From an uncultured Haliea sp. (GTDB lineage: Bacteria; Pseudomonadota; Gammaproteobacteria; Pseudomonadales; Halieaceae): a stretch of 34,124 nt of DNA. Shown piece by piece: positions 1-34,124 of this stretch. The stretch lies in NCBI GenBank assembly GCA_913062625.1, contig CAJXWP010000024.1:1-34124 (forward strand), given 5' to 3'. How positions within the stretch are numbered: position 1 is the first letter of the stretch; each line of letters opens with the position of its first letter. A program made the position numbers and the translations under genes. Below the pieces are notes generated by a model. It made no database searches and was not told the origin of the DNA. It saw only the letters and a program-made list of their open reading frames with translations.

Positions 1-56
1 ACAGAATAGGAATTACCATTGATGATGGAACTCATTTTGAAAAAGAAATTGAATAA
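1..56 (+). CDS. C-terminal end of an unidentified protein (cut by window edge)
   Basis: An open frame entering from the left edge reads RIGITIDDGTHFEKEIE and stops at TAA (54-56). It has ordinary coding character, but 17 residues are too few to assign a family. It would converge on the minus-strand glycosyltransferase that ends at 224. The bases after the stop hold a poor GC-rich inverted repeat (about 70-100) but no clear terminator. Confidence 0.4.
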   Translation, partial: RIGITIDDGTHFEKEIE

Positions 57-223
57 AAAAAATCAGTGGGCCGGCTCTCGGAAGCCAGCGTCTGTTGACT
101 TAAAGCTTGCAGTTGGCACTGCGTGCGTGGGCTACTAGTGGGCTTGGGATGAAGCGGAGGGTTCCGGGCGCTGCGCAAGCCGAGTTTATAGATCGACTTT
201 AAAAATCACTTGGAATTAATAAG

Positions 224-1096
224 CTATGACCCATGAATAAAGTTTAGTAAGGGGGTCAAGGAGGGCTTTTTGAGAAGGAGAGGCTCTCTAATAAAAGATT
301 TATAGAAGCCACTATCAGTCTTCAAGCGCAGTAGTACCTCTAAACACTCGTCGTCGTTTAACCCGTAAAGATTCAGAACCGCTCGCGGATTGAAATCCTC
401 AGCCAGATCCTCTGGTCGGCACCAAGAAATAGGAACACAGCCGGAGTAAAATGCCTCAGGAATCTTTTCGGTGATATAGCCATCACCGATTGAATTTTCT
501 GGACACAGGGAGAATCGAAAATTCTGCAACATTGGCATTTTGGGAGCCGAACGGTCGTCTTTACCAAATGCACCACCAAAGCCTGAACAGCCGATCATAT
601 CATCCGTCAGTCGATAAAGCCGTTTGCGTGGGCGCACTAGGTGACGAGATAGCATGATAGCGTTGACAGATCTGCGCGCCAGTTGCTGGGCGCTATAGCT
701 TGCTTCAATCGGTCGCATGAGCTGGTCTATACACAGGCGTGTACCGAAACGAGGGTAGGGCGGTAAATCCGGCATTTCCGGCCAATCTAAGTACCATTTC
801 CAGTAGGGAAACCTGAAAACATCAGTTCGATTGGGAAAGCCTCGCCAAAAGCCAATTTGTTTATGCGCCCCCGCGAACCGTGGTGGGTGATTTTCGCCAG
901 TAACAAAAAAATCAACTTTGTCATCACGCCGGATCAACTTGTTGAGCAGTGGGCTCTTGTTAAACCGCTCCGATAAACCCGTTTTAGGTTGAAATGGGCC
1001 TAAAACTGTTAACTCTCTGTGCGCGCCGCTGAACACACGACGGATCATATGGTCTTCTTGCTCAAAGCCCGGCCAGAAATTGACAAATTTGGTCAC
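224..1096 (-). CDS. Glycosyltransferase family 10 (alpha-1,3/4-fucosyltransferase-like)
   Basis: A 290-residue protein with the GT10 layout. The N-terminal KFVNFWPGF segment matches the opening strand of bacterial GT10 enzymes, followed by a VTGENHPPRF acceptor-domain motif. The C-terminal GDP-fucose-binding signature is ENSIGDGYITEKIPEAFYSG followed by CVPISW, near residues 201-225. The family moves fucose from GDP-fucose to surface polysaccharide or O-antigen, usually at the cytoplasmic membrane face. The best in-frame start is a GTG at 1096 with no clear ribosome binding site. An internal ATG (MIRRVF) exists but would cut off the conserved first strand. No other polysaccharide genes are in view, and the IS6 remnant beside it suggests an acquired or rearranged stretch. 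Family call firm; acceptor unknown. Confidence 0.85.
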   Translation of the reverse strand: MTKFVNFWPGFEQEDHMIRRVFSGAHRELTVLGPFQPKTGLSERFNKSPLLNKLIRRDDKVDFFVTGENHPPRFAGAHKQIGFWRGFPNRTDVFRFPYWKWYLDWPEMPDLPPYPRFGTRLCIDQLMRPIEASYSAQQLARRSVNAIMLSRHLVRPRKRLYRLTDDMIGCSGFGGAFGKDDRSAPKMPMLQNFRFSLCPENSIGDGYITEKIPEAFYSGCVPISWCRPEDLAEDFNPRAVLNLYGLNDDECLEVLLRLKTDSGFYKSFIREPLLLKKPSLTPLLNFIHGS

Positions 1097-1251
1097 GACA
1101 TTAATTTGTATCGGTTGTTAATCATTTACTTAGCATATAGGAAGTCGCGCCATGCTGTTAATTTTTATGCCAAATTGACCCAGTCTGGGATAGCCTTGCA
1201 CCCAAGTTAGGTACCGCCAAGTTAAGCTACTGATATCCGTATAATCAGCCT

Positions 1252-1698
1252 ATGAATACGTATAAACGTCACCGTTCGCCGTGAAGCGATTCGTCTCTGG
1301 TGTATCAAGTTCGACACTCTATACGCTAGAAGCTCGAAACGGACACACCAAGGCTACGGCGACACATTTTTCCTAGATGAAGTCTTCGTGAAAATCAACG
1401 GCAAGCAACATTACCTATGGCGGGCTGTGGATGAGGATGGAGAGGTCGTTGATGTATATCTCCAGGCTAGACGCGATGGAGCCGCTGCGAAGTTCTTTTT
1501 CAAGCGTCTACTGGGTAGCAATGCTGGTGGGCTCAGGAAGATTGTGACGGACAAACTACGCAGTTATGGAGTAGCTCATCGGGTACTGACGCTGCGTTCA
1601 GCAATTTGTTCAATCTGGGAAGGCACCAGGTCAGGGCTGACCAGTATCGGGTTCTTAAGGTAAGTGCGTTTGATGAATGGACAGAGGCAGTCGCGTGA
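1252..1698 (+). pseudogene. IS6-family transposase remnant with internal deletion
   Basis: From about 1261 the frame reads REAIRLWCIKFDTLYARSSK, then GYGDTFFLDEVFVKINGKQ and HYLWRAVDEDGEVVDVYLQ, then KIVTDKLRSYG. This is the N-terminal half and DDE core start of an IS6-family transposase, including the first Asp (FLDEV) and second Asp (VTDK). After VLTLRS near 1590 the frame breaks. The C-terminal tail resumes one frame over as SNLFNLGRHQVRADQYRVL, ending at TGA 1696-1698. The segment between, which should hold the catalytic Glu and the RRF-type motifs, is gone. The N-terminal zinc-finger/HTH part upstream is also missing, with an in-frame stop at about 1252. No IS6 terminal inverted repeats were recognised. 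It cannot encode an active enzyme. Confidence 0.85.
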
Positions 1699-1789
1699 GA
1701 CCCGGGCTCGATTCCGCTGACCTCAAAAAGTTAACTTCTCTGTACCTATCGGTGGCATAGTGTAAGTGAACTTAAAAAAGGATACCCCG

Positions 1790-2176
1790 ATGGATATACA
1801 AACTGCAGTTCGAACGGTTCTTGGCAAGTACGCGACGTTTAATGGCAGAGCATCCCGTTCTGAATACTGGTGGTGGTTTTTCGCCTTGATGTTGTTCAAT
1901 CTCTTTTTACGGGTTGTTGATGTTACGGTCCTCGTGCCGCTGCTGGGATTAGAGACCTTTGATGACAGGGCAGGGGGTCCGCTGGGAATGCTGGCAGCGC
2001 TAGCGCTATTACTGCCGAACCTCGCTGTTGCTGTAAGGCGCCTTCGTGATACCGACAGAAGCGGTTGGTGGATACTGATTGTCCTGATTCCGATTATCGG
2101 TTATCTGATTTTTCTGTACTGGGTACTCCAGCGCAGCCATGAGGGCGAAAATCGCTTCGGCGAGCGCTCGGAATAA
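1790..2176 (+). CDS. DUF805 family inner-membrane protein
   Basis: A 128-residue protein from the ATG at 1790, chosen because AAAAAAGGA lies 8 bases upstream; a GTG at 1766 would add eight polar residues. It shows the DUF805 pattern: an N-terminal FNGRASRSEYWWWFF entry motif, two central hydrophobic helices, the RRLRDTDRSGWW signature and a C-terminal helix ending in a polar tail (LQRSHEGENRFGE). These are small three- to four-helix inner-membrane proteins of unknown biochemical function (YhaH/YhaI relatives in E. coli). It stands alone between the IS6 remnant and a convergent zinc-finger gene. Confidence 0.9.
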   Translation: MDIQTAVRTVLGKYATFNGRASRSEYWWWFFALMLFNLFLRVVDVTVLVPLLGLETFDDRAGGPLGMLAALALLLPNLAVAVRRLRDTDRSGWWILIVLIPIIGYLIFLYWVLQRSHEGENRFGERSE

Positions 2177-2224
2177 TCCAGTGGCTCTCTTGAGCGCATC
2201 ACATTACGCGGTGAAGAAAGGGCG

Positions 2225-2563
2225 TTAGTTATCCATGCAACCAATGCAGCGGGTACAGGCTGGATCAAAGTCCAGTCTGGCCGGCTTGATGTCGTCGCCG
2301 CATATTAAACAATACCCATACTGACCTGCCTCCATGCGACGCAACGCGTTGTCGATTTTTTGTCGCTGAATCTTCCTCCGGCGTGCCGTCTCTTGTGCCA
2401 TTTGCTGGCCTTGCAGGGCGTCTATACGAGACAGACGCCCCATCATCGACTGGTCAAGTGTAACCGTGCCTGCGGCCTCTGTATTGATGCTGCTCATCTG
2501 CTCGATCTCGTCCCTGCTAGAGATCAACGACTGCCGGAAATGATCTAACTGCTTTTGGTCCAT
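2225..2563 (-). CDS. DksA/TraR-family C4 zinc finger protein
   Basis: A 112-residue protein from the ATG at 2563; a GTG three codons upstream is possible but lies inside the likely ribosome binding stretch. The N-terminal half is a predicted helical hairpin rich in Q, E and R. The C-terminus carries the DksA/TraR zinc finger: CLIC, then GDDIKPARLDFDPACTRCIG, closing with CIGC. The family binds RNA polymerase through the secondary channel and can modulate transcription, often with ppGpp. At this length it resembles the short YbiI/TraR-like class more than full DksA (about 150 residues). The acidic DxxDxA coiled-coil tip typical of DksA is not evident, so a DksA-like activity is inference. It follows a zinc-ribbon gene on the same strand. 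Confidence 0.85.
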   Translation of the reverse strand: MDQKQLDHFRQSLISSRDEIEQMSSINTEAAGTVTLDQSMMGRLSRIDALQGQQMAQETARRRKIQRQKIDNALRRMEAGQYGYCLICGDDIKPARLDFDPACTRCIGCMDN

Positions 2564-2581
2564 AGGATTCACTCTCGTGGA

Positions 2582-2722
2582 TTAGTCACGCGCTTTGCAT
2601 GCCCCGACTTCAATAGCAGACGCGAACAAACGTTCTGCCATGACATCGACAAGCTGTGAAAAACGCTCCCTAGAATCCTTTGCGAGACAATACAGACGCA
2701 CAGGAATACCGAAATCAGCCAC
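2582..2722 (-). CDS. Possible small ORF or gene remnant between the zinc-ribbon and DksA-like genes
   Basis: The minus-strand gap between the two zinc proteins is open and protein-like: VADFGIPVRLYCLAKDSRER, then FSQLVDVMAERLFASAIEVG and ACKARD, stopping at 2582. It ends about 18 bases before the DksA-like ATG, as in an operon. The frame is open further upstream into the 3' end of the zinc-ribbon gene, but the only usable start is a GTG at 2722 with no good ribosome binding site. It could therefore be the tail of a frameshifted gene. No family recognised. Confidence 0.25.
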   Translation of the reverse strand: MADFGIPVRLYCLAKDSRERFSQLVDVMAERLFASAIEVGACKARD

Positions 2723-2760
2723 CTTCGCAATGCGAAAATCGCCTAGCGTCTGCGCATCAC

Positions 2761-3069
2761 CTACATTGGATAGGCGAGGCCCGTTGCCATTAGCATCAGG
2801 GCCTCACTCTCTGCCCCATTTCGCATTTGATCAAGTTCTCCACCATCCAGCCATACGCCGGAGCAGGTAGGACAGCGATCAATGACGACCACCTGTGCTA
2901 TTTCTTTGCGCATTGTGGTGCCGTCGATCGGGCAGACTCGCAACGCCTCCTTGCCCGCTTCGATCAGGAGGTGCATTTCCTGCGCGCAGATCTCGCAGAT
3001 CGCCTTGTCATCTTCTTTATTCCGAGTGCGTGTCCCGCACCGAGCACACTTTTCTCCAAATAAACTCAT
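2761..3069 (-). CDS. TFIIB-type zinc ribbon (zf-TFIIB) protein
   Basis: A 102-residue protein starting at ATG 3069, with AAGGA eight bases upstream; the longer open frame upstream to 3165 lacks a ribosome binding site. Two zinc-binding units are visible: an N-terminal CARC...CEIC pair (residues 9-29) and a central CPIDGTTM...CPTCSGVWLDGGELDQ unit (about residues 46-80). The second is the hallmark zf-TFIIB signature, with the WLD-GEL box after the last CxxC. These small proteins are common in proteobacteria and have no settled function. It lies upstream of the DksA-like gene on the same strand, so the two may be cotranscribed. Confidence 0.85.
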   Translation of the reverse strand: MSLFGEKCARCGTRTRNKEDDKAICEICAQEMHLLIEAGKEALRVCPIDGTTMRKEIAQVVVIDRCPTCSGVWLDGGELDQMRNGAESEALMLMATGLAYPM

Positions 3070-3311
3070 AGCCTGTTCCTTATGCTGACGCCGTGTCAGC
3101 TTTGTTGTAGTTCTATTTCTTGCATGCACCTGCCTGACCCAACACCATTCAATCGTGGCACGCACAGAGAGTCAAGTAACGAATCAAGGGCTTCCGAGAG
3201 TTGTCAAAGAGGGTGGCCCAACTAGTTTTCTGTGCGCTATGCCTCAAAGAAAGGTCCACAGGTCACTGCGCCATTGGCACCATGGCTTACCCCTTCAGGC
3301 TGCAAGACATC

Positions 3312-4364
3312 TCAATTTTCTAGCTGGCGATAAGCATCCACAATAGGTGCGAACTCTTCGGGAGTAGAACCATGAATCACCACGCCATCGGCCCCTACAC
3401 GCAATTGATTTTTCCAAGCCTGAGCACATTCATCTGCATTGCCTGTAGCCGCGGGCAACCACTCTCGCGGAATTAACTCACTGATCTTTTCTAACTGCTC
3501 TAAAGTGGCGACGCTATCAATGCCGCCTGCCATGGAAGAAACGATTTCATTTGCCCTAAAGGCCACGAGTACTTCCGGATCCCACTCATTAAGATCGATC
3601 AGCATCTCGGCATAACCGGGCGCCTGCATATAGGTAGCCATACGCGCGACTAACTTACGCAAATAGCCTTCATGGTCAAGATCAATGCCAGTGGCCAATA
3701 CAGAGTGCAACTTAACGTCTTTGGGGTCCCGTCCGGCGCGTTCGGCACCCTCCTCAATGAATGACTTAGCGCGGCGCAGGCCATGATCAGTGACGAAGGT
3801 ATGTAAATGTACGCCATCAAAATGCTCTCCGGCAAAGCGCAAACTCTTGGGCCCGAATCCTACAAAATGCAGAGGGATGTCTGCAGCCATCCAATCTCCC
3901 ATGCTCAGATAGGGCAGGTTGCCCATTTTACCTTCATGGCCCATGATTTTTTCACCCTGCCAAAGGCTGCGTAACAACTGTATGCCTTCTGCCATTTGAG
4001 CATTACTGACTGAGTTCAGACCCATTAGTTGATTGCGAATAGCGACTCCCCGCGCCAAACCTAACTCAAAACGCCCACCAGACATATAATGAAGAGTGCT
4101 GCACATCGTCGCGAGCACCATGGGATGACGAGTATGAAGATTAGTCCCCCCTGTGGCCACGTGGATAGAGTCTGTCACCGCTAGCGCTGCTGAGCAAATC
4201 ACGCCAGCATCTTTGACGTCGAATCGCTCCGACACCCATACTTTACCCAACCCTAACGCTTCTGCCTGCTTCGCCTCTGCAATCGCATCGGCCGGCGTAG
4301 TGGTATGCCCGGGCAGGAGATAACAGCTCAATTCCGGAAATTCTGCGTTATTCGTCATAGTCAT
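3312..4364 (-). CDS. LLM-class flavin/F420-dependent oxidoreductase
   Basis: About 350 residues with a luciferase-like (bacterial luciferase/F420) TIM-barrel. Recognisable blocks are GLGKVWVSERFDVKD near the N-terminus, ATGGTNLHTRHPMVLA, then the GRFELGLARG motif after the fourth strand, and a C-terminal VGADGVVIHGSTPEEF block. The sequence most resembles the actinobacterial-type F420 LLM group (TIGR03857 type), also seen in marine gammaproteobacteria. The cofactor (FMN or F420) cannot be told from sequence alone. Start uncertain: TTG 4370, ATG 4364 and ATG 4358 are all in frame, with a weak GAG upstream. It lies downstream of and codirectional with a sulfotransferase (128 bp gap), suggesting joint action on a lipophilic substrate. 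That pairing is inference. Confidence 0.85.
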   Translation of the reverse strand: MTMTNNAEFPELSCYLLPGHTTTPADAIAEAKQAEALGLGKVWVSERFDVKDAGVICSAALAVTDSIHVATGGTNLHTRHPMVLATMCSTLHYMSGGRFELGLARGVAIRNQLMGLNSVSNAQMAEGIQLLRSLWQGEKIMGHEGKMGNLPYLSMGDWMAADIPLHFVGFGPKSLRFAGEHFDGVHLHTFVTDHGLRRAKSFIEEGAERAGRDPKDVKLHSVLATGIDLDHEGYLRKLVARMATYMQAPGYAEMLIDLNEWDPEVLVAFRANEIVSSMAGGIDSVATLEQLEKISELIPREWLPAATGNADECAQAWKNQLRVGADGVVIHGSTPEEFAPIVDAYRQLEN

Positions 4365-4492
4365 TCTCAATTCTGGGAGTTTAATTAATTAGGGCAAATC
4401 TGAACAATAACATTCCTGCACAGGCAGGAGATCGTGGATACTCGACGGCCGTTTTCGTGGCAGTAGTGAAAGGAATATCTCTCAGGGCAACC

Positions 4493-5725
4493 TTAGAATC
4501 CATAGCGTTGATTGTACTCTTGGAACAGATGGGTATGCTCCTCCCGACTTAACCCAAAGTCTTTCAGGGTATACTGATGCGTACCGTGTTTGTCTCGAGG
4601 TCTATGATTAAGATAATTTTGCATGGCCTGTCGTGCTTCTAAAGTAAAATCAAAATCAAAGTGACGATAGAGATTATCGATAATTGCGATAGGGTCAGTA
4701 ATAATGTCGCTAAACTGAACATCGAAAAACCGGCTATCTTTATCAGTCATCGCGTCTCGTTGCGCCATGCCCACCTTTAACATTTCAGAGAAAAAAATCA
4801 CTTCATTAGCGGCAATCTCTACAGGATCAATGTCATCGCTAAAGGCGCTATGCAAAGTGCAGGACAAACTGGAAATCGAGCCCATTACATCCATCGGATC
4901 GCGATGAGTGTGAATGATCGCCGCATCGGGGTACTGATTAACAATAGTGTCGAGATAGGGCAGATGCGGTGGTGTCTTTAACACCCAGCGTTGTTTGCTG
5001 TAATCCACTTGTAAGTGCTGAAGAAACTGATAGTGCCAAGCATAGGCCTTCGCCATATCCTGACGAAGTGTCCATTCACGGTATTGGGGAATAAAAAAAG
5101 TGGCGCCGTATTGATCTGACATAAAGTGTGAGGCAAGAATGGCCACGCACTCCTGCGGCAATTGTGAGCCGATCTCATGAATAGCCTTAAAACCGGGCGC
5201 AAGTATTTCTGTCTTCTGCAAGACCTTCTCTACCTCAGTAATACGTGAATCTGATGAGAACGTGTCCGAATGCGGTGGCGGCATTGGCTGGGAGACCTCC
5301 CAGCTCAGCGGCGAGCGATGTGCTGGGTCCTGTGCAAGCAATTCGTATAGGATGGTGGTTCCTGTTCTAGGCAGGCCCAACACAAATATAGGACGCTTAA
5401 CTTTTTGTTGTGCAACTTCTGGTCGCTGTTTTCGATAATGCGTTAATTGCAGACGGATCTTCAGGTTGTCAATCAACATGCCTTGCGCCGCTATACGCCC
5501 TATCAGCGATAACCTAGCCTGTTTATCCAATGATGTGCACAGTTGATCCAGTGCAGACAGGAAACTCTCATCGCCAAAGTCATTGAGTCCAGTTTGTTTT
5601 TTAGCCTTAGACAGTAACGATTGAGGAGCTAATGACGGCACAGCGATGCCAACAGCTCGCAGACCACGCCCCAGGCGATTAATCAATTTGATCGTTAGCG
5701 GTTGCTGAGTCGATGGGTACTGCAT
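4493..5725 (-). CDS. Sulfotransferase family protein (paralogue 1)
   Basis: 410 residues with an N-terminal helical extension of about 100 residues, then the PAPS-binding P-loop FVLGLPRTGTTILYELLA (about residues 114-131). The second PAPS region follows, including IIHTHRDPMDVMGSISSL near residue 275. The family transfers sulfate from PAPS to hydroxyl groups of small lipophilic molecules or sugars. In bacteria this long form with an LGRIAAQGML-type helical N-terminus is found next to steroid or lipid genes. The protein encoded at 29564-30817 is a clear paralogue (shared GRIA-QGML, LPRTGT and HRDP blocks). The ATG at 5725 has only a weak ribosome binding site. The 128-bp gap to the LLM gene holds a short hairpin (4414-4429). 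Substrate unknown. Confidence 0.88.
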   Translation of the reverse strand: MQYPSTQQPLTIKLINRLGRGLRAVGIAVPSLAPQSLLSKAKKQTGLNDFGDESFLSALDQLCTSLDKQARLSLIGRIAAQGMLIDNLKIRLQLTHYRKQRPEVAQQKVKRPIFVLGLPRTGTTILYELLAQDPAHRSPLSWEVSQPMPPPHSDTFSSDSRITEVEKVLQKTEILAPGFKAIHEIGSQLPQECVAILASHFMSDQYGATFFIPQYREWTLRQDMAKAYAWHYQFLQHLQVDYSKQRWVLKTPPHLPYLDTIVNQYPDAAIIHTHRDPMDVMGSISSLSCTLHSAFSDDIDPVEIAANEVIFFSEMLKVGMAQRDAMTDKDSRFFDVQFSDIITDPIAIIDNLYRHFDFDFTLEARQAMQNYLNHRPRDKHGTHQYTLKDFGLSREEHTHLFQEYNQRYGF

Positions 5726-5843
5726 AATGCCACTCTGAAATTATTTTTTGACTGTATATTTTTCCATAACCGAACAGCGGCTGCAAACGCCATCAAAAAC
5801 GACTGAGATTTTTGGGGTGCGCAGATTTCAGGGTCCCGTGGTT

Positions 5844-6662
5844 CTAATGGTCGGTGTAGACACCCACAACGCACGAAAATCCATCTGGCGGTGTAGTGAG
5901 CTCGATGTCGGAAACGGATGTCCCTTTAGGGTGCGACAGCAATGTTGCCGCAGCCCAGGGGCCGAAGGCGTTGGGCCAAGGATGACCATGGATGCGTGAA
6001 CAGGAGACGGTGACAACATTATCTTGGGCGGCGTAGTATTCGGCCGTTAATTTGGTTTCGACGGCATAACCTGAAGTGCCATAGCGATCGTCTGCTCCGC
6101 CCCAAAGAAGAACTACGATAGCACTATCCATGATGACAGTGTCGACCGGCTGTATGGGGAACTGGCTGAGATAGTGGAAGTTTCCCAATCCAATTATTCC
6201 GCCCGCGAACAGGTCAGAATTGAACATCATATTGCGACTGGTCATGGTGCCGCCGGCAGAGCTCCCGCCGTTATAGATACGATCTTTGTCCACTGGGTAA
6301 TCAGTGGCGATACAGTTCACCATGGATTCGATAAATCGTACATCAGGGCCTTCATCATTGCTTCGGGAAATCGAAACGTCAAACCAAGGCTCCCCAAAGC
6401 GGCCATCATCACTGCCTGTGGCACCAATACCGCGACAGCGTCTGTCTCCGGTAGTCCAGCGCTACAACGGTGCAACCACAATCCAGCCACCGTTCACCAG
6501 CGACTCGAATTGAGCAACATCATTGGAGACAAATTCCAGTTCAGTAGCTACTGTGCCGGTTAGAGAGACGAACAGCGGCCTTGGAGTATTTAGATTTTCA
6601 GGCAGGAAAAGGTGAAACTGGCGGAAGTTCCCATCGGACTGCGTTGAGTGCTGCAGCGGGTT
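5844..6662 (-). pseudogene. PHB-depolymerase-like / alpha-beta hydrolase esterase, 5'-truncated and broken by an amber stop
   Basis: Read from 6662 downwards, the frame gives FRQFHLFLPENLNTPRPLFV, then LVNGGWIVVAPL followed by a TAG at 6462-6464. The SAME frame continues as RWTTGDRRCRGIGATGSDDG, then GPDVRFIESMVNCIATDYPV and DKDRIYNGGSSAGGTMTSRN to a natural C-terminus (HPWPN...PDGFSCVVGVY). GGSSAGG is the serine nucleophile elbow and HGHPWPN holds the expected catalytic His. This is a secreted polyester or lipid esterase type. The signal peptide and start are missing: homology begins exactly where the SnoaL-like gene ends (6661). The frame is otherwise intact, so a single base change explains the stop and the decay looks recent. 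Programmed readthrough is a less likely alternative. Confidence 0.75.
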
Positions 6663-7194
6663 AACGCCGACCCCATTTGAACAGTCGAAAAAATGCATAG
6701 GAAGGATCTGCCTTGCCGGGTTGGCCAATGTGCGATCCCTCAATCATAGGAAGATCAAGCCGCACAGTAGAAGGGTCGTTTAGCGTTGCCCAATCCGCCA
6801 GAACCGCCCGATGGCTGAACTTCCAGACGCCTGCGCGCTTTTCGTAACGATCCAAGTAGCGACCTCCGATCATTAGGTCCACGGGCTGATCATCGGTTTG
6901 TATCTGATGAAACGCCAAGATATAGACTTCACCTTCGCCATAGTTGCCCTCCAGTGCAATATTCACGGTGGTGATGTTGTGGTGCAGGATCACCATCGGT
7001 GCTTGTATATCCGGCAACTTGTCGATGAACTCCATAGCGAGGCCGTTGAAAAAGGCACCGTGATCATCTATAGCGTCGTCATGATAAAGCTCGCGCATTT
7101 TTTCATGATCATGTCGGTCGGCAGCGTTGCAGTAGCTGTGGATGAGCTCAGTGATGTCTTGCTTGTCGAGCAAGGCCTGTAATCTTGGTTCCAT
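6661..7194 (-). CDS. SnoaL-like / NTF2-fold domain protein
   Basis: 177 residues. The N-terminal QDITELIHSYCNAADRHDHE with KMRELYHDDAIDDHG is the typical start of the SnoaL-like_4 (PF13577) cone fold, and IGGRYLDRYEKRAGVWKFSH is the matching C-terminal strand pair. The family includes small polar-ring cyclases, dehydratases and isomerases, and many members without known chemistry. The ATG at 7194 shares bases with the pdxJ stop (TAATG), so translation is likely coupled to pdxJ. It is followed immediately by the broken esterase. It is probably an accessory catabolic protein that happens to sit at the end of the housekeeping chain. Confidence 0.85.
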   Translation of the reverse strand: MEPRLQALLDKQDITELIHSYCNAADRHDHEKMRELYHDDAIDDHGAFFNGLAMEFIDKLPDIQAPMVILHHNITTVNIALEGNYGEGEVYILAFHQIQTDDQPVDLMIGGRYLDRYEKRAGVWKFSHRAVLADWATLNDPSTVRLDLPMIEGSHIGQPGKADPSYAFFRLFKWGRR

Positions 7195-7958
7195 TACCCC
7201 ACACCTAATGCGTATTGATAAGCGGCTACGGTATCAGCCAGGCCCATTCGAATCGCGTCGACGGTGAGATGGTGTCCGATCGAGACTTCTTTTAATCCTG
7301 CTATGGTCGCAAATCGTGGCAGATTGTTGAGGTCGAGGTCATGCCCCGCGTTGATCTCTAGGCCTTCTTCTGCAGCCACTTCAGCGGCCCGCACAAATTG
7401 TTGGAATACGTGCTCGAGCTCATCACCTGTCCGGAATGCGCGGGCATAAGTTTCGGTATAGAGTTCAATGCGATCGGTGCCTGTTTGTGCTGCAAGACGG
7501 ATTTGCTCGGGGTCCGGGTCCATGAACAGGCTGGTACGAATACCTAGCGACTGCAGTTCCTGCACGACTCGTGCAACTTGCTCGCCATTCTGTTTTAGGT
7601 CAAAGCCATGATCAGAGGTGAGCTGGCCATCATCATCAGGCACGAGAGTACATTGAGCCGGGCGAATCTCTTTCACCAGCGCAATGAAACCTGGGTAGTC
7701 CTGCACATTTGCACGCTCAGCTTTGCGCGGTCCAGTCATCGGGTTTCCTTCGATATTGAACTCAACCTGAAGCATAGAGGCAAGGTCAAAACAGTCTGCA
7801 ACACGAATGTGCCTCTGGTCCGGGCGTGGGTGGACAGTGATACCATTAGCACCCGCGTCGATGCACATCTGAGCATGCTGAGGGATGCTCGGGTTGGCAG
7901 TGTCGCGGGAGTTGCGGATCAAGGCAATTTTGTTGAGATTGATGCTGAGCGCAATCAT
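7194..7958 (-). CDS. pdxJ: Pyridoxine 5'-phosphate synthase
   Basis: 254 residues, slightly longer than the usual 240. It condenses 1-deoxyxylulose 5-phosphate with 3-amino-2-oxopropyl phosphate in vitamin B6 synthesis. Diagnostic motifs are LSINLNKIALIRNSR at the N-terminus, GANGITVHPRPDQRHIR, FNIEGNP, CTLVPDDDGQLTSDHGFD, then RIELYTETYA and INAGHDLDLNNL with a C-terminal SIGHHL phosphate-binding loop. The NKIA and HPRPDQRHIR wording is that of the Xanthomonas/Bacteroidetes-type branch rather than the enteric form (NIDHVATLRNARG). Its ATG overlaps the stop of the cyclophilin gene (TGATG), implying translational coupling. It is not next to recO/acpS as in enterics. Confidence 0.95.
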   Translation of the reverse strand: MIALSINLNKIALIRNSRDTANPSIPQHAQMCIDAGANGITVHPRPDQRHIRVADCFDLASMLQVEFNIEGNPMTGPRKAERANVQDYPGFIALVKEIRPAQCTLVPDDDGQLTSDHGFDLKQNGEQVARVVQELQSLGIRTSLFMDPDPEQIRLAAQTGTDRIELYTETYARAFRTGDELEHVFQQFVRAAEVAAEEGLEINAGHDLDLNNLPRFATIAGLKEVSIGHHLTVDAIRMGLADTVAAYQYALGVG

Positions 7959-8527
7959 CAGGGCTGCTGGCGCACGATTTCTTTGATCACAATCGCCTGC
8001 TGGGGTACGTCGCCCATGCCTTTGACGTTGCCGGTCTCCGCTGTGGCGATGAAGTCCACGACGTCCATGCCCTGGCGAACCTCACCAAAAACAGCATAGC
8101 CTTGGGTCCTGGGAGCCCAATCTAGGTTCAGGTTTGAGCGTAGGTTGATGTAAAACTGTGAGGTGGCTGAATTAGGATTATTAGTGCGGGCCATGGCGAG
8201 TGTACCCCGCGTGTTGTGCAACCGATTTTTCGATTCGTTGATAATAGGGTCCGAGTTTTCCTTCTCGGTCATGTCGGGTAAGAAACCTCCGCCCTGAATC
8301 ATAAAATTGGAAATGACTCTGTGAAAAATCGTGCCATTGTAAAAACCACTGTCCACGTAGCTTAGAAAGTTTGCAACGGTGATCGGAGCTTTATCGGCAA
8401 AAAGTTCCACAGTCATATCCCCTTCGCTGGTTTTGATAACAACAAAGGGGTTGGCTGGCGCGGACTCATCGGCGTGGGTGATTGCCGGCAGCATTAGCGA
8501 TAGACAAATTAGCAGTAATTTAAACAT
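7958..8527 (-). CDS. Cyclophilin-type peptidyl-prolyl isomerase, exported (PpiA-like)
   Basis: 189 residues with a Sec signal peptide (MFKLLLICLSLMLPAITHAD, cut after ITHA) and one cyclophilin domain. Active-site blocks are FHRVISNFMIQGGGF (catalytic Arg, Phe and Gln), LAMARTNNPNSATSQFYINL and YAVFGEVRQGMDVVD. It should speed prolyl isomerisation during folding in the periplasm. In place of the Trp or Leu typical of eukaryotic forms, the C-terminal block reads LDWAPRTQGYAVFGEV, as usual for bacterial PpiA. The gene starts 28 bases after the SH3-domain gene and its stop overlaps pdxJ, so it is part of a minus-strand chain. Confidence 0.92.
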   Translation of the reverse strand: MFKLLLICLSLMLPAITHADESAPANPFVVIKTSEGDMTVELFADKAPITVANFLSYVDSGFYNGTIFHRVISNFMIQGGGFLPDMTEKENSDPIINESKNRLHNTRGTLAMARTNNPNSATSQFYINLRSNLNLDWAPRTQGYAVFGEVRQGMDVVDFIATAETGNVKGMGDVPQQAIVIKEIVRQQP

Positions 8528-8555
8528 GATGATTTCCTCTTATACTCTAGTTGTT

Positions 8556-9230
8556 TTAAGCCCAGCTGGACATTTTACGTCGTTTTGGTATTAGGCGGGG
8601 TGCCACTAGGGCAATAATGACCCCTAGTAATACGGCCATAGCACCGTTTATGAAGTCTTCACTTTCGAGCCTCTCTTGCAGCCGCAGACGCTCTGCCTCA
8701 AGCATTTCTACATCTGAGCGCAAGTTCTCCGCTTCCTCCACTAGCCTGCGATTGTTTTGGTCCAGTTGTACTGACCTACTGGAAATTTTCTTTAGCTCAT
8801 GCAGTTCGCGGGAGACAGTATTCAACTCGAAATCGCTTGCGGTGACTTGGCTAATGAGTTCGTCTCTTTCGGTGTTGAGAGTCTCCAATTCAGTCGCCAT
8901 ATCGAGACTTTCGGACCCCGTTTTTTCAGCTTCTGCGGTGATTGCCGCCAGTTTCAGTCGCGCCGGAAGATCTGGCATGAGGAACTGAGGTTGAATCCAA
9001 CCGGTGTTGCCGTTTTCCATAGTGACTTCTGACCACGATCCATCAGCAAGGGAGCTGTTAACCGTAAGGCGGGTTCCTGAAGGAATGCCGCGATGAACGA
9101 TACGGTAATTATTTCCAGCGCCACTGCGCAAGGGAACAAACTGTTTGTCACTGACATAGCGTATCTCCGCAGCGGCAGTGGAGACCGAAAAGAGTAATGA
9201 GAGCAGCAGTGCAGATACGTAGGGTCGCAA
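8556..9230 (-). CDS. SH3-domain, coiled-coil, membrane-anchored protein (TIGR04211/YgiM type)
   Basis: About 224 residues from a TTG at 9230, chosen because AAGGA sits six bases upstream and the signal peptide (RPYVSALLLSLLFSVSTAAA) begins there; the longer open frame to 9293 adds 21 residues without signal. Order: signal peptide, bacterial SH3 domain (RYVSDKQFVPLRSGAGNNYR through GWIQPQFL), a coiled coil of about 95 residues rich in E, L and R, then one C-terminal membrane helix (AMAVLLGVIIALVAP) and a basic tail (KRRK). This is the YgiM-like architecture. SH3b domains typically bind peptidoglycan; the exact role is unknown. It lies between yciI and the cyclophilin in the same orientation. 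Confidence 0.88.
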   Translation of the reverse strand: MRPYVSALLLSLLFSVSTAAAEIRYVSDKQFVPLRSGAGNNYRIVHRGIPSGTRLTVNSSLADGSWSEVTMENGNTGWIQPQFLMPDLPARLKLAAITAEAEKTGSESLDMATELETLNTERDELISQVTASDFELNTVSRELHELKKISSRSVQLDQNNRRLVEEAENLRSDVEMLEAERLRLQERLESEDFINGAMAVLLGVIIALVAPRLIPKRRKMSSWA

Positions 9231-9348
9231 AGTGTATTCCTTATAAATCAGCTCAAAAGCATAGAGATAGTGAGGCCCGTCTAAGTCGAGCATTTATGGC
9301 GTCGCGCCTTAATAACCAATATAACCTGACGAGCGAAGAAGTTGAAGT

Positions 9349-9648
9349 TCAGGGCAGCACCAGTTTGTAAGGCTTGACGATGATCTTGCTAAAAACACCG
9401 GCGCTCACGTACGGGTCTAGATCGGCCCAGGCAGTGGCGGCCTCCAAGCTGTCAAATTCAGCAATAACAAGACTCCCGGTAAAGCCCGCCGATCCGGGCT
9501 CTTCGGTGTCGAGAGCTGGGTGGGGGCCGGAGGCCAAAAGCCTGCCCTGATCGGTCAGTGATTGCAGGCGCGCTAGGTGGGCCACGCAAGCATTTTGGCG
9601 CAGTGACAAGCTAGTTTCAACGTCTTCACACAGTATTGCGTAATACAT
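9349..9648 (-). CDS. yciI: YciI family protein
   Basis: 99 residues in a single YCII domain: [18 protein letters not shown] start, [20 protein letters not shown] with the conserved His and Asp pair of the fold, and a C-terminal [20 protein letters not shown] strand. The dimeric alpha-beta fold resembles muconolactone isomerase-type proteins; the cellular function is not established. A purine-rich GGGAGG lies about 11 bases before the ATG. It starts 23 bases after the yciB stop, matching the yciB/yciI neighbourhood of many gammaproteobacteria. Confidence 0.92.
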
Positions 9649-9671
9649 CCTGAAATAACCTCCCTCAGGTG

Positions 9672-10277
9672 TTAATCGTCCTGCTGTAGCCCTTGTTTTT
9701 TTGCCGCATCGTCCTTGAGATGTGGGCTGATGATCAAGGCTGTTAGAATCGTCAATGAGAGCGTGAATCCGATCGCAGAATACAATTTGTAGCTAACCCA
9801 GGTCTCTTCGCTATAGCCGTAAGCGACTACCAAGTTGAGTGCACCTACAATCACAAAGTTTGTAACCCACAATAAGTTAAGTCGGGTCCATATTGCCTTG
9901 GGCAGGTGGATCTGACTGCCCAATGTGCGCTCCATCAGATTCCTGTCGCCAACAAACTGAGAGACTCCAAACGCTAGTGCAAGGGCCCAATTGAAAATGG
10001 ACGGCTTCCACTGAATAAACATCTGGTTTCGAAAGAACAATGTAGCCCCACCGAATACCAGCACCGCTAACAGCAGCCACAGTAGGCGCTTTTCAACTTT
10101 TCGTGTGAGGGCATAGACAAAAACTACCTGCAGTACAGTGGCTACCATCATCGCAGCAGTGGCAGAAAATATGCCGTCGAATTCATAGTGCCAGCCCGCG
10201 AGGTTAATACTTTGACCATCGAGCTGATAAACAATGAAGAACAAGGCAATGGGAACGAATTCAGCGATTTGCTTCAT
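9672..10277 (-). CDS. yciB: Inner-membrane septation protein YciB (IspZ/IspA family)
   Basis: 201 residues, five to six membrane helices. Family markers are the N-terminal [20 protein letters not shown], central [20 protein letters not shown] and [19 protein letters not shown], and a C-terminal [19 protein letters not shown]. YciB is an inner-membrane protein linked in enteric bacteria to cell envelope synthesis and the elongation/division machinery. The soluble tail ([14 protein letters not shown]) is cytoplasmic by the positive-inside rule. It is the first gene of the minus-strand chain and is divergent from the PHP gene, so the short space near 10278-10363 must hold promoters for both directions. 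Confidence 0.94.
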
Positions 10278-10306
10278 GGATTCTGTGCTGCTCCGACTGT
10301 TACTAT

Positions 10307-11194
10307 GTGCGATGGATAAATTATCTGAGCCGCGTTACGGCCCTAGCGCCAAGTGTAAAGACTGTGTTGATTGATTTCCACACCCACACCAGCGCCTCTG
10401 ATGGGGCCCTTTCTCCCTGCGACCTGATGGCCCGGGCCGCAGCCAGTGAGGTAGAGTTGCTAGCAATTACCGACCACGACACAATGGCAGGGTATGAAGC
10501 AGCGGCAGCTTATCATACGAAGAATCCCAGTGGTATGCGCCTTATTCCGGGCATTGAGCTTTCCTGTCAATGGTCGGGCGCAACGATTCATATTCTGGGG
10601 TTGGGAGTCAACTGCGAGCACCCTGTGATGCGCGCAGGGCTTGATCGCATGGCTACGGCAAGGACGGAACGTGGAGCTAAGATCGCTTCCCGCCTAGCGT
10701 CTCGCGGGTTCGACGGGGCGCTCCAGGGTGCTTTAGCACTCGCGGGGGACAGCCAGTTAGGCCGACCGCACTTTGCTGCATGGATGGTAGAACGCGGGCA
10801 TGTCAGGGACCACAACCAGGCCTTTGATAAATTTCTGGGGCAGGGCAAGGTAGGCGACGTCAAGGCATTCTGGCCGGAACTGGCTGAAGTGACTCAGTGG
10901 ATTCACTCCTCCGATGGTGTGGCCGTTATTGCCCACCCTCTGAAATACCGTTTCACTGGCATGAAATTACGACGCTTTATAGCCGCTTTTGTAGCCGCAG
11001 GAGGCCGCGGTATTGAGGTGCTAAGTGGTCGGCAAACCAGCGATCAAACAAATCATCTAATGCGGCTGGCGCGGGATTTCGACCTGGAAGTCTCCATTGG
11101 CAGCGATTTCCACCGGGATGCTCCTTACAGCGCGCCTCTCGGGGTAGAGTCGGCCCCATTTGATGGTTTAAACGGTGTATGGCAGCGCTGGTAA
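10307..11194 (+). CDS. PHP-domain phosphoesterase (YciV/RNase AM type)
   Basis: About 275-295 residues. The PHP metal sites are clear: DFHTHTSASDGALSP (HxH), AITDHDTMAGYEAA (DHD), IPGIELSC (Glu), AVIAHPLKY (His) and SIGSDFHRD (DxH). These match YciV/Rnm, which removes 3' phosphates from nucleoside 3',5'-bisphosphates and trims short RNA 5' ends. Two starts are possible: GTG 10307, 29 bases from yciB, or GTG 10364, which leaves only two residues before the first catalytic strand and frees 86 bases for divergent promoters. I slightly prefer 10364; the longer extent is listed. It is followed by the YciO gene, reproducing the yciV-yciO pairing. Confidence 0.9.
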   Translation: MRWINYLSRVTALAPSVKTVLIDFHTHTSASDGALSPCDLMARAAASEVELLAITDHDTMAGYEAAAAYHTKNPSGMRLIPGIELSCQWSGATIHILGLGVNCEHPVMRAGLDRMATARTERGAKIASRLASRGFDGALQGALALAGDSQLGRPHFAAWMVERGHVRDHNQAFDKFLGQGKVGDVKAFWPELAEVTQWIHSSDGVAVIAHPLKYRFTGMKLRRFIAAFVAAGGRGIEVLSGRQTSDQTNHLMRLARDFDLEVSIGSDFHRDAPYSAPLGVESAPFDGLNGVWQRW

Positions 11195-11235
11195 GTCTTG
11201 CCTCAGCCCATACCAAAAGAACTAAGAGAGACATC

Positions 11236-11859
11236 GTGAGCCAGTTTTATCAGATTCACCCAGAAAACCCGCAGGCGCGCCTAATACGCAATGCAGTCGA
11301 TATTATTCGCAATGGAGGTGTGGTGGTCTACCCCACAGACTCTGCTTATGCTCTAGGTTGTCATATCGGAGATAAAACGGCGCTGGATCGAATTCGACGT
11401 ATTCGCAAGCTTGACGACAAGCACAACTTTACTTTGGTGTGTCGCGACCTGTCAGAGATCGCCACTTACGCCAAAGTGACTAATACGTCGTATCGATTGT
11501 TACGCCACACCACGCCAGGCCCCTATACCTTTATCTTGCAGGCGACAAACGAGGTGCCACGGCGGTTGATGCATCCCAAACGAAAAACGGTCGGGTTGCG
11601 CGTGCCAGACAATGCTATTGCTGCAGCCTTGCTGGCTGACTTGGATGAGCCGTTGATGAGCGTTACGCTGATAATGCCGGGGGACGAGTTCCCCCTGACT
11701 GACCCCTACGATATCCGTGCAATACTGGAGCATGAAGTTGATCTTGTGATTGACGGAGGCTATTGCGGCATGGAGCCGAGTACGGTCGTAGATTTGGCGG
11801 ACGATAGGCCGATGATATTGCGCGCGGGCAAGGGAGACGTCACCCCCTTTGAGCGTTAG
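11236..11859 (+). CDS. yciO: YciO/Sua5/YrdC family protein
   Basis: 207 residues from the GTG at 11236, with AAGAGAG six bases upstream. An in-frame earlier start would overlap the PHP gene and add a charged tail lacking family features. Blocks: MSQFYQIHPENPQ, VVVYPTDSAYALGCHIGDKT, RRIRKLDDKHNFTLVCRDLS, TPGPYTFILQATNEVPRRLM, VGLRVPD and a C-terminal ILRAGKGD. This is the YrdC fold that binds ATP, threonine and bicarbonate in Sua5/TsaC (the t6A tRNA pathway). The YciO subgroup carries KRKTVGLRVP and is much less active, with an uncertain physiological role. No stop or frameshift. Confidence 0.92.
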   Translation: MSQFYQIHPENPQARLIRNAVDIIRNGGVVVYPTDSAYALGCHIGDKTALDRIRRIRKLDDKHNFTLVCRDLSEIATYAKVTNTSYRLLRHTTPGPYTFILQATNEVPRRLMHPKRKTVGLRVPDNAIAAALLADLDEPLMSVTLIMPGDEFPLTDPYDIRAILEHEVDLVIDGGYCGMEPSTVVDLADDRPMILRAGKGDVTPFER

Positions 11860-11924
11860 AAATGGGAACGGCCAACCCCAGAGAAATTTGAGTTTTGTGG
11901 TTCGACTGCAGGTAAGAATGCTCT

Positions 11925-11957
11925 CGGGGCTTATAACTTCAGTAATGATTAGCCCCG
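11925..11957 (+). terminator. Possible hairpin after the YciO gene
   Basis: CGGGGCT (11925-11931) pairs perfectly with AGCCCCG (11951-11957) across a 19-base loop, 66 bases after the YciO stop. There is no T-tract after it, so it would be a weak intrinsic terminator at best. Confidence 0.25.
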
Positions 11958-12025
11958 ATGTGATCGTGTAGAGACACTGTTAAATAACACATTTGATAAT
12001 CTATTTATAAAGAGGACAATTCAAA

Positions 12026-12304
12026 ATGACTATTTTTCATCCTGGGAATTCCATGCTCAGTTCACGGCACCAAAAAATCCATGCACTGTGCGAGATTGCG
12101 CACACTGCAGTCGATTTTTCCGCGGCAGCATTATTTGTTGTTGGCAGTATATTGTTTTTTTATCCGAAGACGACTGATGTGGGTGTATGGTTTTTTCTGA
12201 TCGGCTCTATCTTTTTTGGTCTTCGTCCAACCATCAAACTAGTCCGAGAGCTCGCCTATTTGCGACTCGGCGATTACACCGATGTTGCAGCCAACGTGAA
12301 GTAG
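12026..12304 (+). CDS. YrhK-domain small membrane protein
   Basis: 92 residues. After a short polar start there is a YrhK-type two-helix unit: FSAAALFVVGSILFFYP, then a turn (KTTDVGV), WFFLIGSIFFGLRPTIKLVR and the conserved RELAYLR tail. YrhK proteins are small inner-membrane proteins of unknown function. AAAGAGG lies ten bases before the ATG. The AT-rich leader contains TGATAAT about 30 bases upstream, a partial and unconvincing Fur half-site, and a plausible minus-10-like TATTTATAA. It appears monocistronic. Confidence 0.8.
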   Translation: MTIFHPGNSMLSSRHQKIHALCEIAHTAVDFSAAALFVVGSILFFYPKTTDVGVWFFLIGSIFFGLRPTIKLVRELAYLRLGDYTDVAANVK

Positions 12305-12950
12305 GTTTAAACCTGCGATGCTGAATACTCTGTCCTGTGGTTTTGTTCAGGGGGAGGCCAGAGCGGCCAGAGCGGTCGCAACGGGCAGCATGAGGGGATA
12401 GACCGCATCTCCTTTTACTTTAGTGTAGGTTATTCACCATTTATAAAGTGCTACTAGTGCGAGATAAAATCATTATTGTGCGCTCTAAGTAACAGACTCG
12501 GGCCATAATTTTGCGACGTTAGCTTCTCATGTGTGCAAGACCGAGCCGTCAGTATCGCTGAGATTGAGCGCGTCTCGCCAATGGACGTGTTACCAAAAGC
12601 TTGATCTAGGTGTCGCATCCGCTTTTATCTGAGCCGCATTTTTTCTGTCCGATTCCATGCCAGTCCCATCGGACTGGTTCGACGTCGTGCTGATCCATGC
12701 TCTGCAGGAGCAGTGATACATTATCAGGGAGGTCAGGGTAGGGTGGGTTTGGATCCGGCAGCGACTTTGGCTGTGGCTGCTCTGTGTAATTAGCGTGGCG
12801 CCTCGGCGACCCCTTCGCAATACCATTTGCAGTCTCCAGGTAGTGAATAATGCATTTGCAGAATAATCTACTTGCAAATGATTCTTATTTGCGTTTAAAG
12901 TACACCTAACGCATGTCAACCCTCACAGGCCCAACAACGGAGATCCTCAC
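12305..12950. other. Gene-poor stretch upstream of the small Fur-linked gene
   Basis: About 645 bases without a convincing gene. It contains a short tandem GGCCAGAGC doublet near 12357-12375. The only long open frame (minus strand, 12590-12919) has no ribosome binding site, no family resemblance and cuts through the Fur-like box, so it is not called. The right end carries the Fur-like box and leader of the next gene. Confidence 0.6.
12873..12893 (+). promoter_or_regulatory. Fur-like box upstream of the 75-residue exported protein gene
   Basis: An inverted repeat with arms GCAAAT (12874-12879) and ATTTGC (12887-12892). The 15-mer TGCAAATGATTCTTA matches 10 of 14 fixed positions of the 7-1-7 Fur consensus. 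The outer GCAAAT/ATTTGC arms are the same as those around the strong Fur box at 15932-15960, which supports a shared regulator. It lies about 60 bases before the ATG at 12951. Confidence 0.5.
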
Positions 12951-13178
12951 ATGAAGACACTGGTATTTACTCTCTTTTTTATTGCCGGCGTCAGCGCAAA
13001 TGCACATGCTGGCTCTCACCTTGACACTGCGGGTTCTGCCAATCTAGGCCTTGTATTTATTATGGCAGCCGTACTTTTGGTAACGATATCTTCGGCACCT
13101 TATCTCAAAAAATCGCCTATCGAGCGCAAGAAAGAAGCTTCAGAGCCTCTCGAGAACGATACTAACTCTGTTAGCTAA
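12951..13178 (+). CDS. Small exported one-helix membrane protein, unknown function
   Basis: 75 residues: a Sec signal peptide (KTLVFTLFFIAGVSANAHAG, cut after AHA), a short linker, one membrane helix (LGLVFIMAAVLLVTI), then a charged tail (KKSPIERKKEASEPLEND). ACGGAGATC lies ten bases upstream of the ATG. No family recognised. The Fur-like box 60 bases upstream suggests expression under iron limitation. The topology (signal peptide plus one helix plus basic cytoplasmic tail) would suit a small accessory subunit of a membrane complex, but that is a guess. Confidence 0.7.
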   Translation: MKTLVFTLFFIAGVSANAHAGSHLDTAGSANLGLVFIMAAVLLVTISSAPYLKKSPIERKKEASEPLENDTNSVS

Positions 13179-13352
13179 AACGTGGATGTCTAGAAGTGGT
13201 AAAAGTCAAAAAAGCCGCAGAACATCTTGGCATCCCTTGTAAAATTTACGGAGTAGGGCTTCAGGAAACTGACTCACTCTGATGTTCTGAACCGTTGCCG
13301 AGACCACTTTAGAGTCAATACAGAACGTGCGAATTGACAAGGAAATCTCCTC

Positions 13353-13823
13353 ATGCTCAGGAAACTAGCATCAGCACTTTTCACCTCTATAAAAGTAAAA
13401 AAAATTTACTCGAGCAATAGCCGCTCTCCAGCACTGACGATTGAAGATGGCTCCGTTTATTTGGCCAATAGCCGATCTTCAATAATTGAGATCAAAGGAA
13501 ACTCCATTTACTCTAACAACGCCCAGTCTGCAATACTTAAGATTAAGGCAGATTTCGTTTACTCTGCCAACTGCAACGCTGCAATACTTGAGCTGATAGG
13601 AAATTCAGTGTACCCAGTCAATGGACCGTTGGCGATACTAAAAACTGACGCAACGTATGTTCACGAACGTGATGGCTCTGCATTGAAAAAAGTTAAGCAG
13701 TTTCATTTGTACATGTACAAAAATAATGGGGATAACGTACTGTATAAAACTCCTGACAAGTTAAATAATATTGAATTGATTGCCATCCTTTTTCAATTAG
13801 GTGAAATCCCAGTAGACACATAG
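13353..13823 (+). CDS. 17-residue-repeat protein, beta-flower-like
   Basis: 156 residues. After an N-terminal basic helix (MLRKLASALFTSIKVKK) come four to five tandem 17-residue repeats: IYSSNSRSPALTIEDGS, VYLANSRSSIIEIKGNS, IYSNNAQSAILKIKADF, VYSANCNAAILELIGNS, and a decayed VYPVNGPLAILKTDAT. Consensus is [VI]Y..N...[AS]I[LI].I...S. A helical C-terminus follows (NNIELIAILFQLGEI). The pattern resembles the small bacterial repeat proteins named 4-fold beta-flower, where each repeat adds one petal; I am fairly but not fully sure. AAGGA lies 10 bases before the ATG. Base use is more AT-rich than the neighbours, suggesting transfer. Function unknown. Confidence 0.7.
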   Translation: MLRKLASALFTSIKVKKIYSSNSRSPALTIEDGSVYLANSRSSIIEIKGNSIYSNNAQSAILKIKADFVYSANCNAAILELIGNSVYPVNGPLAILKTDATYVHERDGSALKKVKQFHLYMYKNNGDNVLYKTPDKLNNIELIAILFQLGEIPVDT

Positions 13824-14253
13824 AAAGACCAAGGCTGTGTGAGCGATTTTCTGATTTTCTACAATAGGAAAAACTAGCCCTAGGGTTTGGGCAGGCCGAG
13901 GGTGGACTAGGTTTCTTGTGATTTGCCTTCTGGCCTATCGGTAGCAGCACGGAACTGCCTGGAAGGCGACTTATTCCAGTCTATGCAGCTCAATTGCTGC
14001 TGCAGTCCGTTAAGGGTCTTCCTATGGCTTTATCTCGCTATGACCATAGATTTTAAGGCCAATATCGGAGCCTACTTCCCCTACGGTACCGCCAAGTATT
14101 TGGAGAGTTGCGATCGATTGTCACTCCCGAGCGCATAGACAGGCGTATGCAGCTTTAGCCCATACCGCACCAGATGAGCTCATCCACTAAGAGAAAATTC
14201 TGCTACTTTTACGCTGAAGCAGAGGAGTTTCACTATGAGTATGTCAAGCAGGT
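13824..14253. other. Non-coding gap before the porin gene
   Basis: About 430 bases between a plus-strand and a minus-strand gene 3' end. The short open frames (13923-14138 plus, 13693-13950 minus) have no ribosome binding site or family resemblance. No terminator, tRNA or repeat was recognised. Confidence 0.5.
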
Positions 14254-15813
14254 TTAAAACGTAATACCGACACGCGCACCGACTACAACCGCATTGGTGT
14301 CGGCACCGCCAACGTTTCGTAGCCACTGCACATCAGGCTGGACGTATAGCCATGGGGTAATATTTGCTTTGTAGAACAGCTCGAAATTGGCTTGATTTCT
14401 TGTTACGTCGTCAGGTCTAACATTGTCTGACGGGCTCATGTAGGTAACGGCAAATCCGATTTCGTCGCTGTCGCGTGTCGGAATCGCGCCGGTGTACATT
14501 GCGCCGGTTGAAAAATACTGATTAATTTGATTCCGACTTTCCGGCGCCCAAGAATATTCGAAAAACATCGTGAGGCCCTCACCGCTTGAGTCAGTCGCTG
14601 ATGGCTCCAGATAAACAGGCTGATCGATCAGCATATACACCCCATAATTGTCACCATACTCTTTGGGGTCGTTGTTTGTGCTCGCTACGATTTCCAATGT
14701 ACTCAGCGTCGTAAACCACGTCGCGAAACGGTAGGTGCCGGCATAACGCTGTAGGCTGGTAGCAGTAATGTCAGTCTCTAACACTGCGATCACATCCCCA
14801 GAAAACAGTCCGCTGTCCTCAAAACTTTTACTTTTGCCATCGAGCTCGGCCCCATAAACACCCGCCCGCAGCGAAAGCCAATTGACTGGGTTGATCTCGC
14901 CGAGGAGACCCAGTGCAGGTTCAGGAAAGGTTGGCACGGGCATATTCGGCGGAGGAGAGATTCCGCCGTTGATGAACTCACCAGTGATATTAGAAGTCGC
15001 GAACTCTGAGTTGGCATCTTGCTTGCCAAATTTCAGCCTACATTTGCCGTTGCACAGGGATTGCTCGTAATAGTACGCGCTCAATTGTGTGAAATCTTTC
15101 GCATCCAATGTGCTGACGGGGGCCAGTGGCCCTCCGACTGCGTCATTAATCTCATTGCCGTCGCCCACCATGTTTTCTAGATAGACGAAAAACGTGCCTC
15201 CCTCCCACCAGTTGAGTTTGCCGCTATCCAGTGTCAGCGTCAGATCCATGTTGCCCAGCCCACTGGTGTCGCCCTTTGAGGGATCGCCACCGTCGACCCT
15301 AGACATAACTTCCGCTGTATAGACCAACTCGAATAGCACACCTTTCTGGGCTAAACGTGGCCTGGTCCCATCCCATTCACCTGTCATGTGCTGCCATTGA
15401 GACCAAGGTATAGGCTGGCTGTTAGCTGTGGCAGCTTTATCATTGACTACTGGGTGTTTTTTGAGAAACCATGGGGAAGGTGACGATTGCTGCATTACGG
15501 GCCGGGGTTGTATCGGTGTCTCTGCCACCAGCGAGCTTGCGACGTCCGATCCTTGCGAATGCTCAATCGGTTGCGTTGTCATCGCAGGGTCGGCTTCTTC
15601 AGCAACTAAGGCCGGGGACGTCAAAATAAGGCAGAGAGCCAATGCTAAAAGAGGATCCATTGAACATAATCGATTTTGTACAGCGGCCAACCAGCCTGTG
15701 GCCGTTGCAGATGGCCGCTCGCGCAGATACAGATTCGCAGTCAGCCTATGGCAGCTGCGAGCTACTGGACGTTGAAGGTGATTCATTCGTCGGCTGTTCA
15801 ATGTGAAGTTCAT
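14254..15813 (-). CDS. OprB-family (carbohydrate-selective type) outer-membrane porin
   Basis: 519 residues from the first ATG, or 468 from an internal ATG at 15660. The PF04966-type entry motif MTGEWDGTRPRLAQKGVLFE with LVYTAEVMSRVDGGD is clear, followed by alternating beta strands (LENMVGDGNEIN, LKFGKQDANSEFA, FFEYSWAPESRNQ) and a C-terminal strand ending in Phe (VVVGARVGITF). A normal signal peptide (MDPLLALALCLILTSPALVA) starts only at residue 52. The true start may be 15660, although it lacks a good ribosome binding site, whereas 15813 has GAGAAAGAG. A Pro/Gln-rich linker follows the signal. It is divergent from the multicopper oxidase across a strong Fur box, so the cargo may be metal-related rather than sugar; that is inference. 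Confidence 0.85.
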   Translation of the reverse strand: MNFTLNSRRMNHLQRPVARSCHRLTANLYLRERPSATATGWLAAVQNRLCSMDPLLALALCLILTSPALVAEEADPAMTTQPIEHSQGSDVASSLVAETPIQPRPVMQQSSPSPWFLKKHPVVNDKAATANSQPIPWSQWQHMTGEWDGTRPRLAQKGVLFELVYTAEVMSRVDGGDPSKGDTSGLGNMDLTLTLDSGKLNWWEGGTFFVYLENMVGDGNEINDAVGGPLAPVSTLDAKDFTQLSAYYYEQSLCNGKCRLKFGKQDANSEFATSNITGEFINGGISPPPNMPVPTFPEPALGLLGEINPVNWLSLRAGVYGAELDGKSKSFEDSGLFSGDVIAVLETDITATSLQRYAGTYRFATWFTTLSTLEIVASTNNDPKEYGDNYGVYMLIDQPVYLEPSATDSSGEGLTMFFEYSWAPESRNQINQYFSTGAMYTGAIPTRDSDEIGFAVTYMSPSDNVRPDDVTRNQANFELFYKANITPWLYVQPDVQWLRNVGGADTNAVVVGARVGITF

Positions 15814-15931
15814 AACTCTTTCTCATGCGCGCGCTAGTGATGTACCGTGTCGCTGCGCTTTTTGGCGGTGCTGTTGTATTCAACAAGCCCAGCCTTAAAG
15901 TACAGTGCTGTCGGCATCTAAGCCGTTGTCG

Positions 15932-15960
15932 ACGCAAATCATAATGATTATCATTTGCGT
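15932..15960. promoter_or_regulatory. Strong Fur box in the porin / multicopper oxidase divergent promoter
   Basis: A 29-base palindrome with perfect 8-base outer arms ACGCAAAT (15932-15939) and ATTTGCGT (15953-15960). The 15-mer TCATAATGATTATCA (15939-15953) matches 13 of 14 fixed positions of the 7-1-7 Fur consensus. It is about 120 bases from both the distal porin ATG (15813) and the oxidase ATG (16071), so one Fur dimer array could repress both directions when iron is plentiful. Confidence 0.85.
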
Positions 15961-16070
15961 TATCAAGAAGTTATTACTATACTCCTCGCGAAATGTTGCT
16001 ACCGCTGCGATGGAATAGGCCAAGCAACAATTTCACTTCTTTTAGTGTTGATAGTCTCAAGGAGATTTTG

Positions 16071-17645
16071 ATGGCCCCACGCAGTCTTTGTTTACTTCCA
16101 ATCCTGCTGATACTTCTGAGCCCGGCGGCACAGACAGCAGACGAGCGGCCTCTATTTAAAAGCCCACCTGATATCAGCAGCAAAGATGGATCGTTGACGG
16201 TCGAACTCACGGCTGAATCTCGGACAATAGAAGTTGGCGGAAAGCAGGTGACGACCTACCTCTACAACGGGCTCTTTGCTCCTCCAACGTTACACGTGCG
16301 CCCAGGCGATAAGCTAATACTGAAGCTCAACAATCAACGTGATAGCAATACAAACCTGCATTATCACGGCACCAATGTATCCCCCAAAGAACCGCAAGAT
16401 AACGTGTATATCCGCGTTGCTCCAAAAGAAAGTTATCAGTACGAGGTCGACTTTCCGAAAGATCATCCGCAGGGACTTTTTTGGTATCACCCTCATTGGC
16501 ACGGCACAACCGAGTATCAGATTGGGGGTGGGATGTCTGGATTGTTGAGCGTCGACGGTGTTTTGGACCCATGGCCCGAACTAAAGGGCATTACTGAACG
16601 AGACATCATTCTGCGCGACATCCAGATCGTCAACGGCAAGGTGCCTAATCCGCCAGATCCTGGCAACCCCACAATGCGGACCGTAAATGGGTTAGTCAAT
16701 CCTACGATTCCAATCCGTCCCGGTGAAGTTCAGTTTTGGCGAGTCGGAAACATTGGTGCAGACATTTTTTATGATCTGGAGATCGAAGGACACAAGATGT
16801 ACGAAATTGCACGCGATGGTATCCGGCACAATCAGCCGGTAGTCTATGACACGCTGCTGCTTCCAACCAGTGCACGCACTGAGTTTCTTGTGGTGGGAGG
16901 GGAAGCAGGCGAATATGTATTTAGAACACGCGAGATTGACATGGGTCCGGCGGGTGACCCGCATCCTAGAACAACGCTAGCGACGTTGGTGTCTAGTGGT
17001 GAAAAGGAAAAACATAGTATTGACCTACCGCAGGTCTTTCCTCCGTTGGATGACCTACGCGAAGTGGATGTCTCTTGTGAACGAGCCATAGATTTCTCTG
17101 AGACGAGTGACGGAAGTCAATTTTGCATAAATAACGCTGGTACCGACATGAATATTGTCAATACGACGGTGCGCATTGGCGGCGTTGAGGAATGGACGAT
17201 TAACAATTGCTCAGCAGAAAACCATGTGTTTCATATCCACCAACTACAGTTTCAAGTGATCAAGAAAAACGGCAAAGATGTGCCGTTTACAGGCCTTCAG
17301 GATACCGTTACCGTGGACTTTCGATCCGTCAATAAGGACAACGCAGATCGCTGCAAAGTCGATGAACAAGGTAATGCTTCCGACTGTACTTGCCCTACCG
17401 ACGAGGACCCATGGGGCTCGGTTGTTCTGCGTATTCCGTTCACTAACCCGATCATCGAAGGTAAGGCAATATACCAGTGCCACATCGGCGAGCACGAGGA
17501 CAATGGAATGATGTCAACCATCGAGATGTCGTCCTCTGCGGGACAGTGTGAAGCCGGCACGCCGTCGTCTATCGATAGGTTCAAGCTGTCCTCTAAAGAG
17601 CGCGCGGTGTGTAAGCCACGAGTCGCCCACGGGCACAGTATGTGA
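16071..17645 (+). CDS. Secreted multicopper oxidase
   Basis: 524 residues from ATG 16071 (AAGGAG seven bases upstream); the longer open frame to 15993 lacks a ribosome binding site. Sec signal peptide APRSLCLLPILLILLSPAAQ, then cupredoxin domains. Copper motifs in order: HYHG (residues 97-100), HPHWHG (140-145), HVFHIH (385-390) and QCHIGEHEDNGMM (469-481). The last motif is normally HCHxxxHxxxxM, so the first His, a type 3 copper ligand, is Gln here. Type 1 ligands (H385, C470, H475, M480) are intact. A Cys-rich insertion (CKVDEQGNASDCTCPTDED) precedes the last motif. Such enzymes couple oxidation of Fe(II), Cu(I), Mn(II) or phenols to O2 reduction. The Fur box favours a ferroxidase-type role; this is inference. 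Confidence 0.9.
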   Translation: MAPRSLCLLPILLILLSPAAQTADERPLFKSPPDISSKDGSLTVELTAESRTIEVGGKQVTTYLYNGLFAPPTLHVRPGDKLILKLNNQRDSNTNLHYHGTNVSPKEPQDNVYIRVAPKESYQYEVDFPKDHPQGLFWYHPHWHGTTEYQIGGGMSGLLSVDGVLDPWPELKGITERDIILRDIQIVNGKVPNPPDPGNPTMRTVNGLVNPTIPIRPGEVQFWRVGNIGADIFYDLEIEGHKMYEIARDGIRHNQPVVYDTLLLPTSARTEFLVVGGEAGEYVFRTREIDMGPAGDPHPRTTLATLVSSGEKEKHSIDLPQVFPPLDDLREVDVSCERAIDFSETSDGSQFCINNAGTDMNIVNTTVRIGGVEEWTINNCSAENHVFHIHQLQFQVIKKNGKDVPFTGLQDTVTVDFRSVNKDNADRCKVDEQGNASDCTCPTDEDPWGSVVLRIPFTNPIIEGKAIYQCHIGEHEDNGMMSTIEMSSSAGQCEAGTPSSIDRFKLSSKERAVCKPRVAHGHSM

Positions 17646-17707
17646 ACCTAGAGTTAAAGATCATCAACGTTTAAGCCAATGGGTATCGTGAGGCGCAAAC
17701 CAAGCAG

Positions 17708-17726
17708 CGTGCACTCAGTGTGCACG
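17708..17726 (+). promoter_or_regulatory. Hairpin between the multicopper oxidase and RSH genes
   Basis: CGTGCAC (17708-17714) and GTGCACG (17720-17726) form a perfect 7-bp stem with a 5-base loop. It lies in the 172-base gap after the oxidase. There is no T-tract, so it may be an mRNA-stabilising end, a weak pause or an operator rather than a terminator. Confidence 0.35.
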
Positions 17727-17817
17727 TCGTATTGCACGCTACAGTGACTGTCAGATAGCGGTATTGTCAGCGCTATTAAACAGCACCCAGCAAGATGGAA
17801 GATCAAGGATAAAAGCG

Positions 17818-19776
17818 ATGGCCAGTTTGGCGGGCATTATAGAAGCGGTAGTAGATAATCATCCTCAAGCAGATGCTGAGCTGATCGAGAGAGCCTATGC
17901 GTATGCAGCGCATGCGCAAAATGAACCGCGGAATTCATTAGAGGACAGGTGTTTTGTTCATCGCGTCGCTGTTGCTGACATTTTAGCAAACATGCGTCTC
18001 GATGCTGCTACCGTTTGCTCGGCACTGCTGCACGACGTTGTCGAAAACGGTATCGCGAATATGGGGGAAATCCACAGGGAGTTTGGAGCGGACATTGCAT
18101 TTCTTGTGGATGGCGTTACCAGACTCGATAAGTTCAGCTTTTTGCCTTACGAGGATAGGGATGAGGATGAGGAAGCCGAGAGCTTCCGTAAAATGCTGTT
18201 GGCGGCGTCCAGCGATATTCGAGTCGTACTGGTAAAACTGGCCGAGCGGCTAGACAGCATGCGGACACTTGGAGCGATAGAAGCGTGTGCGCAAAAACGC
18301 ACTGCCACAGAGACGCTAGAGATTTACGCCCCCTTGGCTGAGCGTCTAGGAATACAATGGTTAAAGGCTGAGCTGCAAGACCTCAGTTTTCGCTACCTGG
18401 AGCCTGAGGCATTCAGCGCTCTCGAGGCCACGGTGAGTAGTTTGGCCGAGAGCACTGACCACTGCGTTACTGAGCTGACCGAGCAGATAAAGAGTGTGTT
18501 GTTGAAAAAGGGACTGTCGGTCCGGGTCAGTGGTCGGCGAAAGCACCTGTATTCGCTACAACAGGAAATGCGCAACAGTCACCTAACCTTCGATGAAGTT
18601 CAGGACTTTATTGCATTTCGAGTCATCACGAATTGCGTTGCCGACTGTTATGCGTCCCTGAGCGTCATTCAATCTGAATGGGAACCGCTGCCTGAGCGTT
18701 TCAAAGACTTTATCGCATTGCCGAAGTCAAACAAGTATCAATCGTTACACACGACGGTCATCGAGCCCGGAAAGAAAGAGGTAGAGATTCAGATCCGCAC
18801 CGACAAAATGCATACAACAGCAGAGTATGGTGTCGCGGCCCATTGGTTGTACAAAGAGCATTTAGGTGGCGTCGACCCAAAGGATGTAGCTCGCTTCGCA
18901 TGGTTGCGCCAGCTTACCGAATTTCAACGTGCCGGCGGGGATGCGCCACCGGTGCGAGAAAGTCTCCCCTTTGATCCATTTCCCGAGGATGTTTATGTGC
19001 TTACACCCAAAGGCGATGTAAAGAATTTCCCGCGCGGAGCGACTCCGATAGATTTCGCCTATGCAGTTCAAACTGATTTAGGCCATCATTGTGGGGGCGC
19101 ATGGGTCAACGGTACCATCGTGCCGTTGCGGTATAAACTACAGAACGGCGACGAGGTTCATATTCTTACTCACAAGAGTAATCGGCCAAGTGAACATTGG
19201 CTTGAATTGGTTGTCACATGTCATGCTGAGTCTAGAATACGCGCCTATCTGTGCGTTGAAGATCAGCCCAAAGCGGTACGTCAGGGACATGACCTTTTGG
19301 ACAAGGAGATGCACCGACACAAAATCTCGCCGCTGCGTTTCTGGACGAGCCAGCATGCTAAAGATGTTCTTGATAGGTTGGATGCAGGTAACGCGCAACA
19401 GCTTTATGCCCGCATCGGAATCGGTGATTTGTCTATGTCTGCGGTTATGAATGCGATAAGACCACAGCACAAGGGACGTCTGCCAAAAGCAGTGTCAAGC
19501 ATCACGGAACGGCCTGTTCGGGTCGAGCGGCACTCCAGTCAGACTGACCAACTGAGTGTCGAAGGGATGAACGACGTGCCTGTCCGTCTGGCTAAGTGCT
19601 GCACGCCTATACCGGGGGACATTGTAGTCGGCTGGATCACGCACAGTCGAGTCGTGTCGGTTCACAAACAAAGGTGCCCAAGTCTATTGGAACTCGACCC
19701 TGAACATAGGGTTCAGGTGTCATGGGACGAGGCGTTTTATAACGCCGTCTCCGGCCGTTCTGTGGCTGAGAAATGA
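17818..19776 (+). CDS. Long RelA/SpoT homologue, synthetase intact, hydrolase altered, no ACT domain
   Basis: 652 residues from ATG 17818 (AAGGAT eight bases upstream); a TTG at 17764 would add 18. Domains: HD hydrolase (about 30-170), (p)ppGpp synthetase (about 230-350), TGS (391-450), helical region, CC/zinc finger (AKCCTPIPGD, C594 and C595). The protein ends there, without the ACT/RRM domain of full-length Rel, RelA and SpoT (about 700-745). Synthetase signatures are present: SGRRKHLYS, DFIAFRV, RFKD (RXKD, the bifunctional type, not RelA EXDD), YQSLHTT, EIQIRT. In the HD domain H48, H72, D73 and E76 remain, but HDVVED reads HDVVEN and KLADRLHNM reads KLAERLDSM (D to E as in RelA, N to S). 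The TGS AYAVHT motif reads AYAVQT. Probably a synthetase-biased RSH. Confidence 0.92.
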   Translation: MASLAGIIEAVVDNHPQADAELIERAYAYAAHAQNEPRNSLEDRCFVHRVAVADILANMRLDAATVCSALLHDVVENGIANMGEIHREFGADIAFLVDGVTRLDKFSFLPYEDRDEDEEAESFRKMLLAASSDIRVVLVKLAERLDSMRTLGAIEACAQKRTATETLEIYAPLAERLGIQWLKAELQDLSFRYLEPEAFSALEATVSSLAESTDHCVTELTEQIKSVLLKKGLSVRVSGRRKHLYSLQQEMRNSHLTFDEVQDFIAFRVITNCVADCYASLSVIQSEWEPLPERFKDFIALPKSNKYQSLHTTVIEPGKKEVEIQIRTDKMHTTAEYGVAAHWLYKEHLGGVDPKDVARFAWLRQLTEFQRAGGDAPPVRESLPFDPFPEDVYVLTPKGDVKNFPRGATPIDFAYAVQTDLGHHCGGAWVNGTIVPLRYKLQNGDEVHILTHKSNRPSEHWLELVVTCHAESRIRAYLCVEDQPKAVRQGHDLLDKEMHRHKISPLRFWTSQHAKDVLDRLDAGNAQQLYARIGIGDLSMSAVMNAIRPQHKGRLPKAVSSITERPVRVERHSSQTDQLSVEGMNDVPVRLAKCCTPIPGDIVVGWITHSRVVSVHKQRCPSLLELDPEHRVQVSWDEAFYNAVSGRSVAEK

Positions 19777-19928
19777 GCGACGCAATCAGTGTGCATAGCG
19801 CGCTCTGCAGCAGTCGCGACAGGGACAGCGCTGGCTGCCTCAGGGCAAAATCAATTTGGCGACAGAGGCTGTCACGGCTCGGCGTGCGGGGCCTGTCCTC
19901 AGTCGGTTTCGCTGAGCCAGTAGCGTGA
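19773..19928 (+). CDS. Possible 51-residue coupled ORF between RSH and MFS genes
   Basis: The ATG at 19773 overlaps the RSH stop (ATGA) and its TGA at 19926 overlaps the MFS GTG start (GTGA). It fills the whole 150-base gap between the two genes. The product is Arg/Ser-rich (MSDAISVHSALCSSRDRDSA, then GCLRAKSIWRQRLSRLGVRG) with no family or membrane segment. The double 4-base overlap supports real translation, or at least a coupling path to the MFS gene, which has no ribosome binding site of its own. It could also be a decayed remnant of the missing RSH C-terminus in another frame, though no ACT-like pattern is seen. Confidence 0.4.
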   Translation: MSDAISVHSALCSSRDRDSAGCLRAKSIWRQRLSRLGVRGLSSVGFAEPVA

Positions 19929-21271
19929 AGCAAGACCCTATATATGGTGTCACAGCAGTGGCCGAAGAAGACGAAAACATCGACGCCGCAGATCGCCGGG
20001 ACAGCTGGAACTATTTTATTTTTGTTTTTCAGGGAATCGTCGCAAGTGCATCGAAGTCGATTGGAAGTCCTCGTCTTCTGCTTCCTTATCTATACGTAGC
20101 AACCGGCGCGCCGGTCTTTTTAGCGGGAGCACTGATCCCGATCGTATCGGCTTCGCGACTGATTAGTCAGATCGTTGGGGCGCCCTATGTGAGCGCTGCT
20201 AGCACAAGAAAGTGGATATTATTCATCGGCTGGATGGCAGCCGCAATTGGCCTCGCTGTAGCCGGCTTAGGTGCAAGAGGCTCTAACCATTGGGCACTGA
20301 TGGCAGTCTTCATCGGTGCGTCATTAGCACTGGGTTTCTCTAAGGGTCTTAACGGTCTCGCGTTCAATGACCTAATGGCGCTCAACATTAACAAATCACG
20401 CAGAAATTCTGGAGTGTTCTTCATGTCTGCGGCGGGAGGCTTTGTTACCATTGGCGTCACGTGGTTCACGCATTATCTTTCATCGGGTGAAGACACGATC
20501 GACCATTACATTAATTTAGCGTTTAGTGCAGCCTTGGTAACTGCATTTGCCGCAGTCATTATTCTATTCTTTCGCGAGACCAGTGCTCCGATAACAGCTC
20601 GGCAGGCGAAGCACGGCACTGACGTCTCAGGCCAGTCGGTCAAGCCCAGTTTTGTTGCTCGACTGCAGAAGTTTCGCGATGTACTTCGATTAGTCTGGTT
20701 TCGTCGCTACCTGTACATGCGATGCCTGACTGCTGCTGTTGTTCTGGCCATGCCATTCTATGCGGTGCATGGCGCTACTCATCACGTCCATAAAAATGCG
20801 GCCGGGCTCAGCATATTCGTGGTGGCAACCAGCGTGGCGGCGATCATTTGCGGGCCTTTGTGGCAATGGCTGGGTAAACGATCACAGCGCTTGTCTATGG
20901 CGCTAGGATCAATTTTTGTGGGCTTGGGAGGTGTCTGGGCCTTGACGATTGAACAAGTGGAGTCACTCCAAACCGTTTTCGCTCACTCTTTGGTGTTTGC
21001 ACTGGCGGCGGGTGGGATTCAGGCTGTTAATGGTTCCCGCGTGCTGTTTTTGATCGACGCGGCACCGAAAGAAGAACTCACTTACTATGTTGCTGTGACA
21101 AACACGGTTAGTGCTGTTCTCGCACTCATTTTGGCAAGCTTCTTCGGCTATATTGCCCAAATACAGGGGGTGCACTGGCCGGTAGTCTTAGTTGTTATCT
21201 TATGCTTTATGGCGGCAGCCTATTCTTTGAGCTTAAATGATCCTCCTCCCGAGGGTGAGACAGGCACATAG
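19925..21271 (+). CDS. MFS-type transporter
   Basis: 448 residues with about 12 membrane helices, starting with a soluble acidic segment (MKQDPIYGVTAVAEEDENID). The first helices contain SWNYFIFVFQGIVASASKSI and PYLYVATGAPVFLAGALIPI; a cytoplasmic signature FSKGLNGLAFNDLMALNINK resembles the loop between helices 4 and 5 in some poorly characterised MFS permeases. A soluble loop (about 215-250) splits the two six-helix halves, followed by RRYLYMRCLTAAVVLAMPFY. GTG 19925 is the start by overlap with the preceding small ORF. It is the last gene before a strong terminator. Substrate unknown; a metal-linked or siderophore-linked cargo is suggested only by the operon context. Confidence 0.8.
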   Translation: MKQDPIYGVTAVAEEDENIDAADRRDSWNYFIFVFQGIVASASKSIGSPRLLLPYLYVATGAPVFLAGALIPIVSASRLISQIVGAPYVSAASTRKWILFIGWMAAAIGLAVAGLGARGSNHWALMAVFIGASLALGFSKGLNGLAFNDLMALNINKSRRNSGVFFMSAAGGFVTIGVTWFTHYLSSGEDTIDHYINLAFSAALVTAFAAVIILFFRETSAPITARQAKHGTDVSGQSVKPSFVARLQKFRDVLRLVWFRRYLYMRCLTAAVVLAMPFYAVHGATHHVHKNAAGLSIFVVATSVAAIICGPLWQWLGKRSQRLSMALGSIFVGLGGVWALTIEQVESLQTVFAHSLVFALAAGGIQAVNGSRVLFLIDAAPKEELTYYVAVTNTVSAVLALILASFFGYIAQIQGVHWPVVLVVILCFMAAAYSLSLNDPPPEGETGT

Positions 21272-21300
21272 TTACTGAGTCTATGTGCCTGCTCTTTTTT
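21261..21300 (+). terminator. Strong intrinsic terminator after the MFS gene
   Basis: A perfect 11-bp stem, CAGGCACATAG (21261-21271) with CTATGTGCCTG (21281-21291) around a 9-base loop, then CTCTTTTTT. The MFS stop codon TAG (21269-21271) lies inside the left arm. It marks the 3' end of the oxidase-RSH-MFS run and separates it from the convergent ferritin gene. Confidence 0.93.
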
Positions 21301-21361
21301 GCAGCTTGATATTCACATCTTCTCTGGCTGAGACGTTCCCAGCGGTCCGTTAGTTATCGTT

Positions 21362-21871
21362 TCAGCTCTGTTCGCTTTCGCTTCCGATCATCTGTTTAAG
21401 CTCGTGATCAAAGTGATACAGGCCTTGCCCATCCATTCCAATAATTCGGATTTTGTCAAGAATGGACTTGGACAACATTTCCTCTTCATGCTGCTCGGCC
21501 ACGTACCACTGCAGGAAGTTAAAGGTGGAATAGTCCTGCTCAGTAAAAGCGAGATGCACGAGCTCATTAATCTTTTTCGTGACAATGAGTTCGTGTGCAT
21601 GGGTTTTTTCAAAGATTTCCTGCACTGACGCAAATTGCGTGGGTGGGGCTGCAATTTGTCCCAGCTCAGCCATTGCGCCACATTCGTTCACATAGGTGAA
21701 TAGACGTTGCATATGATTCATCTCGTCCACTGCATGATCCCGAAGGAAAGACGCTGACCCCTCCAGTCCCTGATTTGAGGACCAGGAACTCATCTGTAAA
21801 TAAAGATTGGATGAGTAAAACTCAAGATTGATCTGATCATTGAGACACTTAATGATTTTCGTACTTAGCAT
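21362..21871 (-). CDS. ftnA: Non-haem ferritin (FtnA-like)
   Basis: 169 residues, the normal ferritin length, forming the four-helix bundle of a 24-subunit iron store. Ferroxidase-site residues are visible: E in QINLEFYSSNLYLQ, E and H in AVDEMNHMQRLF, E in THAHELIVTKKI and EQHEEEM. The C-terminal DGQGLYHFDHELKQ is typical of bacterial ferritins. No haem-ligand Met of bacterioferritin was seen. AGGGAGC lies before the ATG (21871). It is monocistronic and convergent with the oxidase-RSH-MFS run. No Fur box is seen directly upstream, as expected since ferritins are commonly controlled in the opposite direction. Confidence 0.95.
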   Translation of the reverse strand: MLSTKIIKCLNDQINLEFYSSNLYLQMSSWSSNQGLEGSASFLRDHAVDEMNHMQRLFTYVNECGAMAELGQIAAPPTQFASVQEIFEKTHAHELIVTKKINELVHLAFTEQDYSTFNFLQWYVAEQHEEEMLSKSILDKIRIIGMDGQGLYHFDHELKQMIGSESEQS

Positions 21872-22414
21872 AACTTGCTCCCTGTGCAGTGAAATAAATA
21901 ATCGGTCTTTAAATACGTTTCATTCAAAATTGCAGCAGAGCCGCTTTCCTCGGTTCTAAACCAGGAAGGAGAGTGGTTGCCCCCTTGTTAGTGGGGATTT
22001 GCCCACCTAGCAGGCGGCAAACCGAATGGACTGTTTGCAGTGCCACTTACTGGCTGATCATGACCACCATAGTTGGAGATGCCAAACTGCACGTATAGAA
22101 CCGGTCATAATGTGCACACGAACACTAATTTGGCTGGAGTAACAACTGTCTCAAAACTATAACGGCGTCGACCGCTTTAAACGTATATGCGAATGATAAC
22201 CATTAGTATTTAAAGATGCAAGTGTGTAAGCTGAAGGCCGCCGCTTGGTGGCAACCAACACGGCGCCCCCGCCTGCACAACTTTCGCGGGCGATATTCAG
22301 TAGGCTGAAAAGTCCAAGTCGGCTCTTTGCCCGTAATCGTATGACTAGGTTTTTAATTATATTTGTGGTGCATTGACTAAAAGCAGCAGCACTTTATTAC
22401 CAGAGGCGAAGACG
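21872..22414. other. Divergent intergenic region between ferritin and DUF6607 genes
   Basis: About 540 bases without a gene. It must contain the ferritin promoter on the left and the DUF6607 promoter with a Fur-like box (22194-22208) on the right. Between box and gene there are about 200 bases of leader containing several short GC-rich inverted segments (around 22235-22295). No known riboswitch was recognised. Confidence 0.6.
22194..22208 (+). promoter_or_regulatory. Fur-like box upstream of the DUF6607 gene
   Basis: The 15-mer TGATAACCATTAGTA matches 11 of 14 fixed positions of the 7-1-7 Fur consensus, flanked by AA on the left and TTT on the right. It lies about 205 bases before the ATG at 22415, so the leader is long. 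It is the third Fur-like site within 10 kb. Confidence 0.5.
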
Positions 22415-23545
22415 ATGGCGGCAAAAAAATGGCGAACGGGTGTAATGGTAATGGTGTTGGGAACAGTGTTCGCGTCGCGTGTGGTCATGTCAGATGACAT
22501 TAGCGTAAATGAACCACGGCAGTTCACATTTTCTTGGCCGTATACAGATAAAACTGACATGGCACCACGGGGAGGGAGCAGTCGCGGAGCGCCTGTAGGG
22601 CTGGCGAAGTCCACAGGAGAACAGTGGACTCGTCTCAGGGCGCCTGGACTGACAGATAAAGAACGCGACCGCTTCGCTATTCTGGCAATGGCAGGGCCCT
22701 ATCGAGCGAGTTTTGACTTTATCGAAACAATCGGGTTCGTTGAGGGCTATGTTCCTGCTGCGCCTTACCAAAGTTGGGGTACGGAGTTTGTCTACGTAGT
22801 GACAGACGAGCCTGACTTTATAAGTTTACAGCACATTATGGTACTTAGATTCGACTCTAGCGATGGGACGCCTGCGGAACCTATGGTCATTAAGCACTGG
22901 CGACAGGATTGGCGCTATGAGCAGCGGCGGATGCATACCTTTCATGGCAATCTCACCTGGAAGCTCGCTAAACAGTCACGCGCGGAGTCCAGAGGTCGGT
23001 GGGTTCAGTCCGTATATCAAGTGGATGACTCACCCCGCTACATGGCTGCTGGCCGCTGGCAACACCGTGCTAATTTTTCCAGTTGGACCAGCGATGAGAC
23101 ATGGCGTCCTTTACCGCGGAGAGAATTCAGTGTGCGCAATGACTACGATGCTCTTATTGGAACGAATAGACATACTATAACGCCTAGCGGCTGGGTTCAG
23201 GAGGAGTTCAATTTGAAAACGGTCCTAGACGATGAGGGCGCAGTTAGTGAGATTTTGGCGCGGGAAAATGGTGTAGCGCGGTATGAGCGTATCAGCGGCT
23301 ATGACTGGCGGGCGGGCGATGAGTACTGGAAGCGAACAGCGGATTTTTGGGCGATCACGCGGGACGTGTGGGCTAACTATTTGCAAGATGAACACACCCT
23401 CAGGATTCGAAAGACCGAGGAGGGTATACCGCTATATGCGGCTATGTTCGAAATGGCCGAAAGTTCACAAACTGCAAACCTAGATTCTAACGCTACCCGC
23501 GATGCGATTAGACAAATGCTGCAGCGCTATATAGACGAAAGTTAA
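22415..23545 (+). CDS. DUF6607 family exported protein
   Basis: 376 residues from ATG 22415 (AGAGGCG nine bases upstream); a TTG at 22373 would add 14. The N-terminus AAKKWRTGVMVMVLGTVFAS is a signal peptide. Family-like blocks are FDFIETIGFVEGY, DFISLQHIMVL, PMVIKHWRQDWRYE, WVQSVYQVDDSPRYMAAGRW, PLPRREFSVRNDYDALIGTN and GWVQEEFNLKTV. The role of this family is not established; members are periplasmic or lipid-layer associated and I recall them near iron and TonB genes. The Fur-like box upstream fits iron-limited expression. No stop or frameshift. Confidence 0.82.
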   Translation: MAAKKWRTGVMVMVLGTVFASRVVMSDDISVNEPRQFTFSWPYTDKTDMAPRGGSSRGAPVGLAKSTGEQWTRLRAPGLTDKERDRFAILAMAGPYRASFDFIETIGFVEGYVPAAPYQSWGTEFVYVVTDEPDFISLQHIMVLRFDSSDGTPAEPMVIKHWRQDWRYEQRRMHTFHGNLTWKLAKQSRAESRGRWVQSVYQVDDSPRYMAAGRWQHRANFSSWTSDETWRPLPRREFSVRNDYDALIGTNRHTITPSGWVQEEFNLKTVLDDEGAVSEILARENGVARYERISGYDWRAGDEYWKRTADFWAITRDVWANYLQDEHTLRIRKTEEGIPLYAAMFEMAESSQTANLDSNATRDAIRQMLQRYIDES

Positions 23546-23997
23546 AATATTTAGGTTACGGCCTTCCGATACTGTGCGCGGTTGTGGTGCGTGCGGGACA
23601 TAAAAGGCTCTTTTAAGCGGCAATATCCGCACTTTCAGTGCCCAACTACCATCGGCCTCGAAATCACGCCGCTATGCCCTATAGGTCATCGCAGCTTTTG
23701 TCGGCGTCATGAGCAGGCGACTGCTATAACAACACCGGGCATGGATTCTTGCGCGCCTTAAGGCGGGAATGACAGCAACATACCCCCGACAAGCGCGTTG
23801 CGAGCGTGATGTCACGATAATCAATGACGCTAGAGTGCCATCTTCAGGGATGAGACCGAAAAGGTGCGAGTCGATTTTCTGCCAATGGTCTCTCTAATTT
23901 GCCAATACTTTAAACCCCTGCTTCTGTGGGCAGCTGTTCAATAATAGTGCAGTCAATATGATCGGGAAGCACATGCCGCTTCGGGCTGCGCGATAGC
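23546..23997. other. Gene-free stretch with a REP-like palindrome
   Basis: About 450 bases between the 3' ends of the convergent DUF6607 (plus) and GST (minus) genes. The only notable element is the REP-like palindrome at 23741-23775. No terminator with a T-tract was found. Confidence 0.5.
23741..23775 (+). repeat. REP-like palindromic element (single copy in window)
   Basis: The stretch starts ATGGATTCTTGCGCG and ends GGCGGGAATGACAGC around the 12-bp palindrome CGCCTTAAGGCG. It has the ATGGATTC...GAATGACA layout of dispersed REP-type elements in many gammaproteobacteria. It lies between convergent genes, the usual place for such elements. No second copy was found in the window. Confidence 0.4.
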
Positions 23998-24609
23998 CTA
24001 GACTGCATTCGCCTTAATATACGCCGGTCGCGTGGCCAGCCGTGTGCAGTAAGCTTGGCAGTTCGGCGTAGAGTGGTTCACAAATTCAAGATAAGTCGCG
24101 ATGCTGAGGCCAAAGCCCAACATGATGTCGGCGACGCTGAAGTTATCCCCAAGAATGTACGGCTTGCCGTCCAAGCCCTCTTCGATGATTTGAATAAGCT
24201 GCGGCGCCAGCGCATTACCGCGCTCAACAAGGGCCGGAATAATTCGTTCTTGCGGCAAGATACCACCGTGGGCGACGATCTCCGCCATAATCACCGTTAA
24301 CTGGTTTTCGGCAAATTCCATCCACTGCACGGCTTTAGCACCAGCTTGACTGTCTCGTGCTGGGAGTAGGGCACCATCACTGTATTTCGCTACCAAGTAT
24401 TCGATGATGGCGGCGGTTTCCCACAGCACAAACCCGTTGTCATCAATAGCGGGTACTTTGCCCTGAGGATGAATCTTTAGGAACGCCGGCTCTTGCATCG
24501 CCTTGGTAAAGAGAGTGAACGATTCAATCTGATAGGGCAGCTTGATTTCTTCAGCCAGCCAGAGTATCCGAACCGATCGAGAAAAGGGTGCATGATATAT
24601 TTTCAACAT
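23998..24609 (-). CDS. Glutathione S-transferase family protein
   Basis: 203 residues. N-terminal thioredoxin-like domain: KIYHAPFSRSVRILWLAEEI (the Ser of the S-R-S region is the likely glutathione-activating residue), IHPQGKVPAIDDNGFVLWET (cis-Pro and the ES-type motif, here ET) and AAIIEYL. The C-terminal all-helical domain contains YILGDNFSVADIMLGFGLSI, the N-capping box. It likely conjugates or isomerises electrophiles; substrate unknown. It lies downstream of one copy of the 225-bp repeat and is codirectional with the SDR and CurA-type genes, which fits a detoxification or catabolic set. Confidence 0.9.
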   Translation of the reverse strand: MLKIYHAPFSRSVRILWLAEEIKLPYQIESFTLFTKAMQEPAFLKIHPQGKVPAIDDNGFVLWETAAIIEYLVAKYSDGALLPARDSQAGAKAVQWMEFAENQLTVIMAEIVAHGGILPQERIIPALVERGNALAPQLIQIIEEGLDGKPYILGDNFSVADIMLGFGLSIATYLEFVNHSTPNCQAYCTRLATRPAYIKANAV

Positions 24610-25175
24610 GAGCGACTGAACATCTACATTAGTTTAGCGACGGAAAAACGTGTCCACAGGACTATTATAACGCCATTGGCCTGCCACTTTAAACGCCCTT
24701 TAAGTATAAGCGGGATAAACACTAACTTTACTTCCAATCTATTACAAACAGCAGACTGTAGACAACCATTGATCGCGGTCCAGGCTATTAACTTGTGTTA
24801 TAAATGGATCACATGGTCATAAACCACCCGTTAGCGTCGTGTCTTTTGCCAGAGAAACTTTCTTAAACGATATATGGCTCTGCCAGCCTCTTCCTTGAGC
24901 AGCATAAATCATCACATTCACTGTAATGGTTAATAGTCGAAGAGACTTGCTCGAGGCGGAGCTCGAGGTTCTGATAGCTGATTTCCTGAGGCTGGTGCCG
25001 AGAATTTGGTATTCAGGTAATCAAGGATTTTTTAATGACCAGTCGGTCTTCAATGCTAGCGACAATTCTCACTGCTTTGCCGGCAGTAAAACTCCAGCGA
25101 CGCATCCAGATTACTGACTCTGACCATGGCGTGTCGATAACGCATTATTTATTCCTGTGTAAAAGTTTTAGTGAG
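24610..25175. other. Gap holding repeat copy A and the GST promoter region
   Basis: About 565 bases. It contains repeat copy A (24702-24926). The rest (24927-25175) has a plus-strand open frame of 63 codons without ribosome binding site or family resemblance, not called. No terminator was found after the SDR gene. Confidence 0.5.
24702..24926 (-). repeat. 225-bp direct repeat, copy A
   Basis: Matches 27158-27382 over 225 bases with about 16 mismatches and no indels (about 93% identity; constant offset 2456). On the minus strand it carries a degraded form of the small ORF seen whole in copy B: ATG at 24912 reads MIYAAQGRGWQSHISFKKVS and then meets a TGA where copy B has Trp. It starts 93 bases upstream of the GST ATG. 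Confidence 0.9.
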
Positions 25176-26045
25176 CTATTCAAAGGGAAAGTCTTCAGGA
25201 CCTGTCGATGAAGGTTGACCGCCGTCTAAAATTTCATGCATCCGTTTCTCAATTTGGATTTTCGAGCCTTTGGGGTGGGTCAGAATATAAAACGTATCAT
25301 TGCTGATTGCATCAAAAACTTGATCCGCGACCGCCTCGGTGGCCATGGCGGCACTGCTGAAAAATTCTGATGCCATTTCTTCTATGGCTTTTTGTTCAGC
25401 AATGCGGGCGGGGTCATTTTTTACCGCGTCCTCCAGGGGCCGGTTGCGCTCGGCGGCATAGATTTTAGTATCCACATACGCAGGGCATAGTACAGAAACG
25501 CCTACATTAGCTTCGGCATTTCTTAATTCGCCATAGAGGGTTTCGGACAATCCAACAACAGCATGTTTAGATACCGTATAGGGGCCAGTGGTGGGTGCAG
25601 ATATTAAACCAGCGATGGAGGCGGTATTGACGATGTGACCCTCTTTTTGTGCCACCATGTATTTGGTAAAGGTGCGAATGCCGTGAATGACGCCCCAGAG
25701 GTTGACGCCCAGCACCCATTCCCAGTAGTCAGTATCCAATTCCCACATGCAGCCGCCACCGCCGACACCGGCGTTATTAAATAACAGGTGTATGGTGCCA
25801 TATTTTTCGATGGTTTTTTCAGCTAGTGCATCCATGTCGTCAGCTTTTGAAACATCGGTTTTAATCGCCAGTACATCAGCAGCACCGAGGGCGGTTAATT
25901 GCTCAGCAACGGCTTGCAGCGGTTTGTCTTCAATGTCGGCAATAACTAGTTTCATGCCTTCGCTGGCGGCGCGTTTTGCCAAGCCGAGGCCAATACCGCT
26001 GGCAGCGCCGGTGACGACAGCGACTTTATTTTTGAAGTCTTTCAT
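25176..26045 (-). CDS. Short-chain dehydrogenase/reductase
   Basis: 289 residues of classical SDR type. The NAD(P)-binding TGAASGIG motif is at residues 12-19, and an Asp-ending strand (LVIADIED) suggests NAD(H) preference. NNAGVGG follows, then the catalytic Ser in VNTASIAGLI and the YTVSK active site. The 40-residue C-terminal extension is acidic (STGPEDFPFE). Substrate unknown; similar marine genes act on alcohols, steroids or fatty-acid derivatives. It is 30 bases downstream of the CurA-type oxidoreductase, so the two are a pair. The pair is flanked by direct repeats. Confidence 0.92.
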   Translation of the reverse strand: MKDFKNKVAVVTGAASGIGLGLAKRAASEGMKLVIADIEDKPLQAVAEQLTALGAADVLAIKTDVSKADDMDALAEKTIEKYGTIHLLFNNAGVGGGGCMWELDTDYWEWVLGVNLWGVIHGIRTFTKYMVAQKEGHIVNTASIAGLISAPTTGPYTVSKHAVVGLSETLYGELRNAEANVGVSVLCPAYVDTKIYAAERNRPLEDAVKNDPARIAEQKAIEEMASEFFSSAAMATEAVADQVFDAISNDTFYILTHPKGSKIQIEKRMHEILDGGQPSSTGPEDFPFE

Positions 26046-26075
26046 TGTAGGTCTCGTTTTTTATGATTGGGCAGG

Positions 26076-27101
26076 TTATGCCGGGTCGGCCAGTTTTAAT
26101 AATTGTTTGCCTTCGTTTTTACCGGCAAACAGTCGCAGGAAGGTTGCAGGAATATTATCAAAGCCCTCCTGAATATCTTCGCGGTAGCTGATCTTTCCTT
26201 CCATTACCCAGGGCACTAAGTCATTCATGGCCTCATCGATGCGGTCCATAAAATCAATCATAATAAAGCCTTCCATGCGGACACGGTTTACTACGATTTT
26301 CATTAGGTTGTTTGGCCCGGGTGTTGGTGTGGAGTCGTTGTAGACAGAAATTTGACCGCATAAAACAATGCGCCCTTTTTCGGCCATGTGTTCGATCCCG
26401 GCTTGCAAAATATCGCCACCGACATTATCAAAGAACACATTAACCCCATTGGGGCAAAGCTCTCCAATACGTTGCTCGACATTTTCACTTTTGTAGTCGA
26501 TAACCGCATCAATCTTGCAATCGTTTATTAGCCAGTCGGATTTTTCTTTACCGCCGGCAATAGCGATGACTTTACAGTTTTTAATTTTTGCGATTTGTGC
26601 AACGACTGAACCGGTGGCACCAGCGGCACCTGAGACTAAAACGGTTTCACCCTCCGCTAAAGCACCAACGCTTAATAGGCCGAAGTAGGCGGTGAGGCTA
26701 GTACCGCCAAAGATAGATAGTGGCATGGTGGGGGGCGTGCCTTCGGGCAGGGCCATGGCGGGAATTAAATCGTCAGGTTTTGCTAAAGCGTATTCCTGCC
26801 AGCCGAACATGCCTTGAACCAGAGTGCCTGTGGGCAGCTCTGTATTTTCTGATGCTATGACTTGGCCAACAGCACTGGCGCGCATTGGCTGGCCAATCTC
26901 GACGGGGGGCAGATAGCTGGGTTCGTCATCCATCCAGCCGCGCATGGCTGGGTCGAAACTTAAGTACAGATTTTTGATTAATACCTCGCCTGCGGCAAGG
27001 TTGGCGGTAGGGGCGTCGGTTTCTACACGGTTAAAATCTTCAAGGCTTACCATGCCTTGTGGGCGCTGTTTTAACAGCCATTGGCGATTGGTATAGGTCA
27101 T
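26076..27101 (-). CDS. NADP-dependent oxidoreductase, zinc-free MDR (CurA / prostaglandin reductase type)
   Basis: 341 residues. N-terminal MTYTNRQWLLKQRPQGMVSL, then LYLSFDPAMRGWMDDEPSYL and the cofactor motif VLVSGAAGATGSVVAQIAKI (AxxGxxG), with INDCKIDAVIDYKSENV and VNVFFDNVGGDILQAG after it. This is the LTB4DH/CurA branch of medium-chain reductases, which reduce alpha,beta-unsaturated ketones with NADPH and carry no zinc. It forms a probable operon with the downstream SDR. Its leader contains repeat copy B. Confidence 0.93.
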   Translation of the reverse strand: MTYTNRQWLLKQRPQGMVSLEDFNRVETDAPTANLAAGEVLIKNLYLSFDPAMRGWMDDEPSYLPPVEIGQPMRASAVGQVIASENTELPTGTLVQGMFGWQEYALAKPDDLIPAMALPEGTPPTMPLSIFGGTSLTAYFGLLSVGALAEGETVLVSGAAGATGSVVAQIAKIKNCKVIAIAGGKEKSDWLINDCKIDAVIDYKSENVEQRIGELCPNGVNVFFDNVGGDILQAGIEHMAEKGRIVLCGQISVYNDSTPTPGPNNLMKIVVNRVRMEGFIMIDFMDRIDEAMNDLVPWVMEGKISYREDIQEGFDNIPATFLRLFAGKNEGKQLLKLADPA

Positions 27102-27157
27102 TGATTGGCTCAGCTGGTTAGAGGTTAGAATTAAATGACAGGCAGGGTAGGTTGCTA

Positions 27158-27382
27158 AAGTATAAGCGAGATAAACACTACCTTTGCCACTAATCTATTA
27201 CAAACAGCGGACTGTAGACAACCATTGATCGCGGTCCAGGCTATTAACTTGTGTTATAAATGAATCATATGGCCATAAACCACCCGTTAGCGTCGTGTCT
27301 TTTGCTAGAGAAACTTTCTTAAACGATATAGGGCCCTGCCAGCCTCTTCCTTGAGCAGCATAATTCATCACATTTCCTGTAA
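27158..27382 (-). repeat. 225-bp direct repeat, copy B
   Basis: Second copy of the repeat at 24702-24926, same orientation, upstream of the CurA-type gene (57 bases before its ATG). Together the copies bracket the SDR/oxidoreductase pair. The ends are not inverted repeats of each other, so this is not a simple IS or MITE. Confidence 0.9.
27198..27368 (-). CDS. Small ORF inside repeat copy B, probably a gene fragment
   Basis: 56 residues beginning MNYAAQGRGWQGPISFKKVS, then LAKDTTLTGGLWPYDSFITQ and VNSLDRDQWLSTVRCL. AGGA lies seven bases upstream of the ATG and the sequence has good protein character. The copy-A version has a stop at Trp32 and mostly amino-acid-changing differences, so at least that copy is not under selection. 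No family recognised. It may be the N-terminus of a larger ancestral gene. Confidence 0.35.
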   Translation of the reverse strand: MNYAAQGRGWQGPISFKKVSLAKDTTLTGGLWPYDSFITQVNSLDRDQWLSTVRCL

Positions 27383-27795
27383 GTATAGTAGAAATAAAAG
27401 GGCTATCGTGAGTAGGTCTTCCTATGGATGCGAGCCGCAAGGCCTAAAAAGATCGCGAACAGGGGGTCGATTACTGTGAAATCCTACCGGCCTCAGTCAT
27501 CGAACAATTCACATCCGTCTATTGCTTAACTGTCGAACGCACAGAGGCGAGCCAGACTTTGTCAGTGGCTTCCTTGCTGATCGTCTGCGGTTGTCTGCGG
27601 ACTTCTTCGGGGTGGTAACCCTGGCCACTTGGTTCTACCCGTCTAATCAGAGTGAAAGAGCGGTGATTTACAGCGTTGTTAGGATATTACTGAATGTTAC
27701 TGATGGGTGAATTATTGGAGGCGAAGGCGAAGCCAGATTTGAACTGACCTCAACAGGTTAACTCGCCGATACTGAATTGCTTCGACGCTGCTTGC

Positions 27796-27831
27796 ACATG
27801 AGTGAAACATGAGGCAATATGTGTATCATGT
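27796..27831. promoter_or_regulatory. Possible TetR operator at the start of its own gene
   Basis: ACATGA occurs at 27796-27801 and 27807-27812 and its inverse TCATGT at 27826-27831, spanning the assigned ATG (27809). Such an arrangement could be an autoregulatory operator, or the true start could be further downstream. Short motifs, so weak evidence. Confidence 0.25.
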
Positions 27832-28474
27832 CTCAAAATCAGTAGCGCTGCCAGTGTCAAATAATTCAAATATACATGCACTCATTCTCAACGCGGCGAA
27901 AGCATGTTATCTGCGGCTAGGCGTTAGCAAGACCACGGCGGCAGATATTGCCAGTGAAGCGGGCATTTCCCGGGCGACCTTGTACCGACGGTTTCCAAGT
28001 CACGGCGATATATTCCTCACGACTTTGGCGCGAGAGTCCTCCGAGATGGTCGAGGCCTGCGAAGCGCAACTGATTGGTATCGAGGATCCAGCGGAACACG
28101 TGATCGAAGGTTTACTCTATGTACTCGACGAGATTCCACGTCGCCCGCTACATGCGCACTTGTTCACTAACTCAGGTGGAGCCTGGGTGCTCTCCCAGAC
28201 TATGTCCGCAGAAAATCTTCATCAGATGTGCGTTGAAATGGTTCTTGCAATGCCAGGCCTAAAGTTGGCGAAAGGAGAAAGGAGCAAGCGGAGAATTGAT
28301 TTTTTAGCGGAGCTGATTTTACGTCTGCTGGCGTCCTACGCCATCGTGCCAAGCCACGTGGCGCGTAATCGGGATGAAATGCGCGACATGTTTTATACAA
28401 TACTCAAACCTAGTCTCCATGACATTCTCGGTCAGCAACCTGCTGGGCGCAAGCGCACTAAGCCCAAGGGCTGA
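27809..28474 (+). CDS. TetR/AcrR family transcriptional regulator
   Basis: 221 residues. The N-terminal DNA-binding domain is clear: IHALILNAAKACYLRLGVSK, TTAADIASEAGISRATLYRR and FPSHGDIFLTTLA, the HTH of the TetR family (about residues 24-75). The helical C-terminal domain (ligand binding and dimerisation) shows no recognisable subfamily. The first ATG (27809) gives a 23-residue tail before the HTH; a later start is possible. It is the first of four codirectional genes with short gaps, so it likely controls the MDR, sulfotransferase and TonB receptor in response to their substrate. Confidence 0.9.
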   Translation: MRQYVYHVSKSVALPVSNNSNIHALILNAAKACYLRLGVSKTTAADIASEAGISRATLYRRFPSHGDIFLTTLARESSEMVEACEAQLIGIEDPAEHVIEGLLYVLDEIPRRPLHAHLFTNSGGAWVLSQTMSAENLHQMCVEMVLAMPGLKLAKGERSKRRIDFLAELILRLLASYAIVPSHVARNRDEMRDMFYTILKPSLHDILGQQPAGRKRTKPKG

Positions 28475-28523
28475 TCACTGAGAAAAAGCTCTTATCCATC
28501 GATTATTATTAATGAGAAGACGT

Positions 28524-29558
28524 ATGAAAGCACTGCAAGCGATGAAAAACGGCCCCCCCTCCGAGGTTCTCGAAGTTGTCGACCTCCCCGTACCGGAGCC
28601 TGGTCCGGATCAGGTGTTGATCAAAGTAACTGCGGCGTCGCTCAACTTCAATGACATTGATCGGTGCTATGGCCGGCGAATTTCTGTCCCGCTGACGCCA
28701 CCTTTTACTCTTGGCATGGATGTTTGCGGTCTAGTCGAAGCGGTCGGCGCGGGAGCAGAAGCATGGCAGGGCAAGCGCGTTATCGCGTTAACTATGATGG
28801 CCACCGGCGGCCTCGCTGAGTATGCCATCGCACAATCGGCGTCGGTGTTTGATGCCCCGCCCGGCCTCACAGATGCGGAGGCGGCCGCCTTCATTATTCC
28901 ATTTCAGCTTGCCTACCTCGCGTTGGTGCGTCGAGCCAAGATTGCAGAAGGTGAAACACTTCTGGTGCATTCCGGCGCCAGTAGCGTCGGTGCCGCTGCA
29001 ATCCAGATTGGGAGCGCTCTCGGATTGAAAGTATTTACCACCGTAAGCTCCGATGCCAAGGCGGACTATTGCCGGAAACTGGGTGCGGATGTCGTAATCA
29101 ATCATCAAACTGAGCAGTTTGAACAAGTCGTACTTGACGCTACCGACTATGTCGGCGCGCATGTCATTCTCGATCTTGCCGGCGGTGCGTTCGTCGAACC
29201 CTCGTGGAAGTGTGTTGCGAGGGAGGGTCGTTATGTAACGGCGGGGTTTGCTGACGATGACGAGAACGGATTTTCCGGTCGCCCGCTGAGGCCGGCCTGT
29301 GCCGCTAACTTTTCGATTATGGGTGTCATGTTGTCCTGGGTCAACGCTGTACCGCCAGCGATTCGAGATTACGGTTTCAATATGTTCACTCGCGATGTTG
29401 CTGATGAGGTGCACAGCGCACTGCTGTCCCTACTGGCCCAGAACCGAGTGCATTCGGTGCTCAGCCGCAGCATAAGCTTGGCAGAAGCACCTGCCGCGCT
29501 CACTGAGCAGGCGCAGCGAAAAACGCTCGGTCGTACAGTCGTCATCGTGGCAAATTAG
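28524..29558 (+). CDS. Quinone-oxidoreductase-like zinc-free MDR
   Basis: 344 residues from ATG 28524, chosen because GAGAAG lies just upstream and the family starts MKALQ; an ATG at 28512 adds four basic residues. Blocks: LNFNDIDRCYGRR, PFTLGMDVCGLVEAVGAGAE, AAAFIIPFQLAYLALVRRAK, the cofactor motif LLVHSGASSVGAAAIQIG and LGADVVINHQTE, and a C-terminal GRTVVIV. It resembles NADPH:quinone reductases and the NADPH-dependent enoyl reductases of polyketide and lipid pathways. It begins about 50 bases after the TetR stop, and its stop is five bases from the sulfotransferase ATG. Confidence 0.92.
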   Translation: MKALQAMKNGPPSEVLEVVDLPVPEPGPDQVLIKVTAASLNFNDIDRCYGRRISVPLTPPFTLGMDVCGLVEAVGAGAEAWQGKRVIALTMMATGGLAEYAIAQSASVFDAPPGLTDAEAAAFIIPFQLAYLALVRRAKIAEGETLLVHSGASSVGAAAIQIGSALGLKVFTTVSSDAKADYCRKLGADVVINHQTEQFEQVVLDATDYVGAHVILDLAGGAFVEPSWKCVAREGRYVTAGFADDDENGFSGRPLRPACAANFSIMGVMLSWVNAVPPAIRDYGFNMFTRDVADEVHSALLSLLAQNRVHSVLSRSISLAEAPAALTEQAQRKTLGRTVVIVAN

Positions 29559-29563
29559 TGACA

Positions 29564-30817
29564 ATGCCGAAGTCCTATACGTTTCGTGACGCCCGCCTTC
29601 GTGCACCCGCACTGCGCTTGCTAAATGCAGCAGGCGCCGGTTTGGGCGCGGTCGGATTGCGCTTGCCGAGATTGGAGCCGGAGACCGTCATCCGCTCGGC
29701 GCAGCGTCAGGCAGAGGTAGATTTGCCTATAGGCGACCACACCACGGAGGCATTAAACCGCTTCATTGAATCCGCAGAATCCGAAGCGAACCTGAATACG
29801 CTCGGTAGAATTGCCGTGCAGGGCATGTTGGTGAACTCATTGGCCTGTCGGTTACGCATGGTGGACTGGGGTAAATGCCACCCGGAGGTACAGAGGGAAA
29901 AAATCCGTGAGCCCTGGATCGTCGTGGGATTACCCCGCACAGGAACGAGCATTCTCTCTATTTTACTGGGCTTGGACCCGTTCTCCCGACCGCTGCTGCA
30001 GTGGGAAGCGAAACGAGCGATTCCACCGGCGGATCTTGCTACGGCAAACGAAGACCCGCGAATCGCGTTGTTTACTCAGGAGATGGCGCGCGTTAACAAG
30101 ATGAACCCGGCGCTGGCGACTATGCACCCCTTTGGCAGTACTCTGGCGGAGGAGTGCACAGCGATTTTTACGTATGCGCTGCGAACCATCGGAATGGAGA
30201 CAGTGGCGTTTGTGCCCAGCTACGGGCGCTGGCTGGACCATGCGGACATGACACCTGCCTACGATATTCACAAGCTCACGTTGCAGGCGCTGCAGCACGC
30301 GCAACCCACCGAGCGCTGGACACTGAAAAGTCCAAATCACTTATGGTGCCTACCCGAATTGTTAAGCGCCTATCCCGACGCGCGCATTATCTGGATCCAT
30401 CGGGACCCGGCCAAGTTGGTGACCTCACTGGTGAGTTTGAATTGTGCGATGCAACTCCAGTTCACCCGGCGCCTTGATGCGAAACGGGTCGGCGAATACT
30501 GGGCAGAAAAAATCAGTATCGCTATCGACAAAGCAACGTCATTTGATCAGGCGGCTGTATCCGACTGGTGTTGCCATGTCCAGTACAAGGATCTGTTGGC
30601 CCAACCGAAAGCTACGCTGGAAGTCGTCTACGAGCACTTCGGGGATGCACTGAACACCCTGCACAAGCGACGGATAGACACCTGGCTCACCCAGCGGCCA
30701 CAGCATGCAGCGGGTGTTCACAGCTATGACCCCGGTGATTTTGGCTGGACTGAAAAGATGTTGAGCGAGCGCTACAGCAGTTATCGCCAGCGCTATAAGG
30801 TGGCTCAAGAAAGTTGA
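29564..30817 (+). CDS. Sulfotransferase family protein (paralogue 2)
   Basis: 417 residues from ATG 29564. Helical N-terminus (about 100 residues) with LGRIAVQGMLVNSLACRLRM, then the PAPS P-loop IVVGLPRTGTSILSILLG and IIWIHRDPAKLVTSLVSLNC; the tail has QRPQHAAGVHSYDPGDFGWT. It is a paralogue of the gene at 4493-5725, with the same order of motifs and the same length class, but too different to be a recent copy. It likely sulfonates a hydroxylated lipophilic compound using PAPS. It is encoded between the MDR and the TonB receptor, five bases from one and about 42 from the other, so the operon may import and modify one substrate. Confidence 0.9.
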   Translation: MPKSYTFRDARLRAPALRLLNAAGAGLGAVGLRLPRLEPETVIRSAQRQAEVDLPIGDHTTEALNRFIESAESEANLNTLGRIAVQGMLVNSLACRLRMVDWGKCHPEVQREKIREPWIVVGLPRTGTSILSILLGLDPFSRPLLQWEAKRAIPPADLATANEDPRIALFTQEMARVNKMNPALATMHPFGSTLAEECTAIFTYALRTIGMETVAFVPSYGRWLDHADMTPAYDIHKLTLQALQHAQPTERWTLKSPNHLWCLPELLSAYPDARIIWIHRDPAKLVTSLVSLNCAMQLQFTRRLDAKRVGEYWAEKISIAIDKATSFDQAAVSDWCCHVQYKDLLAQPKATLEVVYEHFGDALNTLHKRRIDTWLTQRPQHAAGVHSYDPGDFGWTEKMLSERYSSYRQRYKVAQES

Positions 30818-30859
30818 CCGGTAATTGAAAAGTAAAAATAGCAAACATAAGGAATCTTG

Positions 30860-33235
30860 ATGATGAATATACGCTATAAGCATAAATCCAAATTCCCCGC
30901 CTATTTTCGTTGCTCGCTGCTGGCATTCGCGACTACTGCGACGAGTAGTCCACTGATGGCAGCCGCACTGGAGGAAGTCATTGTTATGGCGCAGAAGCGG
31001 GAGGAGAACCTCCAAGATGCGCCGATGTCTATTACGGCGATACAGGGAGCCGAGCTGGAGGCCATGCAAATCACCAGCTTTGATGACGTTGCACGGGCCA
31101 GCCCCAGCATCACCTTTACCCCTTACCCCAACTCCGGGAATACACTGATCCTGTACATGCGGGGTCAGGGGGTGTCCGATCCCGGACAGGTCACCATCGA
31201 TGGCTCAGTGGGGCTCTACCAGGATGGCTTCTATCTTTCTCGCCCCCAATCTTCAACTATCGATCTGGCAGACCTTGCGCGGGTGGAAGTGTTGCGCGGC
31301 CCACAGGGAACACTGTACGGGCGCAACACCACTGGTGGTGCAGTCAATCTGATTTCCAACCGACCAACCGGGGAGTTCGGATTCAAGGAAAAGCTGAGCG
31401 CGGGCAACCGTGACCAATTTCGTTCGCTAACCACGCTGGAATTGCCGGCCTGGAAAGGCGTTGCTACCAAGTTTGCCTTCCTTGCCAGTTCCATTGACGG
31501 CTACGTGGATAATCTGGGTAACGGTGAAGATTTTGGTATGGAAGAACAGCTTGCGGGTCGTTTCGATCTCAGCTGGGAAGTGACAGAGACGTTCGTCGCG
31601 GATTACTTCTTCGAGAAGGGCAATCTGGACTCAACGCCGAGCTACTATCAGAACGAAGCGTGGGACGGTCAGGTCATCGTGATTGAAGGCACACCATACA
31701 CTTACTTTGAAAATGCTGGGGAGTTCCGCTCATCCTCATACCGACCGATCGATCTGCCAAAAAGTAAGTCTGACTATACGATGAATGCACTCACCCTTAA
31801 CTGGGAGATTAACGACTTGATGTCTATTCGCTCCCTAACGGGTTACCGCACACTGGACTGGCGCGCCCAGCAGAACTTTGCCGAGGCCTTCGGTTTCATT
31901 ACTAGCACCGACCCGAATTTTCCGCTACAGCCATTTCCGATCACTTTTATCTCGGACAATGAGATCAATACTGATCAGTTTTCACAGGAGCTTACCCTTA
32001 TTGGCGAAACCGAGAGCGGTGCCATCGATTATGTGGCAGGGCTGTACTATTTTGATGAGAGCAGCAAATCAGACGGCTATGGCGTGCAGATCGCGCTGGG
32101 CACCGAAATCACGACGACCCGAAATGTCACCGCAGACTCCACTTCTTACGCAGCCTATGGTCAAGCCACCTGGACGCCATCCATACTGGATGACAATCTG
32201 CATGTGACGCTGGGCGGCCGCTATACCAAGGATAAACGTAAGGCGACACGCGATCTTATTAGTGTAACCGACGGGGTGATTGATCCGAGCAAATCCCAGA
32301 CGGACGCGTTTAACAACGACACCTACAGTAAGTTCAATCCGGCGTCGACGCTGGCCTATGACTGGACTGCAGACCTAAATACGTACGTCAAAGTTGCCAC
32401 CGGCTATAAGGCCGGAGGCTCCAGTGAGTCCGGACCGACAGATCAATTCGAAAACACAGTCGAGCCTGAAAACGTCACGTCGTATGAGATCGGGCTAAAG
32501 TCGCAATGGCTGGACAATCGCGTCCGTGCCAATTTCGCATTATTTGAAAGCCAGTTCGATGATATGCAGTTAGCGTTTGCAGTTGACCCGCTCGATCCTT
32601 CCATAGTCCAAAGCTACAACGCAGGTAAGGCGGCCGTGCGCGGTCTCGAGGCAGATATTGCAGTGCAAGCACTCGATAACCTCCAAGTTAGCTTGCAGTA
32701 TTCCTACTTGGACCCCGATATCAAAGAAGTTGAGGCACTAGCCGGTACCGTGTTTGATCCGGCTGTGAATCCGGCTGCCACCGGAGTGTACGCAGTGGGC
32801 GAAAATATTGCGGAAGCCTTCACTTTACCCTATGCACCCGAGAACAGCCTGTTACTGGCAATTGATACCACGTTGTATGAGGAAAATGGTTATAACGTTT
32901 CGGCGCACGTGGACTACCGGTACCAGTCTTCTATTTACGCCACGGCTACCGCCGGCAAGGACATACCAGGGAGAAACAACTGGAAAGTTCCCTCCTATGG
33001 ACTGTTCAATGCACGTATCGCTTTATCGTTCGAACTGTCCCGCGGTGGCAGTATTGAACTGGCTCTGTGGGGCGAAAACTTAGCCGACAAGGAATACCCT
33101 TCGCAAGTAATCGGCTTGGGTAGCGCTGTGCCAGCCCAGAATCAGTTAGGCCAAGTAGTCTATGGCTATGTAGAGAGCGCGAAGGCCTGGTCTGAGCCGC
33201 GCAGCATCGGGGTGGATCTGAACTACGAGTTCTGA
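30860..33235 (+). CDS. TonB-dependent outer-membrane receptor
   Basis: 791 residues from ATG 30860 (AAGGA six bases upstream). Signal peptide ends near AALEE; TonB box-like segment EEVIVMAQKREEN. Plug domain: DAPMSITAIQGAELEAMQ, RASPSITFTPYPNSGNTLIL, RVEVLRGPQGTLYGRNTTGG with AVNLISNRPTGEFG. Barrel strands through SYEIGLKSQWLDNRVRANFA and WGENLADKEYPSQVIG, ending in Phe (GVDLNYEF), the outer-membrane insertion signal. Complete. The family imports siderophores, cobalamin, glycans or lipophilic molecules. No Fur box lies upstream, unlike typical siderophore receptors, and the operon with MDR and sulfotransferase points to an organic substrate. That assignment is inference. Confidence 0.95.
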   Translation: MMNIRYKHKSKFPAYFRCSLLAFATTATSSPLMAAALEEVIVMAQKREENLQDAPMSITAIQGAELEAMQITSFDDVARASPSITFTPYPNSGNTLILYMRGQGVSDPGQVTIDGSVGLYQDGFYLSRPQSSTIDLADLARVEVLRGPQGTLYGRNTTGGAVNLISNRPTGEFGFKEKLSAGNRDQFRSLTTLELPAWKGVATKFAFLASSIDGYVDNLGNGEDFGMEEQLAGRFDLSWEVTETFVADYFFEKGNLDSTPSYYQNEAWDGQVIVIEGTPYTYFENAGEFRSSSYRPIDLPKSKSDYTMNALTLNWEINDLMSIRSLTGYRTLDWRAQQNFAEAFGFITSTDPNFPLQPFPITFISDNEINTDQFSQELTLIGETESGAIDYVAGLYYFDESSKSDGYGVQIALGTEITTTRNVTADSTSYAAYGQATWTPSILDDNLHVTLGGRYTKDKRKATRDLISVTDGVIDPSKSQTDAFNNDTYSKFNPASTLAYDWTADLNTYVKVATGYKAGGSSESGPTDQFENTVEPENVTSYEIGLKSQWLDNRVRANFALFESQFDDMQLAFAVDPLDPSIVQSYNAGKAAVRGLEADIAVQALDNLQVSLQYSYLDPDIKEVEALAGTVFDPAVNPAATGVYAVGENIAEAFTLPYAPENSLLLAIDTTLYEENGYNVSAHVDYRYQSSIYATATAGKDIPGRNNWKVPSYGLFNARIALSFELSRGGSIELALWGENLADKEYPSQVIGLGSAVPAQNQLGQVVYGYVESAKAWSEPRSIGVDLNYEF

Positions 33236-34124
33236 CGCGATAGGAAAGCCAACACGGCCTGCTTGAATCGTACGGGATCTTCCATGTCCGATCATGGGAG
33301 CTCTCTCATTCAGTTCTCGCAGGCCTAGTAGGTTCTTGGAAAAGATTCACAGAGGAGTTGTGATCTGAAAGTTTAACCATCAGCGCAATATCGTGATTTG
33401 ATGGTTTAGAAGTAGCAAGCCCCTAGTATTGTAGATGCCCTGTAATCGTATCCTTGATTGTCTTGTCGTCTAACACGTCTAGGTCCTTCTGAGTAAGCGC
33501 TAATAGTAGCTCAATCCGGTTCACAACAGCCCTATCTATCTTGGTAGCAAGCTTTTTTGATGGACGATGAAGGCTATACCGCAGTTGTCTATAGCTCAGA
33601 AGGTGTTGCTGGTGCCGTTGGATTGTATAGCCTATATAAAAGCCGGAAGGTCTTGGCTTTAGATCAGGAATTGTCAGAGCAGATTGTCACCTTAGAGCGG
33701 GCTTATGCCGTGAAGCTCTACTGTGCTGCTATATCACTAGTTGGTGCTAAAAGATGACCCGCAACCATATTATCAGCCACTGACAAGGTGAGATTGCCTG
33801 TCATGGGTCGTCAGTGCCGGTGTCTGCCGATCACTTAGGCCCTGGGATGAGTCTTCATTGATAATCCAGCGAGGCGAAAGCTCTAGGCATAGAGAATAAT
33901 CAAAGCCCTTTGTCAATTAATCTAAGCGTTCTCACGAAACTGGTAGTTTAGCCGCCACGTCAGATCTAAGCGTACTTGACCCGCTCCATGTGGAGCGGCG
34001 GTAATTGTATATAGCGTAAACTATCTATATATCAGGTTCAAATTGTCTATATTGCCACTCAATATCCGTTTGTTATTCTTATTTCTATAAAGCTTATGTT
34101 TACTTCGTATATACGTTGTATATA
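33236..34124. other. Gene-poor right end with hairpins and broken open frames
   Basis: About 890 bases. Hairpins: CTTCCATG/CATGGGAG (33279-33300, one GU pair, 43 bases after the receptor stop), AACCATCA/TGATGGTT (33375-33406) and CCGCTCC/GGAGCGG (33981-33998, 4-base loop). A plus-strand frame 33560-33757 (MDDEGYTAVVYSSEGVAGAV, then GLYSLYKSRKVLALDQELSE) has protein character but no ribosome binding site. A minus-strand frame opposite and downstream (KKLATKIDRAVVNRIELLLA, then LTQKDLDVLDDKTIKDTITG, stop near 33428) has no start codon. They may be scraps of one rearranged gene. From 34005 to the end the DNA is very AT-rich with TATATAG/CTATATA inverted repeats. Confidence 0.45.

Follow-up and report, generated by a model that had tools for sequence, protein, structure and literature searches.

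The usual view of long RSH enzymes is that they are housekeeping proteins which sense starved ribosomes; a C-terminal ACT/RRM domain is usual in them, with rare exceptions, and a His of the TGS domain contacts the 3' CCA of tRNA, reading uncharged tRNA, while RelA carries an ExDD charge motif. The small alarmone synthetases RelP and RelQ are single-domain enzymes under transcriptional control. The long enzymes are known as Rel, RelA and SpoT (Atkinson et al., 2011, PMC3153485), and that survey names Francisella RelA, Methylotenera RelA and Elusimicrobium Rel as lacking ACT. In PMC7058999, H420E/H432E abolishes activation by deacylated tRNA and, in the laboratory, loss of RRM/ACT is toxic unless contacts with tRNA or the ribosome are also weakened; in PMC9974481, single changes at Y51, E82, D83 or N147 inactivate the hydrolase of Acinetobacter baumannii SpoT.

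Here, we describe a locus in a 34,124-nt stretch of DNA from an uncultured Haliea sp. (the window), in which an OprB-like porin, divergent from the genes that follow, a Fur-like box, a multicopper oxidase (MCO), a third-type long RSH (RSH3), an MFS transporter and a ferritin succeed one another (Table 1). Two further species (G009 and G005; the window genome is G000) carry the same block with its gene order unchanged. The composition and the Fur link claimed in a preliminary description of this DNA are thus conserved in three species, and the possibility that the gene order is unique to this genome can therefore be discarded. We tentatively favour, with slightly less than an even chance, the reading that the block is a horizontally exchanged, Fur-controlled metal cassette containing its own alarmone synthetase.

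Table 1. Features of the locus, with positions counted along the window.
Feature	Position	Strand	Basis and remarks
Outer-membrane porin of the OprB family, transcribed away from the predicted MCO operon	14254..15813	-	PF04966, E 9.8e-42
Predicted Fur box 1 (palindrome), between porin and MCO	15932..15960	.	Aligned box in all three species
Candidate sigma-70-type promoter of MCO-RSH-MFS	15955..15983	+	8/12 matches to consensus
Multicopper oxidase (MCO), laccase-like	16071..17645	+	PF07732/PF00394/PF07731
RSH3, third-type long RSH	17818..19776	+	Degenerate HD, then SYNTH, TGS, a helical part and a zinc finger; ACT/RRM absent
MFS transporter, substrate unassigned	19925..21271	+	PF07690; start codon uncertain
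Intrinsic terminator across the MFS stop codon, in the window only	21260..21300	+	-22.3 kcal/mol, z -5.2
Non-haem ferritin, block member	21362..21871	-	PF00210; NF007638, 206 bits (cut-off 178)
Fur box 2 (predicted), between ferritin and DUF6607	22189..22207	.	Consensus scan, conserved
DUF6607 protein	22373..23545	+	PF20311; TTG start as listed, ATG further in

Both relatives hold porin orthologues at the equivalent position and, directly 3' of RSH3, MFS orthologues that are 88 and 84 percent identical. The ferritin, noted at first as lying next door, is kept in all three species and belongs to the conserved block; the DUF6607 gene adjoins the block in G000 and G005, and a further relative, G012, carries DUF6607 without the block. 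Of the run described as MCO, RSH, small ORF and MFS, the three larger genes are conserved in the three species, but the small ORF is closed by stops in G005 and is therefore not a conserved gene. The terminator reported downstream of MFS folds strongly in the window but is not conserved in the two relatives. Because ATCAAGGATAAA and the ATG at 17818 are common to the three species, translation of RSH3 most likely starts there rather than at the TTG at 17764; the two stops reported in G009 precede this ATG, from which the frame is open, and we rejected a pseudogene there. Close MCO, RSH3 and MFS genes occur in the same three of 18 genomes of the genus, and no case in which they occur apart was found among these 18.

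The palindrome of box 1 is real, and a 25-base pattern taken from it, with up to three mismatches, had no occurrence in 100 shuffles of the window; the earlier count of 13 of 14, however, fits palindrome pairs and not consensus positions. When the plus strand was scanned with a 19-base Fur consensus, box 1 (15/19) and box 2 (14/19) were the top sites of the whole window, above three overlapping or other sites scoring at least 13/19, and both are conserved among the three block-carrying species. The candidate promoter has a -35 element TTGCGT, a 17-base spacer and a -10 element TATACT, and equivalent sites, identically placed and spaced, occur in G009 (TTGTAT/TATAAT) and G005 (TTGTAT/TATACT), the -35 element overlapping box 1 in all three; a second candidate at 15926 (9/12) is present in the window only. 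Promoter-like sites are not above chance in the region (8 found between 14000 and 23000, 9.1 expected), so only their conservation counts. The arrangement is that expected of a Fur regulon, a conserved Fur box overlapping a promoter, the latter recognised by consensus only. A Fur-family protein is present in all five genomes searched, and we infer that Fur binds the box 1 region.

Whether RSH3 shares this control depends on the gap at 17646-17817, which, as the preliminary description remarked, contains a hairpin and could hide a separate promoter. The hairpin was not found conserved across the three species, and the gap (141 nt folded) folds no better than its own shuffles (z -0.04); a consensus scan of the gap returned no promoter-like site of at least 8/12 in either the window or G009. 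RSH3 might still be a co-travelling passenger, moving with the metal cassette under its own iron-independent promoter and with no functional iron link, which we consider unlikely: the gap after MCO measures 172-175 bases in all three species and is poorly conserved, which leaves room for a promoter of some other type, and in G005 it contains one weak promoter-like site (8/12), overlapping the end of the MCO gene, yet the lack of sites of this score in the gaps of the window and G009, the shared order and the absence of separated close genes in the genus speak against it. Co-transcription across the gap is the arrangement that we assume, and it would join RSH3 to MCO and MFS in a single operon headed by a Fur box, a difference from Rel, RelA and SpoT.

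Like these enzymes, RSH3 has the HD-SYNTH-TGS-helical-zinc-finger order, of which HD, RelA_SpoT and TGS place it in the long RSH superfamily, and it scores above the TIGR00691 cut-off (578.7 bits, cut-off 499.2). Unlike them, it gives no ACT match and ends after the zinc-finger part, as had been noticed from the sequence; this ACT loss it shares with the Francisella, Methylotenera and Elusimicrobium proteins. Residues are given here in Bacillus subtilis numbering, to which literature residues were matched in this analysis. At the hydrolase positions R44, Y50, P54, D82, D144, H147 and N148, 62 of 62 SpoT/Rel rows agree, whereas all three RSH3 proteins differ and thus do not have the intact hydrolase of SpoT (ED motif, Y, R, HN), and hydrolase activity seems lost. 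The route differs from that of RelA: H53, H77, D78 and E81 are kept in RSH3 and missing from five of five RelA rows, and RFKD/RYKD stands in place of the RelA combination of ExDD with loss of the H-D metal ligands. The TGS His at 420, present in 67 of 67 comparators, RelA included, is Gln, Arg and Gln in the window, G009 and G005, respectively.

In the synthetase, R241, K243, S247, D264, R269, Y308, H312, the RxKD motif and the ExQxR stretch are kept; among the active-synthetase residues examined the one exception is Lys251, which is Lys in 67 of 67 comparators and Glu in all three RSH3 proteins, a change absent from Rel, RelA and SpoT that may weaken or abolish alarmone synthesis. Together with the changed hydrolase residues and the depth of the separate stem (1.21 changes per column), it could indicate that RSH3 makes no (p)ppGpp, being a pseudoenzyme or acting on another substrate, and that it is retained to bind the ribosome or a nucleotide or to carry out a new transfer reaction. 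We give this alternative a low probability, in view of the retained synthetase residues and of the constraint on SYNTH, among the strongest in the protein. The whole of RSH3 is under purifying selection (dN/dS 0.12-0.14), and it therefore does something. With domain limits set in this analysis, identity in pairs of the three species is 83-92 percent for SYNTH, 90-93 for TGS, the best conserved domain despite the loss of its His, and 77-80 for HD, which is the most conserved part of SpoT (96.9 percent, G000-G005). HD is still constrained (dN/dS 0.27, 0.13 and 0.11, vs 0.09, 0.10 and 0.09 for SYNTH), and in two of three pairs it is better conserved than the helical part. The proposal of an alarmone synthetase assigns (p)ppGpp synthesis to RSH3 as its presumed reaction.

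In a quick tree (LG+G4), RSH3 groups with Gram-positive Rel and RelA (SH-aLRT 94) on its own stem (100), not within the SpoT clade; judged from its sequence, it is a deep, separate long-RSH lineage. Beyond its three members, no RSH more than 45 percent identical is listed among 96 relatives, among draws of 390 genomes of the order and 398 of the phylum (rows listed within E 1e-128 and 1e-133, respectively) or among the 20 listed of 70 plasmid records; a search of viral contigs found none. Nor does RSH3 occupy the cysM-relA-mazG locus of RelA. At that locus relA is missing in G000, G005 and G012, hence in two of the three RSH3 hosts, and in G000 SpoT and RSH3 are the only proteins with a RelA_SpoT domain. 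This could mean that RSH3 replaces a RelA lost in the clade, the cassette restoring alarmone synthesis in general starvation. We regard this as very unlikely: G009 has relA between cysM and mazG, and thus RelA, SpoT and RSH3 together (provided that its block contig is correctly binned), G012 lacks both RelA and RSH3, and RSH3, without the tRNA-reading His, is therefore without the input of RelA.

As for mobility, the block occupies different sites among its carriers, and in G005 it forms an 8.07-kb stretch absent from the collinear site of G012. This comparison alone fits both insertion and loss, and we take the unoccupied site to reflect insertion of the block rather than its loss in G012. 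The G005 stretch ends about 120 bases from a tRNA-Ser(GGA), the position of an insert beside a tRNA 3' end; no tRNA was found in the window or in L033, no integrase was recognised by eye among the ORFs inspected, and a duplicated tRNA end at the far edge, sought as 16-mers with up to two mismatches, was not found. All three carrier genomes are drafts in several contigs, and two are titled MAGs. Since the contig bearing the block in G009 measures 10.3 kb, what looks like a transfer between this genome and G000 could stem from misbinning; this doubt weighs less on the copy in G005, whose 78-kb contig is collinear with that of G012, and on the window, whose left flank is collinear with G006. Among the pairs listed in the dS tables, those that combine very low dS and low protein identity, and so resemble antisense frames that overlap (such as L145.15 and L145.22), were set aside, as was one paralogous sulfotransferase pair (26 percent); many saturated values were returned as -1 or nan.

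The MCO, with a likely signal peptide (by eye), resembles CueO, CopA and the Thermus-type laccases in its three cupredoxin domains and most copper ligands, and its closest solved relatives are laccases; it lies far below the NCBIfam cut-offs (CueO, 108 vs 525 bits). Multicopper oxidases have ten copper ligands, of which, unlike in those enzymes, one is replaced here: in the last copper motif the residue before Cys-His, normally a type-3 copper His that completes the HCH triad, is Gln in all three orthologues and His in 12 of 12 relatives with letters there, while the other three motifs look complete. At E 1e-30 the MCO occurs in three of 140 family genomes, and the best relative found outside its own group is 38 percent identical. 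MCO relatives of 34-38 percent identity occur in two Streptomyces and one Polymorphobacter plasmid, and no RSH is among the neighbours listed for these three annotated contexts; nine other MCO loci are weaker matches. Distant MFS relatives (at most 31 percent) occur in 45 other of the 390 order genomes, and two annotated plasmid contexts of such relatives show HlyD/DUF2955 neighbours and neither MCO nor RSH nearby; seven further loci were covered as lists of ORFs. That periplasmic metal oxidation is coupled to the output of (p)ppGpp, as first suggested, is a hypothesis, against which both the Gln for a copper His and the Lys to Glu change in the synthetase count.

In the proposed Fur-controlled cassette, low iron would cause Fur to leave box 1, the direction of regulation being presumed, and the freed divergent promoters would drive the porin gene on one side and the MCO-RSH3-MFS operon on the other. 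The porin, the oxidase and the MFS transporter would serve metal or nutrient handling, the metal role being likewise presumed. RSH3 would act as a synthetase-only long RSH, its hydrolase dead, its TGS blind to uncharged tRNA and its ACT/RRM gone; for this reason its output would be set mainly by the amount made, that is, by iron via Fur, and SpoT would erase the alarmone that it makes. Transcriptional dosing of this kind would resemble that of RelP and RelQ, single-domain enzymes, whereas RSH3 keeps the long-RSH frame; since C612, C613 and R629, through which the zinc finger contacts the ribosome, are all present, control by the ribosome may persist in part. The strongest form of the proposal, a mobile iron cassette with a private synthetase, a long RSH stripped of eraser, tRNA sensor and ACT that makes the stringent response iron-switched via Fur and horizontally acquirable in a lineage already without relA, is doubtful. 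If RSH3 works as proposed, the long-RSH frame could be re-wired from tRNA sensing to dosing by a metal-responsive repressor, and an iron input to the alarmone could travel between species on a cassette. RSH3 would then be a natural test of the toxicity result of PMC7058999, combining the loss of ACT with that of the tRNA-reading His.

The window comes from the draft genome G000 (3.07 Mb; 96.7 percent complete), in which it forms contig C24; the organism belongs to Haliea, a member of the Halieaceae within the Gammaproteobacteria. The composition claimed in the preliminary description, that is, a porin, a Fur palindrome, a multicopper oxidase (MCO), an RSH protein and an MFS transporter, with a ferritin and a second Fur-like box nearby, is indeed present (see the table), and the arrangement is not unique to this genome, since the order and orientation of the five genes are identical in two other species, G009 (stretch L033) and G005 (stretch L034). 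By content, their block-bearing contigs, C122 and C3, match PKCY01000092 and PKDD01000031, respectively. Protein identities to the window in local alignments are, for G009 and G005, 92 and 91 percent (MCO), 85 and 78 percent (RSH), 88 and 84 percent (MFS), 82 and 88 percent (ferritin) and 72 and 71 percent (porin). A close MCO occurs in 3 of 18 genus genomes, the same three that hold a close MFS and an RSH of this type; weak matches were found in six further genomes for MCO (at most 35 percent) and in one for MFS (28 percent). At E 1e-30, MCO was detected in 3 of 140 family genomes, and a class sample of 369 drawn genomes gave one match besides that of the window, at 31 percent.

Features of the block and of its surroundings in the window and in the compared stretches
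Feature	Stretch	Position	Strand	Basis
~82-base stretch at porin gene end	window	14169-14250		
OprB-family porin	window		minus	domain search
Fur-like palindrome (box 1), between porin and MCO	window	15932-15960		
MCO	window	16071-17645	plus	domain search
MCO-RSH gap	window	17646-17817		
Long RSH (RSH3), after MCO	window		plus	domain search
MFS transporter, after RSH3	window		plus	domain search
Ferritin, 3' side of MFS	window		minus	
Fur-like box 2, after ferritin, ahead of DUF6607	window	22189-22207		
Dispersed repeat family	window	24703-25082; 27158-27382		
DUF6607	L034 (G005 C3)	6475-7605		
DUF6607	L131 (G012 C34)	7804-8934		
Two 12-base words	L034 (G005)	8049-8060; from 16133		
Two 12-base words	L131 (G012)	from 9159; from 9172		
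relA-less site	L145 (G000 C9, 32593-32894)	about 6593-6894		

Box 1 aligns across G000, G009 and G005, matching 15, 14 and 16 positions of the 19-base Fur consensus, and box 2 matches 14, 18 and 15; simulated windows (n = 100) hold on average 0.31 sites reaching 14. A sigma-70-like site lies at the same place in the three genomes (TTGCGT-17-TATACT, TTGTAT-17-TATAAT and TTGTAT-17-TATACT, respectively), its -35 element overlapping box 1. Its support is its conservation: the match is no better than 8 or 9 of 12, a rival candidate at 15926 of the window reaches 9 of 12, and the region holds no excess of promoter-like sites (8 against an expected 9.1). It had been suggested that the MCO-RSH gap, with a hairpin, could hide a separate promoter: the gap contains no promoter-like site of at least 8 of 12 in G000 or G009 and a single weak one, overlapping the MCO end, in G005, and its fold is no better than its own shuffles (z -0.04). 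The conserved boxes, the promoter-like site and the findings on the gap favour one Fur-controlled transcript, although the gap may hold a promoter of another type; Fur control of the MCO promoter appears quite probable, and the presence of the RSH on the same transcript is likely. Fur-family genes are present in all five genomes searched. G000 and G006, a relative, have one FUR-family protein each, which could reflect an assembly gap, and G005, G009 and the relative G012 show a second, weaker match, possibly Zur.

RSH3 is a long RSH by domain content and lies above the TIGR00691 cut-off, scoring 500 bits against the SpoT equivalog (cut-off 947) and 441 against that of RelA (cut-off 728). In a quick tree of 47 rows, from which we left out 24 of 71, mostly near-duplicates, the RSH3 proteins of the three genomes cluster together, the stem leading to them being 1.21 changes per column long; this cluster joins Gram-positive Rel and RelA (SH-aLRT 94) and is separate from SpoT. 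Residues were compared in an alignment of 3 RSH3, 5 RelA and 62 SpoT/Rel rows (B. subtilis numbering). Seven hydrolase positions, invariant in the 62 SpoT/Rel rows, are changed in every RSH3 (G009/G005/window: R44 N/K/N, Y50 G/E/C, P54 R/R/R, D82 N/S/N, D144 E/E/E, H147 D/N/D, N148 S/K/S), and H53, H77, D78 and E81 are retained. According to a study on the SpoT of A. baumannii, change of Y51, E82, D83 or N147 abolishes hydrolysis (PMC9974481; the two numberings were matched by us). The RSH3 hydrolase is thus very probably dead, by a different route from that of RelA. Identities by domain, within limits that we set, also for dN/dS, are 77-80 percent for HD, 83-92 for SYNTH, 90-93 for TGS, 61-83 for the helical domain and 76-89 for the zinc finger, whereas in SpoT (G000 vs G005) HD is the most conserved part (96.9); these values would suit a working synthetase and a relaxed hydrolase. 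Against this reading stand HD, which is still constrained, with dN/dS of 0.27, 0.13 and 0.11 in the three pairs vs 0.09, 0.10 and 0.09 for SYNTH, and the conservation of the TGS. For entire genes, dN/dS is 0.12-0.14 (RSH3), 0.05-0.07 (MCO), 0.10-0.13 (MFS) and, in the G000-G005 pair only, 0.03 (SpoT).

The synthetase part, which may well be active, retains R241, K243, S247, D264, R269, the RxKD motif, Y308 and H312; K251, Lys in all 67 comparators, is Glu in the three RSH3. The TGS residue H420 (E. coli H432), also invariant in the 67 comparators, is R/Q/Q in G009/G005/window. According to PMC7058999, the His makes a stacking contact with the 3' CCA of the tRNA, and an RSH in which it is replaced by Glu is no longer activated by deacylated tRNA; RSHs deprived of the RRM (ACT) become toxic because the ribosome drives overproduction, an effect that the His-to-Glu replacement counteracts. 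Since the RRM is absent, RSH3 combines a natural RRM loss with that of the tRNA-reading His, and activation by deacylated tRNA is unlikely. The TGS must nevertheless do something, being conserved despite the lost His. In the zinc finger of the window copy, C612, C613, R629 and C638 are retained and D637 is Arg.

The closest solved relatives of MCO are laccases, and its best plasmid relatives are Streptomyces proteins (38 percent). Its last copper motif reads QCH in all three orthologues, with Gln for the first His of the HCH triad; that position is His in all 12 relatives with letters there, a further row having a gap. We take this His to be a type-3 copper ligand, and thus ordinary oxidase activity is not to be assumed.

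G000 encodes two RelA_SpoT-domain proteins, SpoT and RSH3. The order in G009 (gene names by eye) is cysM-relA-mazG, whereas in G000, G005 and G012 the DNA comparison places the cysM and mazG sides ~245-300 bases apart, with no room for relA; the G006 stretch, which stops within cysM, is uninformative, and one RSH was found in that genome. By tblastn of RelA, the G000 gap gave two short matches near both ends of the protein (E 3e-4 and 0.008), perhaps the relic of a deletion, and the G005 and G012 stretches nothing of note. Because G009 has both relA and RSH3 and G012 neither, relA loss and RSH3 gain look like separate events.

At the block locus G005 and G012 are collinear, the block of G005 standing where G012 has a short spacer. 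The two 12-base words, one base apart in G012, enclose in G005 a stretch of 8,072 bases that carries the five genes from ferritin to porin; between its far end and the 3' end of tRNA-Ser(GGA) lie ~120 bases. The left border is less sure, since box 2 falls outside the words, within ~244 bases without match in G012. No duplicated tRNA end was found at this stretch, and the block is not set apart by G+C content. In the window the block occupies a different site: up to about 12.3 kb, the sequence on its left runs collinear with stretches of G006, G012 and G005, none of which continues into the block as far as it reaches. Between G000 and G009, MCO, RSH and MFS share 85-87 percent DNA identity (dS 0.55-0.64), closer than the backbone gene pairs compared (about 60-78 percent; dS >1.4 or saturated), with ferritin (dS 1.06) and porin (dS 1.19) intermediate; between G000 and G005, block dS (0.68-1.59) is similar to the backbone. 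The pattern supports an exchange between lineages that involved MCO, RSH and MFS at the least; the alternative is that the G009 contig was misbinned. As for DUF6607, the G005 and G012 genes share 95 percent DNA identity (dS 0.14), compared with about 0.4-1.3 in most other real gene pairs of these two genomes, which points to recent exchange. Two repeats were also observed: the ~82-base stretch at the porin gene end, which recurs at 81-84 percent identity elsewhere in G012, G006 and G009, on further contigs, may be a small mobile element bordering the block; the dispersed family, up to ~380 bases and with no gene recognised, has copies on other G000 contigs and in G003-G007, G009, G010 and G012 (~72-94 percent identity).

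The view that no system of this composition had been described agrees with our literature search: among the titles and abstract beginnings of the papers listed, most subscription papers being outside its reach, no unit joining an RSH with a multicopper oxidase and a Fur box, no porin-Fur-oxidase unit and no Fur-regulated ppGpp synthetase appeared. The idea of a link between (p)ppGpp and iron homeostasis is not new, as existing paper titles already join them; what seems novel is a re-wired long RSH physically joined to a Fur box.
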